Source of the DNA: Deltaproteobacteria bacterium
GTDB lineage: Bacteria; Desulfobacterota; Binatia; UBA1149; JAJCZL01
Direction of reading: 5' to 3'
Assembly (NCBI GenBank): GCA_029262415.1
Contig: JAJCZL010000034.1
Span: 1 to 64,000 of the forward strand
DNA length: 64,000 nucleotides
The translations under genes and the position numbers were made by a program. Below, one piece after another: positions 1 through 64,000 of this stretch (positions are counted from its first letter, which is position 1; the number at the start of each line of letters is the position of its first letter). The notes beneath the pieces were generated by a model, which was given only the letters and a program-made list of their open reading frames with translations, did no database searches and was not told the DNA's origin.

Positions 1-1
1 G

Positions 2-331
2 CGGACACGCGCGATTCCCGCCGCGATCCGCCGCGAAGTATGGAGACGCGACGCCGGTCGTTGCAGGTTTGTCGATGCACAGGGACGGCGCTGCCGAGCG
101 ACAAGCTGCATCGAGTACCATCACGAGATCCCCTACGGCAAAGGCGGCCGCCACGAGGCAGGCAATATTGCGCTGCGTTGCCGGGCCCACAACCAGTATC
201 AGGCAGAGCTGGATTACGGACGAACTTTCATGCTGGGCAAGCGTCGCGGCGCGGGTCCACATTCCGCGCGGAATGTGCAGCCGGGCCTGTCATCGAACGG
301 CCTCTCTCCCTGGGTTTTGCGCCGGCCATAG
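2..331 (+). CDS. HNH endonuclease, C-terminal part (cut by window edge)
   Basis: An open frame enters from the left edge and runs 109 codons to a TAG at 329-331. It has no start in the window. The translation begins with the IPAAIRREVWRRD stretch that typically opens the HNH module at the end of DUF222/HNH-type proteins, followed by a cysteine pair region (RCRFVDAQGRRCRA), the HH pair in EYHHEIPYGKGG, the conserved asparagine in EAGNIALRC and the last histidine in RAHN. This is a complete beta-beta-alpha-metal HNH nuclease domain, so the visible part probably retains the catalytic core. The N-terminal part lies outside the window. A second, larger HNH protein lies at 52.3 kb but its HNH module is of a different subtype. 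Biological role (mobile element, restriction or housekeeping) cannot be told. Confidence 0.85.
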   Translation, partial: RTRAIPAAIRREVWRRDAGRCRFVDAQGRRCRATSCIEYHHEIPYGKGGRHEAGNIALRCRAHNQYQAELDYGRTFMLGKRRGAGPHSARNVQPGLSSNGLSPWVLRRP

Positions 332-415
332 CACCGCTTGAGCCGCTCCACCTCGCTCATGCCGACGAGTCTGCCTCAGCGTCTCTGAAGCTTTGAGCAG
401 TCTTGGGTCAGGCGG

Positions 416-1495
416 CTAGCCGCCGATCCGGAACATCTCGACGCGTTTTGATGCCGGCTTGGTCGTGGTGCGGAACTCGGAGTAGCGATCCTCGCGTTTG
501 CCCCAGACCCCGGCGACTATCTTCCTCAACTCATCGTCCGATGCGCCGCCGCGTAGCGGTGCACGCAGGTCGCGGCCCTCGGATGCGAACAGGCACGTCA
601 TCAAGCGTCCATCGGTCGAGATGCGCGCGCGTGTGCAGTCGCCGCAAAACGGTTGGGTTACCGATGAGATGATGCCGATCTCGGCGGCTCGATGTCCATT
701 CGAGCCGTCCTTGTAACGATAGCGACGGGCGACTTCGCCGCGGTAGGCGGGCTCGACCGCCACGAGTTCGGCCTCGGGATTACTATCGCCGTTGCGTGAG
801 ACGGCCGCGAGGATTTCTTTGGCCGGCACCACGTCAGTAAGATTCCACTCGTTGAGGGTTCCCACGTCCATATATTCGATGAACCGCAAGGTATTGCCGC
901 GTGTACGAAACAAGCGTGCGAGGCCTGCGATTGTGTGGTCGTTAACGCCACGTTGGACCACGCAGTTGATTTTTACCGGTCGCAGGCCTGCAGCCTCGGC
1001 GGCATCGATACCCGCGAGCACTTGCTGCGGAGAATGCTCACGGCCACTCATTTTTTTGAAGACTTCGCTGTCGAGACTGTCCACACTGACAGTGACACGG
1101 TTGAGCCCGGCGCGGGCGAGCGCTTCGGCATGTTCGGCCAACAATATCCCGTTGGTCGTTAACGCGACGTCATCGATCCCTTCTATTGCTGCCAGGCGTC
1201 CAATTAAAGAAGGGAGTTCGGCGCGCATGAGCGGCTCTCCCCCGGTGATACGGATCTTGGTCACACCCAGCTGCGCGAATACGCGCGCGAGCCGTTCTAT
1301 TTCCTCGTAGCTGAGGATGTCGGCGCGCGGCAGAAACTTGTAAGCCTCTCCGTAAAGTTCGGCGGGCATACAGTAGGGGCAACGGAAATTGCACCGGTCG
1401 GTGACCGAAATGCGCAGGTCGCGCACCGGTCGGCCGAGCTTGTCACTACTAGCGTCGTTCACGTTGGGGGTTTCCGCGGGTGTGACTGTACGCAC
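416..1495 (-). CDS. moaA: GTP 3',8-cyclase MoaA
   Basis: Radical SAM enzyme for the first step of molybdenum cofactor synthesis, converting GTP to 3',8-cyclo-GTP in the cytoplasm (with MoaC, not seen here). The 359-residue protein has the CxxxCxxC motif at Cys35, Cys39 and Cys42, the TGGEPL SAM-binding stretch near residue 87, and the C-terminal second cluster site (CGDC, then a third Cys 13 residues later, about residues 283-300). The chain ends in the double glycine required by the family (RIGG). The start is GTG at 1495. The length matches the family. It is followed on the same strand by nothing before the edge gene, and preceded by sufT with 68 bp between them, so a shared Fe-S/cofactor transcript is possible. 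Identification is firm. Confidence 0.97.
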   Translation of the reverse strand: MRTVTPAETPNVNDASSDKLGRPVRDLRISVTDRCNFRCPYCMPAELYGEAYKFLPRADILSYEEIERLARVFAQLGVTKIRITGGEPLMRAELPSLIGRLAAIEGIDDVALTTNGILLAEHAEALARAGLNRVTVSVDSLDSEVFKKMSGREHSPQQVLAGIDAAEAAGLRPVKINCVVQRGVNDHTIAGLARLFRTRGNTLRFIEYMDVGTLNEWNLTDVVPAKEILAAVSRNGDSNPEAELVAVEPAYRGEVARRYRYKDGSNGHRAAEIGIISSVTQPFCGDCTRARISTDGRLMTCLFASEGRDLRAPLRGGASDDELRKIVAGVWGKREDRYSEFRTTTKPASKRVEMFRIGG

Positions 1496-1563
1496 AAGTA
1501 CAGGCTAACGCTAAAGGCGGTCCGGGTAGCCGCAACGCCTTAGGGATCGGCCTGGATCGGTGT

Positions 1564-2100
1564 CTAGATACCCAGTCGTGCGCGGGCATCGTCACTCATC
1601 ATCTGCGGGCCCCACGGCGGATCCCAGACTATGTCGACGCTGGCATCGTCTACTTCGGGAAGCGATGCGATCTTGAGGCGGGCGTCGGCGGCGATGGATG
1701 CGCCCATGCCGCAGCCCTGTGCGGTCAACGTCATCTGAACAGCGACGTTGTGTCTCCCGTCCTCGGTTTGGTTGATGCGCATATCGTAGACCAATCCCAG
1801 ATCGACGATGTTGACCGGGATCTCCGGATCGAAGCAGGTGCGCATGGCGGCCCAGACCTTTTCTTCCACACCGGCGTCATCTGCGGCGTTGATCGTGGCC
1901 TCATCGGGGAGCTCGCGCCCAAGCGCGTCGGCGTCGGTGCCGGCGATGCGGTAAAGCCCGCCCAGCGCGGGCACGGAAACTGTAAAGCTGCCGCCGAGCG
2001 ACTGCGTAATCGTGACTTCAAGGCCTTCGGCCAGTGTTGTCTCGTTGCCGGCGGGGATCTGCACGCCCCGGCAGGCACGCGTGAGTTGAACCTGTTCCAT
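1564..2100 (-). CDS. sufT: Fe-S cluster assembly factor SufT (MIP18/DUF59 family)
   Basis: The 178-residue protein has the SufT architecture: an N-terminal extension of about 80 residues rich in beta segments (RGVQIPAGNETTLAEG, FTVSVPALGGLYRIAG) and a C-terminal MIP18 domain with DPEIPVNIVDLGLVYD near residues 91-106 and the conserved cysteine in AQGCGMG near residue 130. SufT proteins assist maturation of Fe-S proteins. Its position directly upstream of moaA, which needs two [4Fe-4S] clusters, fits that role. Other suf genes are not in the window. The ATG at 2100 gives the N terminus expected for the family. Reading the same strand upstream in another frame gives a lipoprotein-like signal sequence, described in the findings. 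Confidence 0.92.
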   Translation of the reverse strand: MEQVQLTRACRGVQIPAGNETTLAEGLEVTITQSLGGSFTVSVPALGGLYRIAGTDADALGRELPDEATINAADDAGVEEKVWAAMRTCFDPEIPVNIVDLGLVYDMRINQTEDGRHNVAVQMTLTAQGCGMGASIAADARLKIASLPEVDDASVDIVWDPPWGPQMMSDDARARLGI

Positions 2101-2358
2101 CCCGGCAGTCTAGTCCCGGCGAGCGCGCGGTCAATCCAAGTGGGGATCTCTATCCCTGGTCGGTCGATGCTTCGGGCTTTACTCGCAGTGGTGGTAGGAT
2201 TGTCGGGCTTGTTGGTCGAGCAGGCCGCGCCGGCCACCAGCACGCACGCAACGACGGCGGTCAAAGCGCAACGTAATGAACGTCTGTATGGGGGGCGTCG
2301 CGTGTGCATGGGAGAAACGTGGTTCTCGCTGCGGTGCGAGGCAATCGGGAGGCCGCAC

Positions 2359-2985
2359 ATGTCCAAGCCGAAAAGCCAGAAGACCCTGACCGTACTGTTG
2401 TTCGATAAGTTCGAGCTTCTCGACGTGTGCGGTCCGCTCGAAATGTTCGGTAACGTCTCGGACTCGATTCGCATCCACACGGTTTCCGAGCACGGTGGAA
2501 ACGTTGGGAGCACGCAGGGGGTGATGATCCACGCGGATCATGATTTCGCGCATGCTCCGCTTACCGATTGGTTGTTGATCCCCGGTGGTATTGGAACCCG
2601 ATCGCTTGTCGACGATGCTCGGACGCTCGACTGGATTGCCAAACGCGCGCACGCTGCAGAACTGGTGATGTCGGTCTGTACCGGTGCCGGCTTGTTGGCA
2701 CGCGCCGGCGTCCTCGACGGCCGACGTGCGACCAGCAACAAACGCGCGTTCGCTTGGGTTAAACAGCAGGGCGCCGCAGTTGAATGGGTAGCGAAGGCGC
2801 GCTGGGTTGTTGACGACAAGTTCGTTACCTCGGCAGGAGTCTCGGCCGGGATCGACATGGCGTTGGCCGTCATCGAAACGGAGTTTAGCCGCGAGTCGGC
2901 GACTGCACTCGCGCAGGCCGCCGAGTACGAGTGGCACGACGACGCGCGCTGGGATCCGTTTGCCGCACTCAACAAGTTGGTCTGA
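2359..2985 (+). CDS. DJ-1/PfpI family protein (isonitrile-hydratase-like)
   Basis: A 208-residue class I glutamine amidotransferase-like protein of the DJ-1/PfpI group. It opens with LTVLLFDKFELLDVCGPLEMF, typical of the InhA/ThiJ branch, and has the nucleophile-elbow cysteine in MSVCTGAGLLARAGVL near residue 112 with the following G-L-L-D-G-RRATSNK segment. Proteins of this branch include isonitrile hydratases and transcription-factor-like N-terminal domains of AraC regulators; no HTH domain follows here, so a stand-alone enzyme or chaperone is expected. The frame is open far upstream, but the ATG at 2359 is preceded by a good GGGAGG at 2348-2353 and matches the family N terminus. It stands alone, divergent from sufT and convergent with ogt. 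The substrate is unknown. Confidence 0.85.
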   Translation: MSKPKSQKTLTVLLFDKFELLDVCGPLEMFGNVSDSIRIHTVSEHGGNVGSTQGVMIHADHDFAHAPLTDWLLIPGGIGTRSLVDDARTLDWIAKRAHAAELVMSVCTGAGLLARAGVLDGRRATSNKRAFAWVKQQGAAVEWVAKARWVVDDKFVTSAGVSAGIDMALAVIETEFSRESATALAQAAEYEWHDDARWDPFAALNKLV

Positions 2986-3047
2986 GTGTCGGCGTCCGGG
3001 CAAGCCCGGCTCAGCCTTGGTCGGGTCCGTCATGCTCGTCAGGCCGG

Positions 3048-3551
3048 TCAGCCCAAAACAGCGCCTTCGTGCGCCAGCAGCCAGCGCTTCTTGTCGAGCC
3101 CCTGTGCGTAGCCGGTCAGCGTCCCATTCGCGCCGATGATTCGGTGACACGGCACGACAAGGGTGAGCGGGTTGCGGCCATTGGTGCTGCCTACGGCGCG
3201 CACCGCCTTGGGGTTGCCTACCCGTTCGGCAATCTCGCCGTAGGTTGCGGTTGTGCCGGCCCGCACGCGTCTCAGTTCATTCCAGACTTTCGCTTGGAAC
3301 GGTGTGCCGCCGATATCGACGTCAATCTCGTCGAGAGCGTCTATATCTCCCGCGAAATAAGCGCGGATCTTGCTCGCGTAGCCGTTCGGGTCTTTGCTGT
3401 GTTTCAACTCGACCTCTCCGTAGCGCGCGCGCAACGACCGCTTGAGTCGTTCACCGTAGCCCGCGAAATCTACCGCAACCATGGCACGTCGGTGCGCGAC
3501 GATGAGGATCTCACCGATCTCGGATGAAATAGTATCGGTCATCAGTTTCAT
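3048..3551 (-). CDS. ogt: Methylated-DNA--protein-cysteine methyltransferase
   Basis: Suicide repair protein that transfers alkyl groups from O6-alkylguanine to its own cysteine. The 167-residue chain contains the active-site motif VVPCHRII with the acceptor at Cys135, the FQAKVW segment that opens the methyltransferase domain near residue 85, and the RAVGSTNGRNPL stretch of the HTH that binds DNA. The length is that of Ogt/AGT proteins without an Ada metal domain. Its ATG overlaps the stop of the upstream Ada/AlkA-type gene by 4 bases, so the two are probably translated together as an alkylation-damage operon. Upstream gene content supports inducible expression, but no operator was identified. 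Confidence 0.96.
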   Translation of the reverse strand: MKLMTDTISSEIGEILIVAHRRAMVAVDFAGYGERLKRSLRARYGEVELKHSKDPNGYASKIRAYFAGDIDALDEIDVDIGGTPFQAKVWNELRRVRAGTTATYGEIAERVGNPKAVRAVGSTNGRNPLTLVVPCHRIIGANGTLTGYAQGLDKKRWLLAHEGAVLG

Positions 3552-5161
3552 GCGGCCTTCTCCTTTGTCGCTTTGCGGGATGTTAGGGTCGGCTCTGCCA
3601 GGTTCGTGCTATGCCGGCGCCACAAGTGCATGGCCGCGTACGCGCGCCATGGCCGCCACGCATCGCTTGCATCTTCGAGTTCACGCGCCGTCGGTGTGTC
3701 GCCGTTTTTGTCGGCAGCCGCCTTGCGCAACCCAAGGTCGGAGGCCGGGAACGCGTCGGGCTCACGCATCGCGCGCATCGCGATGTAATTCGCGGTCCAG
3801 TCGCCGATCCCCGGCAGCGCAAGTAGTCGCTCGATTGCTTGAGAAAGGTCGGCGTGGGCGTCGAGTCGAAGCTCACCGGTCGCGACCTGAGCGGCTACCG
3901 TCCTTATGGTCCGAGCCCGCGCCCCAACGACGCCGATCGATTCGAACTTCGCGTTCGCGAGTACCTCTGCGCGGGGAAAAACGTGTGTTAGGGCCGCTGT
4001 CGCCTTGTCTGCAGTACCGGTTGTCTGCACCAGTGGCATCCCCCAGGTTTGTACAACTCTAGACATCATCGTTGTTGCGCCGCGGACGCTGACTTGCTGA
4101 CCGAGGATTGCCCGCACGGCAAGTTCGAACCCATCCCACGCTCCCGGCACGCGCAAGCCCGGTTGCGCCCGCAGCAGCGGGCGTAGCGTGGGGTCGCCGC
4201 GCAAATCCCTCGAGATTTGCTCCGGATCGGCGCCGAGGTCGAAGAGCGCGCGCAATTTCTCAACGACTCCTATGATCGACACGGATTCAGGCAGCACTAC
4301 GTGCGCGATCAGGTGCGCTTGGCCCGGCGGCTGCGCAACCGCGATGGTTCCGTGTACGCCGTCCACGCATACGCTGCGCGCGTATGTGTCTGCGCTGACG
4401 ACCTCAACCCCCGCAGCCGCGCGCATAGACAGGAAAGCCAATAGCTCTTTCCACGCGAGTGGGGCGCGGTAGGGAAGTTTGAGGGCGAGTCCGGTGTTGC
4501 CCGGCGCGCTCTTTGGCGACCCGGCTTTGCCGTTTCGGGTGCTGGGTTGGTTGCCGCGCAACTCTCGTGGCGAACGACCATATGTAGCGCTGATCGCGTC
4601 GTTGAAGCGGCGGATGCTCGAATAGCCGGCTGCGAAGGCGATGCGGCTCATCGGCAGTGCGGTTTCATTGATGAGCTTCTTCGCGAACAACAGCCGGCGG
4701 TTCTGTGCGACTGATATCGGTGTGGTGCCGAGGTGCTTCATGAACAGCCGGCGCAGTTGGCGTTCGCCGACTCCGAGCCGCGCCGCCAATGTTTCTACAT
4801 TGTCGCTGTCCAGCGCACCTTCGGCGATCATGCGTAGCGCGCGTGAAACCGTTACGCTGCTGCCGGCCCAGGCCGGTGTCCCCGGCGAGGATTCCGGGCG
4901 ACAGCGCAGGCACGGGCGAAATCCTGCGTCTTGCGCAGCAGCCGAGCACGCAAAGAAGAGGCAATTCTCGATCTTCGGGGTTCGCGCCGGACAGATCGGG
5001 CGGCAATACACCCCGGTGGTGCGCACGCCGACGAAGAAGCGACCGTCAAAGCGCGCGTCCCGTGTGCCGAGAACGCGATGACAGGAAATGGGGTCGAGAT
5101 TCATGGCGGCTACCCTATCGCTATTGTCCGTCCTTGTCTGGCTGTTTTCGGACATCGCCAT
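3548..5161 (-). CDS. Ada-type regulator fused to AlkA 3-methyladenine DNA glycosylase
   Basis: A 537-residue fusion of alkylation-response domains. Residues about 20-95 form the Ada metal-binding domain with the four zinc cysteines (YCRPIC, then CLRC near residue 85), where the first cysteine normally accepts a methyl group from phosphotriesters. Residues about 105-190 are an AraC-type HTH (VETLAARLGVGERQLRRLF and MSRIAFAAGYSSIRRFNDA). Residues about 225-330 resemble the AlkA N-terminal domain and 330-510 the HhH-GPD glycosylase domain, with LPGIGDWTANYIAMRA and the catalytic aspartate in DAFPASDLGL. It therefore combines sensing, transcription activation and base excision. It overlaps ogt by 4 bases. 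This AdaA-AlkA arrangement is known in actinobacteria and several proteobacteria. Confidence 0.94.
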   Translation of the reverse strand: MAMSENSQTRTDNSDRVAAMNLDPISCHRVLGTRDARFDGRFFVGVRTTGVYCRPICPARTPKIENCLFFACSAAAQDAGFRPCLRCRPESSPGTPAWAGSSVTVSRALRMIAEGALDSDNVETLAARLGVGERQLRRLFMKHLGTTPISVAQNRRLLFAKKLINETALPMSRIAFAAGYSSIRRFNDAISATYGRSPRELRGNQPSTRNGKAGSPKSAPGNTGLALKLPYRAPLAWKELLAFLSMRAAAGVEVVSADTYARSVCVDGVHGTIAVAQPPGQAHLIAHVVLPESVSIIGVVEKLRALFDLGADPEQISRDLRGDPTLRPLLRAQPGLRVPGAWDGFELAVRAILGQQVSVRGATTMMSRVVQTWGMPLVQTTGTADKATAALTHVFPRAEVLANAKFESIGVVGARARTIRTVAAQVATGELRLDAHADLSQAIERLLALPGIGDWTANYIAMRAMREPDAFPASDLGLRKAAADKNGDTPTARELEDASDAWRPWRAYAAMHLWRRHSTNLAEPTLTSRKATKEKAA

Positions 5162-5258
5162 CTAGAAACTAGCCATTTTCGGACGCGGATCGCAGCGCCG
5201 AAACGAGAGTTCCATTCGCGGGCACCCTGCACGCGCGCCGGCCCGTTCCAGAAACCGT

Positions 5259-5287
5259 TTGACGGCCGCCGGTGCGGTCTGTACCTT
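5259..5287 (+). promoter_or_regulatory. Candidate sigma70-type promoter of a small gene
   Basis: TTGACG at 5259-5264 is followed after exactly 17 bases by TACCTT at 5282-5287, which fits a TTGAC/TAnnnT promoter. Transcription would start near 5294, about 16 bases before the ATG of the small ORF at 5310, and would end at the terminator at 5442-5474. Promoter calls by eye are weak evidence; the combination with the terminator is what makes it notable. Confidence 0.4.
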
Positions 5288-5309
5288 ACTCTACGACTGA
5301 AGCACGATC

Positions 5310-5414
5310 ATGCGTACTTACTACCACATTACCGCTGCGCTCAAGCCGGTAGCCGTTGAGGCTAAATGGACGCGCGCGCCGAGAAGCGTGGGAAAGGTAC
5401 GCCGGAACACCTGA
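5310..5414 (+). CDS. Candidate small protein or leader peptide, 34 residues
   Basis: A 34-codon frame starting at ATG 5310 begins MRTYYHITAALKPVAVEA and ends in a basic tail (RSVGKVRRNT). It sits between a candidate promoter and a good intrinsic terminator, in a 368-bp stretch (5162-5529) that otherwise has no gene. No strong ribosome-binding site is visible before the ATG (gactgaagca), so translation is uncertain. It could be a stand-alone small basic protein, a leader peptide controlling the MFS gene that begins 116 bases downstream, or a chance frame within a small RNA of about 185 bases. No homologue is recognised. The tyrosine pair at codons 4-5 is too little to argue for amino-acid attenuation. 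Confidence 0.35.
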   Translation: MRTYYHITAALKPVAVEAKWTRAPRSVGKVRRNT

Positions 5415-5441
5415 AGGCCCTGACAGCCCGATGGTTGAACG

Positions 5442-5474
5442 AACCCTCCCGCCGCGCAGGCCGGAGGGTTTTTT
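5442..5474 (+). terminator. Intrinsic terminator
   Basis: A perfect 8-bp stem AACCCTCC (5442-5449) / GGAGGGTT (5463-5470) with a 13-base loop runs directly into six T residues (5469-5474). The T run is on the + strand side only, so it terminates + strand transcripts. It lies 28 bases after the stop of the 34-codon frame and 56 bases before the MFS start, so it either ends a small transcript or attenuates MFS expression. Confidence 0.75.
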
Positions 5475-5529
5475 GTTGCTCGCAACAACTCTCCCCGGCC
5501 GCGCAAGGCGGATGGACCGGAAGAGAGCA

Positions 5530-6750
5530 ATGGATGAAAGCGACGACAATGCGCGAGCCGCACCCGGGGTGCGGGAATCGCTGTACACTCGAGGACTGAT
5601 GTCCGCGCTGGCCGCAAGTGCCGCTTTTGGGTTCGCGCAGTCCTGCTTCTACCTTCTGCCCAAGTACCTCATCGAGGAGTTCGCTGCCGGGCCACACCAA
5701 GTCGGCGCGGTGATGGCGACTTTCGGGATCGCCACGTTGGCTGCGGTTCCCTTGGTCGCCGCGTGGGTCGATCGCGTCGCGCGCAAACATCTGATGATGC
5801 TTGGTGCTCTGTTGATGGCTGCGTCTTCGGCAGGGTTTGTCGGCGTGGACGAGATCGGTCCCGCAATGATCGCGCTGCGTATCTTTCACGGGATCGCGTT
5901 TTGTATTGTGTTCGTTGCTATTGGCGCGCTGACGGTCGACCTGGCCCCGGGCTCGCGGCTGAGCGAGGCTTTGGGCCTCGCCGGCGCCAGCATGCTCGTC
6001 ATGAACGCGGTTGCGCCTGGGGTCGCAGAGCCGCTCGCAAGGTACGCGGGATGGCAGGCTGTCTTCATGCTCGCCTCGGCTTCAGCGGTCGTGAGTCTGT
6101 TGATGGCGGTGAAGATTCCCGACACCAACGCTGCCTCGCGACGTGCCGCGCGCGACCTCCCGGGGGCGGGCGGGTATGCCGACGCCATCGCGCTGGTCGC
6201 AATGATGCGCAGTCCTGCGACGTTTCACTATGCGTTGGTCGTAGCCGCGATCGGAGCCGCTTTCGGTGTGATGTTTACCTTTGGGCAGCCGTTTGCGCTC
6301 GAGCAGGGACGCGCCGATGTGAGTGGCTTCTTTATCGCGTACGCCACGACCGCGATCGTGATTCGTCTCGGCTTCGGAGATTTGCCCGACCGGCTCGGGC
6401 GTATGCGGGTGTCGGTGTTTGCATTCAACCTCTACACCGTCGTGGTGTTGGGTGCCGCGGCGGTACGGCCGGAGTTCCTCGAGGTCATCGGCGCGTTGCT
6501 CGGCGTCGCCCACGGGATGTTCTTCCCGGCTTTCAACGCGATGGCGTTTGCGCGCGTTGATGCCGGTAGTCGAGGCAAGATGATGTCGGTGTTTGCCGCG
6601 GCGTTTTACGGTGGGCTCGCGCTCGGTGTGAGCGCTCTGGCAGGGATAGCCGATATCGCGGGTTATCCCGCGGTCTTCGTTGCGACCTCAGGCGTGCTGA
6701 TGGTGGCCGGCACGTTGCTGATTTTCTCGTCGGCGCTTGCCGAGCAATGA
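5530..6750 (+). CDS. MFS transporter
   Basis: A 406-residue polytopic membrane protein of the major facilitator superfamily. Hydrophobic segments are spread along the chain in two halves separated by a charged stretch (NAASRRAARDLPGAGG, near residues 195-210). The loop 2-3 motif is recognisable as AWVDRVARKHLMMLG near residues 83-97 and its repeat in the second half as GDLPDRLGRMRV near residue 290. About 12 membrane spans are expected. The frame is open further upstream, but ATG 5530 is preceded by GGAAGAG and gives a short cytoplasmic N terminus, so it is preferred over the ATG at 5512. It resembles drug or sugar efflux-type members (YfcJ/ArabJ-like); the substrate cannot be told from sequence. 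Confidence 0.85.
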   Translation: MDESDDNARAAPGVRESLYTRGLMSALAASAAFGFAQSCFYLLPKYLIEEFAAGPHQVGAVMATFGIATLAAVPLVAAWVDRVARKHLMMLGALLMAASSAGFVGVDEIGPAMIALRIFHGIAFCIVFVAIGALTVDLAPGSRLSEALGLAGASMLVMNAVAPGVAEPLARYAGWQAVFMLASASAVVSLLMAVKIPDTNAASRRAARDLPGAGGYADAIALVAMMRSPATFHYALVVAAIGAAFGVMFTFGQPFALEQGRADVSGFFIAYATTAIVIRLGFGDLPDRLGRMRVSVFAFNLYTVVVLGAAAVRPEFLEVIGALLGVAHGMFFPAFNAMAFARVDAGSRGKMMSVFAAAFYGGLALGVSALAGIADIAGYPAVFVATSGVLMVAGTLLIFSSALAEQ

Positions 6751-6842
6751 GCACGGCGCCCGGCCCGTCCGCGGGGAGATAGTGATTTAACTGGCGTTTT
6801 GTGTCAGCCTCAGGGGACACCAACTGCTGTGGAGTGTGCCGT

Positions 6843-7427
6843 ATGACGCCGAGTTCAGAGTCCATGATAAAGCTGTTCAGTTACTACCGCGACGCGGAGA
6901 TCCGCGGCTGTGGGTTGCTCCTGAAGATGATGCAACGCGTCGAGGATCCCGAGGCGCAGGTGTTGTTCTCCCGCCACATCGACGATGAAACTCGCCACGC
7001 ATGGATGTGGACCAAGCGGATCAAGGAGGAGGGTGGGCTGCCTGTCCCGGTGCCGGACGGCTACCAGCGGCGTCTCGGCAAGGCACTGGGGATTCCCCGC
7101 AACATCATCGACCTGTTCGCGCTGACGGTGATTGTCGAGGAGCGTTCGGCGACCCGCTATACCGAGCATGCCGCCAGCCCGATCTGCGATGAAAAAACCC
7201 GCGCCGTGTTGGTCGAGATCACCAAAGACGAAAAATGGCACATCTCGTGGATGGAAGACTGGCTGATGAATAAGGCCCGCGAAGAGGGCAAAGAGGACGC
7301 GGTTCGCGAGACGCTCGCGCGTTATCGCTTGGTCGAAGAAGAAGTCTTCGACGAAATCCGCGCCATGGAGCGTGAGTGGTTCGGGTTTACATTCAGCGAG
7401 ACTGTCGCGCAGGCGCAGACGGCGTAG
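6843..7427 (+). CDS. Ferritin-like diiron domain protein
   Basis: A 194-residue, all-helical-looking protein with the metal ligands of a four-helix diiron bundle: E in RDAEIRG (helix 1), ExxH in DDETRHAWMW (helix 2), E in VEERSATRYTEH (helix 3) and ExxH in KDEKWHISWM (helix 4). This places it in the ferritin-like superfamily near rubrerythrin, MiaE and related hydroxylases. No rubredoxin domain is present. The ATG at 6843 has GGAG eight bases upstream and is preferred over an in-frame start at 6801. It is a single gene between the MFS gene and a glycosyltransferase. A redox, hydroxylase or iron-handling function is likely; nothing in the context specifies it. Confidence 0.8.
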   Translation: MTPSSESMIKLFSYYRDAEIRGCGLLLKMMQRVEDPEAQVLFSRHIDDETRHAWMWTKRIKEEGGLPVPVPDGYQRRLGKALGIPRNIIDLFALTVIVEERSATRYTEHAASPICDEKTRAVLVEITKDEKWHISWMEDWLMNKAREEGKEDAVRETLARYRLVEEEVFDEIRAMEREWFGFTFSETVAQAQTA

Positions 7428-7486
7428 TCCGCGATCCCGCCCGAAGCGCAGCAACGCAACGCGCTTTCCATTAGACTGGAACGCGC

Positions 7487-8575
7487 GTGAAAGTACTCGA
7501 AATCACTTCTTATCCGCCCCCTCGCGCAGGGTGGGGCGTGCGTGTTTCTTACCTCAAGCAAGAGATCGAAGCGGCCGGTGGGGTCTGCGACGTTCTCAAC
7601 ATCGGCCAGAGCAAGGAACTTACCGGCCACGATTTCGTACCGTGTTTCGGTGCGCTCGACTATGTAGTCAAAGTGTTCAGATTTCGCCTCAAGGGCTACG
7701 TCATTCACGCACATATGAATGCCGATTGGGTGAAAGGGCTGATGCTCGCTTTGATTGCGTGCACGATCAGTATTCTGACCTGCAAACGCCCGATCGTTAC
7801 CCTGCACGCGGGCGCGAAGCAGGTCTATTTCCCCGCCGACCGTGCCGGTAAATTCTATCCGCTTCTCAGGTACATCTTCACCGTCTGTCGCTACGTGATC
7901 TGTAACAGCGACGGTGTTCGTGACGGCGTGGCGACGTTCGCGATCGATCCTGCGAAGGTAAAGCCGATTCCTGCCTTCAGTGTGCAGTATCTTCAATACC
8001 AAGACGCAGAGCCCGCCGCCGCCACAAAGCAAGCCATCGGCGGCCGTAAACCGGTGATCGCGTGCTACGCGTTTTTCCGCAAGATCTTCTTTATTGAAGA
8101 CGCGGTCTCGGCTCTAGCCGGCGTCAAGCGAACTCACCCGGATGCGGTACTGGTCTTTCTCGGAGGGACCGACCCGGAGAACGAAGAGGCTGCGATTTAT
8201 AAAGAGGCCTGCCTTGCGCACACCCGTGAACTCGGTGTCGAGGATTCGGTTGTTTATGCGGGCGATCTTGACCACGACGAGTTCCTGTCGCTGCTGAGTC
8301 GCGCCGACATCTACCTGCGCACGCCGATTCGCGACGGTGTCAGTAGCTCGGTGCTCGAGTCGCTCAGTCTCAAGATCCCGGTTGTCGCCAGCGAAAACCG
8401 TACGCGGCCCAAAGGTGTGGTGACCTACCGCAACCACGACATCGCCGACATGGTTGCGAAGATCAATCAGGTGCTTGCCCATCCCGACGAGATCGACAAA
8501 GTCCCGCTCCCGTACATCGAAGACACCGTGGCAACTGAGATTGCGGTCATTCGAGCCGCCTACCACGACAGGTAA
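7487..8575 (+). CDS. Glycosyltransferase family 4
   Basis: A 362-residue GT-B fold glycosyltransferase starting with GTG at 7487. The N terminus (VLEITSYPPPRAGWGVRVSYL) is the usual acceptor-domain opening, with a glycine-rich loop near residues 14-18. The C-terminal donor-binding half carries TPIRDGVSSSVLESLSLKIPVVAS near residues 283-306, the family's E-x7-E-like region that contacts the nucleotide sugar. It probably transfers a hexose onto a lipid-linked or cell-surface glycan in the cytoplasm. Two huge membrane proteins converge on it from the other strand, and a second family-4 enzyme lies at 18.7 kb, so an envelope glycan function is plausible. The sugar and acceptor are unknown. Confidence 0.87.
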   Translation: MKVLEITSYPPPRAGWGVRVSYLKQEIEAAGGVCDVLNIGQSKELTGHDFVPCFGALDYVVKVFRFRLKGYVIHAHMNADWVKGLMLALIACTISILTCKRPIVTLHAGAKQVYFPADRAGKFYPLLRYIFTVCRYVICNSDGVRDGVATFAIDPAKVKPIPAFSVQYLQYQDAEPAAATKQAIGGRKPVIACYAFFRKIFFIEDAVSALAGVKRTHPDAVLVFLGGTDPENEEAAIYKEACLAHTRELGVEDSVVYAGDLDHDEFLSLLSRADIYLRTPIRDGVSSSVLESLSLKIPVVASENRTRPKGVVTYRNHDIADMVAKINQVLAHPDEIDKVPLPYIEDTVATEIAVIRAAYHDR

Positions 8576-8599
8576 ACACGCCGACCGGCACCACCGATT

Positions 8600-11086
8600 C
8601 TATTTGCGGACTTCGAGCGCTTTGATGTGTAAGTAGGGGAGTAATGCCGGGGCGATCCTCAGCGATAGCTTGGAGATCGCCTCGCCCGGCAAGGCGATCT
8701 CGGCGCGGGGGTTGCCGAAGAAATCGACGGCCCCCTGTACGCGTCCGTGCTTGCCGTCGGCAGTTTTGCTGCGAATGCGGTAGACGAGCGATTCGCGTGA
8801 GTGCGGAAGGTTGAGTTCTATGCGCACGGATCCTCCCTGCAAGGGCGGATCAAACGACGCGCGGCAGGCGACGGAGATCTGCTGCGCCGTCCACCGCGAT
8901 GCCCGGCGCCAGGTTCGTACTCCAGCGGCCGAAACCGTGCGCGCCGCCGGTGTACACGACAGCTTATCACCGATCTCGGCAACGCTTATGCCTGTCGGCT
9001 GCGCCGGCGCAGCCGCCCGTGAGCGTTTCATACCTGCGACCCGCGAGCGCTGCATACGGTCGGCGCAAAGCGTGTAGCGTTTGTTGCGGAAGACTTCGAT
9101 GCCCTTACGGTCGCAGCCTTCGCCCGCCCACAAAGTGTGCGTCGCATAAACGTGTGCCCCGTGCTGGCTGCGCATGCCGAGGCTTCCACCGCGCAACCCT
9201 AGGACTGCAGCCTGTGATCGCATACGGGCTTCGGCACCTCTCCAGGAGCCGACAAACACCGTCGTCCCACGATCGGCAATCGCCGCGACGCGTCTCCCCG
9301 TGTATGCCGGGATGATCTCCGACATCGCCGCACCGGTCATGACCAGCGACCACGACGGCAGTGACGAGACCGCGGCAAGCATCTCGCGGGTTTCTTGGTC
9401 TAGGGGCAACACGGTATTGATGGCGACCAGTGAGTCCCGGTCAAGCCGCGTCCAATCTACATTGCGCGCCGAAACCAGCGCGAGCGTAACCGCGAGCGCG
9501 ATGATTGCGCCACGTGCCATGACCGGGGTGCGGTCATGCGCCGACTCTCTTGAGAAGAAGGCGGGGCCGTCCATGAATACTACCGCGAGCATGAACCCCA
9601 TCGGCATGCCCCATAGCGCGCGGTAGACCATCCACGGCAGCACGAACCCGCCGTAAGCGGGCGCGATGAAAGGAACGAACGAAACAACCAGCGCCGGCAC
9701 TGCGCAGGCAAGCACGAACCCGCCCCAAAGCGTGCGCCTGTGAAGGTATGCGAGTCCGAGTCCCAGCAGTGCGGTCAGGAGCAGAGGGTCGGCGAGCAGG
9801 CCGGGGTTTACGATCGGGCCGCCGGGTTCGAAATCGATCAAGCGGTCCATACGAATGTGGCTGCGTACCACCGGATGATCAGGGAACTCCCGAAGCAGAC
9901 GGATCGGGTCGATCGCCATAAACGAGCGTGTCGCCGCCTTCATGCCGAACCAGCCTGCAGGGGCTGCGGCTGCGCCAAGCGCGACACCGGCGAGCGCGAG
10001 CCTGGTAGGACGCGCACCGCCGCCGCAAATCATCTGCCAGGCGATCAAGCCGGCCGCGCAAATCAGTAGAGTCAGATATACCAGCGCGTGCGAAAGACCG
10101 AGCCCCATCAATGCGAGGCCGAACGCGGCGGGAAACAGCACGGCCGCACGGCGTCGGGTGCGCAGGTAGTCGATCAGCATCGACAGGCAGATCGGGAACA
10201 GAATCAGGTATGCGATGAACTTGTCTTCACCGACTCTGTTGAAGAACGCGTAGTCTACGGGTGAGAAGAACGGGAAGCGCGTGGCGAGCAATATTGAGAC
10301 CGTTCCGAGTACACCACCGAGTGCGCGCTCGGGCCTGACGAATACGCTGCGCGCCAAGCCGAGCCACGCGAAGACCACCAGAGGAGTCAACAGCACCGGT
10401 AGTACACGCTCGAAGAAAAAGATGCCCGGCAGGGTCGCGATGCTCTTCCACGCAGCCAGTGTGAAAATCCATGCGTTGGCCACGAAACGAAACGGCCAGT
10501 GGGGTGTCCCAAAAAACGGCTCGCTCCAGGTCACCGTAGGCTCCAGTGGAATCCGCGTAACGTAGGCGAGATACCACATTCGGTCGCGTGCGATATTCTC
10601 TCCGCCGGCGGCCATTACCACTAAAAGCAGCGTCAGGGCGGCCAGGACCAGCCCCGTCCAGCGCGGCCAGCGAGTGACTGCCAGGTGCGGACGTGCGCGG
10701 CGGTTTTCGAGCGCGGTCGCATCGAGCGCGGGGGTGCCGATCCCGTAGGGGAGAAAAGCGACCGCGGTACCCAGCGCGACCACTGCCACGAGCACGTCGC
10801 CGAGCGAGCCCTGGGCAAGGTTGGCGATCAGCCCGAACAAGCCGAGGATTCCGATCGAGATCGCGAACGAGCGCGGCAGAGTCTCGAGCGGATGGGCACC
10901 GAGGAACTTTCGCATACCTGCGGCGCGGTCGAGCAGGTATCCGGGCAGAATGGCGATCCCGAAAAACGCAGGTACGCCGACCGCCCAGGTTCCCGCGATG
11001 GTTCCGAGCACAGGAATCAGCTGGCCTGCAGTCAGGGCGTAGCCCCAAGAGGCGTAGAACAATATTCCGGGAAGCAGGCGAACCAC
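8600..11086 (-). CDS. Large multi-spanning membrane protein, paralogue of its upstream neighbour
   Basis: An 828-residue protein with many hydrophobic segments in the first 520 residues (for example WTGLVLAALTLLLVVMAAGG and ALTLALVSA), then a soluble part with about 300 residues. The loop DRMWYLAYVTRIPLEPTVTWSEPFFGTP, near residues 170-195, matches the loop of the adjacent gene, as does the C-terminal end (LRIAPALLPYLHIKALEV). The layout of a long luminal loop after paired helices and a large periplasmic C-terminal domain recalls GT-C type membrane glycosyltransferases, but no catalytic signature was confirmed. It starts with GTG at 11086, two bases after the neighbour's stop, so the pair forms one transcript. 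Function is unknown; an envelope glycan role is inferred from the glycosyltransferase next door. Confidence 0.75.
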   Translation of the reverse strand: MVRLLPGILFYASWGYALTAGQLIPVLGTIAGTWAVGVPAFFGIAILPGYLLDRAAGMRKFLGAHPLETLPRSFAISIGILGLFGLIANLAQGSLGDVLVAVVALGTAVAFLPYGIGTPALDATALENRRARPHLAVTRWPRWTGLVLAALTLLLVVMAAGGENIARDRMWYLAYVTRIPLEPTVTWSEPFFGTPHWPFRFVANAWIFTLAAWKSIATLPGIFFFERVLPVLLTPLVVFAWLGLARSVFVRPERALGGVLGTVSILLATRFPFFSPVDYAFFNRVGEDKFIAYLILFPICLSMLIDYLRTRRRAAVLFPAAFGLALMGLGLSHALVYLTLLICAAGLIAWQMICGGGARPTRLALAGVALGAAAAPAGWFGMKAATRSFMAIDPIRLLREFPDHPVVRSHIRMDRLIDFEPGGPIVNPGLLADPLLLTALLGLGLAYLHRRTLWGGFVLACAVPALVVSFVPFIAPAYGGFVLPWMVYRALWGMPMGFMLAVVFMDGPAFFSRESAHDRTPVMARGAIIALAVTLALVSARNVDWTRLDRDSLVAINTVLPLDQETREMLAAVSSLPSWSLVMTGAAMSEIIPAYTGRRVAAIADRGTTVFVGSWRGAEARMRSQAAVLGLRGGSLGMRSQHGAHVYATHTLWAGEGCDRKGIEVFRNKRYTLCADRMQRSRVAGMKRSRAAAPAQPTGISVAEIGDKLSCTPAARTVSAAGVRTWRRASRWTAQQISVACRASFDPPLQGGSVRIELNLPHSRESLVYRIRSKTADGKHGRVQGAVDFFGNPRAEIALPGEAISKLSLRIAPALLPYLHIKALEVRK

Positions 11087-11088
11087 GT

Positions 11089-13596
11089 TCAGTCAGACGG
11101 CGGGCTTACGGCGGGTACCGCAGTCAACGCGAGCTTTCGTAGTTTCACGAACGGAAGGAAATTCGGAACGATGTTCAGGAACAGCTCATCGACGGGAGTT
11201 GCGGGCAAGGCCAACTCAGCAGTCTCGAGGTGGCGAAGGCGCAGCTGTGACGCGGCTCGCCACGCGGGGCGGCCGCCCAGGCGTGCGGTCACTACCACCG
11301 TGTATTCTTCGACGGCGTATCCAAGGATTGGTTCGATACGTAGCCGTGTGGGCACGAACGCTTTGCCGTTTCTTTGCGGATCGCGGACGCGAATCGCGCA
11401 GAGACCATGGGGGTGGCGCGGCGACCACGGCCCCGGCCGCTCCCAATGGTGAAACAGCGCATCAGGGTCGAGGGCGGGTGTGCAGCCCGCCGAGAGTAGC
11501 GCGGCGTCGTCCGCAAGCATCGCGTGCAGGGTCAGTTCGTCGTCGTTGCCGTCGCCGCCGGCGTTCTGCCGGCCGGGCCGCAGCCCACGGCGTGTGCTTT
11601 CGGCGTCTTGGTCTGCAGCAGCATCGATCCGCGGCAGGCGGTCGATCTCTGCTGGGGGGCGAGCTGCGAACTCGCACAGCTCGAAGTTTGCGACGCGATA
11701 CAAGTGTCTACCGCAATAGCCGGAGGCGCTGGTTCCCGGCTCGACAAGAATATGCGTGGGCGCGGGTATCCCCGGCACAGGCCGCCAGAGGCCGGCCATC
11801 AGCGAGGCCCGCATGCGCAACCGTTCTTCACCCCTTGCGCGGTCGCCGGAGAAAACCACGCTGGCCCGGTCGGAGGCCGCGAGCACCCGTTGCCCGGTCA
11901 GCGCCGGAATCCGCTCGCTGAGTTCGGGAGCCGCCGCGATGATCGACCCGCGCGGGAGTTCAGCGACGACTTTCATCACGTCGCGGAACGGGCCGCTTGC
12001 GGGTGTTGCCAACTCGAGGCGTTCCATCGCAGGAGCGCCGCCGAGCGCTGCGACCGTCCAAGGCATCGCGGCCATCACGAACAGAGCAACCGGGATCCAC
12101 CGGTAGCGCCCGGCGAGCTTACACGCCTCGTCTAAACCGATCGCGAGCAGCGCGGCGAACGGTATCGCCCACAACAACCGGTAGACCATCCACGGCAGCA
12201 CGATCGCGCCCATCGCGGTCGCTAGTGGAGGAACGAACGCGAGTGCGAGTGGTAGCAGTGTTGTGGGGATGACGTACGCGCGTTCCTTGCGGCTGCGCAG
12301 CGCGACCAGAGGCATGCAAGCCAAAGCCAAGAGCGTAAGCGGATGGGCCAGAAGTGCCGGTTTGACCATGAAATACCCGCTGTCGAACTCGATCAGTCGC
12401 GCGCGGGCATGGTGCACGCGCGCCACCGGGTGATCGAGCATCGGGAATGTGGCGCCGTCGGCGCGCAGCTCGCTACGCGCGTCGTTGCCGTCGATAATCG
12501 GTAGCAGCGAACCGACGACGAAGAACAGCGCGAGCAAAGCCACTCGAATGTTGACGGCGGAACCCGTCGCTGCGAGCCAGACCGCTGCGGGGATAACCGC
12601 AAGGCCGACGATCATGAACACCAGCGGGTGTACGCTCGACTGTGCGATCAAAGCTGCGGCAGCCATCCACAACCAACGTGCGTAGGGATCGCCCGCGGTG
12701 ATCGCGCGCAGCGCCGCTCCGATCGTGACCGGCCCAACGATCAGGATGGCGAGGATCTTGTCTTCAGGGATCCGCGTCAGAATCGGGAAAAGCGAGCCGC
12801 TGACCCACAGCAGCGAGGCGGCTAGACACATCAGCCACGCGGTCCGTCCGCGTCCGAATAGCGAATGGCCGAGGAACAGCGCTGCGGAATACGCGCATGG
12901 GACAAGTACGACGGGTGCAACGCGTTCGTAAAGAAGGATCGGGTCTATTCCTGCCGAGCGGGCCCACACCGCCATCGAGGTGATCCAGCCGTTGAAGCCG
13001 AAGCGTCCGAGCGTAACCGAACCGTCGAAAAAAGGTTCGCTGAAATCGAGTGCCGCCGCGTCGATGAACTTACGCATGTAGGCGAGGTACCACCAACGGT
13101 CAACGCTGCCCGTGCGCGTCGTGTCCCACGCCGTCAGCGTGGTCAGCAATACGAGGATGCCGATCAACACGAAAATGAAGGTGCCGGTGCTGTCGGGCTT
13201 CGAGTCTTGCTGTGCATCCTGGTGCCAAGCATCGTCTGCGGTGAGTTCGTCTCGGTCGCGCGCACGAGCCGCGAACAGAGTCAGAACTGCGATCGTGATG
13301 AAGTAGGGTGCTGTAAATGCGCCCAGCGATGCGCCGACGAGAAATGGCAGGGCGTATGCAGGCGTCAGCACGGCGAGCGATGCGACGAAAGCGACCGCCG
13401 GTAGCTCGCCGATGCTGGTGCGTCTGGCGAGGTGTGTCGACTGCAGAAACAGCAGGCCCGGTGCGGCGAACAGCGCGTAGACAAGTGCAAACGCTTGCGG
13501 CGTACCGCCAAGAGCGCCACCGGATCGTAGCGAGACAACCAGGCAAGCGATCGCCGACAGCGCGATCGCGGCCGGCCGGGCAATCGCGTCTCTCAT
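11089..13596 (-). CDS. Large multi-spanning membrane protein, first of a tandem paralogous pair
   Basis: An 835-residue protein with an ATG start at 13596 and the same plan as the next gene: about a dozen hydrophobic segments through residue 530, then a soluble C-terminal part. Shared landmarks include DRWWYLAYMRKFIDAAALDFSEPFFDGS near residues 166-193, an aromatic NGWITSMAVW segment, a later LARYRWIP-type boundary, and a closing FLNIVPNFLPFVKLRKLAL. The paralogue identity looks moderate, so the duplication is old. The GT-C glycosyltransferase-like layout is suggestive only. It is not recognised as a named family here. Convergent gene context (glycosyltransferase at 7.5 kb) supports a polysaccharide or glycolipid role. 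Confidence 0.75.
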   Translation of the reverse strand: MRDAIARPAAIALSAIACLVVSLRSGGALGGTPQAFALVYALFAAPGLLFLQSTHLARRTSIGELPAVAFVASLAVLTPAYALPFLVGASLGAFTAPYFITIAVLTLFAARARDRDELTADDAWHQDAQQDSKPDSTGTFIFVLIGILVLLTTLTAWDTTRTGSVDRWWYLAYMRKFIDAAALDFSEPFFDGSVTLGRFGFNGWITSMAVWARSAGIDPILLYERVAPVVLVPCAYSAALFLGHSLFGRGRTAWLMCLAASLLWVSGSLFPILTRIPEDKILAILIVGPVTIGAALRAITAGDPYARWLWMAAAALIAQSSVHPLVFMIVGLAVIPAAVWLAATGSAVNIRVALLALFFVVGSLLPIIDGNDARSELRADGATFPMLDHPVARVHHARARLIEFDSGYFMVKPALLAHPLTLLALACMPLVALRSRKERAYVIPTTLLPLALAFVPPLATAMGAIVLPWMVYRLLWAIPFAALLAIGLDEACKLAGRYRWIPVALFVMAAMPWTVAALGGAPAMERLELATPASGPFRDVMKVVAELPRGSIIAAAPELSERIPALTGQRVLAASDRASVVFSGDRARGEERLRMRASLMAGLWRPVPGIPAPTHILVEPGTSASGYCGRHLYRVANFELCEFAARPPAEIDRLPRIDAAADQDAESTRRGLRPGRQNAGGDGNDDELTLHAMLADDAALLSAGCTPALDPDALFHHWERPGPWSPRHPHGLCAIRVRDPQRNGKAFVPTRLRIEPILGYAVEEYTVVVTARLGGRPAWRAASQLRLRHLETAELALPATPVDELFLNIVPNFLPFVKLRKLALTAVPAVSPPSD

Positions 13597-13614
13597 AGGT
13601 CGGGCACGTGTAAG

Positions 13615-14619
13615 TTAGCCGGTTGGGGCCATCAACTGCATGTACATTTGCGCCATCTCCGGGCCGAAATCCATAGGCAGGCCGAGGATGGGCAGTTCAA
13701 CCCCCGCCGCGCGCCATTCCTCCAGTCTTTGCGCGCAGAACGTCGGATCGCCGGCTATGACCAGCGCGTCGAGAAGCTCTTGCGAGACCGCGGCCGCGGC
13801 ATCTTCGCGTTTCTTTGCGACGTAGAGGTTGCGTACCGTATCTGCGTTCTCTGCGAAGCCCATCTTCGAAAGCAGCGCATGATAGTAGGTTCCCATGCCG
13901 CCTATATAGAAGGAGATCATCCCGCGCGCGTGTTGGTAGCTCTGCTCGGAGTCGGGCATCGGGATGACGGTTGTAAACGGTGAGATCGCGATATCGGCTA
14001 CGTCGCGGCCCGATATTGCGGCGCCTTCGGCCAGCAGCGCTCGGCCTTTGTCCAGTTGTTGGTAGGGCCAGAAGGTCGGCATCCAGCCGTCGGCGAGTTC
14101 GCCGACCATTCTGACGGCCTTGTCGTTGAGGCAGGCGCAGTAGATCGGCACGCGCTTGCGGACCGGCGTCATCTCCAGTTTGAAGTGACGGAAATCCCAC
14201 AGGTCGGCACCGGCATCGCTGAGCCGTTCACCGCGCAACAGCGTCTGGACGACCTGGATGTACTGACGTAGCCGCGTCAGCGGCTTCTCATAGGGGATGC
14301 CGTGAAAGCCTTCGATCACCTTGGCCCCCGAAGTTCCCAGACCAAGGATAAAACGGCCCCCGGAGATCTCGTCGAGTGTTGCCGCAGTCATTGCCATCGC
14401 GCCGGGTGAGCGACTGTAGACGTTGACGATCCCGGTTGCGATCTTGATGTTCTTGGTTGCAGCGGCGATCTCTGCCAGCAGCGCAACGCAGTCGTAAGCC
14501 CAGGCTTCGGGAACCCAAAACGAGTCGTATCCGAGTTCATCGGCCTGCTGCGCGGCGTGAAGGACGGCTGCGCGGTCGTAGTTTTTCCAGAAGACGACAA
14601 GTCCGGTGCGTTTGCTCAC
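13615..14619 (-). CDS. LLM-class (F420-type) flavin/deazaflavin-dependent oxidoreductase
   Basis: A 334-residue luciferase-like TIM-barrel oxidoreductase. Family landmarks are ADELGYDSFWVPEAWAYD near residues 26-43, IATGIVNVYSRSPGAMAMTAATLDE near residues 61-85, GRFILGLGTSGAKVIEG near residues 88-104 and the later VRMVGELADGWMPTFW. Members use F420 or FMN and act on varied substrates; the F420-type pattern is the closer match. The start is GTG at 14619, preceded by GAGGAG on the minus strand. It lies 18 bases downstream of nothing coding on its own strand and is probably a single gene. The natural substrate cannot be deduced. Another member of the class lies at 20.7 kb but is not a close paralogue. 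Confidence 0.9.
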   Translation of the reverse strand: MSKRTGLVVFWKNYDRAAVLHAAQQADELGYDSFWVPEAWAYDCVALLAEIAAATKNIKIATGIVNVYSRSPGAMAMTAATLDEISGGRFILGLGTSGAKVIEGFHGIPYEKPLTRLRQYIQVVQTLLRGERLSDAGADLWDFRHFKLEMTPVRKRVPIYCACLNDKAVRMVGELADGWMPTFWPYQQLDKGRALLAEGAAISGRDVADIAISPFTTVIPMPDSEQSYQHARGMISFYIGGMGTYYHALLSKMGFAENADTVRNLYVAKKREDAAAAVSQELLDALVIAGDPTFCAQRLEEWRAAGVELPILGLPMDFGPEMAQMYMQLMAPTG

Positions 14620-14845
14620 ATTGGCTCCTCGAGGATGGGCGCGGGGGTTCTACGCCGTCACTATCTAGTTGCGGGCCGCCGAGTGAGTCAAACGGCTTTC
14701 TCACGTTTTGCCGCGGCGTACCTATATGCGAGGATCTTCCGCTCGCTGACATCGGCGATCGGTAAGGGGCCCGATGATCTGGTCGATGCGCCGGCGCCGG
14801 CCGGTCCGGCCGAGCGAAAGAAAGTTGCGGAGTGGAGAGAAACCA

Positions 14846-15496
14846 ATGTTGATACGATCATCTCGCGTGCGCCTACCCCAGAGGTGCTTCAGGCGATCAC
14901 CGAGACTTGTTTGCAGGCAGCCCGTGGCAGCGCGCTCGTTGGGTGCGCTGGTCGCGGGGCTGTTTTGTAGTTCGCTTGTCTCTTGCACCGCTTTTGCAGG
15001 TTCACAACCCACTAAAGCTCTTGCCGCCGGTCCTGGGGCGAAAGAATCGACACAGGCGCCGATGGTCGGCAAGACGCTGACCGGTATAGCATCGGTAAGC
15101 GACGGCGACGGTTTGATCGTTGCGGGCCATGCGATCCGACTGTTCGGCATCGACGCGCCCGAAGTTCTTCAGTATTGCTATCGCAAGAACCGCAGTAAGT
15201 ACCGTTGCGGTCAGCGGGCGACGGTTGCGCTCGACCAGTTGGCCGGGGGGCGAAAGGTCGAATGCCGGGTCAAGGCAATCGACCGCTACAAGCGTGCGGT
15301 GTGCGTGTGTCGCGTGAACGGCAAGGATCTCGCCGCCGAAATGGCCAAGGCTGGTTGGGCTCTGGCGTACACGCGATACGGTGACGACTACGTTAGTTTT
15401 GAGAGGTCGGCTAAGCGGGCCGGTGCGGGGATCTGGGTCGGCCACTTTGTCGAGCCTTGGAAGTTCCGCGCCTCGCGGGCAAAGAACCGCAGCTGA
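14846..15496 (+). CDS. Thermonuclease-family nuclease, predicted lipoprotein
   Basis: A 216-residue secreted nuclease of the staphylococcal nuclease fold. The N terminus is basic, followed by a hydrophobic stretch and a lipobox LVSC with the lipidated residue at Cys47, so export to an envelope membrane is expected. The SNase domain spans about residues 70-200, with the metal-site aspartates in VSDGDG, the catalytic arginine and glutamate in IRLFGIDAPE, and the second catalytic arginine in DRYKRAV. It would cleave DNA or RNA outside the cytoplasm. ATG 14846 follows GGAGAG at a good distance and is preferred over an in-frame start at 14774. The four extra cysteines in the domain may form disulfides. 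Confidence 0.88.
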   Translation: MLIRSSRVRLPQRCFRRSPRLVCRQPVAARSLGALVAGLFCSSLVSCTAFAGSQPTKALAAGPGAKESTQAPMVGKTLTGIASVSDGDGLIVAGHAIRLFGIDAPEVLQYCYRKNRSKYRCGQRATVALDQLAGGRKVECRVKAIDRYKRAVCVCRVNGKDLAAEMAKAGWALAYTRYGDDYVSFERSAKRAGAGIWVGHFVEPWKFRASRAKNRS

Positions 15497-15557
15497 GCAC
15501 TGCGTCAGTTTAGCCCGATAGTTTCCCTCGACGCGCGGCGGTCCCTAAGGTGTGACG

Positions 15558-16955
15558 ATGGCGATCTCGGCAATAGGCGGCTTTCAACGTGCGCACCGCG
15601 CTTACACCGGCCCCGGCGGCCCACCTCCGTTGGTAAATTGGCTGGATACCGGCGAGGAAGCAGTGTCGATCCTACGCGAGTACTTGCGCATCGACACCAC
15701 CAACCCACCGGGTGGGGAGGAGGCCGGTTGCATCCATCTGCGCGATATTCTCGCCCGTGAAGGTATCGACTCGGAGCTGCACGACGCTGGTAACGGACGC
15801 GTCTCGATATCCGCACGGCTGGCTGCGAACGACGGGGCGAGCGCATCGGCAAAGCCGATCGTGCTGCTGTCTCATGTCGACGTGGTCCCTGTCGAACCTG
15901 AGCACTGGCGCTGCGATCCGTTCTCGGGAGATCTCGAAGACGGCGTCATCTGGGGACGCGGCTCGCTGGACATGAAGGGAATGGGCGTGATGGAGCTGAT
16001 CACGCTGATCCTCGCCAAGCGTCACGGCGTGAGGCTGAGACGCGACCTGGTATTTCTTGCGGTGGCGGATGAAGAAGAGGGCGGGCACCACGGAATTCAC
16101 CATATCGCCAGGACTGCGCCAGGCCTGTTCGACGCTTCTTTCGTCCTTAATGAGGGTGCCTACGGATTTTCGGAGTTCATGGGCCGGCAGACGAAGATCT
16201 TCGGTCTCGGCCCGAGTGAGAAGAGCCCGTGCTGGCTACGGCTGCGGATCAGCGGGGCACCGGGACACGGCTCTGTGCCGCACTCCAAGAACGCGCTTGC
16301 GAAACTCGTCGTGGCGCTTGCGCGCATCGATGCTGCCGAACACCGTGTTCATGTAACACCGCCAGTTGAAGCTATGCTGCGCACTCTGGCGTCCAAAGGG
16401 TTTGTACCCGAGGAACTCGACCCGACCGATGAGGCGACGGTTCAGATGCTTGGCAGCGTCGATGCCCATTTACATGCGCTTACCCACGACACTGTCAGCC
16501 TCACCTCGATTCGCTCGGGTGGCAAGCTCAACGTCATTCCTGCAAGCGCCGAAGCGACGCTGGACTGCCGGATCCTACCCGATACCGACTCGGATGCTTT
16601 TGTTGCGCACTTGAACGAGATCGCCGACCAACCCGAGCTCGAGATCGAGCGGGTGCTGAGCCACGATTCGGGTGGGTCATCAATGGACACGCCCGTCGTC
16701 GCCGCCGTCAACGCTGTAGTCGCGGAGCGTTACGGTGAGGAAGCATTTGTCATGCCGGTGCTCTCGCCCGGTTTCACCGATTCGCATGCGTATCGGCACG
16801 CAGGCGCCGAGGCGTACGGGTTTATTCCGGTGCTGCTGACGCGCGAGGAACTCTCGACGATCCACGGTCACAACGAGCGCATCAGTATCGACAATCTGCA
16901 ATTGGGTTGCGAGATCCTCTTCGAAGTTGTGCGCAGATTAGCCGCGCAAGGGTAG
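15558..16955 (+). CDS. M20 family metallopeptidase (dipeptidase/deacylase-like)
   Basis: A 465-residue zinc hydrolase of the ArgE/DapE/ACY1 group. Metal ligands are visible as HVD in LLSHVDVVPV near residue 107, the bridging aspartate in GRGSLDMKGMG, the general-base pair in ADEEEGG, and the late histidine in TIHGHNERI near residue 435. A lid domain insert lies between about residues 190 and 330 (SGAPGHGSVPH). It probably cleaves N-acyl amino acids or small peptides. ATG 15558 is preferred because AAGG sits 7 bases before it; a GTG two codons upstream is possible. The gene ends 6 bases before dcd, so both are likely on one transcript. The exact substrate is unknown. Confidence 0.88.
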   Translation: MAISAIGGFQRAHRAYTGPGGPPPLVNWLDTGEEAVSILREYLRIDTTNPPGGEEAGCIHLRDILAREGIDSELHDAGNGRVSISARLAANDGASASAKPIVLLSHVDVVPVEPEHWRCDPFSGDLEDGVIWGRGSLDMKGMGVMELITLILAKRHGVRLRRDLVFLAVADEEEGGHHGIHHIARTAPGLFDASFVLNEGAYGFSEFMGRQTKIFGLGPSEKSPCWLRLRISGAPGHGSVPHSKNALAKLVVALARIDAAEHRVHVTPPVEAMLRTLASKGFVPEELDPTDEATVQMLGSVDAHLHALTHDTVSLTSIRSGGKLNVIPASAEATLDCRILPDTDSDAFVAHLNEIADQPELEIERVLSHDSGGSSMDTPVVAAVNAVVAERYGEEAFVMPVLSPGFTDSHAYRHAGAEAYGFIPVLLTREELSTIHGHNERISIDNLQLGCEILFEVVRRLAAQG

Positions 16956-16961
16956 AGTTAA

Positions 16962-17471
16962 ATGGTATTGACGCACGATGTAATCCTCGATGAGATCCGC
17001 GCCGGAAATATTGAGTTCGACCCGTTCGACGCCACGTGTGTCGGGACTGCTTCGGTCGACCTTCATCTAGGCACGGAGATCCGCATCATGGATCCGGCGC
17101 GAACACCGGTTGATATCGACGACACCGCCGATTACACCGCGGCCACAGAGGTGCTGAGGCTCGACGAGCCCTACGATCTACCGCCGGGTGAGACGATTCA
17201 CGGCATCACCCGCGAGCGGATCAGGCTGTCTCCGCAGATCTGTGGATGGCTGGAAGGGCGTTCCCGGTTCGCCCGCATGGGAGTCATGATCCACGTGACC
17301 TCCGGATTTGTCGCCCCGGGTGTAGACAATCACCAGGTCCTCGAGATCTCCAACGTCTCTGGTCGCACATTGCGTGTGCATCCCGGCACGCGGCTTTGCC
17401 AGATTGTCTTGCAGCGTACCGAGGGATCTGCGGTATATTCGGGAAGCTTCGCGAAGCAACTTGGGCCCTGA
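16962..17471 (+). CDS. dcd: dCTP deaminase (Dcd/Dut family)
   Basis: A 169-residue member of the dCTP deaminase/dUTPase family, forming dUTP (or dUMP) for thymidylate synthesis. The signature is GWLEGRSRFARMGVMIHVTSGFVAPG at about residues 95-120, followed by the catalytic glutamate at Glu128 in HQVLEISN. The length and the short C-terminal tail fit a trimeric Dcd. The tail (GSAVYSGSFAKQLGP) is shorter than in many Dcd proteins. Whether it is mono-functional or also hydrolyses dUTP cannot be decided by eye. It follows the M20 peptidase gene by 6 bases. Confidence 0.92.
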   Translation: MVLTHDVILDEIRAGNIEFDPFDATCVGTASVDLHLGTEIRIMDPARTPVDIDDTADYTAATEVLRLDEPYDLPPGETIHGITRERIRLSPQICGWLEGRSRFARMGVMIHVTSGFVAPGVDNHQVLEISNVSGRTLRVHPGTRLCQIVLQRTEGSAVYSGSFAKQLGP

Positions 17472-17535
17472 CTTGCCGCCCGCTCGAGTAGTTGCGCAGG
17501 CGCGCGGCGCAGGTGGGTGCGGGTCTGCTGGGCTA

Positions 17536-17598
17536 ATGGCGATTTTTCTTGTGAATAAGCAGTATTTGCGGCAACCTGAGTGGTTCACCCCCCGATGA
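17536..17598 (+). CDS. Candidate 20-residue leader or precursor peptide overlapping the radical SAM gene
   Basis: A 20-codon frame, [20 protein letters not shown], ends in TGA at 17596-17598, overlapping the ATG of the radical SAM/SPASM gene as ATGA. The overlap would couple their translation. Short peptides before SPASM enzymes are sometimes substrates (PqqA, MftA), and this one has Lys, Tyr and Trp residues, but no recognised precursor motif or strong ribosome-binding site is seen. The frame is also open well upstream, so it may be chance. It is listed because of the exact overlap. Confidence 0.2.
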
Positions 17599-18749
17599 AT
17601 TTATTCGAGCGTATAGGACGACACCTACGACTGAGCAGTCTGGCGCGCGGCGAAAGTCCGAGCCCGCCCTTCCTGGTTCTGTTCATCAATTCGATTTGCA
17701 ACATGAAGTGCGAGCACTGCTTTTATTGGCAGAGCTTGAACGGCCGTGACGATCTCTCCAAAGAAGAACTCTTTGCGCTGTCACGTTCGCTTGGTCAGAT
17801 AGAGAATCTCAATCTCTCGGGTGGGGAGCCGTTCTTGCGTAAGGAGTTCGCCGAGATCTGCGCCCAGTTCATTCGCTATAACGGTGTGCGGCAGATTTAC
17901 GTTCCCACCAACGGCTATTTCACCGACAAGACCATCGAGCAGGTTGAGCAGACGCTGCGTGAGCCGGACCTCGATATGTTCGTCGTAGAACTCTCGCTCG
18001 ACGGTATGCAGGAGTTTCACGACACCTTCCGTGTCTCGAAAGGTTCTTTCGAGCGTGCGATGCGCACCTACGATGCGCTTGCGGAACTCCAAGAGCGCGA
18101 CCCGCGTTTGCGCATTCATTCGATCTCGACCGCTACCGACGTCAACATGGACGAGATCCGTAAGTTGACGACGTATCTCTACGACCGCTGTCCGGAAATG
18201 GATCACCACAACCTTGCGATCATTCGCGGCGATCGCAAGGACCCTTCTCTGGAGGGCCCGCTTCTCGAGGAGTACGAGGCTCTGTTCGAGTACATAAGGC
18301 GGTTGTGGCTGCCGCGCGAAGAGGGCCGCTACGGTGGGATCGTCGAGCCGCTGTTGCAGTGGGGAAAGACCGAAACCATCAGGCAGCAACGCCAGGTAGT
18401 ACCGTGTAAGGCCGGCGTCCTCAGTGCTGTCGTGTACGCCAACGGTGACGTCAGTCTGTGCGAGATTCACGAGCCGATCGGGAACCTGCGCGAAAAAAGC
18501 TTTCCTGAGATCTGGGAGTCGGCCGAAGCCAAGACGTTGCGCGGATCGATCGCGGCAAAAGAATGTTACTGCACCACCGAAGTATTCCTGTGGTCGAGCA
18601 TCGTTTACCAACCGCTGCATCTCGCGCGGGCGATGGTAGCTGCAAAGGTGTGGCAGCGGACCACGCCGCTTGTTGAGGGTGAGAGGCAGGTGGTCGAAGC
18701 GCCGGTGTTCGACGACCAAGACAACACCGGTGTGACCGATGCCGGATAG
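17595..18749 (+). CDS. Radical SAM/SPASM domain protein
   Basis: A 384-residue radical SAM enzyme. The CxxxCxxC cluster motif is at Cys35, Cys39 and Cys42, the SAM-binding [12 protein letters not shown] lies near residues 73-85 and a SPASM-like cysteine region with [21 protein letters not shown] and KECYC lies near residues 273-330. Auxiliary cluster binding is therefore likely. The substrate is not evident. The gene overlaps the following glycosyltransferase by 11 bases, which suggests a joint role, perhaps in modifying a glycan, lipid or peptide. The ATG at 17595 is preferred because of the ATGA overlap with the small upstream frame; an in-frame GTG at 17580 is possible. Confidence 0.85.
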
Positions 18750-19995
18750 CGCGGGGCGCGAACCCTTACGTATCGGCATCGACGCGTGTTGCTGGATCCA
18801 TCCGCGCGGGTACGGCCGCTATACCCGGGAGCTGATCACCGCGATGGTGGCAGCCGCCCCCAACGACCGGTTCGTTCTGTTTGCGGATGCAGCCGCCAAT
18901 GTCGGCATCGGCCTGGACGCACCGAACGTTGAACGCGTAGTCGTAGACCAGTCGGTGTCTCCCACGCGGGCTGCTGCGACGAGCAACAGCCGATCGCTTG
19001 CCGACATATTCCGCTTGTACCGTGCGGTGTCACGGGAACGACCCGACGTCTTTCTGATACCATCGGTTTATCTGTCGATTCCGGTTCCCGCGCGCGTCCC
19101 GTCGGTAGTGATCGTTCACGATGCGATTGCTGAACGCTTCCCCGAACTCACCCTGCCCGGGCGGCGTGACCGGTTATTTTGGCGCGCGAAAGTCGCGCTC
19201 GCGCTTCGGCAGGCGCGGCGTGTTCTGACCGTATCGGAGTTTTCCGCGCTCGAACTCGAACGTTACCTCGGAATCGAACGTTCGCGCATGAGGGTGACGT
19301 CGGAGGCTCCCGCACCCGTCTACCGTCCGAGCTCACCCGAAGAGATCGCCACCGCGGCCGCGCGCCACGGGATGGATCCAAAGGACCGTTGGCTGATCTA
19401 CGTCGGCGGCGTTAACCCACACAAGAATCTGACGAGCCTCGTCGAGGCATTCTCTGGTGTCCGAGAAGCATTGGGAGACGACGCGCCGTATCTGTTTCTG
19501 GTCGGCCCCGGAGGCCGCGACGGCTTCCACGATGAAGTCGCCGAGGTTCAGCGTGCAATTGCCGGCGCGAACCTCTCGCATGCAGTCAAATGGCCCGGGT
19601 TCGTCGACGATGAAGAACTGCGTCACCTCTACAGCGGTGCCACCGCGTTGGTTTTGCCGTCCTTGGCCGAAGGCTTCGGCCTACCTGCGGTTGAAGCGGC
19701 TGCCTGCGGGACGCCGGTGGTTGCGACGACGCAAAGCCCGTTGCCGCAACTACTCGAGGGTGGCGGCTTCTTCGTTGATCCGCACGACGTCGGTGCGATC
19801 ACAGGTTCGCTGCTTGCACTGCTCAACGACCCGTCGCTGCGCATGCGAATGGGTGCGTGTGCAGCGCGCCGCGCCGGCCGGCTGTCGTGGACGCACGCGG
19901 CGACCGTTGCGCTTGAAACTTGCCGCGAAGCGGCGGCGACCAAGCGTCCGCAGCCTTACGGCGGTTCAGTGTACGCCGGAGCCCGGCACCAGTGA
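18739..19995 (+). CDS. Glycosyltransferase family 4
   Basis: A 418-residue GT-B glycosyltransferase with the family-4 landmarks: [10 protein letters not shown] in the N-terminal domain near residues 27-36, the [12 protein letters not shown] donor-domain hinge near residues 219-230, and [24 protein letters not shown] near residues 311-334, which holds the EGFGLPxxE nucleotide-sugar motif. It resembles mannosyl- and rhamnosyltransferases of the WbaZ/MtfB type. It starts 11 bases inside the end of the radical SAM gene, so it is co-translated with it. The C-terminal end overlaps the yqgE-like gene on the other strand by 30 bases. Confidence 0.9.
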
Positions 19996-20526
19996 CTCAG
20001 GCTCGATACCGAGTCTCTTTACCGCAGCAGACCAAAGTTCCAGTGCCGGAGTGTCAAAGATAAAGTCGGCGGTCGCGTCGCTGTTAACCCAAGCTCCTTG
20101 AGCGAGCTCGGATTCCAACTGCTGCGGTGCCCACCCGGCGTAGCCGAGTAGGAAACGGATGCGTCGTGGCGGGCTACCTGCCAGATGCTTGAGCGCGTCA
20201 GCTCCGGAGGTCAGGTGTAAGTCGGGCAGAATCTCGTGCGTGCCGCCCTCGGGCATCCCCTCGATCGGTTCGTGCAGGACCCAACCGGTTTCGGGCTGGA
20301 CGGGACCACCCAGCCAGGCGACACTTTCGGTGTCGCCCCTCCAGTCGACGCTTATCGATTCGAGCAATTCAGTGAGTTGGTTCTCGGCGGGTCGGTTGAC
20401 GATCAAGCCGAACGAACCTTGCTCCCCGTGCTCGAGCATCAACACTACGCCCCGGTGGAAGTTGGGGTCTGCCAGCTGCGGCATCGCGATCAGCAGGCCG
20501 GGCGCGACTCTGATTTCGCGTTCCAT
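19966..20526 (-). CDS. YqgE/AlgH family protein
   Basis: A 186-residue protein of the YqgE/AlgH (DUF179) family. It starts with the family's GLLIAMPQLADPNFHRGVVLMLEH (residues 8-31) and has GLIVNRP, YLGGPVQP-like WLGGPVQPETGWVLH and LGYAGWAPQQLESEL, all core positions of the fold. AlgH-type proteins are cytoplasmic and of unclear biochemical role. The start at 20526 follows AGGA on the minus strand and is preferred over a much longer frame to 20676. The 3' end overlaps the convergent glycosyltransferase by 30 bases. Confidence 0.93.
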   Translation of the reverse strand: MEREIRVAPGLLIAMPQLADPNFHRGVVLMLEHGEQGSFGLIVNRPAENQLTELLESISVDWRGDTESVAWLGGPVQPETGWVLHEPIEGMPEGGTHEILPDLHLTSGADALKHLAGSPPRRIRFLLGYAGWAPQQLESELAQGAWVNSDATADFIFDTPALELWSAAVKRLGIEPESLVPGSGVH

Positions 20527-20685
20527 GCTTTCATTCCTAACCCTCCGGTTGGCGGTCGGCAACTTCTGTTCGCCCAAAACCCCAAAAACCTTCTGACGCA
20601 TAGCGGCGCCGGCGGCGGCGCAGTGGGTTTCTTCGCAAAGGCTGAGGCGACAGGTTAAGACACCGGTAATATGCAAGAGTTACCC

Positions 20686-21654
20686 ATGGAGTTTGGTGTG
20701 TTTGTTCCGCAAGGATGGCGGCTCGACCTGGCCGGTGTGAATGGGGCGGCGGCGAAGTGGAACACCTTCAGGGACGTAACCGTATCGCTCGACGAGCAGG
20801 GGTGGGAGTCGCTGTGGGTCTACGACCACTTCCACACTTTCCCGCGTAAGAAAGTCGAGGCGACCTTCGAGGCTTGGACGATGATGGCGACGATGGCCGC
20901 GATTACGACGCGGGCCCGTTTGGGCCAGCTCGTCACCTGCGTGCAGTACCGCGAGCCCTCCTATCTGGCCAAGGTCGCCGCTTGTGTCGATGTCGCCAGC
21001 GCCGGACGCTTGAATGTCGGTCTCGGATCGGGATGGTACGAAGAGGAGTTCAGCGCACTCGGGTATGACTTCCGCACGACGCGCGAACGGCTGGCGCGTC
21101 TCGAGGAAGCGCTGGAGATTGTGCGTGCGTTGTGGACTCAGGAGATGACCGACTTCGACGGTAAGCACTATCGCTTGAAGGAAGCGGTGTGTGAGCCCAA
21201 GCCGGTGCAGACGCCCGGTCCGCCGATCTGGATCGGCGGACGCGGCCCCAAGGTCTTACTACGGCTCGTCGCGCAATACGCCGACGTTTGGAACTTCAAC
21301 GGATCGCTCGATGAATTTGCGCCGACGGTCGAGATCTTGAAAGGGCACTGTCGGGATGTCGGTCGCGACTTTGATGAGATTCGTTTGACCGCAATGTCCG
21401 GCGGTATCGCTTACGATAGCGAAGACGAACTCGATGCTTTCTTCGAGCGCATCGCGCCGCAAGAGCTCGATCGTGAGCGTTTGCTCGACTTTGTCAGTTG
21501 CAAGGGCACGCGTGAGCAGTGCGCCGAGAGTATCCGCAAATGGAAAGACGCAGGCTGCGACGGCCTGGTGTTCTTCTTTCAAGACATCGCTTCAGTCGGC
21601 CGCAACGAATCACAGGCGGAAGTGTTTAAGCGGGAGATTCTGACCGAGGTTTGA
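20686..21654 (+). CDS. LLM-class F420-dependent oxidoreductase
   Basis: A 322-residue luciferase-like oxidoreductase with MEFGVFVPQGWRLDLAGV at the N terminus, the ESLWVYDHFHTFP substrate-site loop near residue 45, TTRARLGQLVTCVQYREPSYLAK near residues 77-99, and GRLNVGLGSGWYEEEFSALGYDF near residues 107-129. This arrangement matches the F420-dependent subgroup well. ATG 20686 is preferred over one five codons upstream because it matches the family start and has AAGAG 6 bases before it. It ends 29 bases inside the convergent hemG. The substrate is unknown; members act on lipids, alcohols, or nitro-compounds. Confidence 0.88.
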   Translation: MEFGVFVPQGWRLDLAGVNGAAAKWNTFRDVTVSLDEQGWESLWVYDHFHTFPRKKVEATFEAWTMMATMAAITTRARLGQLVTCVQYREPSYLAKVAACVDVASAGRLNVGLGSGWYEEEFSALGYDFRTTRERLARLEEALEIVRALWTQEMTDFDGKHYRLKEAVCEPKPVQTPGPPIWIGGRGPKVLLRLVAQYADVWNFNGSLDEFAPTVEILKGHCRDVGRDFDEIRLTAMSGGIAYDSEDELDAFFERIAPQELDRERLLDFVSCKGTREQCAESIRKWKDAGCDGLVFFFQDIASVGRNESQAEVFKREILTEV

Positions 21655-23095
21655 GTACGTCGGGGAAGATGAGTTTGCAGATCGCTTCGGCTGCCATCTC
21701 GCCGCTGCGAATGCAGTCGGGGATCCCTACGCCGTCGTAGGCGTTGCCGGCGACGTAGAGGCCCGGCTGTTTCTCGAGCAGCGCTGCGATCTTTGCAACC
21801 CGTTGCAGGTGTCCGACGTCGTATTGCGGCATCGATTCCGGCCAACGAGTAATGATGACCTCGCGTGGGCGCGCGGTGATACCGAGCAGGTCTCTGAGGT
21901 CGGCCATGACCGCGTTGGTCAGATTCGCATCATCAAGCGTCAGTTTGTCCGGGGCGAGTGCGCCGCCGACGAATGCGCGCAGCAGTACGCTTCCGTCCGG
22001 TGCCCGGTGCGCGTACTTGTGGCTGCTATACGTGCAAGCGATGGTCGTCCGGCGCTCGCGTGCCGGTACCACGAACCCGTAGCCCGCCAGTGGTCTGGGA
22101 ACCTCGCTCCGATCTAGAACGATGTTGATCGTGGCCGCCGATGCGTAGCGGATCTCACGGAGTGCTGTGTGGAGGTCACGGTCAACCGGGGCGACGAGGT
22201 CGGCGGTCAGGTATGCCGGTAGTGCCAGGCAGACCGCATCGACGGAAAGTTCAATGTCATTGGTTCGCACCTGCCATCCCGACGGTGTCGCAACCAGCGC
22301 AGAGACGCAGGTGTTTTTTTTGAGGACTCCGGGGGGCAAGAGTTCTTCGAGTCGTTTCGGCAGCTCCTCGATACCGTCACGAAAGGCGAAGAACAGGTTG
22401 TGGCGTGGCCCGGTGGCCGACGCATTGTCGTCGTCGCCTTGGGCTCGTCGTCGCAGCATGGCCGCGGTGACGCTCCCGTGCTTGCGCTCCATCTCGACGA
22501 ACCGCGCCATCGTAGCGTCCATGCTCAGGCGTTCAGGGTCGGCGGTATAGATGCCCCCTGCCAGTGGTTGTGCGAGGTTGTGTAGTACCTCGTCGCCGAA
22601 CCTCCTGCGGACGAAGGACGCGAGCGATTCATCGGTGACATTCCTGCGGCGGCGGATGAAAGGCTCGCACAGCATGCGCAACTTGCCGCCGGTACTCAAC
22701 AGTGGTGAGCGCAGCATAGGTAGGATGCGTGAGGGAGCAAAGAGATTGAGTCCTTTCGGGATCGGTACAAGTCGGTCTCCCTTCGCTATCGATGTCCCCC
22801 GATTGGCTGGCTCGGTTGAGATGAGGCGTGGTTCGAGTCCGATTTCTTCGCAGAACGCGCGCCCGCGCGGCTTCTCGGCGAGGATCGAATCCGGGCCGAA
22901 TTCGCAAGTGCAACCACCGGCACTTTCGCTACGGATCACACCGCCGGCGCGGGTGTCGGATTCGAGCAGATGTAGCACGACGCGGCGCTGGTGGGCCTGG
23001 GCAATCCGATTCAGGTGATGTGCTGACGCGAGCCCGCTGATGCCCGCTCCTATGATGGCGACGGTCGGCACCTTCGTGGCCGCGGGTTCGTTCAT
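21626..23095 (-). CDS. hemG: Protoporphyrinogen/coproporphyrinogen III oxidase HemG/HemY type
   Basis: A 489-residue FAD-dependent oxidase of the HemY class that oxidises protoporphyrinogen IX or coproporphyrinogen III to the porphyrin. It has the dinucleotide-binding VAIIGAGISGLASAHHLN at residues 12-29, the FGPDSILAEKP segment that follows it, the FAFRDGIEELPKRLE stretch near 250, and the terminal FAD motif GLYVAGNAYDGVGIPDCIRSGEMAAE near residues 450-475. The naming as hemG or hemY is a matter of convention; the Gram-positive type (hemY/pgoX) fits the protein best. Its ATG overlaps the hemH stop by 4 bases as ATGA, so it is translationally coupled, and it is the last gene of the hemDE-hemH-hemG run. 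Confidence 0.92.
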   Translation of the reverse strand: MNEPAATKVPTVAIIGAGISGLASAHHLNRIAQAHQRRVVLHLLESDTRAGGVIRSESAGGCTCEFGPDSILAEKPRGRAFCEEIGLEPRLISTEPANRGTSIAKGDRLVPIPKGLNLFAPSRILPMLRSPLLSTGGKLRMLCEPFIRRRRNVTDESLASFVRRRFGDEVLHNLAQPLAGGIYTADPERLSMDATMARFVEMERKHGSVTAAMLRRRAQGDDDNASATGPRHNLFFAFRDGIEELPKRLEELLPPGVLKKNTCVSALVATPSGWQVRTNDIELSVDAVCLALPAYLTADLVAPVDRDLHTALREIRYASAATINIVLDRSEVPRPLAGYGFVVPARERRTTIACTYSSHKYAHRAPDGSVLLRAFVGGALAPDKLTLDDANLTNAVMADLRDLLGITARPREVIITRWPESMPQYDVGHLQRVAKIAALLEKQPGLYVAGNAYDGVGIPDCIRSGEMAAEAICKLIFPDVLKPRSESPA

Positions 23096-24063
23096 GCCGC
23101 GTCGGTCCGGCTCCCGAGCGGCAGTTTGCGTGCCTCGGCGATTCGGTCGGCGATCAATGCGATGAATCTGGGGTGGTCGCCTACGGTTTTCGGCCGCAGC
23201 AGCCGCGCATTGCCGCGGGCTGCTGCTTGCGCTCCCTCGATGTCGATGCCGTAGAGGACCTCGATGTGGTCGTTGATGAAACCGACCGGCGTGACGACAA
23301 CGGTTTTCGCGCCTGCCGTGGTCGCGTCGGCAATCGCCGCCTCCACGCTCGGACCCAGCTGAGCAGGGCTTCGCGGGTCGTCCGAGGGATTGCTGTCGAT
23401 GTATGCGAACATCGGCTTGTCGATGCCGAGTTCGCAGGCGACGGCGCGAACCGTGGTCTCGACTTGGCGAACGTATCCGGTCGCGGTTCCGGGCAGGGCG
23501 GCGACACTCCGCGACACAAATATCCACGCCGCTTCGCTCCGCTGCTGTTCATTGAGACTTATCGTCTCAACGCTGATACGTTCAACCAACGCGTGGACGA
23601 ACTCGGGGGCGTCGTGCCACCCACGTATGTACTCGACCACCGGAGCGCTGAGTCCGGCGTGGCGGGCAGCGACTTCAACGAGATTGCGGCCGGGTTGCGC
23701 CGCAGCGACGTCGTCGAACGGGTCGAGCATCACCGTCACGGCGCGCCCAACCCCATCGGCGGTCAACATTCCAAAGACCTGCGGGAGGTACGGCGTCCAA
23801 TCACGCATGCCGACGTAGATGGGCGTCTGATCTGCGTTGCGGCCGACGAGCTCCTGTTCAAGCGCTTTGGCTTGGAGCCTTACCGAACTGTTGTAGGGCG
23901 AACCCCCGATGGTTTGGTAACGGGCGTACTCCTCGTCGAGCCTATCCGGGTGAACGTTTGCCCCACGATAGCGGTTCTCCAGGAATGGGCGTACGTCACC
24001 GAGGCGTCCGGGAGCCCCGGAGCCGACCAGCAAGACGGCGGTGTCTTCAAGTGTTGATCGCAT
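23092..24063 (-). CDS. hemH: Ferrochelatase family protein lacking the usual catalytic histidine
   Basis: A 323-residue HemH/CpfC-like protein. It has the N-terminal TAVLLVGSGAPGRLGDVRPF, the IGGSPYNSS motif (usually IGGxSPLN), the IYVGMRDWTPYL strand, and near the C terminus VTPVGFINDHIEVLYGID, which keeps the conserved catalytic glutamate. The other catalytic site is changed: the family's SAHSLP-type loop with its invariant histidine is represented by FVSRSVAALP near residue 205, with no histidine. The LAPHxS region is also replaced (LDPFDD). Gene order (hemDE, hemH, hemG) supports a heme role, but activity is uncertain. ATG 24063 is used; a TTG at 24102 is possible. It ends with a 4-base overlap into hemG. 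Confidence 0.82.
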   Translation of the reverse strand: MRSTLEDTAVLLVGSGAPGRLGDVRPFLENRYRGANVHPDRLDEEYARYQTIGGSPYNSSVRLQAKALEQELVGRNADQTPIYVGMRDWTPYLPQVFGMLTADGVGRAVTVMLDPFDDVAAAQPGRNLVEVAARHAGLSAPVVEYIRGWHDAPEFVHALVERISVETISLNEQQRSEAAWIFVSRSVAALPGTATGYVRQVETTVRAVACELGIDKPMFAYIDSNPSDDPRSPAQLGPSVEAAIADATTAGAKTVVVTPVGFINDHIEVLYGIDIEGAQAAARGNARLLRPKTVGDHPRFIALIADRIAEARKLPLGSRTDAA

Positions 24064-24119
24064 TTCAGCTACCACGATGCCCGTGCACGACGTGCGCCGC
24101 AATGCATCTGCGCACGGTC

Positions 24120-26072
24120 TCAGTTCGCGCTCAGTTCGTGGACCGCGTCGACCAACGCGATCACACTATCGACCGGGGTCGCGGGCAAGATCCCGTGGCC
24201 CAGGTTGAAGATATGGCCCGGCCTACCGGCCGCCGACGCAAGCACGCGGGCCGTGGCGTCAACGATCGCAGGGGGGGAGGAGAACAGCACGACGGGATCG
24301 AGGTTGCCCTGGAGTGCGATCCCGGGGTAGCGGTCAAAAGCGGCGTCCAAATCGACACGATGGTCGGCGCCGAGCACCGCGGTCCCACACGACGCCTGCA
24401 TGTCGAGCAGTGTCGGGCATCCGGTCCCGAAGTGGATTACCGGCACGCCGGGCGTCAGCGCGTCGATGACCGCCTTGGTGTGGGGAAGAACGAACCTGCG
24501 GTAGTCATCGGGAGAGAGGCAACCCACCCAGCTGTCGAAAATCTGCAACGCCTGAGCGCCCGCCTCGGCCTGCATGTTGAGGTAGCGTGCGACTGAGCGG
24601 GAGATCGTTTCCATCATCGCGTGCCAGGCGCCGGGATCACGCCACATCAGCGATTTCGTCTGGACGTAATTCTTCGAACCGCCACCCTCGACGATGTAAG
24701 AAGCGAGCGTGAAGGGAGCTCCTGAGAATCCGATCAATGGAATATCGGCCGCGAGTTCGCGGCGTGTCGTACGGATGGCGTCGGCGACGAATGCGAGTGA
24801 CTCGAATGGGTCAACTTCGCGCAGTCGCTCTACATCGGCACCCTCACGGACTGTCTGCGTGATGCTGGGGCCTTCTCCGCCGACGTATCTGAGTCCGAGT
24901 CCCATCGGCTCGACGATTAAGAGGATGTCGGAGAACAAGATCGCCGCGTCCGCACCGATCCGGCGCTGCGCCGTAACCGCGACCTCGGCGGCCAGTTCGG
25001 GCCGCTTGCACAGTTCGATGAACGGGATCCGTGCGCGAACCTCGCGGTATTCCTGCATGTAACGGCCGGCCTGGCGCATTAGCCACACCGGTGTGTACGG
25101 CACCGGCTTACGTCGGCACGCGAGCATGAACGGGCTGTCGTCGAGCGTATTCAAACCCTCCTCGCCGGGCGCTTGTGCGGAGGACGCCGTTTGCTCTACT
25201 ACCGCGGCACGCCGGCGTAGATGTTCGCGCTTACCATCTACGAGGTCTGCGGCCTTTGCCGCGACTTCCTTAACAAAGCCGCCGAGCTTCGACCGCGCCG
25301 GTTCAAAATCCGGGGGCAGGCCGAGCTCGGCGAGACTTTCGCTGGAAACCGGCCCGATCGAACAGATCGCGAGTTCGCGCAACGCGTGTCGCAGTTGTTC
25401 TTCACAGCCGTCTTGCGCCGCGGCGGCCAGCAGGTGGCGCACCTGTGTAGCGCTGGTCACCAACAGGAGGTCGGCGGTTCGCGCGAGGATCTCCGCGATT
25501 GCGTCGCGTAGCGGCTTGGTGTCTGCGGGTAGCGCCCACTTATACACCGGCACCGTGCGGACCTTGGCGCCGCGTTCGCGCAGCGCTTGCTCGAGACGGG
25601 TATTTGCTACGCCGTATTCCTGCAACGCGACCGAGGCACCGTCGAGCGGGCGACCATTAGCGGACTTTTCGATCGCAGCGATGATCTCGCGCCAGGTGTT
25701 GGGTTCGGGGACGGTTACTGCGATCGGAACGCCGAACCCACGCAGAGCCACCGCAGATTTGGGTCCGCGCGCGACCACGCAGGTTGCGCTGATCGCCGCG
25801 ACGAGATCGTCAAGCGGGGTTTGAGTCTCCATCGCGGCGAAGAGGTGGCGGGTGCCGACACCTGTCATGCAGATGACAATGTCGTATGTGCCGGAGGTGA
25901 GTTCCTCGGCGAACGCGAAGGCTTCGTGGTTCTCCGCGAGCGGGATTTCGCGCATCGACGGCGCCTGGATCGCGACGCCTCCGGCTTTACGGATCAGCGC
26001 GGCCGATTCCTCGGCCATTCGGCTCTCCAGCGAAACGACCCGCAGGCCGCCGAATCCGCGTGTGCTTCTCAT
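24120..26072 (-). CDS. hemDE: Fused uroporphyrinogen-III synthase and uroporphyrinogen decarboxylase (HemD-HemE)
   Basis: A 650-residue bifunctional heme-pathway protein. Residues about 1-280 are a HemD domain, with the two-lobed fold marks (LESRMAEESAALIRKAGG, YDIVICMTGVGTRHLF and the later LLVTSATQVRHLL). A charged linker of about 30 residues is followed by a complete HemE from about residue 313, beginning PFMLACRRKP and carrying the uroporphyrinogen decarboxylase signature VWLMRQAGRYMQEYR, and GFSGAPFTLASYIVEGG and GHGILPATPV later. It would close hydroxymethylbilane to uroporphyrinogen III and decarboxylate it to coproporphyrinogen III. It is the first gene of the hemDE-hemH-hemG transcript. 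The ATG at 26072 is preceded by AAGGGAAA. Confidence 0.94.
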   Translation of the reverse strand: MRSTRGFGGLRVVSLESRMAEESAALIRKAGGVAIQAPSMREIPLAENHEAFAFAEELTSGTYDIVICMTGVGTRHLFAAMETQTPLDDLVAAISATCVVARGPKSAVALRGFGVPIAVTVPEPNTWREIIAAIEKSANGRPLDGASVALQEYGVANTRLEQALRERGAKVRTVPVYKWALPADTKPLRDAIAEILARTADLLLVTSATQVRHLLAAAAQDGCEEQLRHALRELAICSIGPVSSESLAELGLPPDFEPARSKLGGFVKEVAAKAADLVDGKREHLRRRAAVVEQTASSAQAPGEEGLNTLDDSPFMLACRRKPVPYTPVWLMRQAGRYMQEYREVRARIPFIELCKRPELAAEVAVTAQRRIGADAAILFSDILLIVEPMGLGLRYVGGEGPSITQTVREGADVERLREVDPFESLAFVADAIRTTRRELAADIPLIGFSGAPFTLASYIVEGGGSKNYVQTKSLMWRDPGAWHAMMETISRSVARYLNMQAEAGAQALQIFDSWVGCLSPDDYRRFVLPHTKAVIDALTPGVPVIHFGTGCPTLLDMQASCGTAVLGADHRVDLDAAFDRYPGIALQGNLDPVVLFSSPPAIVDATARVLASAAGRPGHIFNLGHGILPATPVDSVIALVDAVHELSAN

Positions 26073-26210
26073 CAGTTTCCCTTATTCCGCCCCCATCGAA
26101 AAGGAAAGTAGCTTTCTCTAGCGCTATTAAGTACTTGCGTGTATAAAGGCACTTGTGCCCGGATGCCTGCCGCATCAGCGGCGGGCGGCGGATGCGGGAG
26201 GTCGTATACG

Positions 26211-26654
26211 ATGAAGGTCAGAGAACTGAGTCACTCCGATCGTAACTCCGTGTATTCGATCACGCCCGAGCGGACCATGATGGACGCCGTCCGTAAACTG
26301 GTCCATCACAATATCGGCGCGCTCCCGGTTTTGAACGAATCCGGCGAAAAACTGCTGGGAATCATCACTGAACGTGACGTTCTTCGCTTTTGTGCGAGCC
26401 AGAACCTCTCGTTGATGGAGAAGACCCCGGTCGGCGACATCATGACGACCGAAGTCTTCGTCGGGACCATGGATGATGACATCGAGTCGGTGATGCGCAC
26501 GATGACGCAACGACGAATCCGGCATTTGCCGATAATCGAGGACGGCCGTTTCGCCGATATCATCTCGATCGGCGATGTCGTGAAGGCGAAACTCGAGCAG
26601 TCCTCCGAAGAGAACAGCTACTTGCGCAAGTACGTCTCCGGCACCGGCTCTTAG
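26211..26654 (+). CDS. CBS-domain pair protein
   Basis: A 147-residue protein made of two CBS domains in tandem (about residues 10-65 and 78-135), each with the GxxxDV/ERDV landmarks (LGIITERDVLRF, DIISIGDVVKA). CBS pairs bind adenosine nucleotides and usually regulate a partner. There is no fused catalytic domain, so it is a stand-alone sensor module. The start at 26211 has GGGAGG nine bases upstream, and an open frame from 26139 is not needed. It is divergent from the heme operon (138 bp between the two starts) and might share its control region. Its partner is not evident. Confidence 0.88.
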   Translation: MKVRELSHSDRNSVYSITPERTMMDAVRKLVHHNIGALPVLNESGEKLLGIITERDVLRFCASQNLSLMEKTPVGDIMTTEVFVGTMDDDIESVMRTMTQRRIRHLPIIEDGRFADIISIGDVVKAKLEQSSEENSYLRKYVSGTGS

Positions 26655-26683
26655 CCCTCGCCTCGCGTGCCACGCGGCTGCGG

Positions 26684-28495
26684 TCACTCCGGGGTGTCGC
26701 CGGGGTCTTCCTGCTCGGAGGGTCCGCCCCCTGTTGCGAGGTTTTTCAGGCCGCTCCAGATCGAGCCGACCACGTCGGCGCCGCCCTTTAGGATCTCACC
26801 GGTTTTGCGTGCACTACCCTTTATGATCTTTGTCGTGGTGCGCGCGCCGCCGATCAGTAACTGCTCGGTAACGTCCGGGATCAGGTTGATCGCGGTCTCG
26901 GCAACCGCGCCTGGTGCGATCGCCGATTGTGGAGCGCGCACGTCGCCACTGAGGACGATGGGGATGTAGGTCCAGCGGTCTTTGTCGCGGATGTAGGGGA
27001 GCAGCATGCCCTTGGAAAAGAACTCGCGTCCTTTCTCGGGGTGAACTCCGGCCCACATCTCAGTTTCCAATGCGCCGTTAAAGCCGAGTGCACCGGTAAA
27101 GATCAGTTTCGCGTCGGGGCCGCCGATAACCATCTTGTCGGTACGGATAACGCGGTTGAGGATCAGCACGTTTCCGCCCGCGTCACTTATATTGAGGTCG
27201 CGGAAACTGCCCATCCCGGTAAGTTTCGCGATCTGACCCAGAACCGGGTTGCCATTGATCCTACCGCGTGGGAAGCGGACGTTGCCTTCAAGGAACAGAT
27301 TGTCGAGGAACACTTTTGGCAGTGTCCCGGTGCTCTTTAGCCGTACGTCGCAACTCATGGCGCCGGCAATACTTCCGAAACTGTCCTTCCACACCGGTTT
27401 GAGGATGTGCTCGGCTTTTGCGTGCGCGATCCTGAGATTTAGGTTGTACGCCCAGCCACGTTTGTTCAGATCGAGGTCGCCGGTGAGGTACAACGACCCG
27501 CCGGCGAGATCGGCTGTCGCCGAACCCGCGTAGATTCGATTGTGTTCCAACTCGGCACTGAGACGCACGTTCTCAAATACGCTGCGTAAGGTCTCCAGCC
27601 TGCCGACGCTGATGCGCGCATCCAGGTGGGGGATCTCGATCGGGCAAGGTGGTATGTCGCCCGTCCGCGGCGGCAATGGCAGCGGTACTGGGTTCAGGCC
27701 GTAGACCAACTCGGCGACGTTGAGCCGGTCGATCTCGGCATCGATCTTTAGCGGAGCGTCATCGGGCGTGAACGTGATGCGCGAGCGCATGTTGATCGGC
27801 TCGGCGCGCGTCAGCTCCAGGCGCGCGTCGAAGAACAAGTCGAACGGCCGGTTGGCGACGATGTGCGAAGCTCGGATGTCGACGTTCGAGAAAATAATTT
27901 CAAGCGGTAGTTCTCGATCGGTACTGTCGTCGAAGTAGTGGAGCGAGCCGTTGCGGACGTCGAGTGTTTCGACGAGGACTTGCTCACCCATCATCGCAGA
28001 TCCGGACTCGTCGCTGATCGTGAGCTGGTGCCACGGGAGCAGGGAGTCGGTGTTGAACTGCCCTTGTTTGTTCTTATGCAGGGCGATGATGGCACCGACG
28101 AGTTTGACCTCCTGGATGACGATTTTGCCTTGGAACAGCCTGGTCAGGTCCAGGCGCACCGCCACCCGTTCGGCGGTGATGAAGTCACGGTAGTGGCGTG
28201 GAAATTCGACGTCATCCGACATCGAGAAGCCGTCGAGATAGACACCGTCCAAGCCGATGCTGAACTCGTGAAACGTGATGCTGCGTCCGAGATAGTTCTC
28301 CAGCGGCGGGAGCAGGTTCTTCTTGATCCACTGGGGAGTTGCCCAATAGGAGATTGCGACCGCCGGCACCAGTACCGCAAGCGACGCAGCGAGCATAAAG
28401 CCCGCTACGAACATACGCATAAAGATTTTGCCAGGCATCGGTCTGTTGAGGCCCACCCCGTCGAGGGACGGAACCGTCTCGCCGCTATCCAACAT
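26684..28495 (-). CDS. AsmA-like/DUF748-type membrane-anchored protein
   Basis: A 603-residue protein with an N-terminal membrane anchor (FMRMFVAGFMLAASLAVLVPAVAISYW, about residues 24-50), then a long beta-rich periplasmic region. The opening IKKNLLPPLENYLGRSITFHEFSIGLDGVYLDGFSM, the repeating pattern VRLDLTRLFQGKIVIQEVKLVGA and the C-terminal FTGALGFNGALETEMWAG match AsmA/TamB-like proteins that move or order lipids between membranes. Near the C terminus an amphipathic tail (VTEQLLIGGARTTTKIIKGSARKTGEILKGG) is present. ATG 28495 is used, though ATG 28438 would also leave the anchor intact. It is convergent with the CBS gene and divergent from the DUF255 gene. Confidence 0.78.
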   Translation of the reverse strand: MLDSGETVPSLDGVGLNRPMPGKIFMRMFVAGFMLAASLAVLVPAVAISYWATPQWIKKNLLPPLENYLGRSITFHEFSIGLDGVYLDGFSMSDDVEFPRHYRDFITAERVAVRLDLTRLFQGKIVIQEVKLVGAIIALHKNKQGQFNTDSLLPWHQLTISDESGSAMMGEQVLVETLDVRNGSLHYFDDSTDRELPLEIIFSNVDIRASHIVANRPFDLFFDARLELTRAEPINMRSRITFTPDDAPLKIDAEIDRLNVAELVYGLNPVPLPLPPRTGDIPPCPIEIPHLDARISVGRLETLRSVFENVRLSAELEHNRIYAGSATADLAGGSLYLTGDLDLNKRGWAYNLNLRIAHAKAEHILKPVWKDSFGSIAGAMSCDVRLKSTGTLPKVFLDNLFLEGNVRFPRGRINGNPVLGQIAKLTGMGSFRDLNISDAGGNVLILNRVIRTDKMVIGGPDAKLIFTGALGFNGALETEMWAGVHPEKGREFFSKGMLLPYIRDKDRWTYIPIVLSGDVRAPQSAIAPGAVAETAINLIPDVTEQLLIGGARTTTKIIKGSARKTGEILKGGADVVGSIWSGLKNLATGGGPSEQEDPGDTPE

Positions 28496-28659
28496 TGCAA
28501 GTTCCGAACCAGCCGTTTCGGAGGTGACAGCTGCGCGGAACTTCGCGCATACGCTCGTTGTACGGCTCGGCTTTTGCGCCGACACCGGCTAAGTCGCGTA
28601 GTCCGCTTTGCGTGCTGATTGGCCTGTGATCGACGAATGGGGCAAAGTTGGGCGCTCTA

Positions 28660-31029
28660 ATGCAAAGTACCTTGCAACTTCGGCTGTTCGTTTCGCTTTG
28701 TGTGCTGGTATGCGCGGCGTCCTGCCGTGGCGGTAATGGAGCCGAATCGGTGTCGGTTCTCGAAAGCGCCGAGCGCGATCCCGTACAACGCGACTGGGCG
28801 GTGCCCGAATCGAGTCCGGGTGGACAGAGATACGGCGAAGAGCTGCAGGCCGGACTCGCGCGCGAACTCGCCGTCAAAGAAGCGGGCTACCTGCCGCGCA
28901 CCGAGCACAAAAACGAGGACGGGTCCCCGGTCTATACCAATCGACTGATCCGCGAGACCTCTCCCTACCTGCTCCAGCATGCGCACAACCCGGTGAACTG
29001 GTACGCCTGGGGTGAAGAAGCGTTTGCGGACGCAGAACGCCTCGATCGTCCGGTATTGCTGAGCGTAGGCTATTCGACGTGCCACTGGTGCCACGTGATG
29101 GAGCGGGAGAGCTTCGAAGACGAAGAGATCGCCGCGTTTATCAATGCCAACTACATTCCGATCAAAGTAGATCGCGAGGAACGCCCCGACATCGACGGTG
29201 TCTACATGGATGCTGTACGTATACTTTCGGGCGGCGGCGGATGGCCGATGACGGTCATCATGACGCCGGCGGGCCGACCGTTTTTCGGGGGAACCTACTT
29301 CCCCGCTCGAGATGGAGACCGTGGTGCACGCAGCGGTTTCTTATCAATCCTGCGCTATTTCGCCGCGCAGTACGCCGACAACCGTGACGAACTGCTGGAG
29401 CGCGCTGAGGAGATAACCCAGCGAATTCAGCGCCAGGCAGCGGTGGAGTCCGCGGCAGGTATCCCCGGGGCGCACGCCTTCGATGAAGCACTGGTGCGGC
29501 TCAAAGGATCCTACGACGATGCAAACGGTGGTTTCGGACGCGCGCCGAAGTTTCCGCGCAGTGTGACCCTTGAGCTTCTTATGCGGATTCACCGCCGCAC
29601 CGGCGATGAAGATGCGCTGCGGATGACGGTCAATACGCTCAAAAAAATGGCCGACGGAGGGATGCGCGATCACGTCGGCGGTGGATTCCACCGCTATTCG
29701 ACCGATGCCAAGTGGCTGGTTCCTCACTTTGAGAAAATGCTCTACGACAACGCGTTATTGGCGGTGGCGTATCTCGACGCCTACCAGATCACCGGTGAGG
29801 CCTCCTTTGCGGAGGTCGCGCGCACGACACTCGACTACGTGCTTCGCGAGATGACGGATGAGCGCGGTGGTTTTTACTCGGCGACCGACGCCGACAGTCC
29901 CACTCCCGGGGGTCACGAAGAGGAAGGATGGTTTTTCACTTGGACGCCGGAAGAACTCGAAGAGGTTCTCGGTTCACGCGAAGCGAAGGTTTTTGCGGCT
30001 TATTACAACGTTACGGCCCAGGGAAATTTCGAGGGTCGCAGCATTTTGCACGTGACCAAGAACCGGCAGGACTTCGCTGCCGCGCAAGGGCTCTCGCCCG
30101 AAAGCTTGGATAAGAAGCTGAGCGCCGCGCGTAAGCTGCTGTACACTGCGCGCGCGAAACGGCCGCCGCCGGGGAAGGATACCAAGATCCTTACCTCATG
30201 GAACGGTCTGATGATTTCCGCGCTCGCGCGCGGAGCGCGCGTTCTCAACGAGCCCGCCTACGCCAAAGCAGCACTCCGTGCTGCCGTTTTCATCGACGGT
30301 GACTTGAAGGACGGTAAGCGTTTGCAACGGAGCTGGCGCGCCGGGATCGCCAAGCACAATGGTGTTCTGGACGATTACGCCTTCTTTGCGGCTGGGCTAC
30401 TCGATTTGTACGAGACCACCCACGATACCCGCTGGCTCGCCGAAGCGGTTGCTTTGCAAATCGAGCTGCGCGAGTCGTTTTGGGACCACGAAAAGGCCGG
30501 CTACTTCTTTACCCCGGTCGACGGCGAGCGGCTGCTCACACGCGAGAAGCCCTACTACGACGGAGCCGAGCCGTCGGGTAACTCGGTTGCGTTGCTCAAC
30601 CTGTTGCGCCTCTACGAGCTGACCACCAACGAGGGGTATCTGCAGATGGCCGAGAAGTCGCTGAAGGCGTTCGGCACCTATCTCGAGCGTGCCTCGATCG
30701 CTGTCCCACGGATGATGGGTGCGCTGGATTTCTACCTCGATTCGCCAAAAGAGATTGTGCTGGTTTCTAAAGGTGGAAAAGCCGACTTCTCGCCGTTCCT
30801 CGGCGAACTGGCCGCGCGTTATCTGCCCAACTGTGTTTTGGCTGTGACCGAAGAAGGTGAGGCGGCCGATAAACTCGCACGCTTGGTCCCTTTGGTCGAA
30901 GGGAAAACCGCGATCGCCGGCAAGCCGACTGCCTATGTCTGCGAGAAACGCACGTGCAAGCTGCCTACCAACGACCCTGAAGTATTTGCGAAGCAAATCT
31001 CGACAGTGGTCCCGCTCGCCGACCGCTGA
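28660..31029 (+). CDS. Thioredoxin-domain (DUF255, YyaL/SSP411-like) protein, predicted lipoprotein
   Basis: A 789-residue protein with a lipoprotein signal (cysteine at residue 22 in LVCAASC). The N-terminal DUF255 thioredoxin-like domain starts near residue 100 ([22 protein letters not shown]) and has the CHWC redox motif in [16 protein letters not shown] near residue 141, then [13 protein letters not shown]. The rest is an alpha/alpha-toroid of the N-acylglucosamine-epimerase type ([41 protein letters not shown]). The family is widespread, usually cytoplasmic and of unproven activity; export of this copy to the envelope is notable. It stands alone upstream of arsS, which converges on it. 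Confidence 0.88.
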
Positions 31030-31080
31030 GCCGCGCGCCAGTCCGAGTGCCCGCCCGTGTGCGGCCTGCGCTACGCCGCG

Positions 31081-32121
31081 TCAGCGGCTAAGTTCGCCGC
31101 CGCAGCTCGATCCCGCGCCGGCCGTGCATCCAAAGCAGTGTGTCCCGGTGGCGATGCGTGCATTGGTGAAAGCACAGAGTGATTCGATGTCGTAGATCGA
31201 GACGCCTGCTGCACGGCCGGCGCCTTCGTACCGGCTATTTGCGGGTCGAGCGGGGATTTCCAGCATCTGGTTGAAGTCGCAGTCAAAGACCGTGCCGTCC
31301 CAGCCGATACTGATCAGCTCTTTACACATCACGCCGTCCACGGTCGCGGGGTTGAAGTGATTGACGAGCAGACTCATGTAACTTTCGAGTTCTCCGCTAC
31401 GCACCAACTGCTCCGAGAAGCGTTTGATGGGCATATTGGTGATCGTGAACAGCCTGTGAAACTGGATGCCGAACAAGCGCTCGAGTTCTTCGTGGTACTT
31501 GGCCTCCAACCCGGCCTGCGCGGGCGGTAGTGATGCGCCGAGTGGGTTGTAGACCAAGTTCAGAGCCAAGCACGAATTCGGCATACCGTATCCGAGTGCG
31601 TTGAGTTCTCGTAGTGCGTCGACGGACTTGCCAAACACCCCGACGCCGCGTTGCATATCGACGTTTTCGGCGGTGTAGCAAGGCAGCGAACAGATCAATT
31701 CGACGCCGTTCTCGCGGTAGAACTCGGGTAGGTACTCCATGTCAGGCTCGTAGAGGACGGTCAGGTTGCATCTGACCATCACGTGTATGCCGAGAGCCCG
31801 CGCGGATTCGACTAGGTAAGCGAAACTTGGATTCAGCTCGGGGGCACCACCGGTAAGGTCGATGGCCTCGATCCAGCCGCCCGACCCGCTCCGGCCGGCC
31901 AGCTCGATGATTCTCTCGGCGGTGGCCGGCGTCATAATTTCGCTACGTTTCGGCCCGGCTTCGACGTGGCAGTGGTGACAGGCCTGATTGCACAGTTTGC
32001 CGACATTGACCTGAAGGGTCTTGACCGACCGCCGTTCGAGGTGCGGAAAACCGTATCGCCTAAGCTCGGTGTCGAATCTCTGCAGGGGGAAGTCGGGCTG
32101 CTTTATCGCGGGTTGGTTCAA
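31081..32121 (-). CDS. arsS: Arsenosugar biosynthesis radical SAM protein ArsS
   Basis: A 346-residue radical SAM enzyme of the ArsS type, which attaches the 5'-deoxyadenosyl group to methylated arsenicals in arsenosugar synthesis. It has the CxxxCxxC cluster motif in KLCNQACHHCHVEAGPKRSE near residues 43-62, the DLTGGAPELNP SAM region near residue 90, the conserved MPIKRFSEQL segment, and a C-terminal cysteine cluster (CFGCTAGAGSSCGG) typical of the DUF3641 part of ArsS. It is divergent from arsM, and the two share a 259-bp intergenic region. Their pairing supports arsenic methylation to arsenosugars rather than a plain efflux system; no arsB or arsC is in the window. Confidence 0.95.
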   Translation of the reverse strand: MNQPAIKQPDFPLQRFDTELRRYGFPHLERRSVKTLQVNVGKLCNQACHHCHVEAGPKRSEIMTPATAERIIELAGRSGSGGWIEAIDLTGGAPELNPSFAYLVESARALGIHVMVRCNLTVLYEPDMEYLPEFYRENGVELICSLPCYTAENVDMQRGVGVFGKSVDALRELNALGYGMPNSCLALNLVYNPLGASLPPAQAGLEAKYHEELERLFGIQFHRLFTITNMPIKRFSEQLVRSGELESYMSLLVNHFNPATVDGVMCKELISIGWDGTVFDCDFNQMLEIPARPANSRYEGAGRAAGVSIYDIESLCAFTNARIATGTHCFGCTAGAGSSCGGELSR

Positions 32122-32145
32122 TTGAAACTGCGCCGTATCCGGAAT

Positions 32146-32329
32146 TTACCTGTATCACTGCTGGTGCCATCCGACCAGGCACGCACGATCAGGCAAGCCG
32201 GGCCCCGGCGGGCTTGCTCGTCGACGACCAAGCAGCCGGGGCCCGCGGCCCCGAAAGACTGGGGGTTAGTCTTCCAGGGCTACCTTACCTGTCCAGCTTC
32301 TACGGGTTGGATCTGGGAAAGTTACCTGT
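32146..32329. promoter_or_regulatory. Three copies of TTACCTGT in the arsS/arsM divergent promoter region
   Basis: The octamer TTACCTGT is found at 32146-32153, 32285-32292 and 32322-32329, all in the same orientation. The first lies just upstream of the arsS start and the last two lie 90 and 52 bases before the arsM start. Three exact copies in under 200 bases of a GC-rich genome are unlikely by chance, so they may be operators of a shared regulator. No arsR-like gene is in the window. Confidence 0.4.
32199..32245. repeat. 11-bp perfect inverted repeat in the arsS/arsM intergenic region
   Basis: CGGGCCCCGGC at 32199-32209 is the exact reverse complement of GCCGGGGCCCG at 32235-32245, with 25 bases between. 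The loop includes a second smaller hairpin (GGCTTGCTCG region). This would form a very stable structure in the arsM leader on the + strand or in the arsS leader on the - strand. No U tract follows. Confidence 0.6.
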
Positions 32330-32380
32330 GGAAGTAACGCATCAGCGCCGCACGCGTAGGGTTTGGAGATGGGGAAAATA

Positions 32381-33490
32381 ATGGCATTACTCAACGTGGA
32401 AACGGCGGTTGCCGACCGTTACTCGAGCGCAGCCGGTGAGCGTGAGGCGGCGCTCTGCTGTCCGGTAACCTATGATCGCAAGTACCTGGCGGCGATTCCC
32501 AGCGACATCATTGAGCGCGACTACGGTTGTGGCGATCCCAGCGCGCATCTGCGCGAGGGCGAAACCGTCCTCGACCTGGGCTCGGGCACCGGCAAAATCT
32601 GTTTTATCGCCTCTCAGGTCGTCGGTCCCAGCGGGCGGGTGATCGGCATCGACATGAACCGTGAGATGCTTGCACTCGCGCGTTCCTGTAGCCCCAAGGT
32701 TGCTGCAGCTATCGGCTACGACAACGTGCGTTTCTACGAGGGCAAGATCCAAGACCTTCGCTTTGATCCGGCGCAACTCACCGCCTACCTGGCCGATCAC
32801 CCGGTAAGTGACAGCCAAGACGCTTTGTCGCTGGATGCTTTCGTCGCCCGGCAAAAAGCCGACAGCCCGCTGATCGCTGACCACAGCGTCGACGTGGTGG
32901 TGTCAAACTGCGTGCTCAACCTCGTCGGTGGGCGCGACAAGCCGCAGCTGTTCGCCGAGATCTATCGCGTGACCAAGAACGGCGGCCGCGTTGTCATCTC
33001 CGACATTGTCAGTGACCAAGATATTCCGGAGCATATGCAGCAAGACGCCGAGCTTTGGAGCGGCTGCATTTCCGGTGCTCTGCGCGAGGACGAGTTTGTC
33101 CAAGCCTTCGTCCGCGCAGGTTTTCACGGTGTGCGTATCCTTGCCAGGGACCAGCGCCCCTGGCAGACCGTTGAAGGCATCGAGTTCCGCTCGCTGACGG
33201 TGGAGGCATTCAAGGGCAAAGCGGGCGCTTGTATCGAGAGCAATCGGGAGGTTATCTACAAAGGCCCGTTTTCTGAGGTTGCCGACGACGACGGCCACCG
33301 CATCGGCCGCGGGGTGCGTACGGCTGTCTGTGACAAGACTTTCCAGCTGCTTATGCGCGAGCCTTACCAGGGTATGTTCGAATCTGTTCAGCCGCTGGTG
33401 GAGGTCGCGCTCGGCGGGCGTGCCGTGGGTGAGAGCCAAGGCGAGGAGTGCCGCCCAACCACTGAGAAGAACTCGGGGAGTTGCTGCTAA
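32381..33490 (+). CDS. arsM: Arsenite methyltransferase ArsM
   Basis: A 369-residue SAM-dependent methyltransferase that methylates arsenite. The SAM site is VLDLGSGTGKICF near residues 63-75. The three cysteines that bind As(III) are present: Cys50 in YGCGDP, Cys177 in VVSNCVLNLV and Cys229 in WSGCISGAL. The C-terminal NSGSCC ending is the CC tail seen in many ArsM proteins. The ATG at 32381 has a GGGG block before it; an ATG at 32369 lies too close to its GGAG. It is divergent from arsS, with which it would make methylated arsenic for arsenosugar formation. Expression may be shared through the repeats between them. The next gene is 110 bases downstream, after a hairpin. Confidence 0.95.
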   Translation: MALLNVETAVADRYSSAAGEREAALCCPVTYDRKYLAAIPSDIIERDYGCGDPSAHLREGETVLDLGSGTGKICFIASQVVGPSGRVIGIDMNREMLALARSCSPKVAAAIGYDNVRFYEGKIQDLRFDPAQLTAYLADHPVSDSQDALSLDAFVARQKADSPLIADHSVDVVVSNCVLNLVGGRDKPQLFAEIYRVTKNGGRVVISDIVSDQDIPEHMQQDAELWSGCISGALREDEFVQAFVRAGFHGVRILARDQRPWQTVEGIEFRSLTVEAFKGKAGACIESNREVIYKGPFSEVADDDGHRIGRGVRTAVCDKTFQLLMREPYQGMFESVQPLVEVALGGRAVGESQGEECRPTTEKNSGSCC

Positions 33491-33550
33491 GAACCCCCGT
33501 TCTCCGCCCCGTCCTCACTATGTTCGCCCTCGCCGGCGGTGTATAAGCCG

Positions 33551-33574
33551 GTTGCGGCCGTAACCGGCCGCAAC
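33551..33574 (+). terminator. Perfect 10-bp hairpin between arsM and the ECF sigma gene
   Basis: GTTGCGGCCG (33551-33560), loop TAAC, then CGGCCGCAAC (33565-33574). The stem is perfect and 10 bp long with a 4-base loop. Only two T residues follow, so it is not a classic intrinsic terminator; it may terminate weakly, stabilise the arsM transcript or be a regulatory structure ahead of the sigma factor gene. Confidence 0.4.
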
Positions 33575-33600
33575 TTCATGCGTAGAGCAAGAGCGCCAAG

Positions 33601-34137
33601 ATGAGTGCCCCGGGCGAGTTGGCCGCGTTGATGGCCGCCGCACAGCAGGGCGACGAGCAGGCCTACCGAGCCCTTCTTGAGGCGGTGCAGCCTGTGGTTT
33701 TTCGCTACCTGAGGCGCCGCCTCTCCAGTGACGCTGCGGCCGAGGACGTCGGCCAGGATGTTTTGCTGACTGTGCACCGTGTGCGACATACCTACGAGCC
33801 CTCGCGGCCTTTCGAGCCTTGGCTTTACTCGATCGCGAAGAGCCGCATGATTGACCACCTGCGCAAAGAGAAGCGGCTGAAGTCGTGGCAGATCTCCGTT
33901 GATGTGCTCCCGGAAGTCTCTGGTGAGCTTGCTGTCCGCGGTATGGATGCACTGAAGGACGCGGTCGCGGCGTTGCCGCCCACTCAGCGCGAAGCCTTTA
34001 AGATGCTCAAGGTCGAGGGGCTCAGTACCGAAGAAGCCGCCGAACGCGCGGGGGTTTCGGTTTCGGCGTTAAAAGTTCGTGCGCACCGTGCTTACACCGC
34101 GGTCAAACGCGCCGTGGTTCCGGACTCAGAAGATTAG
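33601..34137 (+). CDS. ECF-type RNA polymerase sigma factor
   Basis: A 178-residue sigma70-family factor with only regions 2 and 4. Region 2 is recognisable as RRLSSDAAAEDVGQDVLLTVHRVRHTYEPSRPFEPWLYSIAKSRMIDHLRK near residues 40-92, and region 4 as LPPTQREAFKMLKVEGLSTEEAAERAGVSVSALKVRAHRA near residues 125-165. It is followed without a gap by the NrsF-like gene, its probable anti-sigma factor; the stop TAG is directly followed by the ATG. Extracytoplasmic signals in general are the usual input of such pairs. Its target regulon is unknown. Confidence 0.92.
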   Translation: MSAPGELAALMAAAQQGDEQAYRALLEAVQPVVFRYLRRRLSSDAAAEDVGQDVLLTVHRVRHTYEPSRPFEPWLYSIAKSRMIDHLRKEKRLKSWQISVDVLPEVSGELAVRGMDALKDAVAALPPTQREAFKMLKVEGLSTEEAAERAGVSVSALKVRAHRAYTAVKRAVVPDSED

Positions 34138-34818
34138 ATGTCGAAGACCCAAGAACATCCCGGCGGTGCCGCCCGTGGCGACCTGATCGATCGACTGGTC
34201 GCCGATCTCAAGCCGGTTGAAGCGATCAAGACGGCGCGTCTGTACGCGATCTGTTTCGGTATCCAGGCGCTGGTGGCAGTCATTGCGTTCTGGAGTTTCG
34301 GCCTCGGTGTTGAGTCTCTTGCCCGCTTGGGTGATCCGGTCTACTTGCTGTTGATCGGGGTCTTGGCCTCGAGTGCGGCTGCGTGCACGCTTGTAGCGCT
34401 ACGAAGCGCAATCCCCGGGCGTGGCGTGGCACGGCCGATATCCGTCGTTTTGCTGCTCGTGCCGGTGTTACTCGCTGCCGGTGTGTCCGCGACCTCGCCT
34501 TGGGGCGGCGCCTGGCCGGGGATGCTCCCGTTGTTGGCGAGCGGCAAGATGTGTATGGCGAAGATCAGCGGTATCGCGGTGTTTCCGTGGCTCGCGATGC
34601 TGTTTGTCTTGCGCTGGCTCGCGCCTCTGCGCGAGTTGGCGACCGGGATGTTCATCGGCCTTGCCGCGTTCTTGCTCGGTGCCTTTGCGGTGCAGTTTAC
34701 TTGCAACGTCAACGACCACTATCATCTCGCGTTTGCGCACTACGCCCCGGTCATTCTTGGCACCATCGCTGCCGGCGCTATTTCTGCGGCTGTATTGCGG
34801 CGTGGTCGGTCAAACTAG
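34138..34818 (+). CDS. NrsF (DUF1109)-like membrane anti-sigma factor
   Basis: A 226-residue, six-span membrane protein. Its cytoplasmic N terminus (about residues 1-40) contains DLIDRLVADLKPVEAIKTARLY, the sigma-contact region of DUF1109 anti-sigma factors. Hydrophobic segments follow, and the last (HYHLAFAHYAPVILGTIAAGAISAAVL) matches the C-terminal helix and loop of the family. A periplasmic histidine/cysteine-bearing loop (MCMAKISG, FTCNVNDHYHLAFAH) might sense redox or metal signals. It starts directly after the sigma gene's stop codon, which supports co-regulation. Confidence 0.85.
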   Translation: MSKTQEHPGGAARGDLIDRLVADLKPVEAIKTARLYAICFGIQALVAVIAFWSFGLGVESLARLGDPVYLLLIGVLASSAAACTLVALRSAIPGRGVARPISVVLLLVPVLLAAGVSATSPWGGAWPGMLPLLASGKMCMAKISGIAVFPWLAMLFVLRWLAPLRELATGMFIGLAAFLLGAFAVQFTCNVNDHYHLAFAHYAPVILGTIAAGAISAAVLRRGRSN

Positions 34819-34894
34819 CCGCCAAACCGTTGAGTGCGCTGTGGCGGTGCACTAGATGTACCAACAGCGGCCCTATCGGCCCTGGAGGTAGCCA

Positions 34895-35662
34895 ATGGAT
34901 TTGCAGGGAAAAGCCGCGCTGGTGACCGGCGGGGCGGTCGGCACCGGCCGCGCGATCGCGCTGGATTTGGCCCGTCGGGGCTGCAACGTCGCGGTAACCT
35001 ATTCCAAGTCACGTGCTGAGGCCGAAGCGACCGCCGGGGAGGTCGAGGCTGCCGGGGTTAAGGGCCTTGCGGTGGCAGGCAACGTTCGCGAGGCCGAGGC
35101 CATCGACGCGGCAACCAGGCGAGTCGTTGATACCTTCGGTCGTCTCGATGTGCTGGTCAACAACGCGGGTGTGACTGAGTTCATCTCGCACGGTGACCTC
35201 GATTCGGTTACCGGCGAAGTTTGGGAGCGCCTTCTCGGCACCAATCTGATCGGCGCGTTTAACTCGGTGCGGGCTGCACGCGAGGCGCTTGCAGCCCACG
35301 ATGCCGGCTGTGTGATCAACATTTCGAGTATCGCCGGGGTTTACGCTATCGGAAGCTCTATCCCGTACTGCGCCTCAAAAGCCGCGCTCAACAGCATCAC
35401 GGTAACGTTGGCGCGAGCGCTCGCGCCGAAGATTCGCGTAAACGCCGTTGCGCCCGGCTATATCGATACGCGCTGGTGGAAAGAACGCGACAACTACGAG
35501 CCGATTAAGCAGATGGCTGTGCAGGCGACTCCGCTCAAGCGCGTGTGCACGGCCGAGGATGTCGCACGGATCGCGATGAATCTGATCGATGCGGAGACGA
35601 TCACCGGACAGATCCTGGTCGCTGACGGCGGGTTCGGTATCGCCGCCGGTTTACCGGTCTGA
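34895..35662 (+). CDS. Short-chain dehydrogenase/reductase
   Basis: A 255-residue classical SDR. The cofactor motif is TGGAVGTGRAIA near residues 11-22, the NNAGV motif is near residue 89, the catalytic serine is in INISSIAGVY near residue 141, and the YxxxK pair is Tyr155/Lys159 in PYCASKAALN. Ser-Tyr-Lys are all present. The strand after beta-2 (TYSKSRAEA) favours NADP(H). It may be a beta-ketoacyl-ACP/CoA reductase or alcohol dehydrogenase. ATG 34895 is preceded by GGAGG. The acyl-CoA ligase begins 13 bases after it, so both are probably in one transcript for lipid or acid metabolism. Confidence 0.9.
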   Translation: MDLQGKAALVTGGAVGTGRAIALDLARRGCNVAVTYSKSRAEAEATAGEVEAAGVKGLAVAGNVREAEAIDAATRRVVDTFGRLDVLVNNAGVTEFISHGDLDSVTGEVWERLLGTNLIGAFNSVRAAREALAAHDAGCVINISSIAGVYAIGSSIPYCASKAALNSITVTLARALAPKIRVNAVAPGYIDTRWWKERDNYEPIKQMAVQATPLKRVCTAEDVARIAMNLIDAETITGQILVADGGFGIAAGLPV

Positions 35663-35675
35663 GGAGAAGACGCGT

Positions 35676-37475
35676 ATGTCGCTGCTCGAGAAGGTCGTAC
35701 GTGAAGTCTCGACGGTGGCTACGTTCGCGCGCGCGTTGACTGCGGTACGTAAGTACAAGCCCGGCGGCAGCGTTACCGTACCCGAGATTGTCGAGTGCTG
35801 GGCCGACAAAACGCCCGAGGCCGTGGCCTTGGTATTTGACGAGCGCAGCTACACCTTTGCGGAAGTCGACGAGGCCGCCAACCGCGTCGCCGCTTGGGCG
35901 ATCGAGTCGGGGATCAAGCCCAAAGAAGTCGTTTCGTTGTTGATGGAGAACCGGCCCGAGTTCCTGTTCGCCTGGCTTGGCCTGGCGAAAGTCGGTGCGG
36001 TGACGGCGCTCATCAATACAAACCTGCGTCGCGCTCAGCTCGCCTACGCACTCGGTGCTGCAGGCGCAAGTCGCATTATCGTCGGATGCGAACTCGCAGC
36101 GGCTTGGCAAGAACTGCGTGGAGAGATAGCCGACCCGCCTGAAGTGTGGGCTTGGGGAGGTCCGATTGACGGTGCCCGGGATCTCGGCGCGGTTCTCGTG
36201 GGCGTGGCGGCCGTGCGGCCGTCTCCCGCTGTGCGCGCCTCAATCCAGAGCTGCGATCCGATTTTCTACATCTTTACGTCGGGCACCACCGGCAACCCCA
36301 AAGCGGCACGCTTCAGTCACCACAGGTTTCTTACGGCGGGTGCGGCCTACGCTGCGATCGCCGACCTCGACGCCGACGACAGAATGTACTGCGCGTTGCC
36401 GCTTTACCATACGGCGGGTGGAGTCATCGCGGTCGGCACGATCTGGCTGGCGGGTGGAACTCTGGTGCTCAAGCGTAAGTTTTCAGCCTCGTCTTTCTTC
36501 GACGACTGCCGTCAGCATGGGGTCACCGTGTTTCAGTACGCCGGTGAGTTGTGCCGCTACCTGGTACAGACGCCTGAGCGCCCCAATGACCCGGTTCATT
36601 CGGTACGGCTCGCACTCGGTAACGGGTTGCGCCCGGACGTGTGGCCGGAGTTTCAACGACGCTTTGCGATTCCGAAGATCGTCGAGTTTTACGGAGCAAC
36701 CGCGGGCAACATCGCGCTGGTCAACATCGACAACAAAGTCGGCTCGGTGGGGCGGATACCGCCGTATATGCGCCGGGTGTTCGCCGTGAAGCTCGTCAAA
36801 TTCAACGTCGAAACCGAAACCCATCCACGCGCTCCAGACGGTTTCTATGTCGAGTGCGGACCGGGCGAGACCGGCGAGGCGATCGGCAGAATCCCCGATC
36901 GGAGCGACGTGTCGGTCGGACGCTTCGAGGGCTATACCGGCAAGGCCGATACCGAGAAAGGAATTCTACGCGACGTCTTCAAAACTGGTGACGCGTGGTT
37001 CCGCTCCGGCGACTTGTTGCGGCGCGACCGTGACGGGTATTTCTATTTCGTCGACCGTATCGGGGATACCTTTCGCTGGAAGGGGGAGAACGTTGCGACT
37101 AACGAGGTTGCCGAAGCGCTGTCGCCGTTCGCAGGCGTCCAGGACGTCAACGTGTACGGGGTCGAGATCCCTGGTACGGACGGGCGCGCCGGTATGGCGG
37201 CGCTGGTGTGCGATAAGGACATCGACGTCGACCGACTGTACCGGCACGTGCGCGACAACCTGGCGCCCTATGCCCGTCCGTTGTTCGTGCGCTTGCGGCC
37301 CGCGGTGGATACGGCGGTGACCTTCAAGCACCGCAAAGTCGACTTGATGCGAGACGGGTTCGACCCCGAAAATGTGCACGATCCGATCTACCTGCGCGAC
37401 GACGAAAAGCAGACCTTCGTCAGGCTGGACAACGATTTGTTCAAAGAGATTCGCGACGGCCGTAAGCGCCTATAA
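35676..37475 (+). CDS. Long-chain acyl-CoA synthetase, FATP (fadD6) type
   Basis: A 599-residue adenylate-forming enzyme that activates fatty acids to acyl-CoA. The ATP/AMP motif is YIFTSGTTGNPKAARFSHHR near residues 203-222, the FYGATAGN motif near residue 336, and the hinge motif DRIGDTFRWKGENVATNEVAEAL near residues 461-483 is the FATP (FadD6) version. The catalytic lysine region near the end reads VTFKHRKVDLMRDGF. The start ATG 35676 is preceded by GAGGAGA and gives the expected N terminus; an open frame to 35589 lies inside the SDR gene. It follows the SDR by 13 bases. A role in fatty acid or fatty-acyl-like substrate use is likely. Confidence 0.92.
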   Translation: MSLLEKVVREVSTVATFARALTAVRKYKPGGSVTVPEIVECWADKTPEAVALVFDERSYTFAEVDEAANRVAAWAIESGIKPKEVVSLLMENRPEFLFAWLGLAKVGAVTALINTNLRRAQLAYALGAAGASRIIVGCELAAAWQELRGEIADPPEVWAWGGPIDGARDLGAVLVGVAAVRPSPAVRASIQSCDPIFYIFTSGTTGNPKAARFSHHRFLTAGAAYAAIADLDADDRMYCALPLYHTAGGVIAVGTIWLAGGTLVLKRKFSASSFFDDCRQHGVTVFQYAGELCRYLVQTPERPNDPVHSVRLALGNGLRPDVWPEFQRRFAIPKIVEFYGATAGNIALVNIDNKVGSVGRIPPYMRRVFAVKLVKFNVETETHPRAPDGFYVECGPGETGEAIGRIPDRSDVSVGRFEGYTGKADTEKGILRDVFKTGDAWFRSGDLLRRDRDGYFYFVDRIGDTFRWKGENVATNEVAEALSPFAGVQDVNVYGVEIPGTDGRAGMAALVCDKDIDVDRLYRHVRDNLAPYARPLFVRLRPAVDTAVTFKHRKVDLMRDGFDPENVHDPIYLRDDEKQTFVRLDNDLFKEIRDGRKRL

Positions 37476-37522
37476 CCGCAGCGAGCCGAACGAAACCGCC
37501 GAACAACAGCGCGGCTGCGGGT

Positions 37523-38101
37523 CTAGGGTTGCAGCAGTCGCTTTTCCCAGCCGTCCTTGGTGCGTACGAACAACTCACGGCGATGCAGACGCGGCTCCTC
37601 GCGGGTCCAGAATTCGATCTGTCGAGGACGGATACGGAATCCGCTCCAATGCGCAGGACGCGGGACCTCGCTGCCGTGGTGGCTCTGTTCAAGCTTGCGG
37701 TACGCGCGCAGCAAATCTGTGCGGCTTTTGAGCACCGCGCTTTGCTCAGACACGGCCGCGGCGAGCTGGCTCCCGCGTGGGCGCACGGCCCAGTATGCGT
37801 CGGCCTCGGAGTCGGCTACGCGCGCGGCGCGGCCGTCAACGCGGATCTGTTTCCCGGTGGTGTCCCAGTAAAAAGCCATTGAGACATGGGGATTCGCGGC
37901 GAGTTCGCTCCCCTTGCGGCTCTTGGTGTTGGTGTAGAACACCCAGCCGTTCTCATCTGCGCTCTTGAACAACATATAGCGTACCGCCGGTCGGTTACGG
38001 GCATCCACGGTGGCAACTACGCAGGTCTCTGGTAGCGGCTCGCCGGCCTTTCGCGCCTGCGAAAGCCAAAGGTTGAAGCGGAGTACAGGGTTTGAAGTCA
38101 T
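37523..38101 (-). CDS. pdxH: Pyridoxamine 5'-phosphate oxidase
   Basis: A 192-residue FMN-dependent enzyme that makes pyridoxal 5'-phosphate. The FMN/PLP-binding positions are visible: RYMLFKSADENGWVFYTNTKSRKGSELAANP near residues 41-71, FYWDTTGKQIRVDGRA, and the C-terminal RIRPRQIEFWTREEPRLHRRE and W-E-K-R-L-L-Q-P that end the family. The length is near the usual 200-230 with a short N terminus. ATG 38101. It converges on the acyl-CoA ligase gene with 47 bases between. There is no pdxA or pdxJ nearby. Confidence 0.95.
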   Translation of the reverse strand: MTSNPVLRFNLWLSQARKAGEPLPETCVVATVDARNRPAVRYMLFKSADENGWVFYTNTKSRKGSELAANPHVSMAFYWDTTGKQIRVDGRAARVADSEADAYWAVRPRGSQLAAAVSEQSAVLKSRTDLLRAYRKLEQSHHGSEVPRPAHWSGFRIRPRQIEFWTREEPRLHRRELFVRTKDGWEKRLLQP

Positions 38102-38167
38102 CGACGGCGAGTGTACGAAGGCGTGGGGCGGCGGTCAAAAAGGACCGGTTGAGTTTTTGATTGACAA

Positions 38168-38180
38168 CGTAAAATATACG
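38168..38180. promoter_or_regulatory. Candidate operator palindrome before the TetR gene
   Basis: CGTA-AAATA-TACG at 38168-38180 is a near-perfect 13-bp palindrome lying 16 bases before the GTG start of the TetR gene and just after a TTGACA (38161-38166). A related arm, ACGTAAACG, follows at 38181-38189. This fits autoregulation by the TetR-family protein, and the site also lies in the pdxH upstream region on the other strand. Confidence 0.4.
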
Positions 38181-38196
38181 ACGTAAACGGAAACTT

Positions 38197-38814
38197 GTGC
38201 CGAGAAGCGCCCTCACTACAGAAGAGATCGAGGCCTTCCGCGAGCGAATCACCGACGCCGCCACCCACCTGTTCGCCGAGCAAGGATTCGAGGCGCTGAC
38301 GATGCGTGCGATCGCGATCGAGATCGGCTGCAGTCCGATGACCGCATACCGTTACTTTGACGGCAAAGACGACATCTTCACTTCCGTACGTGCGCGGGCA
38401 TTTGCGCGCTTCGCCGACAACCAAGAGGCGATCGCACGGGCCAAGCACGCAGACGCCCGCTCCAAGCTTGCCGCCCTCGGTCGTGCCTACATCGATTTTG
38501 CGTTGGCCGAACCCGACTCCTATCGCGTGATGTTTGAGCTTACCCAGCCCGGCGTCAGCGCTGACGGCGAGCTCGCCGAGCAGGGGTTGCGTGCGTGGAC
38601 GCCGTTGTACGAAGCGGTCCGCGCCTGTGTGGCCGAGGGCGAACTGGCCGGAGACCCACTCGTCCACGCCCACCTGTGTTGGGCGAAGGTCCACGGCCTG
38701 GTTACGCTGCATCTCTCGGGCAAACTGCAGATGGGCGCCGGGATCGGCGAACTCTACGATTGCGTGATCGCCGACCTGTTGCAGTCGGTTAGGCCGGTGG
38801 CTGCGCCGGCCTAA
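38197..38814 (+). CDS. TetR/AcrR family transcriptional regulator
   Basis: A 205-residue regulator. The N-terminal HTH is RITDAATHLFAEQGFEALTMRAIAIEIGCSPMTAYRYFDGKDDIF near residues 17-61, with the recognition helix in CSPMTAYRYF. The C-terminal ligand domain is all helical and matches the TetR_C family (FALAEPDSYRVMFEL, AHLCWAKVHGLVTLHLSGKL). The start is GTG at 38197. It is divergent from pdxH and 82 bases before the carotenoid oxygenase gene, so it may control one or both. Its ligand is unknown; a lipid or terpenoid would fit the context. Confidence 0.9.
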   Translation: MPRSALTTEEIEAFRERITDAATHLFAEQGFEALTMRAIAIEIGCSPMTAYRYFDGKDDIFTSVRARAFARFADNQEAIARAKHADARSKLAALGRAYIDFALAEPDSYRVMFELTQPGVSADGELAEQGLRAWTPLYEAVRACVAEGELAGDPLVHAHLCWAKVHGLVTLHLSGKLQMGAGIGELYDCVIADLLQSVRPVAAPA

Positions 38815-38896
38815 AACGCCGACGTGGTGAGATCACGCGTGGCTGACGGTTGGCCGCGAGATACCTAAAAACCGACCAAGCAACGGAGGTAGTCAT

Positions 38897-40381
38897 ATGC
38901 TCGAAGCGAAACAACCATCAGGCGGCGGCAGCGCCGCTGCAACGGAACCCGGCCACCACGCCGCAGCCCCCGTGGACTTCCAGCAGTTCTGGAAAAACGC
39001 GTGGCGTCCATCGCATGATGTGGGCAGCTACCGTATGACCCGCGTCGAGGGCGAGATCCCGCGTGAATTGCACGGCACGCTGTACCGCAACGGTCCTTCG
39101 CAGAACATCAAGCCGACAGAGGGCTTTGCGGCGATGCATCTATTCGAGGGCGACGCCCTCATTCACGCCTTCCGCTTCGACGACGGCCGCGTCGACTACA
39201 CCGGCCGTTTTGTCGAGAACCCTACCCATCTGGCCGAAAAACGTCTCGGCCGTGTCATCGGAGGACTCGGCGAGTCGAACCACGAACCCGACGATCTCGG
39301 TGAGGTCGTCATGCGCCAGCAGCCCAACACCAACGTCGTCTACCACGGCGGAAAACTGCTGGCACTGGTCGAGAACGCATGGCCGTTTGAGATCGACGCA
39401 CGCGACCTCTCGCCCATCGGTACCAACGATTTTCAGGGCAGGATGCTCGGCATGTCGACGACCGCGCACCCCAAGATCGATCGTAAGACCGGGCAGATGA
39501 TCATCCACGGGTATCAGCCGTTTGAGCCCTACGCCCAGTACTACGAGCTGGATGCCGACGGCATCTGCACGGTGGCCGAGCCGCTCGATTTTCCCTACGT
39601 AGGTATGTGCCACGACATGGCGATCACTGAGAATTACGCGATCATCCCGCTCGGCGCGATTACGCTTCACGGTGAAAAACTCATGAGCGGTGAGGCCACA
39701 GTCGATGAGTGCCTGCGCTGGGAACCCGACAAGGGTATTCGGTTCGCGCTGCGTCCGCGCGGGGCGGGTGGCGATATCCGCTGGTTTCAGGCGCCGGCTG
39801 GATACATGTTCCACCCCGGTAACGCCTATGAGGAAGACGGCAAGATTTTCATGGACGCCTGCGTGTACGAAGACGGCGGCCAATTGATCGAGGGGCTGCG
39901 GCTGTTCCGCCAAGGTAGGGGAGTCGGGTTGCGCGCGGTGCCCTATCTCTATGAGTTCGACCTCACTACCGGTGAATGTAAAGCGACCAAGCTCGACGAC
40001 CGCGGTGCCGAGTTCCCGCGGTTGGATGACCGTTTGGTCGGCTACAAGAACCGCTTCGGTTATGCCTGGCGCCAGGACTATGCGGCCGATGCCCCTAAGA
40101 TTTACGAGATAATGAAGTACGACCGCCAGGGTGGGCTTTCAACAGCACACGACTTCGGCGCCTGGCAGTGGCCCGGCGAGGCGGTGTTTGTCCCGCGCAC
40201 GCCCACTTCGGACGAAGACGACGGGTTTCTCCTTTGTACGGTCTACGATGGCACCACCGACGGCAGCTACCTAGCTGTGTTGGACGCACGCAACATGGCC
40301 GACGAGCCGCTCGCCAAGGTTCATCTCGAGCACCGTATTCCGCTCGGCTTTCACGGAAACTTTGCAGGCGCGGTCGTCTAG
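38897..40381 (+). CDS. Carotenoid oxygenase family protein
   Basis: A 494-residue non-heme iron dioxygenase of the carotenoid cleavage family. The four iron-binding histidines are recognisable at His191 (TTAHPKID), His239 (MCHDMAITE), His306 (YMFHPGNAYEE) and His486 (GFHGNF). Glutamates that fix the histidines (AITE, NAYEEDG) are also present. The N-terminal ELHGTLYRNGPSQ and FEGDALIHAF strands match the start of the seven-bladed propeller. The substrate may be a carotenoid, apocarotenoid or a lignin-like stilbene. ATG 38897 is preceded by GGAGG. The TetR gene is directly upstream on the same strand, so coregulation is likely. Confidence 0.93.
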   Translation: MLEAKQPSGGGSAAATEPGHHAAAPVDFQQFWKNAWRPSHDVGSYRMTRVEGEIPRELHGTLYRNGPSQNIKPTEGFAAMHLFEGDALIHAFRFDDGRVDYTGRFVENPTHLAEKRLGRVIGGLGESNHEPDDLGEVVMRQQPNTNVVYHGGKLLALVENAWPFEIDARDLSPIGTNDFQGRMLGMSTTAHPKIDRKTGQMIIHGYQPFEPYAQYYELDADGICTVAEPLDFPYVGMCHDMAITENYAIIPLGAITLHGEKLMSGEATVDECLRWEPDKGIRFALRPRGAGGDIRWFQAPAGYMFHPGNAYEEDGKIFMDACVYEDGGQLIEGLRLFRQGRGVGLRAVPYLYEFDLTTGECKATKLDDRGAEFPRLDDRLVGYKNRFGYAWRQDYAADAPKIYEIMKYDRQGGLSTAHDFGAWQWPGEAVFVPRTPTSDEDDGFLLCTVYDGTTDGSYLAVLDARNMADEPLAKVHLEHRIPLGFHGNFAGAVV

Positions 40382-40386
40382 TGTGG

Positions 40387-40422
40387 GTGGCGAGGGTGCG
40401 GTAGACACCGGTTCCTCGCCAC
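40387..40422. other. Stable hairpin after the carotenoid oxygenase gene
   Basis: GTGGCGAGG (40387-40395) and CCTCGCCAC (40414-40422) form a perfect 9-bp stem with an 18-base loop just 6 bases after the stop codon. It is followed by ATTAAAAAAAATT, which is an A run, so it does not look like a + strand intrinsic terminator with a U tract. It might still end transcription or protect the 3' end. Confidence 0.4.
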
Positions 40423-40504
40423 ATTAAAAAAAATTCCGCAACCCGGATGCTGAAAGCTTCGCCGGAGATGCATTCCGGTGCCAGGTCCGCTATCCTCTTG
40501 CCTT

Positions 40505-41344
40505 ATGAAGAGGATGTTGTGGCAGGTGGTAGCGGTGGGCGCCGCTTTATCGTTTACGGCCGGTTGTTGGCCGTTGGCGATCGGTGGTGCAGCCCTGGGT
40601 GGATATTACATCGGCAAAGACGACCGCAGTGCGGTGCAGATTGCCGACGATGCAGCGGTCACGGCCAGCGTCAAGGCCAAATATATACGTGACCCGACGG
40701 TAAACGCCCTGGACATCAACGTCGATACCTATCAGGGAATTGTGACCCTTTACGGCACGTTGCCGGACCGCAACGCCGAGCGCCGTGCGCTCGCGTTAGC
40801 CGAAGAAACCCGTGGCGTACAGCGCGTGGTGTCGCGGCTGACAATAGTGTCTGACTACACCTACGAAGACCGTAGTCAGTACGGTTCCTACGAGCAGCCG
40901 GATCGTGGCAGTACCATGACCTACGACGACCGCGGCAGTGGCAGCAACAGCGGCTACGATAACGGCTCCTACAGCAACGGTGGTGCGTACAACAACGAGT
41001 CCTACGGCGCCGCACCTCAGGGCACCTACGTACCGCCGGTGCAGAATCAGGGCTACGGGACAGGATACGAGAGTGGCTACGGCACGCCCGGACCGGGAGC
41101 ATCCAACCCTGCACCGGCCGAAGATTCCTACGCCGCGCCCGGTGCCCTCGCGTATTCTACCGGCTCAGTGCGTGGCTACACGCCGGGATACGGCGCCGGC
41201 AGCGTTGCGCCCGCGCCGGTTCCGCAGACCGACTATCGCGACGGCGGTTACGGCGGCGGAAACCGGTACGGTGCGAGCGACGGTTACGGTCAAGAGCGCC
41301 CCGGGCTTCTTAGCGAGAACCGCGGCGGTTGGAGCGGGTACTGA
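40505..41344 (+). CDS. BON-domain lipoprotein with a Gly/Tyr/Ser/Asn-rich tail
   Basis: A 279-residue lipoprotein, with the lipobox FTAGC and lipidation at Cys21. The short GGAALGGYYIGKDDR segment follows. A BON domain spans about residues 45-115 (VTASVKAKYIRDPTVNALDINVDTYQGIVTLYGTLPDRNAERRALALAEETRGVQRVVSRLTI), like OsmY and periplasmic stress proteins that bind membrane. Residues about 120-279 are low complexity, with YG, GY and NGSY type repeats and prolines (for example YGSYEQPDRGSTMTYDD and NSGYDNGSYSNGGAYNNE). A disordered or self-associating surface tail is likely. ATG 40505 is used; a longer frame from 40478 starts inside non-coding sequence. The BON part suggests envelope stress or biofilm function. 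Confidence 0.85.
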   Translation: MKRMLWQVVAVGAALSFTAGCWPLAIGGAALGGYYIGKDDRSAVQIADDAAVTASVKAKYIRDPTVNALDINVDTYQGIVTLYGTLPDRNAERRALALAEETRGVQRVVSRLTIVSDYTYEDRSQYGSYEQPDRGSTMTYDDRGSGSNSGYDNGSYSNGGAYNNESYGAAPQGTYVPPVQNQGYGTGYESGYGTPGPGASNPAPAEDSYAAPGALAYSTGSVRGYTPGYGAGSVAPAPVPQTDYRDGGYGGGNRYGASDGYGQERPGLLSENRGGWSGY

Positions 41345-41351
41345 TCAAGAC

Positions 41352-42161
41352 TCAGCGGCCCTTCCATACGGGCCTGCGTTTCTCGATGAACGCCCTTTGC
41401 GCCTCGCGGGCATCCTCGGTTGCGCGCAAAGGGCGTCCGATTCTTTCCTGACCCTCAAAAGCTTGCTCGAGTGCTAGGTGCGCGAGTTCGCGCAGACCGC
41501 GCCGTGTGGCTTGCACGGCCAGCGGTGCATTTGCGGCGATCGCCGCCGCGGTGTCGAGGGTGCGCCCGAGCAGTTGGTCGCGCGCAACAATCTCGTTGAT
41601 GAGACCTATCCTCAGCGCTTCTTCGGCATCTATCGGCTGCGCGGTCAGCAGCAGCTTGTTCGCGTGTACATGAGCGATCTGTTTGGGCAGAAGTACTGTG
41701 GCGTTTCCGGTCGGGTAGAGCCCGAGCGCGACTTCTTCCAGCGCGAAGGTTGCCTCGGGAACGGCGAAGCGCATCTCGGAGGCGAGCATCAAGTCGAACC
41801 CGCCCGCACGGGCGTGGCCATTGATCGCGCAAACCAGTGGTTTGCCGAGGTCGAAGCCGGCCAGCGTTGCTGTGCGCACCGCGCGTAGACCATCGAAGTC
41901 CTTTGCTGATATCTTCTCTCCGCGCGCCAGAGCCTGCGCGGCAGGGATTGTGCGTGTCATGTCCATCCCCGCGCAAAATACCTTACAGCCTGCGCCGGTG
42001 AGCACCGCGCAGCGGATTCCGTCGTCGTCGCGAATCCGTTCCCACGCGGCGGCGAGCGCTGAGAGCGTGGGCGGATCGAGGCAGTTAGCCTTGTCCGGCC
42101 GGTCGATGGTCAACAGGGCGACACCGGCACGGTCTGAAGGGGTTTCAAAGCGGATCGTCAC
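41352..42161 (-). CDS. Enoyl-CoA hydratase/isomerase (crotonase) family protein
   Basis: A 269-residue crotonase-fold protein. The oxyanion hole comes from AGMDM in CAVLTGAGCKVFCAGMDM near residues 52-69 and from the later INGHARAGGFDLMLASEMRFA, and the acidic pair region in ATFALEEVALGLYPTGNATVLLPKQI is near residues 143-168. Start is the GTG at 42161, which fits the family length; the frame continues far upstream antisense to the next gene. It stands alone, convergent to the BON gene. Whether it hydrates enoyl-CoA, isomerises or hydrolyses is not decided by sequence. Confidence 0.87.
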   Translation of the reverse strand: MTIRFETPSDRAGVALLTIDRPDKANCLDPPTLSALAAAWERIRDDDGIRCAVLTGAGCKVFCAGMDMTRTIPAAQALARGEKISAKDFDGLRAVRTATLAGFDLGKPLVCAINGHARAGGFDLMLASEMRFAVPEATFALEEVALGLYPTGNATVLLPKQIAHVHANKLLLTAQPIDAEEALRIGLINEIVARDQLLGRTLDTAAAIAANAPLAVQATRRGLRELAHLALEQAFEGQERIGRPLRATEDAREAQRAFIEKRRPVWKGR

Positions 42162-42272
42162 CGCCGGAAAGTACCGATTGCGCGGGATTCTGTCGAAGGC
42201 TGAGTGCCGCTCTGTGAACGCGCCCGCCCTGTCTGCTGCGCGCGGTTTCGCATAGAATAGTACGTTTCTCCG

Positions 42273-43223
42273 ATGTTCAGGACGTTTGCCACCGTCGTGC
42301 TCCTTTGCTTGAGCGTGCTTGCCGCCGCTTTGCGCTTGACCGTTCGCGATGCGCTGCCCTGGCTTGCGCCGATCTACTATGCTTTTCCGTCGCCGGTGAT
42401 CGCGGCGACGGTTCTCTTGGCCGCGGTGTTGATGCACGGACGTGTGAGGCCGACGGTGGTTCGGGCGCTGTTGGTCGGCGGGCTTTCGATCGCGGTCGCA
42501 GGGCTCAGCGCCGAGGTCAAAGGGACCCCGTGCGAGTCGGGCCCGGCAAGTGCGCAGAGTCTGCGGGTGCTGACCTGGAACCTCAGCCACGGCTACGGTG
42601 GCTGGGACGCCGTCGCCGAGCGCGCAGCAGCGGTGGACGCCGATCTTCTTGTGCTTATCGAAGCAGGAGGAGACAGCGAGCGTTTCGGCCAATTGTGGCG
42701 CAAGCATTTTCCGGGTCACGATATCTCCATGCCCGGCGGCGGCATCACCCTTGTGACCCGCGGCCGACTCGCCGAAGTGCGTTTCCATGAACTCCGCGGT
42801 CGCAGCCGTGCTGTGACTGCGCAACTGGTTTTCAACGGCCGGAATGTAGATATCATTGCCGTCGATCTCGACAGCAATCCGTTTTTCGCGCGCGGGCCTA
42901 CCATTGCCGGGCTAACGCCCTTGACTCACGGCCGTGACGGCGTCCCTATGTTGATTGCCGGCGATTTCAACACACCGCTCGACTCGACCTGGTTCGTCGA
43001 GTTGAAGTCGCGCTTCAAGCACGCGTTCAGTAGAGCCGGATACGGCTTGGCGGCGACCTGGCCGGTGCCGGCGCCGATACTCGCGATCGACCATGTCTGG
43101 GTTTCTCCGGAGGTCGAAGTCCGTTGCGAACGACACGTGTGGACGAGCCGTTCCGACCACAGCCAGCTGGTCACCGACTTGGTGGTGGCGTCGAAGTCTT
43201 CGCGCGACGCCGACATACGGTAG
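42273..43223 (+). CDS. Endonuclease/exonuclease/phosphatase (EEP) family protein with membrane anchor
   Basis: A 316-residue protein with an N-terminal membrane part: segments at about residues 4-22, 40-55 and 63-80 are hydrophobic (VVLLCLSVLAAALRLTV, VIAATVLLAAVLMHG, ALLVGGLSIAVAGL). The EEP domain starts near residue 98 (LRVLTWNLSHGYGG) and has the catalytic E in VLIEAGGDS, D and N in IAGDFNTPLDS near residue 233, and H in SDHSQLVTDL near residue 300. The layout matches the bacterial YafD-like group of membrane-anchored EEP proteins with an external active domain. The substrate may be a nucleic acid or phospholipid. It is divergent from the enoyl-CoA hydratase. Confidence 0.87.
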   Translation: MFRTFATVVLLCLSVLAAALRLTVRDALPWLAPIYYAFPSPVIAATVLLAAVLMHGRVRPTVVRALLVGGLSIAVAGLSAEVKGTPCESGPASAQSLRVLTWNLSHGYGGWDAVAERAAAVDADLLVLIEAGGDSERFGQLWRKHFPGHDISMPGGGITLVTRGRLAEVRFHELRGRSRAVTAQLVFNGRNVDIIAVDLDSNPFFARGPTIAGLTPLTHGRDGVPMLIAGDFNTPLDSTWFVELKSRFKHAFSRAGYGLAATWPVPAPILAIDHVWVSPEVEVRCERHVWTSRSDHSQLVTDLVVASKSSRDADIR

Positions 43224-43261
43224 CGGGCGACTGATTGGCTAAAGCCGCGGTCGTCAATCAA

Positions 43262-43291
43262 GATGCCGCTACGCGCAGGATGCCGCTACGC
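43262..43291 (+). repeat. 13-bp direct repeat upstream of the DUF1499 gene
   Basis: GATGCCGCTACGC occurs at 43262-43274 and 43279-43291 with a 17-base period. The second copy abuts the AGGAGG of the following gene. It looks like a small local duplication. Confidence 0.7.
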
Positions 43292-43303
43292 AGGAGGATG
43301 ACG

Positions 43304-44014
43304 ATGCAAGAAGCAGAAGAAACACGGCCGCGTACGATGGGGTCGAAAATGGCGTTTGCCGCGGTGTTGCTGGCGCTTGCCGGTGTTGCGTCGGCTTACG
43401 CGGGTGTAGTGGCGCCGATGATCGGGTTCGTTCTGTATGCGCTAGCCGTCCTGATCTCGCTGGTCGGGACGTTCATGGGCGTGATCGCCCGCTTGCGCGG
43501 ACGCGGGACTTCCGCCGCCGCGCTTGCGCCGCTCGCCGTTGCTGCTGCCTTGATCGCTCCGGCGTTCTCAAGCCGCGATGTTCCGCGCATCAACGACATC
43601 AGTACCGACACGGAAAATCCGCCGTCGTTCGTGGCTGCCAAAGAGCACGGTCCAAACTCGGGGCGAGACATGGCTTACCCGGGCGCCGACTTTGCCGCAC
43701 AGCAGAGCGCTGCTTATCCGGATCTTGTAACCAAGCGGGTAGATACCGGGGTGGAGGAGACGTTGGTGCGTTTGCGCGCCGTGATCGCCGATTTGCCCGA
43801 CTCGACGCTGGTGGCGTTTTCAGCAGGCGAAGGCCGCATCGAGGCGACGCAGACCTCGGGGTTGTTCAAGTTTGTCGATGATATCGTCGTGCGCGTGAAG
43901 GCCGACGGGACCGGTAGTATTGTCGATATACGTTCGAAATCGCGGGATGGCCAAAGCGATCTCGGCGTCAACGCCGCACGCATACGTAAATTGTTGGCTG
44001 CGCTCGATTCCTGA
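43304..44014 (+). CDS. DUF1499 domain membrane protein
   Basis: A 236-residue protein with membrane segments near residues 15-33, 38-58 and 75-90 (MAFAAVLLALAGVASAYAG, IGFVLYALAVLISLVGTFMGV, AALAPLAVAAALIAP), then a DUF1499 domain from about residue 105 to the end (ETLVRLRAVIADLPDSTLVAFSAGEGRIEATQTSGLFKFVDDIVVRVKADGTGSIVDIRSKSR). The DUF1499 function is not established. The start is decided by the perfect AGGAGG at 43292-43297: ATG 43304 has a 6-base spacer, whereas ATG 43298 directly abuts it. It follows the EEP gene on the same strand by 80 bases. Confidence 0.85.
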   Translation: MQEAEETRPRTMGSKMAFAAVLLALAGVASAYAGVVAPMIGFVLYALAVLISLVGTFMGVIARLRGRGTSAAALAPLAVAAALIAPAFSSRDVPRINDISTDTENPPSFVAAKEHGPNSGRDMAYPGADFAAQQSAAYPDLVTKRVDTGVEETLVRLRAVIADLPDSTLVAFSAGEGRIEATQTSGLFKFVDDIVVRVKADGTGSIVDIRSKSRDGQSDLGVNAARIRKLLAALDS

Positions 44015-44046
44015 TCCGTCACCGCCCGACCGGAGGGCTGACGACT

Positions 44047-44844
44047 TCAGTGCTTTAGCGCTTGGTGGACCGGCAGGGCCATTGTAATCGCGGTTCCGTG
44101 CTCGGGTTTACTTTTTGCCCCGATGGTTCCGCCGACGCTTTCGACGATCGACCTACACATTGCAAGTCCGATACCGCTGCCGTGATTCTCGCCTGCGGCG
44201 AACAGCGGGTCGAAGGCGTGGTCGAGCACTTCTTTCTCCATCCCTGCACCGGTGTCGGTGACTTGAATGGTGACGAATGACGGCGCAGTAACTGCGCTGA
44301 TATCGAGGATACGGTGCTCGCGGCCGTCCATCGCGCGGCAAGCGTTGGTGATTAGCTCGACGAGGATCTGTTGAAGCAGGCTTTGCTGCAGGCCGACTTC
44401 CGCCATGTTATCCGCAAACGCGGAATCGACGGTAGCGCCCGTCCGGTCGAGCCTGTCGTAGGCGGCCTCGATCGAGCGTGCGACGGTGGCCACAACGTCG
44501 GCGCTTATCGACGGCGGCATTAACCCGCCGATGCCGGGGCGTGCGAACGGTAGCAGCTCTTCGACGATCGCCACACAACGGCGCGTGTACTTGAGTGCCG
44601 TCTCCAACGCTTCTTCGGTTTTGGCCGGTTCGCTAGCGACCTTCATCTTCGCGTAACTGATGTGGTTGACGACGCCCATCAGCGGGTTGTTGAGTTTGTG
44701 GGCGATCCCGCCGACGAGAGTTCCGAGGCCGGCCAACTGCTTGAGAGTTTCTAGTTCGTCGGTGGGCTGAGGCGCCTGTTTTACGGGTTCAGCCTCCTGT
44801 GCAGTTTGCGTGTTCTTGGGGGTTTCGTCGTGTTCGGACGCCAT
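44047..44844 (-). CDS. Soluble histidine kinase
   Basis: A 265-residue kinase without a visible sensor or membrane domain. Residues about 35-105 form the dimerisation and phosphoacceptor part with His49 in LGTLVGGIAHKLNNPLMG, an H-box typical of the HisKA family with the E/N residue following. The ATP domain has the N box (ILVELITNACRAMDGR near residue 173), G1 (VTDTGAGMEKEV) and G2 (GSGIGLAMCRSIVE). The start ATG 44844 follows AAGGAG, whereas the longer frame to 44931 lies upstream of it. No response regulator gene is adjacent. It may be an orphan kinase or part of a phosphorelay. Confidence 0.88.
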   Translation of the reverse strand: MASEHDETPKNTQTAQEAEPVKQAPQPTDELETLKQLAGLGTLVGGIAHKLNNPLMGVVNHISYAKMKVASEPAKTEEALETALKYTRRCVAIVEELLPFARPGIGGLMPPSISADVVATVARSIEAAYDRLDRTGATVDSAFADNMAEVGLQQSLLQQILVELITNACRAMDGREHRILDISAVTAPSFVTIQVTDTGAGMEKEVLDHAFDPLFAAGENHGSGIGLAMCRSIVESVGGTIGAKSKPEHGTAITMALPVHQALKH

Positions 44845-44983
44845 GCGAACTCCTTTTGCCGACCGCCGACAAGCGTCACGGCCTGACACTATCGTGCCGA
44901 CCTCATTTTGACGCAGCGCTGATCCGATCACCGAACTTTCTATCGTTGGCCTTCGCCGTGGACAGTGCTAACCCGAAGGCCTG

Positions 44984-47779
44984 GTGGCCGGGGCGGAAAC
45001 TTTGATTGATGCGGCGATCGCGGGTGCGACCGTGGTTACACGTACCGACCGCCTGGCCCGCGAGCTGCGCGTCAGGGTCACCGAGGCACGCGCGGACAAG
45101 GGAAAAAATGTCGCTCAAGCCTCTGAAATTCTTACGTTTGGTGGCTGGATTGAGAGCGCGTGGGAGCGCGGCGGGCCCGACGCGCTGCTGCTTTCAGGCG
45201 ATGCCGAGCGGCTGGTGTGGGAGAGCGTTATTAAGGAAGACGTGCCCGGGCTCGCCGGCGCTGGGTCGGCTGAACTGTTCAATCTGGCTGGGCTGGCTGA
45301 CAGCGCGGCCACGGCTTGGGAGCGTGTGTGCAGCTTCGGGACGCCCGCCGCTGCGCTGAACACCACTGCCGAGACGCAAGCGTTTGCACGCTGGCGCGCG
45401 GCTTTCGCCCGGCGTTGCAGCGAAGGCCCGGCGGCCGGTGGATGGAAAACCCGTGCCGAACTGCCCGGCCTGGTGTGCGGGCTCTTGGAGGCGGGGAGCA
45501 TCGAGCGCCCCGATCGTTTGATCTTCGCCGGTTTCGATTCTCTCGAGCCCGGCATCGAAGCGGTTGCGAAGGCGGTCGAGAAGCGCGGCGGCCGCGTCGA
45601 GCGTTTGGGCGTGGGCGGTGGCGCGGATGACGGCGACGCGGGCGATGCCGGGCAACCCTCCGGCGCAGGTCAAGCGGCCGCGCCGCTCTGCATTCGCTAC
45701 GAGACTCAGCAGCAAGAAATTCTCGGCACCGCAGAGCGCATCATTGCTCTGCTTCGTGAACAGCCCAAGGCGCGCGTCGGCATCGTGGCCGTCGATCTAT
45801 CGTCGTATCGGCCCTTGCTTGAACGCTACCTCGGCGCCGCGCTCGATCCAGATTCTCTATTGCGGTCGGGCACGCATGCGCGTCGTGTTTTCGACCTGGC
45901 CGGTGCACCGGCACTGTCCGACTACGGTTTGGTCGGCACGTGTTTGGACGTGCTCTCGCTCGACGACAAACGTGCAAACAGTTTTTCGCGTGTATCGCGG
46001 ATTTTGATGTCGCGGTATCCGCGTGCTGGGGAACGCAGGAGCGAGGAGGTCTCGGCGCTTGCCCGCGCGCGTGTTGAGGCCCGGCTGCGCGACAAGAACC
46101 GCTTACGCATCGGGCTGTCTGTATTGGAGCGCGACGCTGACCATGTAGGAGCAAAGGTTTTCGCAGAGGCCGTTGCCAAGCTGCGCGCGGAGTTGAACGA
46201 GACGCCGCTCGCGACCGAGCTTCCGCCGAACGCGTGGGCCCAGCGTTTCGCGTTTCGCTTGGTTGTGTTCGGCTACGGCGCCGCCGGGCTGGACGCGGAC
46301 GAAAGGGTCGTGTTCGGCCGTTGGCGCCAAGCGTTGTCAGACCTGCACGCGCTCGAAACCGTTTGTCCGTTGATGACCGGTTACGAGGCGCTCAAACGTC
46401 TGCGCAAGATTTGTGCGCGGCGCCTCGTGCAAGGGGCGTCGGGCGGATGGCAAGTGCAGGCCATGGGGCTCCTCGATACTGTCGGGCTCGAGTTCGATGC
46501 AATGTTCGTGTTGGGGATGAACGCGGCGTCGATTCCCGCTGCACCGCGTCCGCATCCGTTGTTGCCGGTGCAGTGGCAGCGCGACAACGGCATGCCTTTC
46601 GCCTCGGCCGAGGTTGAACTCTCGCTCGCGCGTACGCGCTGGCAGGCGCTGCTGACATCGGCGCCTAGCGTTACCGTTTCTTTTGCAGAGCAATCGGCTT
46701 CGGGTGAAGATCACTTGGCGAGCCCGTTGATCGCCGACTTGGTTGCGACCGATATCGAACAGCCTGCGGGGCTTTGGTATCTCGCTGCCGATGAGCAGGC
46801 GCGCGCCGGCCGCGTTGAGCCTCGCGTTGAAGAAGGTCAGACCGCGTCGGCGCAGGTCCGCAGCGGCGGAACCTCGGTGCTGCGCGACTACTCGAACTGT
46901 CACTTCCACGGCGCTGCTACTGCGCGTTTGCGCGCCAGGCCTTTGGATGAGCCCGAGCCGCAACCGAGAGCGATGATGCGCGGTAATCTTGTGCACGAAA
47001 CACTCGAGGCGTTTTGGGGCTGGTTTGGCACGCAGGTCGCTTTGGCAGAGGCGCTGCCCGAGCAGATCGTCGGCGCGATTAACGCTGCGGCTGCGCGGGC
47101 ACTCGACAGAGCGGAGAAAGACGGCTTGCCGCGCGCATTGCGTGCGTCGCTTGCACGGTGGCTCTACGAACTCATCGAGAAATGGCTAGAGATCGAGCTT
47201 GCACGCGAAGACAACTTTGCCGTCACCGCCCGCGAGTTAGAGGTCTCGCTCGAACTGGCCCCGAGCCCGGGCGAAACGTTCACACTGGGCCGCATCAAGA
47301 TCGACCGCATCGACACGCTGGACGACGGCAGCGAAGTTGTCATCGACTACAAGACCGGGGCGGAGGCTAATACCTGGCGCAAATGGTACGGCGATCGGCC
47401 CGACGACTTGCAGCTCCCGCTCTACGCAGTGGCGCGAAAGAAGGAGGGGATGAAAGTCCATGCGGTCGCGTTCGGCAATCTGTGTGCGCGCGACAAAGTC
47501 TCGCTGAACGGGCCGCCGGATATCGAGTTGGTCGGCAGAGCCCCTACTTCGCAAGAAAGAGACAACTGGACCTCGTGGGAGGACGCACTAGCGGCCTTCG
47601 AGACCAAAGTGACGGCGCTTGCGGCTAAGTACCTCGCGGGCGACGTTAGTATAAACCCCGACGACGCCCGCAAAGCCTGTCGGTTCTGCGATCTACCCGC
47701 GCTTTGCCGCATCAACGAGATCGGCGGTGTGTTCGAAGGCAACGACGAAAACGAAGGAGTCGCGCGCGATGACGACTGA
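44984..47779 (+). CDS. AddB-like nuclease subunit (PD-(D/E)XK, iron-sulfur type)
   Basis: A 931-residue protein that opens like an inactivated helicase of the AddB/TIGR03623 family (TDRLARELRVRVTEA, with conserved blocks later) and ends with a RecB-type nuclease domain. The nuclease catalytic core is RIKIDRIDTLDDGSEVVIDYKTG near residues 765-790. The four cysteines of the Fe-S staple are recognisable at Cys639, Cys899, Cys902 and Cys908 (YSNCHFHG, then CRFCDLPALC). The GTG start is at 44984. It overlaps the AddA-like gene by 11 bases, and together they should form a double-strand-break end-processing enzyme. Residue detail of the helicase-like half was not traced. Confidence 0.88.
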   Translation: MAGAETLIDAAIAGATVVTRTDRLARELRVRVTEARADKGKNVAQASEILTFGGWIESAWERGGPDALLLSGDAERLVWESVIKEDVPGLAGAGSAELFNLAGLADSAATAWERVCSFGTPAAALNTTAETQAFARWRAAFARRCSEGPAAGGWKTRAELPGLVCGLLEAGSIERPDRLIFAGFDSLEPGIEAVAKAVEKRGGRVERLGVGGGADDGDAGDAGQPSGAGQAAAPLCIRYETQQQEILGTAERIIALLREQPKARVGIVAVDLSSYRPLLERYLGAALDPDSLLRSGTHARRVFDLAGAPALSDYGLVGTCLDVLSLDDKRANSFSRVSRILMSRYPRAGERRSEEVSALARARVEARLRDKNRLRIGLSVLERDADHVGAKVFAEAVAKLRAELNETPLATELPPNAWAQRFAFRLVVFGYGAAGLDADERVVFGRWRQALSDLHALETVCPLMTGYEALKRLRKICARRLVQGASGGWQVQAMGLLDTVGLEFDAMFVLGMNAASIPAAPRPHPLLPVQWQRDNGMPFASAEVELSLARTRWQALLTSAPSVTVSFAEQSASGEDHLASPLIADLVATDIEQPAGLWYLAADEQARAGRVEPRVEEGQTASAQVRSGGTSVLRDYSNCHFHGAATARLRARPLDEPEPQPRAMMRGNLVHETLEAFWGWFGTQVALAEALPEQIVGAINAAAARALDRAEKDGLPRALRASLARWLYELIEKWLEIELAREDNFAVTARELEVSLELAPSPGETFTLGRIKIDRIDTLDDGSEVVIDYKTGAEANTWRKWYGDRPDDLQLPLYAVARKKEGMKVHAVAFGNLCARDKVSLNGPPDIELVGRAPTSQERDNWTSWEDALAAFETKVTALAAKYLAGDVSINPDDARKACRFCDLPALCRINEIGGVFEGNDENEGVARDDD

Positions 47780-50700
47780 GCCCGTCGCAATCCCCGATGC
47801 GGCGGCGCGCGCGACCGCGCTCGACCCCTCGCGCAGCTTTATCGTTCAAGCACCGGCAGGTTCGGGCAAAACCGAGTTGTTGGTCCGCCGCTTTTTATCG
47901 TTGCTGGCCACTGCCAAACGGCCCGAATCGGTGCTCGCGATTACTTTTACGCGCAAAGCCGCCGCCGAGATGCGTGAGCGCGTGGTATCGGCGCTCAAAG
48001 AGGGACGCCGGCCCGAGCCCGATCCCCCAGCACACCACCTCGAACGTATCGAGCTTGCGCGCAAGGCGCTGGCGCGCAGCGAAGCGCAAGGCTGGGAGTT
48101 GTTGGAGAACGCCGGGCGTCTGCAGATCTCGACCATCGACAGCCTGTGTGCGCGTTTGGTCGCCGCCACGCCGCTGCTCAGCCGTCTCGGCTCGGCGCCG
48201 AAGACGGTCGAGAACGCGTTTCCTTATTTCAGAGAGGCTGCCCGCCGCGTGCTCGCGCACGCCGGTGAGGATTCAGAACTCGGCCGCGCCGCCGCAGGTA
48301 TGCTCGCGCGCCGCGAAGTACGCGGACGCGACGTTGAAGGGCAGATCGTCTCGATGCTGGCGCGCCGCGACCAGTGGCTTGGCGGGGTTCTCGACTCCAA
48401 CAAAGATCCCGACGAGGCGATCGCGCGTTTTGAGCAGGCGTTGGCGGGGATGATGGAGGCGCAGCTCTTGTCGATCACCGAACTGTTCGGCGATGACTTC
48501 CTGCGTGAGATCGAGAGTCTGGCGCGGATGACGCGCAACGTTCTTGACGGCCTCGGCAATCTGGAGAAATGCAAGTGGCCAACACTTGGATCTGGGGCCG
48601 GGCTGGCTGGGGATCTTGGTGCGCGAGACGCGTGGGTTGACGTCGTGGCGCTCTTGCTGAAGGACGACAATGATTTTCGGTTGAACCCCAGAGGGATCAC
48701 CGTAGCCTTGGGTGCACCCCCGCGTGATCCGAAGACCAAGCAGGACTCGCCGGAGAAGGTAGCCTACCTCGCCGCTGTCGAACGCGCCGCGGACTTGGAC
48801 GAGCAAACCGGCGGTGCGGTCGTGGCCGCGCTGAAGGCACTCCGTATTTTCCCCGCAAAGCCCGAGTTCGAGGCAGACACGCATCGGGCGCTGCGCGATC
48901 TGTTCATCGTCATGCGCGACGCGGCCGCGCAGTTGTGGTTGGTCTTTCAAGAGGCAGGCGCGGTCGATTTCATCGAAGTCGCCTCGCGCGCCGTCGCCGC
49001 GTTGGTCGATGACGCTGCGCCGACCGATCTTTTGCAAAAGATCGATGCGTCGGTCGATCATGTGCTCGTCGATGAGTTCCAAGACACCAGCAGGAGCCAG
49101 GTCGGTCTCATCCGCTCACTGGTCAGCGGCTGGCAGGGCGACGACGGGCGCACGTTGTTTTTAGTCGGCGACCCCATGCAGTCGATCTACCGTTTCCGTA
49201 AGGCCGAGGTCGGACTGTTCTTGCACGCCGCCGACAGCGAAGCCGGCGCTCCGCTTTTCGGAGCTATACAGCCCGAGTCGCTCAAGCTGAGCGTCAACTT
49301 CCGTTCAACGCCCGACATCGTCGCGTGGGTCAACAACACGTTCAGCGTCGTGATGGGCGCGCACAACGACGTCGATACCGGCTCGGTCGCTTATAGTGAA
49401 TTTGCCGCGGCTCCGGGCAAACCCGGCCTGGCGGTCCCCGAAGCCGTCGTCTGGGAAAAGGGCGATGGTCAGAAAGCCGATGCGGTAGAAGCCGAGGGCC
49501 TCGCCGATCTCATCGAGAACGAACTCTTGCTCGACGCGCGTACGCGCGGCGGCAAGGTCGCCGTGCTCGTACACAAGCGCGCCGTTGCGATCCACCTAAC
49601 GGCAGCCCTGCGGAGCCGCGGCGTCCGTTACCGCGGCGAGGGCATGGACTTCCTCGATAAGCGGACGGCCGTTATTGATCTTGAGTCGCTTACGCGCGCG
49701 ATCGTTTCGCCGTTGGACCGCATTGGTGCGTTGTCCGTGCTGCGAAGCCCGCTAGTCGGGTTGGGCGATGCCGATCTGTTCGCGTTGGTTGAGCCCGGAG
49801 TTGCGCGTTATCGAAGCACTGTGCAATCGCGCAGTCGTGAGGGCGAATCGGTAAACTCTGAGTCGGCAAATCCCGAAACGATGAAGGGTGAAGTGTCGGG
49901 CAAATCGGCGGTCCCGTCGGTAGCCGAGTTGCTCGCCGACGAGGAAGCGCTCGCGTCTCTCGGCAGTGACGGCCGCGGGCGCGTGCGCGCTTGGCACGCG
50001 GTTTGGTCCGACGCCCGCGCACAACTCGGCCGCCGCCCGCTCGACATGATCGTACGCTCGGCCTGGATCCGCCTCGGCGGTCCGCAATTGCTCGACGCCA
50101 CCGGCCCGGCCGACAGTGAACGCTTCTTTTCGCTACTCATCGAGTTGGAGAACGCAGGCTCGATCGATCTTCACGAACTGAGCGAGAGGCTTTCCCAGTT
50201 GGAAGCCGTTGCCGATCCCTCGCCGGGTATCGAGCTTGAGTTCATGACGATTCACAAGTCCAAGGGGCTCGAGTTCGACACGGTTGTCTTGCCCGGGTTG
50301 ATACGTGGTGGCGGCGGCGGTGGTGGGCCATCCGCTGCGTTGGTCTTTGAAACCAGCTCTGCGACCGGCGAACTCGTTTGCTGCGCGCCTTCGGCCGAGC
50401 GCGGCAAGCAAGGCTCGGATGATGCCGCTTACACGTATCTTTGCGCGCGTGAGCGCGTGCGCGACAGCGCCGAAGCCCTCAGGCTTATGTACGTAGCCGC
50501 GACCCGTGCGAAGAACCGACTGATTCTTTCCGCAGCCGACGAGTTCAATCAGAACGGAACGCCTGCGAAGGGCTCACGACTGGATTCGTTGTGGGCCGCC
50601 GTTGCCGAGCAGTTCAGCGGGGATGGGCCGCGGCGCAAGCCGCCCGAGGCCGTTGATGGTGCTGTGTTGCCGCCACGCTCGCGTGTATCGCTTGCGTGGC

Positions 50701-51401
50701 TCGGCGATCCGAGCGCCGACAAGCCGGAGGTGCCGCATTTACAGAGTGTGCGCGCAATGCGGCCGTCCGAACAATCGGAGGTCGAGCCTCACGAAGCAGC
50801 GAGCGATTCGGCTTGGTCGCCGTCGCGAGCGAGCATTGCGGTTGGGCTGGTTGTGCATGCTTACCTTGAACGAATCGCGGGTGAGGGGCCGGCGGCTTGG
50901 AGTGCGCAGCGGGTGGGCGATGCTTCGGAGCGCGCGCGTATCGAGCGTTTGTTGCTCAAACATGGTGCGTTGCCGGGTGAGCTTGGTGAGGCCGCTGCCG
51001 ATGTCGTGTCAGCGCTGAGCTCGACGCTGGCCGACGAGGAGAACAATTGGATTCTGGATGCGCAGGACGAGGCGCACGATGAGTGGCGGGTTACTTCTTA
51101 CGTTGGGGGTGATGCAGTTGGGGGAAGTGATGACGTTGAAGAGCCGGTGATTGGTTACGCGGGCATTGACAGGACGTTCGTGAAGGATGGGGTGCGGTGG
51201 ATCATTGATTACAAGACCGATCGGCTTCCTGAGGGGGGTGATCCGGCTGCGTTCGTCAAGGAACGGTTTGAACACCACCGACCGCAGCTTGAGTCTTATG
51301 CGGAGATGCTCGCTGCCGCTGAGCCTGAACGAAAGATTCGGATTGCGGTATATTTCCCGATGGTGGGTAGGGTGGCGCGGCTCTATAGCGAGGAGGTCTG
51401 A
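47769..51401 (+). CDS. AddA-like UvrD-type helicase/nuclease
   Basis: A 1210-residue superfamily 1 helicase with a C-terminal nuclease. The Walker A motif is APAGSGKTE (Lys34), motif Ia is LAITFTRKAAAEM near residue 57, motif II is in VLVDEFQDTSR near residue 430, motif III is LVGDPMQSIYRFRKA near residue 463, and motif V/VI are VHKSKGLEFD (MTIHKSKGLEFD) and LRLMYVAATRAKN near residues 825 and 905. The C-terminal PD-(D/E)XK site is IDRTFVKDGVRWIIDYKTDRL near residue 1140. It starts 11 bases before the end of the AddB-like gene. The pair would unwind and resect DNA ends for recombination and could also degrade foreign DNA. Confidence 0.92.
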   Translation: MTTEPVAIPDAAARATALDPSRSFIVQAPAGSGKTELLVRRFLSLLATAKRPESVLAITFTRKAAAEMRERVVSALKEGRRPEPDPPAHHLERIELARKALARSEAQGWELLENAGRLQISTIDSLCARLVAATPLLSRLGSAPKTVENAFPYFREAARRVLAHAGEDSELGRAAAGMLARREVRGRDVEGQIVSMLARRDQWLGGVLDSNKDPDEAIARFEQALAGMMEAQLLSITELFGDDFLREIESLARMTRNVLDGLGNLEKCKWPTLGSGAGLAGDLGARDAWVDVVALLLKDDNDFRLNPRGITVALGAPPRDPKTKQDSPEKVAYLAAVERAADLDEQTGGAVVAALKALRIFPAKPEFEADTHRALRDLFIVMRDAAAQLWLVFQEAGAVDFIEVASRAVAALVDDAAPTDLLQKIDASVDHVLVDEFQDTSRSQVGLIRSLVSGWQGDDGRTLFLVGDPMQSIYRFRKAEVGLFLHAADSEAGAPLFGAIQPESLKLSVNFRSTPDIVAWVNNTFSVVMGAHNDVDTGSVAYSEFAAAPGKPGLAVPEAVVWEKGDGQKADAVEAEGLADLIENELLLDARTRGGKVAVLVHKRAVAIHLTAALRSRGVRYRGEGMDFLDKRTAVIDLESLTRAIVSPLDRIGALSVLRSPLVGLGDADLFALVEPGVARYRSTVQSRSREGESVNSESANPETMKGEVSGKSAVPSVAELLADEEALASLGSDGRGRVRAWHAVWSDARAQLGRRPLDMIVRSAWIRLGGPQLLDATGPADSERFFSLLIELENAGSIDLHELSERLSQLEAVADPSPGIELEFMTIHKSKGLEFDTVVLPGLIRGGGGGGGPSAALVFETSSATGELVCCAPSAERGKQGSDDAAYTYLCARERVRDSAEALRLMYVAATRAKNRLILSAADEFNQNGTPAKGSRLDSLWAAVAEQFSGDGPRRKPPEAVDGAVLPPRSRVSLAWLGDPSADKPEVPHLQSVRAMRPSEQSEVEPHEAASDSAWSPSRASIAVGLVVHAYLERIAGEGPAAWSAQRVGDASERARIERLLLKHGALPGELGEAAADVVSALSSTLADEENNWILDAQDEAHDEWRVTSYVGGDAVGGSDDVEEPVIGYAGIDRTFVKDGVRWIIDYKTDRLPEGGDPAAFVKERFEHHRPQLESYAEMLAAAEPERKIRIAVYFPMVGRVARLYSEEV

Positions 51402-51438
51402 ATCGCCCTGGGTTCTCCGGAGAGGCTGGTATGCCTGC

Positions 51439-51732
51439 ATGGGTTTCGGACGGCCTGTCCGGCAGCACGTCCGCAAGCGTCGGATCCACGGGGTATCCTG
51501 CGAAGAAGCTGCCGGCTTGTTCACGTCGGGAGCGGGCTACTGCGAGATGTTTGATGAGGACCACTTGATCTCCGAAGACCGCTTCATCTGCATCGGGCCG
51601 ATCCGTCGGCGTGTTGTCGTGGTGGTCAAGACGGAACCCGATGACGACGTGCTACGAATCATCTCCGCCCGCCGAGCGCCGAGGCGAGAATTGCGATTCT
51701 TTCAACGCTACCTGGAGGCCCAACACTCATGA
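51439..51732 (+). CDS. BrnT-like toxin (DUF497 family), divergent N terminus
   Basis: A 97-residue protein whose second half matches BrnT toxins closely: HGVSCEEAAGLFTS, then EDRFICIGPIRRRVVVVVKTEPDDDVLRIISARRAPRRELRFFQ. The IISAR(K/R)A core with the following RRE is the family signature. The opening FxWDxxKxxxNxxKHG pattern is poorly kept: FGRPVRQHVRKRRIHGV retains only the phenylalanine and HGV. The toxin is a ribonuclease in studied members. ATG 51439 is used; no good ribosome-binding site was found. The stop overlaps the start of the HTH antitoxin as ATGA. It could be inactive or belong to a separate BrnT branch. Confidence 0.75.
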   Translation: MGFGRPVRQHVRKRRIHGVSCEEAAGLFTSGAGYCEMFDEDHLISEDRFICIGPIRRRVVVVVKTEPDDDVLRIISARRAPRRELRFFQRYLEAQHS

Positions 51733-52019
51733 ACGCCTTTCCCAAATTGACTGAAGCCGAGTTCAGCAGAGCGATCCCTGCACGGCTTCGTAAGCGATTG
51801 ATGGCAGGTAGGTTCGAGTCAGGCGACGATGTCGCAGCGTTGCGCAAATTCACCGGGCTTACCCAAGCCCGGTTCGCGCAGGCAATGGGTATCAGCGTTC
51901 ACACGTTGAGGAACTGGGAACAAGGTAGACGCAAGCCCGAAGGACCGGCAATCGGCCTGCTACGTATCGCCGCTAGACATCCCCGGATCTTACGCGAGAA
52001 TTTGGAGTCCGCGGCCTAA
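51729..52019 (+). CDS. HTH (XRE/HigA-like) antitoxin
   Basis: A 96-residue DNA-binding protein with a helix-turn-helix in FTGLTQARFAQAMGISVHTLRNWEQGRRKPEGPA near residues 40-75, of the Xre/HigA type. The start overlaps the toxin stop by 4 bases (ATGA). Antitoxins of BrnT are usually CopG-like BrnA; use of a HigA-like HTH partner instead is a known alternative combination. It should neutralise the upstream toxin and repress the operon. The operon ends here, 270 bases before the HNH gene. Confidence 0.85.
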   Translation: MNAFPKLTEAEFSRAIPARLRKRLMAGRFESGDDVAALRKFTGLTQARFAQAMGISVHTLRNWEQGRRKPEGPAIGLLRIAARHPRILRENLESAA

Positions 52020-52021
52020 CC

Positions 52022-52140
52022 TCAATCCGCCGAACGCGCGACGAACCCAGCAACGAACTCTGCGATGGCTGCACCGGTGACCGTGTTTCCACGCGTATTC
52101 CAATGCGTATCACGCAGATGGTAGGTGCGCCCTCGACTAG
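52022..52140 (-). pseudogene. C-terminal remnant of an SGNH/DHHW-type hydrolase gene
   Basis: On the minus strand an open stretch of about 40 codons ends in TGA at 52022-52024 and reads RTYHLRDTHWNTRGNTVTGAAIAEFVA. The DxHWNxxG pattern is the catalytic Asp-His block that ends SGNH-hydrolase and alginate O-acetyltransferase-like proteins. No start, no N-terminal catalytic block and a stop a short way upstream show that the rest of the gene is missing, so it is a degraded end. It suggests that the region between here and 52.3 kb is a deletion or insertion junction. Confidence 0.55.
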
Positions 52141-52291
52141 TGCACGAAGAGAACTCACGTCGTGCGCGTCGTCACGCGCGCACTATGCCGACCGACAATA
52201 TTCCACCTGAGTACTATCGTCGGAGTATTTTCTTTTTTGCCGTCAATTTCTTCTGGCCATGGTCGTACTTTCGTAGTATGTTCGCCTCCTG

Positions 52292-54490
52292 ATGTTCGAC
52301 GGTGTTGGCCTACAAACCGCGGAAAACCCGCGGGATTCCTGCGACCACTTCGGGTTCGCCCCCGGCGTCTGCGTAACCACTGCGGAGGCACCAACGCCCG
52401 CAGCCGCGCTGACACACCCACAGGTCCGCAGGCTCGCGCGGACGCACGAGGCAGTCGCTCCGCTGGTTGATCCCCGTGTAGATCCCCTTGTCGATCCAGA
52501 GCTGCTTGAGCCGCCGGGAGGCCACGAGCTTCGCAACATTCTTCGCGGCGAGGCTGCCGCGGTCGTTGATGCCGCTTTGCAGCGACTGGGCGGACACGAA
52601 GCGGCTTGTCGCGTGAGGCTCGGCCGTTTGGCCCGTGCGCTTCTAGACGCCCGTGGCTATCATCGCCTCGGTTTTGCGCGCCTGCGCGACTATGCGGCCG
52701 AGCGTCTCGGCATCTGTGCGCGCGAGCTGCAGATAGCCGCGCAAGTCGCACGCGCGGTTGACCAAGTGCCTGCGCTTGAGCGCGCGTTCGCCGACGGTTG
52801 CTTGTCATGGTCGAAGCTCCGATTGCTGGCGCGCCTGATCACGTCGGATGACCAGACGGCCGCATCGCAGGCTTCGATTGCAGACTGGGTAACACGTGCG
52901 ACCGGCTCGACCGTCGCCGATCTCGAACGCGCCGTTGCCGAAGCGAGCTCAGCCGACAGAGCGACCGAACCAGCTGCGGGGTCCCAACGCGACCACCATC
53001 CGACTGCCGACGACAGCGATCCGATTGCTGACGAAAGCGAGCCGCAGGTCGAGCTCAATCTGCCTTGTCCTCCGGAACTCCTCTATCTATGGCGTAGGGT
53101 TAGCGAACTGGCTTCACGAACGGCCGGCAGCGAACTCAGCGCGTGGCAAACTCTTGAGCTGGTCGCCGCCGAGGCACTCTCGGCGCGACCCACGGGCCCG
53201 GCTGTCTTGCCGACACACACGCCGAGCCGGAGGTCCGACATCACCGTGCGTGCAGTTGCGGCCGACGGTTCGACTGTTTTGGGCGTCGGCGCCCCGAGCG
53301 AAGCTTCGTTTGATGCACCGTGCGAGTTCACCGAAGAAGAACGGGCACTGTTGCGCGATCAGATCGCACCGAATCGACCTTCAACCGAGTTCGCACTCGG
53401 CGTGGCCGCCGCGCGTTGCATACCAACCCGCAAAAACCATCGCCAAACTCGTGGCGAAGATCCCGAGCCGACCGACCCGCAGGCCATTGCCCCCCAGGAA
53501 TACGACCCGCAGGCGCTCGACCCCGAGGAACTCGACGCTGAGCTGCGCGCGACCCTAGCGTCGATGCAAAACGTTGACTACCAGATGGGTAAGTTGCTGC
53601 ACACGTTTACGCGGCTGCGGCTACACCGCCACCTTGGCTACACCTCTGTATCGTCTTATGTCAGCGAACGGGTCGGCATATCACCACGAAAAGCACGCTC
53701 GCTAACGCGGCTTGTCGGCGAGTTATCCGAGCACCGCACGCCGCTGGCAGAAGCCTATCGCGACGGCAGCCTCTCATGGTTCCGCGCTCTCGTGCTCTTG
53801 CCGATCGCCTGCGAGAGTACGGCTGCAGTGTGGACGAAACGTGCGCGCGAGGTAACGGTCCGGCGCCTTATCGAAGAGGTCAGGTGGGCGCGCTACATCC
53901 GCGACCGTAGTTGGTGTTTCGCACCCGGCGCGCCTCCGCCCGCCGGTGTCGCGCTTGATGACTCCGATCAAGAGGTGAGGCGGCAAATCTGTTCGCACCA
54001 CGACGAGGCTACCGCCGACCGTATCCTCGCCCGTGCGCGAGAGGCCGGCGCAGTGCTGCGCGTCCGCGGACCTGCGTCGGTTATTGCGCTGGCCCGCGAC
54101 GCAATTGAGACCTTTCGCACCGGCGAGGAGGCACCGTACCAGGCGTTCGAGCGCATATTGCGCCACGTCTTTGATTGGTGGGCCGATGTCCCCCGCCACC
54201 GTAACCCAATCCACGAGCGCGACGGTTGGCGCTGTCGCGCACCCGCATGCAGTTCACGGCGCAACCTACACGAGCACCACATCGTGTTTCGCTCACGCGG
54301 CGGCGGCAACGAGCGATCCAACCGGGTATCGATCTGTGCATGGCACCACCTGCGTGGCATACACGAAGGAATTGTCCGCGCCGAGGGCGACGCCGAAGGC
54401 CGTATCCGTTGGCAGCTCGGTATCCGTCGCGGCGCGGCCTCGGCGTTTATCGCGACCTGTGACGACAGCTACGCGGCTCGGAGCGCGTAG
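52292..54490 (+). CDS. HNH endonuclease with duplicated DUF222-like core
   Basis: A 732-residue protein with two homologous helical units: about residues 105-225 (LARALLDARGYHRLGFARLRDYAAERLGICARELQ) and about 435-535 (LHTFTRLRLHRHLGYTSVSSYVSERVGISPRKARS). Both share the pattern of LG(F/Y)...YxxERxGI..R and a DGxLSW(S/F)xxxLL motif (DGCLSWSKLRLLARLI, DGSLSWFRALVLLPIA). Between them are charged, low-complexity linkers. The HNH nuclease is at the end (residues about 635-690, IHERDGWRCRAPACSS, HEHHIVFRSRGG, CAWHH). The first half is of the DUF222/13E12 type. It ends in the 17-bp tandem repeat and lies next to a decayed gene, so it may be a selfish or mobile element gene. ATG 52292 start is not supported by a clear ribosome-binding site. 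Confidence 0.8.
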   Translation: MFDGVGLQTAENPRDSCDHFGFAPGVCVTTAEAPTPAAALTHPQVRRLARTHEAVAPLVDPRVDPLVDPELLEPPGGHELRNILRGEAAAVVDAALQRLGGHEAACRVRLGRLARALLDARGYHRLGFARLRDYAAERLGICARELQIAAQVARAVDQVPALERAFADGCLSWSKLRLLARLITSDDQTAASQASIADWVTRATGSTVADLERAVAEASSADRATEPAAGSQRDHHPTADDSDPIADESEPQVELNLPCPPELLYLWRRVSELASRTAGSELSAWQTLELVAAEALSARPTGPAVLPTHTPSRRSDITVRAVAADGSTVLGVGAPSEASFDAPCEFTEEERALLRDQIAPNRPSTEFALGVAAARCIPTRKNHRQTRGEDPEPTDPQAIAPQEYDPQALDPEELDAELRATLASMQNVDYQMGKLLHTFTRLRLHRHLGYTSVSSYVSERVGISPRKARSLTRLVGELSEHRTPLAEAYRDGSLSWFRALVLLPIACESTAAVWTKRAREVTVRRLIEEVRWARYIRDRSWCFAPGAPPPAGVALDDSDQEVRRQICSHHDEATADRILARAREAGAVLRVRGPASVIALARDAIETFRTGEEAPYQAFERILRHVFDWWADVPRHRNPIHERDGWRCRAPACSSRRNLHEHHIVFRSRGGGNERSNRVSICAWHHLRGIHEGIVRAEGDAEGRIRWQLGIRRGAASAFIATCDDSYAARSA

Positions 54491-54520
54491 CCGCCGCAGT
54501 AGAGTAGCCGCCGCAGTAGA
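54487..54520 (+). repeat. 17-bp perfect tandem duplication spanning the HNH gene stop codon
   Basis: GTAGCCGCCGCAGTAGA occurs at 54487-54503 and again at 54504-54520 with no gap. The first copy contains the TAG stop of the HNH gene. A recent slippage or insertion-associated duplication would explain it. Confidence 0.9.
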
Positions 54521-54603
54521 ATCGTCCGCGAGATCGATGGGGCGCTGATTCCCGGCCTGCGGCCGCGTTGCGTGCCCCCCGCCAATGGGTTATTCCTCCA
54601 TCG

Positions 54604-55305
54604 ATGGCTTGCGAAAATGTAACCTATGAACTGACCGACGGCGTTGCCGTCATCACCATGGACGACGGCAAGGCCAACGCCTTCGGCCACGCCAATATCG
54701 ACGCAATTGGTGAGTTTCTGACCCGCGCCGAGCAAGAGGCCGGGGCGTTATTGATCCACGGCCGTGAGGGCAAGTTCTCGGCGGGCTTCGACATGTCGGT
54801 GATGACTGCGGGTCCCGATGCGGTGCGCGGCCTGGTCACAGCCGGTGCCGAAATGCTGCTGCGGCTCTTCGAATACCCACGCCCGGTAGTCGCGGCTTGC
54901 AGCGGCCACGCGCTTGCGGCCGGCGCGCTCATGCTGCTGGCGAGCGACCGCCGTATCGGCGCGCGCGGGTCGTTCAAACTGGGTCTGAACGAAGTTGCAA
55001 TTTCGATGACGTTGCCGATCTTCGGTGTCGAGATGGGGCGCGCGCGGCTGTCGCCGCGTTACCTGACGCGCTCGATCACCCAGGCGGAAATCTTCGATCC
55101 CGAGACCGCCGTGGAGGCCGGTTACCTCGATGCCGTATGCGACGCGGCCGATCTTGCCGAGATTGCGTTCGCCGATGCCAAGCGCCTGTCGGCGCTGCCA
55201 CACCCTGCATTCCGCAACACTAAAAAACACGAACGCCGCGCCGTGGTCGAGCATATTCGTGCAACGCTCGGGCAAGACATGGCGCGCATCGGCCCGTCGA
55301 ACTGA
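54604..55305 (+). CDS. Enoyl-CoA hydratase/isomerase (crotonase) family protein, short
   Basis: A 233-residue crotonase-fold protein, shorter than the usual 255-270. The oxyanion loop GFDMSVM follows GKFSAGFDM near residues 57-65, and the second loop is CSGHALAAGALMLLASDRRIG near residues 99-119. The usual catalytic glutamates are replaced or shifted: the region reads KLGLNEVAISMTLPIFG, with one glutamate. It may be a hydrolase, isomerase or a non-catalytic homologue, and differs clearly from the crotonase at 41.4 kb. ATG 54604 is used. It follows the HNH gene by 113 bases and precedes the protein kinase gene by 36 bases. Confidence 0.82.
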   Translation: MACENVTYELTDGVAVITMDDGKANAFGHANIDAIGEFLTRAEQEAGALLIHGREGKFSAGFDMSVMTAGPDAVRGLVTAGAEMLLRLFEYPRPVVAACSGHALAAGALMLLASDRRIGARGSFKLGLNEVAISMTLPIFGVEMGRARLSPRYLTRSITQAEIFDPETAVEAGYLDAVCDAADLAEIAFADAKRLSALPHPAFRNTKKHERRAVVEHIRATLGQDMARIGPSN

Positions 55306-55341
55306 GCGCGGCGCTCTAACGCAGTCGGGTTTCGCCAAGCA

Positions 55342-56076
55342 GTGTCAGCAAGCAACGGACAAGAGTTCAATACCTTCGGCTTCCAACCCGGGCGCCGGCT
55401 GGTGGGCAAGTACGTTGTCGGCGAATTGCTCGGCAAGGGCTGGGAGGGCGAGGTATACCACGTCACCGAAGCCGCCACCGGCGTTGAGCGTGCGGCCAAG
55501 TTTTTTTTCCCGGAACGCAACCCGCGCGACAAAACCATCACGTTTTACGCGAAGAAGCTCAACAAGCTCCGTTCGTGTCCGATGATCATCCAGTACCATA
55601 CGCAAGAATCTCTGTGGTATCGGGGGCACCGTATTCCGTTTCTGGTCAGTGAGTACGTGCAGGGCGAGTTACTCAGCGAGTTGCTCAAGCGTCAGCGCGG
55701 CAAGCGGTTGCACCACTTCGAGGCGATGAAACTGTTGCACGAACTCGCCGTCGGCGTTGCGCAGATCCACAAGCTCGGCGAGTATCACGGCGATCTGCAC
55801 GACGACAACGTGATCGTCGAACGAGTTGGGCTCGGCTACGAACTCAAGCTCGTGGATCTGTACTACTGGGGCCGTCGAACCCAAGAGCACGTAATCGACG
55901 ACGTTTGTGCGCTTATTCGAATGTTCTACGATTCGGTCGGTGGCGCGCGCATGTACCCGACGCAACCGCCGGAGGTCAAAGCGATTTGTTGCGGCCTCAA
56001 GCGTTCGCTGATCGAGAAGAAGTTCCGGACGGCGGCGCACTTGCGTGACTATCTAGAGAGCTTCAAGTGGAGCTGA
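55342..56076 (+). CDS. Small protein-kinase-fold protein
   Basis: A 244-residue protein with a compact eukaryotic-like kinase domain. The glycine loop is LLGKGWEGEVY (residues 29-39), the ATP lysine is Lys53 (AAKFFF), the catalytic aspartate is Asp151 in YHGDLHDDN with Asn156, and the magnesium aspartate is Asp172 in VDLYYWG, where the usual DFG is DLY. The arginine of HRD is replaced by glycine, as in RIO, lipopolysaccharide and small-molecule kinases. Catalytic residues are therefore kept, while the fold lacks the C-terminal half of an ordinary kinase. The GTG start is at 55342. Its substrate is unknown. Confidence 0.75.
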   Translation: MSASNGQEFNTFGFQPGRRLVGKYVVGELLGKGWEGEVYHVTEAATGVERAAKFFFPERNPRDKTITFYAKKLNKLRSCPMIIQYHTQESLWYRGHRIPFLVSEYVQGELLSELLKRQRGKRLHHFEAMKLLHELAVGVAQIHKLGEYHGDLHDDNVIVERVGLGYELKLVDLYYWGRRTQEHVIDDVCALIRMFYDSVGGARMYPTQPPEVKAICCGLKRSLIEKKFRTAAHLRDYLESFKWS

Positions 56077-56123
56077 CTCGCCGTCGCCTTGCCACGCCTG
56101 TGCCCGCAACCTAGTCCTCGTAG

Positions 56124-57242
56124 GTGGCGCAACACGAAGCAACCGCTAAAGTCGATGAAAGTACCCCCCCTGTGGGGCGTTTGCTGCCGCCGCAATGTTT
56201 TACCTCCGCTTCAATCTACGCACGTGAGATCGGAACGCTCTTTCACCGCTCGTGGGTGCATGTCGCCGACCTTCCGGAGTTGCGTGAGGCAGGCGACTAC
56301 GTAACCGCCCGCATCGGTACCAATCCGGTGCTCGTCGTGCGTGGCGAAGACGGACAGGTGCGCAGCTTTTTCAACGTTTGTCTGCACCGCGGAGCGACAG
56401 TGGCTAGCGGCGCAGGCAACTGCGGAAAATCGTTTGTCTGCCCCTATCACGCATGGACGTACGCCTGCGACGGCAAGCTTCTTGGTGTGCCCGAAAAGGA
56501 CGACTTCGCCGCGCTCGAGCGCAGCCGCGCGCAAGGGCTGATCCCCGTGCGCACGGCGACGCTCGGTCCGTTGGTTTTCGCTTGCCTGTCTGAAGACGCA
56601 CCCGACTTCGACGTGTGGGTCGGCTCTCAGGGCTCGCGCTTTCTTCACGATGACGTCGAAGCGATGGAGCCGGCATGCGCGTTCGATTACGAGGTCAGCG
56701 CCAGCTGGAAACTCTTTGTGGAGAACGGGCTGGAGGGCTACCACCTGCCCTTCGTGCACGACATGCTCGACGATTTCGTCGAAACGAAATCGGCCGAGCA
56801 CTTCGTGGAGGACTGGTCGAGCTACACCCATGCGACCGTCAAGCCGCAGTTCCGTGATCTCGTACGCATGGTTCCCGAGTACACCAACCCCAAGGGGCCG
56901 TTCGTGCAGTTCGGCTTTGTGTTTCCGAATCTTCTTCCGGTGATCAACGCCGTTGATCTCACCTATATACGCATCGACCCGGCCGGGCCCGGCCGAATCA
57001 AACTGCGCGTACGCAGCTTTGACCGCCGTAACCGCGAAGCGATGGCGCTGCGGGAGTACCGCGAAGAATCGATCGACCGCACGACCAAGCAAGATATCGC
57101 GATCGTTGAGCGCGTGTACGAGGGTATGCACGCGCAAGCGTATCCGGGAGGGTATTACGCCTCGTTTCTGGAGCGGCGCGTGCGGCATTTCGAAGAGATC
57201 TACTGTCGGGAGATGGGCGGCGTTCCTACTTCGCCCCGCTAA
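56124..57242 (+). CDS. Rieske-type aromatic ring-hydroxylating dioxygenase, alpha subunit-like
   Basis: A 372-residue oxygenase with an N-terminal Rieske [2Fe-2S] domain (CLHRG...CPYHAW, Cys and His ligands at about 87-108) and a C-terminal catalytic domain. The mononuclear iron ligands are in ENGLEGYHLPFVHDM (the family's E...GYH...H pattern, near residues 199-214) and a late aspartate. It would use an electron-transfer partner, which is not adjacent. It starts with GTG at 56124 and is followed after 14 bases by the DsbA-like gene, so the two probably share a transcript. The substrate could be an aromatic, amine, or a choline-like compound; the sequence alone does not decide. Confidence 0.87.
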   Translation: MAQHEATAKVDESTPPVGRLLPPQCFTSASIYAREIGTLFHRSWVHVADLPELREAGDYVTARIGTNPVLVVRGEDGQVRSFFNVCLHRGATVASGAGNCGKSFVCPYHAWTYACDGKLLGVPEKDDFAALERSRAQGLIPVRTATLGPLVFACLSEDAPDFDVWVGSQGSRFLHDDVEAMEPACAFDYEVSASWKLFVENGLEGYHLPFVHDMLDDFVETKSAEHFVEDWSSYTHATVKPQFRDLVRMVPEYTNPKGPFVQFGFVFPNLLPVINAVDLTYIRIDPAGPGRIKLRVRSFDRRNREAMALREYREESIDRTTKQDIAIVERVYEGMHAQAYPGGYYASFLERRVRHFEEIYCREMGGVPTSPR

Positions 57243-57256
57243 GGGAGGCTGACCCG

Positions 57257-57892
57257 GTGTCCGAACAAGTTGCCGTCCGCTTGACTGTCTATTCGGACGT
57301 TCTGTGTCCTTGGTGCTACAACGGCGCGGTGCGGTTGGCGCGAATCAAAGAAGAGTTCGGCGACATTGTCGAGATCCAGTGGAAGTGCTTCCTGCTCAGG
57401 CCCTATCCCGAACCAAAGTCCTTCGAGAAGTTCCGTCGTTATACGCAGACCTGGATGCGTCCGGCCGAACAGCCGGATGCGGGTGAGTTCCGCGTGTGGT
57501 CCACCGATGCACCACCGCCGTCGCACTCGGTTCCGCCCAATGTGGCGGTGAAAGCGGCTGCACGCCAACGCGGGTTCGAGCGCTATCACTTGCCGCTGAT
57601 GCGCGCCTATTTCTACGAGAACCGCGACGTCACCGATCCCGATACGATCGTTGCCGTCGCCGAAGAGTGTGGGCTCGATATCGATCGCTTCCTCGTCGAT
57701 CTGAAGGACGAATCGGTCGGACGCGAGGTCGTCGCTGATCACCAAGAGGCGATTGAGCGCGGTGTTACCGGGGTTCCGGCGGTGGTGGTCGATGATACCT
57801 TCCCGATCCCGGGAGCCCAGGACGTGGCGTTTTATCGGCATCTCGTGCATAAACGTCTGAGTGCGCGAGAAGAAGAAACCTGCAAAACCTGA
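57257..57892 (+). CDS. DsbA family (FrnE-like) thioredoxin-fold oxidoreductase
   Basis: A 211-residue protein with the CPWC active site in YSDVLCPWCYNGAVRLA near residues 12-28, the substrate and helical insert in the middle, and the cis-proline loop GVTGVPAVVVDD near residue 171. It lacks an export signal, so it acts in the cytoplasm. FrnE-like proteins are often fused or linked to polyketide or aromatic-degradation genes, and isomerase roles such as 2-hydroxychromene-2-carboxylate isomerase are known within this superfamily. Its place between a Rieske oxygenase and amidohydrolases suggests an enzyme in a degradation pathway rather than a disulfide oxidase. The GTG start is at 57257. Confidence 0.85.
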   Translation: MSEQVAVRLTVYSDVLCPWCYNGAVRLARIKEEFGDIVEIQWKCFLLRPYPEPKSFEKFRRYTQTWMRPAEQPDAGEFRVWSTDAPPPSHSVPPNVAVKAAARQRGFERYHLPLMRAYFYENRDVTDPDTIVAVAEECGLDIDRFLVDLKDESVGREVVADHQEAIERGVTGVPAVVVDDTFPIPGAQDVAFYRHLVHKRLSAREEETCKT

Positions 57893-59078
57893 AGCGCGAC
57901 TTCGGCACTTGCTAGAACGCGCGCGCGGCATCGCTGATACCATCATAGCGAACCGGCGGGCGATTCACGCTAACCCCGAGCGCGGGCTGCAGACTCCGGC
58001 AACTCAGAAATTCATCCTCGACGAGCTTTTGCGCATCGGCGTCACCGGGGCCCGCATCGGCGAGGCGTGCACCTCGGTAGTCTGTGATGTTATCGGCGAG
58101 GCAAGCGGCCCCGGCGAAGGGCGCACGGTGTTGCTGCGTGCCGATATCGATGCGTTACCTCTTACGGAACATTCCGATGACGCGTGGGTTTCAAAGAACG
58201 AGGGCATCATGCACGCGTGCGGCCACGACGGACACGCAGCGATGCTGCTCGGCGCGGCCGAGCTGCTTGCGGCCGAACGCGCGAACTTTGCAGGCACGGT
58301 ACGCTTGATGTTCCAGCCGGGCGAAGAAGGCTACGGTGGGGCGAAGAAGATGATCAAGGAGGGGGTGCTCGACGGCGTTGACGCGGCCTTCGCGATCCAC
58401 CTTGAGCCGAGCCGTAGGAGCGGTAAGGTTTACTCGCGGACCGGCGCGTTGCTCGCCGGAGATTCGGTGTTCTTCGTTACTTTTAAGGGCGCCGGTGGTC
58501 ACGCCTCCATGCCTTACCACACGCGTGATCCGATTCCGGCGATCGGTCCATTTGTTGACGGACTTTCGCATGTCTCGGCACGCGAAACCGATCCGGACGA
58601 CCGCGTTGTATTCAGCGTCACCCGTGTTGACGCCGGTACAGCTGTCAACATCATCCCGCCCGAAGCCCGCTGTAGCGGCACCATTCGAACCTTGAGCGAT
58701 TCACGTCGCGAGATTGCCGGAGATCAGTTGCGTCGAGTCGCCGAAGGAGTGGCCGCCTCCCGCGGCCTGGAGGTCGAGGTCAGGGTTATCCATGGCTATC
58801 CGCCGACGGTGAACCACGAAGTCCCGATGCGAACAGCGCTCGACGCCGCTCGCGCCGTCGGCTTAGACGTGCTCGAGCTTCCCAGCCCAGTGATGGGTGC
58901 GGAAGACTTCAGCTACATTTTGCAGAACGTTCCCGGCGCGTTGGTGTTTCTCGGTGCCGAGATCGAAGGCGGTGGACCGCTGCATTCCGATAAGATGAAA
59001 CTCGATGAGGGGGCGCTGCCGCTCGGTGCTGCGCTCCACGTCGCTGCGGCTTTTGCGTTTCTGCGGGATGATGCATGA
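57861..59078 (+). CDS. M20D family amidohydrolase (hippurate/N-acyl-amino-acid hydrolase-like)
   Basis: A 405-residue metal-dependent amidohydrolase. The motifs are HACGHDGHAAMLLGAAELL near residues 118-136 (metal ligands), QPGEEGYGGAKKM near residues 152-164, and GAGGHASMPYHTRDPI in the lid domain near residues 212-227. The family cleaves N-acyl amino acids such as hippurate or indole-acetyl conjugates. It starts 32 bases inside the DsbA-like gene and ends 4 bases inside the amidase gene, so translation is coupled. A role in releasing an amine or amino acid conjugate fits the two neighbouring amide hydrolases. The GTG start is at 57861. Confidence 0.9.
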   Translation: MREKKKPAKPEARLRHLLERARGIADTIIANRRAIHANPERGLQTPATQKFILDELLRIGVTGARIGEACTSVVCDVIGEASGPGEGRTVLLRADIDALPLTEHSDDAWVSKNEGIMHACGHDGHAAMLLGAAELLAAERANFAGTVRLMFQPGEEGYGGAKKMIKEGVLDGVDAAFAIHLEPSRRSGKVYSRTGALLAGDSVFFVTFKGAGGHASMPYHTRDPIPAIGPFVDGLSHVSARETDPDDRVVFSVTRVDAGTAVNIIPPEARCSGTIRTLSDSRREIAGDQLRRVAEGVAASRGLEVEVRVIHGYPPTVNHEVPMRTALDAARAVGLDVLELPSPVMGAEDFSYILQNVPGALVFLGAEIEGGGPLHSDKMKLDEGALPLGAALHVAAAFAFLRDDA

Positions 59079-60466
59079 CCGAAACTCCGTGGTGGGATGC
59101 GGTTGAGACCGCAGCGCGGATCCGGGCCGGGGACGTAAGTGCCGTCGAGGTCGTCGAGGCTGCAGTCGCGCGCGCACGTGGGTGCGACAAGGTCTTGAAT
59201 GCTGTGACGGCGGAGACCTACGACGCGGCCGTCCGGCAAGCCGCCGCGCCCTCGTCGGGACCGTTCGCCGGAGTGCCGACCTTCATCAAAGACCTCGACG
59301 ACGTTGCCGGTGTGATCACCAGTTTCGGATCGCGCGCGCATACCGCGAACGTTGCTTCTAAGACCGAGACGTTCACCGCGAAGTATCTCTCGACAGGGTT
59401 GATCAGCCTCGGCAAGAGCGCTGCGCCCGAGTTCGGTTTGACCGGCACCACCGAGTCAACGGCGTTCGGTCCGACGCGCAACCCGCATGACACCAACCAT
59501 TCCAGCGGAGGATCCTCGGGCGGCGCTGCCGCACTGGTCGCCGCCGGTGTTGTACCGCTCGCGCATGCGAGCGACGGCGGCGGTTCGATTCGCATCCCTG
59601 CGGCGTTCTGTGGTTTGGTCGGGTTGAAACCGAGTCGCGGTCGGCGGTTTGCACCTGCGTTGCTCGATCGCTTACCGCTGCGGATCGTCGCCTATGGTGC
59701 GGTAACACGTTCGGTACGCGACACCGCCCACCTCGTCGCGGCTCTCGAACAACGCATTCGGCCACGCAAGCTCGCGCCGGTAGGGCTGGTGGAGGGACCG
59801 GGGCGCAAACGTCTCGAGATCGCGTTCTTCACCGATACACCTCTGGGCAACACATTGGACCCCGACGTCCGCGATACGACTATACGTGCGGCGCTGCATT
59901 GTGAGAAATTGGGGCATTCGGTCACCGAGATCGCGTGCCCGTTCGGGACCGAGGTCGCCGACGATTTCTTTGCGTACTGGTGTTTTCTCGCTGCGGTGTG
60001 CGTCGGCCAAACCCGCCTGTCGCGTGGCCGTGGCTACGACCCCGACCACTTAGAGCCGTGGACGCGGGGACTCTCCGACCGTTTTCGGGCGAGCGCGTTC
60101 GGGGCGTTCTCATCGATGCGCCGATTGCACAAAATGCGCACCGTTACGCAGGGGGTATTCGCCGATTACGACGTGCTTCTTTCACCGACCACCTCTGAGC
60201 CTGCACCAGAGATAGGTCATCTCGGCCCTGAGGTTCCGTTCGACACTGCTTTGCAACGCATGTCTCAGTACTTTTGCTATACCCCGCCGCACAACGTCAC
60301 CGGAGACCCGGCAATCTCGCTCCCGCTGGGATGGAGCTCGTCAAGACTGCCGATCGGCGTACAGTTCGCAGCGCGCGAGGGCGGCGAGCGTGTGCTGCTC
60401 GAACTCGCCTACGAACTCGAGGCTGACGGCGCGTTCATCCGAGAGCGTCCCTCGCGTCAGCCCTAA
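59075..60466 (+). CDS. Amidase-signature family protein
   Basis: A 463-residue amidase-signature hydrolase. The Ser-cisSer-Lys triad is visible: the lysine in [13 protein letters not shown] near residue 71, the first serine in [39 protein letters not shown] and the nucleophile serine at about residue 173 in GGGSIRIPA. The length is slightly under the usual 470-500. The start ATG overlaps the M20D stop by 4 bases. The C-terminal gene region overlaps the convergent Cys-rich gene by 4 bases. Together with the M20D gene it suggests breakdown of an amide or N-acyl compound. Glu-tRNA amidotransferase (GatA) is unlikely, as gatB and gatC are not adjacent. Confidence 0.9.
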
Positions 60467-61479
60467 AACCGTACGCCGCGGCAGCGTCCTCGGATGCACG
60501 CGGGTCTCTCGGCGATACAACCCGGTGTTGCATAGGGGCAGCCGTCGGTTTGGTAGGTGCCACAGATGCGCTTGTCGGCGTGGTCGAGGATCGCGTTGAA
60601 ACGCTTGACGTGGCGTCTGCGGATCCATGCGCCGCAGGTTCCCATGCACTCGGTATCGGTGTTCACGTGTACGCACTGGCCGGCGCTGCGGCATCGGTTC
60701 GCCTTGCGCACCAGGGTCTTGGTGCGTTTGACAATTTTATTTACGCGCTCTTCGCAGGTCGGGCCCGCGCATGAGCCTGGGACGCACACGCCCAGCGCGC
60801 AATCGTCGCACTCGGGGCAACTCGCTGCACAAGCACAGATGTCACCTGGGTTCGCGCAGCCGCCGCCTGCGTCGCAACGGTAAGGTGCCGGTGCGTCCGG
60901 TGGCACGCAGACCGGCGGACCACAGTCGTCGCAGTCGGGACAGCTGGCGGTGCATCTGCACTCACGTTGGTCACCACATACGTCGGCCTGCTGTAGCGCA
61001 TCGGTCGAACCATCGTTGCTGCACAGCCAAAGCTCACGGTTGCAGGTCTTGTCGCAATGGTCCATGCGCCCGTCGGCGTGCTGGCACTGCTCGCCCGCCG
61101 GACAAACGTCGGCGTCGCAGCAATACACCGGGGCGAATCCCGCGATGCAGCGACCGTCAAAGCAGCCAAGACCGGGGTCGCAGTCACAAGCAGTTCTACA
61201 TTCCGGTTCTTTGTCAGCAACTATACAAACCTCGGCCGCGCAGTCGGCGCAGAGCGGGCAGCTTGGTACGCAAGCGCAGCGGTAGCCGTCAGGGCAGGGC
61301 TCGGCAATCGGCACGGGTGCGAGCCCGCCCGCATCAAGTTCGGCGACCGGGAAGCGCCGACAGACGGAGATCGGAGCCGGACACATATCTCCACCGACGT
61401 TTTGGGCGTGGGCGGAGTCCGGCTGAGCGACTACAAGAATCGAGAAACAAAGTATGGGAGCGGCGGATAGGTTGCGCAT
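60463..61479 (-). CDS. Secreted Cys-rich protein with three copies of a cysteine repeat
   Basis: A 338-residue protein with an N-terminal signal peptide (about residues 1-26, ending DSAHAQ). Counted by hand, about 47 cysteines follow it. A unit CxCxxxCxxCxxCxxxxC occurs three times: residues 68-85 (CACVPSCPLCADCAAEVC), 174-191 (CRCTASCPDCDDCGPPVC) and 215-232 (CACAASCPECDDCALGVC). Other cysteine pairs fill the stretch between. Residues about 243-338 form a different, basic and Cys-containing region (VNKIVKRTKTLVRKANRC, CMGTCGAW, CIRGRC). Secretion and disulfide or metal cross-linking are likely. The start ATG 61479 is preceded by a good GGAGG (61487-61491 on the other strand). It ends 4 bases inside the amidase gene. 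No function is recognised. Confidence 0.85.
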   Translation of the reverse strand: MRNLSAAPILCFSILVVAQPDSAHAQNVGGDMCPAPISVCRRFPVAELDAGGLAPVPIAEPCPDGYRCACVPSCPLCADCAAEVCIVADKEPECRTACDCDPGLGCFDGRCIAGFAPVYCCDADVCPAGEQCQHADGRMDHCDKTCNRELWLCSNDGSTDALQQADVCGDQRECRCTASCPDCDDCGPPVCVPPDAPAPYRCDAGGGCANPGDICACAASCPECDDCALGVCVPGSCAGPTCEERVNKIVKRTKTLVRKANRCRSAGQCVHVNTDTECMGTCGAWIRRRHVKRFNAILDHADKRICGTYQTDGCPYATPGCIAERPACIRGRCRGVRF

Positions 61480-61629
61480 GGTTAACCTCCACATGGTCGG
61501 TCTATACCCAGATTCTAACAATATCGTGTGCCGCTAGGCAGCCCCTCAGTATTAATTTTGTACAATCCCCAGGCGAGGGAGGACTAAAGTCTCGTGCGCG
61601 TGCTCCGACTCGCGTAGGATGCCGCTGGT

Positions 61630-62067
61630 ATGCCGACCGACACCACTGTAGAGCGGCCCCTCGCTACGACCACCAAGCCCGCCGGCGTGATCCGTTTTTG
61701 GGCGTCGATCGATCTGGTGGTGACTTCGTTGTTCGTGTTGTTGCCGACCGCCCAGTTGTTCATTGCCGCCCTCTACACGTTGAACGGTACACTCGGCGGC
61801 AACTCGGTTCCGCCGGGGTTCGCTTCGATTCATTGGTTCTTCGTATCGCTGGCAGGCGTGCTCGGTGTGCTCTGGGCGCTGGCGCGCATCAAGGCGCCGA
61901 GCACCTTTCTCGGGGTCGCGGACACGATTGGAAGAAGCGTGGTCGCGCTATTGATTGTCTTCTACGTGGCAGCAGGCGGCGCACCGGTTGCGATGTACCT
62001 GTTTGTGTTCAGTGAACTCGCAGGCGCGGCGCATCAGGCCTGGTCGATTGCCCGCACCGCTGCGTAG
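61630..62067 (+). CDS. Small four-span membrane protein
   Basis: A 145-residue protein with hydrophobic segments near residues 28-48, 67-82, 102-115 and 118-132 (SIDLVVTSLFVLLPTAQLFIAAL, WFFVSLAGVLGVLWALARI, VVALLIVFYVAAGG, VAMYLFVFSELAGAAHQAW). It has a polar loop between the first two. Nothing in it identifies a family. It precedes the flavoprotein gene on the other strand by 4 bases. The start is the ATG at 61630; promoter-like sequence was not confirmed. Confidence 0.65.
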   Translation: MPTDTTVERPLATTTKPAGVIRFWASIDLVVTSLFVLLPTAQLFIAALYTLNGTLGGNSVPPGFASIHWFFVSLAGVLGVLWALARIKAPSTFLGVADTIGRSVVALLIVFYVAAGGAPVAMYLFVFSELAGAAHQAWSIARTAA

Positions 62068-62071
62068 TGGT

Positions 62072-63700
62072 TCAGTCGCGTTCGCGAACCAGCACGCCGG
62101 GGTTCATGATCCCGCGTTCGTCAAGGCTTTGTTTCGCCGCCGCCAGCGCGCGACCGAAACCGTCGGGCCGTTGTTGCTCGTACCATTGGGTATGGTCACG
62201 GCCGATCGCGTGGTGATGGGTGATGGTGCCGCCAAGTCGGATGATCGCCTCGCCCGCGGCGGCCTTGATCTCGTCCCATTGTTCGAGCTGACTCGACGGT
62301 ACGCTCGGCGCCATTACGGTGAAGTAGGGAGCAGGGCCGTCGGGGTAGGCGTGCGTGAACCTGCAGGTGACGGTGCCGGCTCCGCAGATCCTTGCCAACG
62401 CGTCGTCAATTTCGCTGACAATGCCGCGGTGCAACTCTTCGAAACGATTCCAAGTGACGGCCGTCTCGAAGGTCTCTGAGATGTAGCCACAGCCGACGAT
62501 TGCGTCGCGTAAGTATGGTGCGCGAAGGAATGCGTTGCGCCATGCCCCCGCCGCCCCGTCACGTTCTCCTTCTTCGGTTTTCTTGGTGGCACCCGCGCCG
62601 TCGGCCGTTTGACCGCCGCAGTCGCGACAGCATTCGAGCGCCCGCTGCATCCATGCATCTAAGGGATGATCGGCGGATTCAAAACCGACGATCAACACCG
62701 CGTGGCCGGCGTCCCCGGCGCCGTTGGTTTCGGCTTCTGCGGCGTCGAGCAGCCGCAGGTTGGAAGGATACAGGCCCGCCTGTGATACCGCGCGAACGGC
62801 TTGTGCGGCTGCATAAAAGTCGGCGAAACGCACCGAGGCCGACGCACGGAACACCGGTCTGTCCTGCAAACGCATCCAAGCCTCGGTGATCACGCCGAGT
62901 GATCCTTCGGAGCCGATAAACATACGATCAGGGCTCGGGCCTGCGCCCGAGCCGGGTAGGCGACGCGATTCGATCAGACCCGAAGGGGTAAGCACCCTGA
63001 GCGATTCAACGAAATCGTCGATGTGGGTGTACAGAGTGGCGTAGTGGCCGCCCGCACGGGTGGCTATCCATCCTCCGAGAGTCGAGAACTCAAACGATTG
63101 CGGGAAGTGACGCAGCGTCAGCCCGTGGGGTCGCAAACCGTCTTCAAGCGCAGGTCCGAATATTCCCGCCTGAATGCGCGCGGCGCGCGAGACTTCATCG
63201 ATCTCGAGCACCCGGTCCAAGCGCGAGAGGTCGAGTGAGACTGCTCCACGATAGCCGTCGCCGATGCGCGGTTCGACGCCTGCAACCACACTCGATCCGC
63301 CGCCGTATGGAATCACGGCAACACCGGCGTGTGTTGCCCAGTCGAGTACTGCATCGACGTCTTGTTCGTTGCTCGGAAACGCGACAAAGTCCGGCGCGTT
63401 GGTGAAATCGCGGCGAAAGGCGCGCACGATGTCGCGGAACGACTTCCCGTAGGTGTGCGATGCGCGGTCGAAAGGGTGCTCGGAAAACGTGCCGTCGAGA
63501 ATCGGAGGCGAGGCCAGGCGTGGTTTACGCAACTCGATCTCGGCCAGGGTGGGCGGCGACACGATTTCAGGGGCTTGCGTTCCGAACCGTGCTGCGAGCA
63601 AGCCGCCGATCATTTGCTGGTGTTCGCGGTCCGGTGCCTCCTCTTCGTAACCCCAGCCCCAGAACTTTCGCGTGCGGGTTTCGCTCTTAGTGCTGCCCAT
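62072..63700 (-). CDS. FAD-binding oxidase, alkyl-dihydroxyacetonephosphate synthase-like
   Basis: A 542-residue FAD protein of the vanillyl-alcohol-oxidase fold. The FAD-binding domain starts near residue 110 (PDFVAFPSNEQDVDAVLDWA), with VIPYGGGSSVVAGVEPR near residue 135 and GWIATRAGGHYATLYTHIDDFVESLRVLTP near residues 218-247. The C-terminal FTHAYPDGPAPYFTVM and THHHAIGRDH motifs, with the HHH run, match alkylglycerone-phosphate synthases that make ether lipids. ATG 63700 is preferred over a longer frame to 63934, as it gives the family's N-terminal WGWGYEEE opening. The bacterial enzyme could make alkyl ether lipids or be a general oxidase. Confidence 0.88.
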   Translation of the reverse strand: MGSTKSETRTRKFWGWGYEEEAPDREHQQMIGGLLAARFGTQAPEIVSPPTLAEIELRKPRLASPPILDGTFSEHPFDRASHTYGKSFRDIVRAFRRDFTNAPDFVAFPSNEQDVDAVLDWATHAGVAVIPYGGGSSVVAGVEPRIGDGYRGAVSLDLSRLDRVLEIDEVSRAARIQAGIFGPALEDGLRPHGLTLRHFPQSFEFSTLGGWIATRAGGHYATLYTHIDDFVESLRVLTPSGLIESRRLPGSGAGPSPDRMFIGSEGSLGVITEAWMRLQDRPVFRASASVRFADFYAAAQAVRAVSQAGLYPSNLRLLDAAEAETNGAGDAGHAVLIVGFESADHPLDAWMQRALECCRDCGGQTADGAGATKKTEEGERDGAAGAWRNAFLRAPYLRDAIVGCGYISETFETAVTWNRFEELHRGIVSEIDDALARICGAGTVTCRFTHAYPDGPAPYFTVMAPSVPSSQLEQWDEIKAAAGEAIIRLGGTITHHHAIGRDHTQWYEQQRPDGFGRALAAAKQSLDERGIMNPGVLVRERD

Positions 63701-63842
63701 AGGAACAGCATAGTCTCGGGTTGCGCGTTGCGGCAAGTCCTTCGTACTGGGGATACGCCGGCGTACAAGAAATATTCCGGCGTGCAAGAGATGCTTGGGC
63801 CCGAGCCTCGCAAGTTTTCGTGCTGCTGTTATAAGCATATCC

Positions 63843-64000
63843 ATGAATGAATCTCCGCAGTCCAGTGGGTCGCAGCTGGTTGTCGCGCTGTGTACCGCCG
63901 TGTTGTTTAGTGTTGTCGGCGGCTGTGTCACCACCCGATTAGCGGTTCCGGCGCTACCTTCTTCAGCCGACCCTTCGATCGAGATTTCAAACCTTTCGCG
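63843..64000 (+). CDS. Lipoprotein, N-terminal part (cut by window edge)
   Basis: An ATG at 63843 opens a frame to the right edge. The first 28 residues are a lipoprotein signal: hydrophobic LVVALCTAVLFSVVGGC with the lipobox ending at Cys28, followed by VTTRLAVPALPSSADPS. The gene continues beyond the window, so its domains are unknown. It is divergent from the flavoprotein gene with 142 bases between the starts. Confidence 0.7.
   Translation, partial: MNESPQSSGSQLVVALCTAVLFSVVGGCVTTRLAVPALPSSADPSIEISNLS

Follow-up and report, generated by a model that had tools for sequence, protein, structure and literature searches.

In ferrochelatases a histidine abstracts the porphyrin proton, and all variants of human H263 that have been studied are inactive (PMC9133952). 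One survey removed 14 ferrochelatase sequences without this histidine; of these, 11 were duplicates that accompanied a functional copy (PMC8529089). The heme auxotroph C. elegans carries a pseudoferrochelatase, an animal gene that encodes no functional enzyme (PMC9133952). Pairs of active bacterial ferrochelatases are also known (PMC11988928). We found no literature on heme biosynthesis in Binatota and none on the H182A variant of coproporphyrin ferrochelatase.

The ferrochelatase homologue studied here, operon HemH, is encoded in the window, a 64,000-nucleotide stretch of DNA from a Binatia genome. It resembles the CpfC/PpfC/HemH enzymes (PF00762) in its full-length homology, predicted fold, operon position and active-site glutamate (B. 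subtilis E264). Unlike them, it has an arginine for the histidine and has lost the QSRSG loop, the Trp of PWLEPD and the Asp of LYDLD. As with the surveyed duplicates (PMC8529089), a copy without the histidine is found alongside a working one in the same genome; here, however, it is the heme operon that carries that copy, and the two intact ones differ in type, one being coproporphyrin-type and the other protoporphyrin-type. The C. elegans protein is likewise a homologue without the catalytic histidine, but the Binatia genome has two intact ferrochelatases. In the laboratory variants H183A and H183C of B. subtilis and H182A of L. monocytogenes (PDB 2h1w, 2ac4, 9f0g), the same position is changed and the fold is kept, whereas operon HemH has Arg rather than Ala or Cys, together with further active-site changes. 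The case fits an already known pattern of a copy lacking the histidine beside a working one, differing slightly in that the operon copy would be the dead one.

The features of the operon are as follows.

24120 to 26072, minus strand: hemD-hemE fusion (uroporphyrinogen-III synthase + uroporphyrinogen decarboxylase), 650 aa, the first gene of the operon
23092 to 24063, minus strand: ferrochelatase gene in degenerate form, the hemH/cpfC ortholog belonging to the Binatia heme operon; 323 aa, with Arg185 at the catalytic histidine position
23488 to 23520, minus strand: catalytic-loop segment FVSRSVAALPG (residues 182-192), with the Arg185 codon at 23509-23511
21626 to 23095, minus strand: hemY (oxygen-dependent copro-/protoporphyrinogen oxidase, TIGR00562), its ATG overlapping the hemH stop (ATGA)

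The order, hemD-hemE fusion, then hemH, then hemY, agrees with the hemE-hemH-hemY order common to most class members examined. The first-pass annotation had placed the gene between a hemD-hemE fusion and hemG within a complete late heme operon. The hemD-hemE side was correct, but the gene that follows encodes a HemY-type protein (TIGR00562) rather than HemG, and "complete" was too strong for an operon that contains only hemD-hemE, hemH and hemY. The hemH frame runs from an ATG at 24063 to a TGA stop; an alternative upstream TTG at 24102 is possible. The source genome is a draft of 3.9 Mb in 83 contigs, 96.8% complete and 0.6% contaminated.

In a profile search, operon HemH matched PF00762 over the whole domain and above the curated cut-off (153.5 bits against 27, 9e-45, residues 8-310), which places it in this family by descent. 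It did not reach the TIGR00109 equivalog cut-off of 124.6, scoring 101.6 bits, while five intact class members scored 157-205. The family match and the alignment together bore out the earlier description of a ferrochelatase homologue without its catalytic histidine.

When aligned to B. subtilis CpfC, VSRSVA stands opposite the catalytic loop SAHSLP, so the catalytic histidine (B. subtilis H183, human H263) corresponds to Arg185. For a class-wide comparison, in which 123 of 148 Binatia genomes had a ferrochelatase match, DNA was fetched and proteins were aligned, giving 139 rows besides operon HemH (more rows than genomes, as some loci overlap). The Arg185 column was His in all 139 other rows. 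Both alignments confirmed that the SAHSLP-type loop reads FVSRSVAALP. Among loci fetched later, the histidine was present in six, and one fragment does not reach its position. No replacement histidine was found in the catalytic loop of operon HemH.

Several other active-site residues have changed. Gln at the Q224 column and Trp at the W235 column are present in 139/139 other rows and are replaced by Ser and Gln, respectively; D272, D or E elsewhere, is G. By contrast with these losses, H266 is kept, and so is the glutamate of NDHIEVLYG, as the first-pass annotation had noted: E268, at the site of human E343 and B. subtilis E264, is Glu in 139/139 other rows. That annotation also took the LAPH-type loop, which does read LDPFDD with LDPF opposite LAPH, as a sign of lost activity. 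This argument was dropped because the column (F116) varies naturally among intact enzymes (H 65, Q 27, Y 22, F 22, T 2, L 1 across the other rows), and LDPFDD is uninformative.

We looked for relatives with the same change. None was found among the class ferrochelatases and the collection matches. A collection scan with the operon HemH protein alone matched no relative, and one with an alignment of operon HemH and its ortholog in G008, a genome of the same family, matched ten loci, all with the catalytic histidine; one of them (L151) is the G008 contig. Among other ferrochelatases, those of Poribacteria (L154-L157, L160) are rich in Cys over a stretch close to the N-terminus (for example GCCQRHDSCPGEAYCF) and read TAHAIP where others read TAHSIP. 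An Elusimicrobia MAG (L152:4714-7242, plus strand) has ferrochelatase and HemY in one open frame of 843 residues, possibly a HemH-HemY fusion enzyme.

The losses are concentrated around the active site. Operon HemH keeps 60 of the 82 columns at which conservation among relatives reaches 90% or more. In four active-site segments (111-130, 179-192, 218-240 and 271-280), 15 of 27 conserved columns were lost; outside them the figure was 7 of 55 (Fisher p = 0.0001; p = 0.0005 without the first segment, 111-130). Because the protein was already known when the segments were picked, these p-values serve as a guide. Of the residues that do not vary in other members of the class, hemH here has lost 16 of 47, hemY 5 of 39 and hemE 6 of 88.

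Branch lengths, in changes per site for the source genome and G008, were 1.14 and 0.50 for hemH, 0.71 and 0.41 for hemY, and 0.31 and 0.35 for hemE. The operon hemH branch is thus about twice that of its sister, whereas the hemE branch is not. Simple relative-rate tests pointed in the same direction with a moderate excess that depended on the outgroup (chi2 0.8 to 13.8) and was not significant with every outgroup.

The reading frame of operon hemH is unbroken over 323 codons, without stop or frameshift, and its third-position GC is 0.738 (neighbours, 0.753 and 0.712). The probability of an unbroken frame is below 1% if about 200 changes were neutral and 0.16-0.59 if 20-50 were. Long neutral decay is therefore unlikely as judged from the sequence; a recent loss of function is possible. 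An AlphaFold2 model (11 sequences) predicted a confident ferrochelatase fold (mean pLDDT 86.6), and the best 44 PDB matches to it were all ferrochelatases (TMq 0.80-0.85). The model had a TM of 0.83 to B. subtilis ferrochelatase, and the B. subtilis H183A/H183C and L. monocytogenes H182A variants were among its nearest structures. Confidence in the changed loop residues 181-200 was 81 and 74, compared with 90 and 93 in the intact ortholog.

The hemDE-hemH-hemY operon is shared by G008, whose HemH keeps TAHSIP and is 46% identical to operon HemH. The two hemH genes were sisters in the tree (support 99), with their long branches a caution. No second ferrochelatase was found in G008, a draft genome that is 95% complete. 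On the sequences compared, loss of the histidine is specific to the present lineage, because the G008 operon carries an intact gene.

The source genome has three PF00762 genes (286, 263 and 153 bits), of which the operon copy is the weakest. The genes relevant to the other two copies, on contigs C58 and C26, are listed below.

C58 82608-83522: ferrochelatase, TAHSIP kept, passing the NF000689 cut-off
G000:C26, L015:6031-9886, minus strand: second late-heme cassette hemH-hemN-hemY, with overlapping genes
C26:57244-57864: ChdC-type gene, on the same contig as the second cassette

In the tree, the C58 copy falls among the single copies of family f2 of the order (up to 60% identity, support 99) and looks like the order's own coproporphyrin-type ferrochelatase. 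The neighbouring gluQ gave no synteny with relatives, so the descent of this copy is read from the tree. The C26 copy is of the protoporphyrin type and keeps SFHGIP; its nearest relatives are the hemH genes of G006 and G007, which likewise adjoin hemN. The suggestion of a second ferrochelatase elsewhere thus held for two copies with intact motifs, and the genome contains both a copy with an open frame and no catalytic histidine and ferrochelatases that bear it. From its gene content, the genome seems equipped for the two endings that bacteria use in heme synthesis, one dependent on coproporphyrin and the other on protoporphyrin. In the same order, three genomes of one genus (G010, G011 and G012; 86-96% complete) have a ChdC-family gene, and ferrochelatase was not detected in them. 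This gap leaves the iron-insertion step there unaccounted for.

We consider that operon HemH is probably a catalytically dead, redundant enzyme that lost its function in a lineage carrying two other intact ferrochelatases. The earlier remark that it may be inactive gained support from the loss of the invariant histidine and of several other active-site residues, and the loss of the histidine almost certainly makes it inactive. Operon HemH would then be unable to insert iron. Together with ChdC, the C58 copy would serve the coproporphyrin route, and the protoporphyrin route would fall to the C26 copy with HemN and the second HemY. We propose that the operon gene could lose catalysis because two other intact ferrochelatases were in the genome. 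Its frame may be kept open at least partly by the hemY start lying on its stop codon (ATGA): ribosomes would have to reach the hemH stop to restart on hemY, so a premature stop in hemH would reduce the translation of hemY. The same overlap is found in G008, where the gene is intact, and in some but not all other class members, and therefore predates the loss. It could explain, though it does not prove, why the frame was retained, without the product having to play any role. Counting against a dead enzyme are the retained E268 and H266, a largely preserved fold and a frame free of stops and frameshifts.

These same features could be explained by a new non-catalytic role. A retained pseudoenzyme would fold and might bind copro- or protoporphyrin, whether to carry it, to work as a partner of HemY or to sort porphyrin between the two routes; Arg185 could even pair with Glu268 and close the pocket, which is only an idea. 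The confident model (pLDDT 86.6, TM 0.83), the 48 of 55 conserved columns kept outside the active-site segments, the 323 codons without a stop and the conserved operon position are in line with such a role. The changed site occurs in no relative, so that no conserved new motif can be demonstrated, and the model is less confident in the changed loop than that of the intact ortholog. We regard this explanation as unlikely; any leftover porphyrin binding is speculative, possible but unsupported. A more specific version, a non-catalytic porphyrin-binding partner in a heme operon that steers the HemY product to one of two heme endings, appears more doubtful still.

Alternatively, the gene could be on its way out, with a recent loss, a frame unbroken by chance so far and nothing maintaining it. 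Three ferrochelatases in one genome, the accelerated branch and the fair odds of frame survival with only 20-50 neutral changes would suit this explanation. We nevertheless think it rather unlikely, because the changes are non-random over the conserved columns, third-position GC is near that of the neighbours, and the frame would hardly have survived some 200 neutral changes. It is very improbable that operon HemH still works as a chelatase through a remodelled active site, perhaps with a different metal. The retained Glu268 and His266 speak for this, but the invariant Gln and Trp, the Asp and other loop residues are lost as well, and the reported histidine variants are inactive (PMC9133952). 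The first-pass suggestions that the protein uses other residues or inserts another metal found no support, as neither a substitute histidine in the loop nor a relative with the same change turned up. A sequencing or assembly error, conceivable in a draft genome of 83 contigs, is hardly credible for many changes over several loops in one open frame of normal codon composition. A frameshift artefact was rejected from the DNA: near the R185 codon the minus strand reads ttt gtg tcg cgg agt gtc gcc, with neither CAC nor CAT in any frame, so no shifted frame restores the histidine.

If operon HemH is dead and redundant, as we favour, redundancy was settled differently in the two relatives: the operon copy works in G008, while here the two others were kept and the operon copy was losing its active site. 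Automated annotation would call the gene a ferrochelatase and place iron insertion in the operon, which is probably wrong here.

Elsewhere in the window, two adjacent genes (8600-11086 and 11089-13596, minus strand) encode large proteins of 828 and 835 aa, each with a weak DUF6077 match, possibly a tandem duplication. An RPE65-family (carotenoid oxygenase-like) protein is encoded at 38897-40381 on the plus strand.
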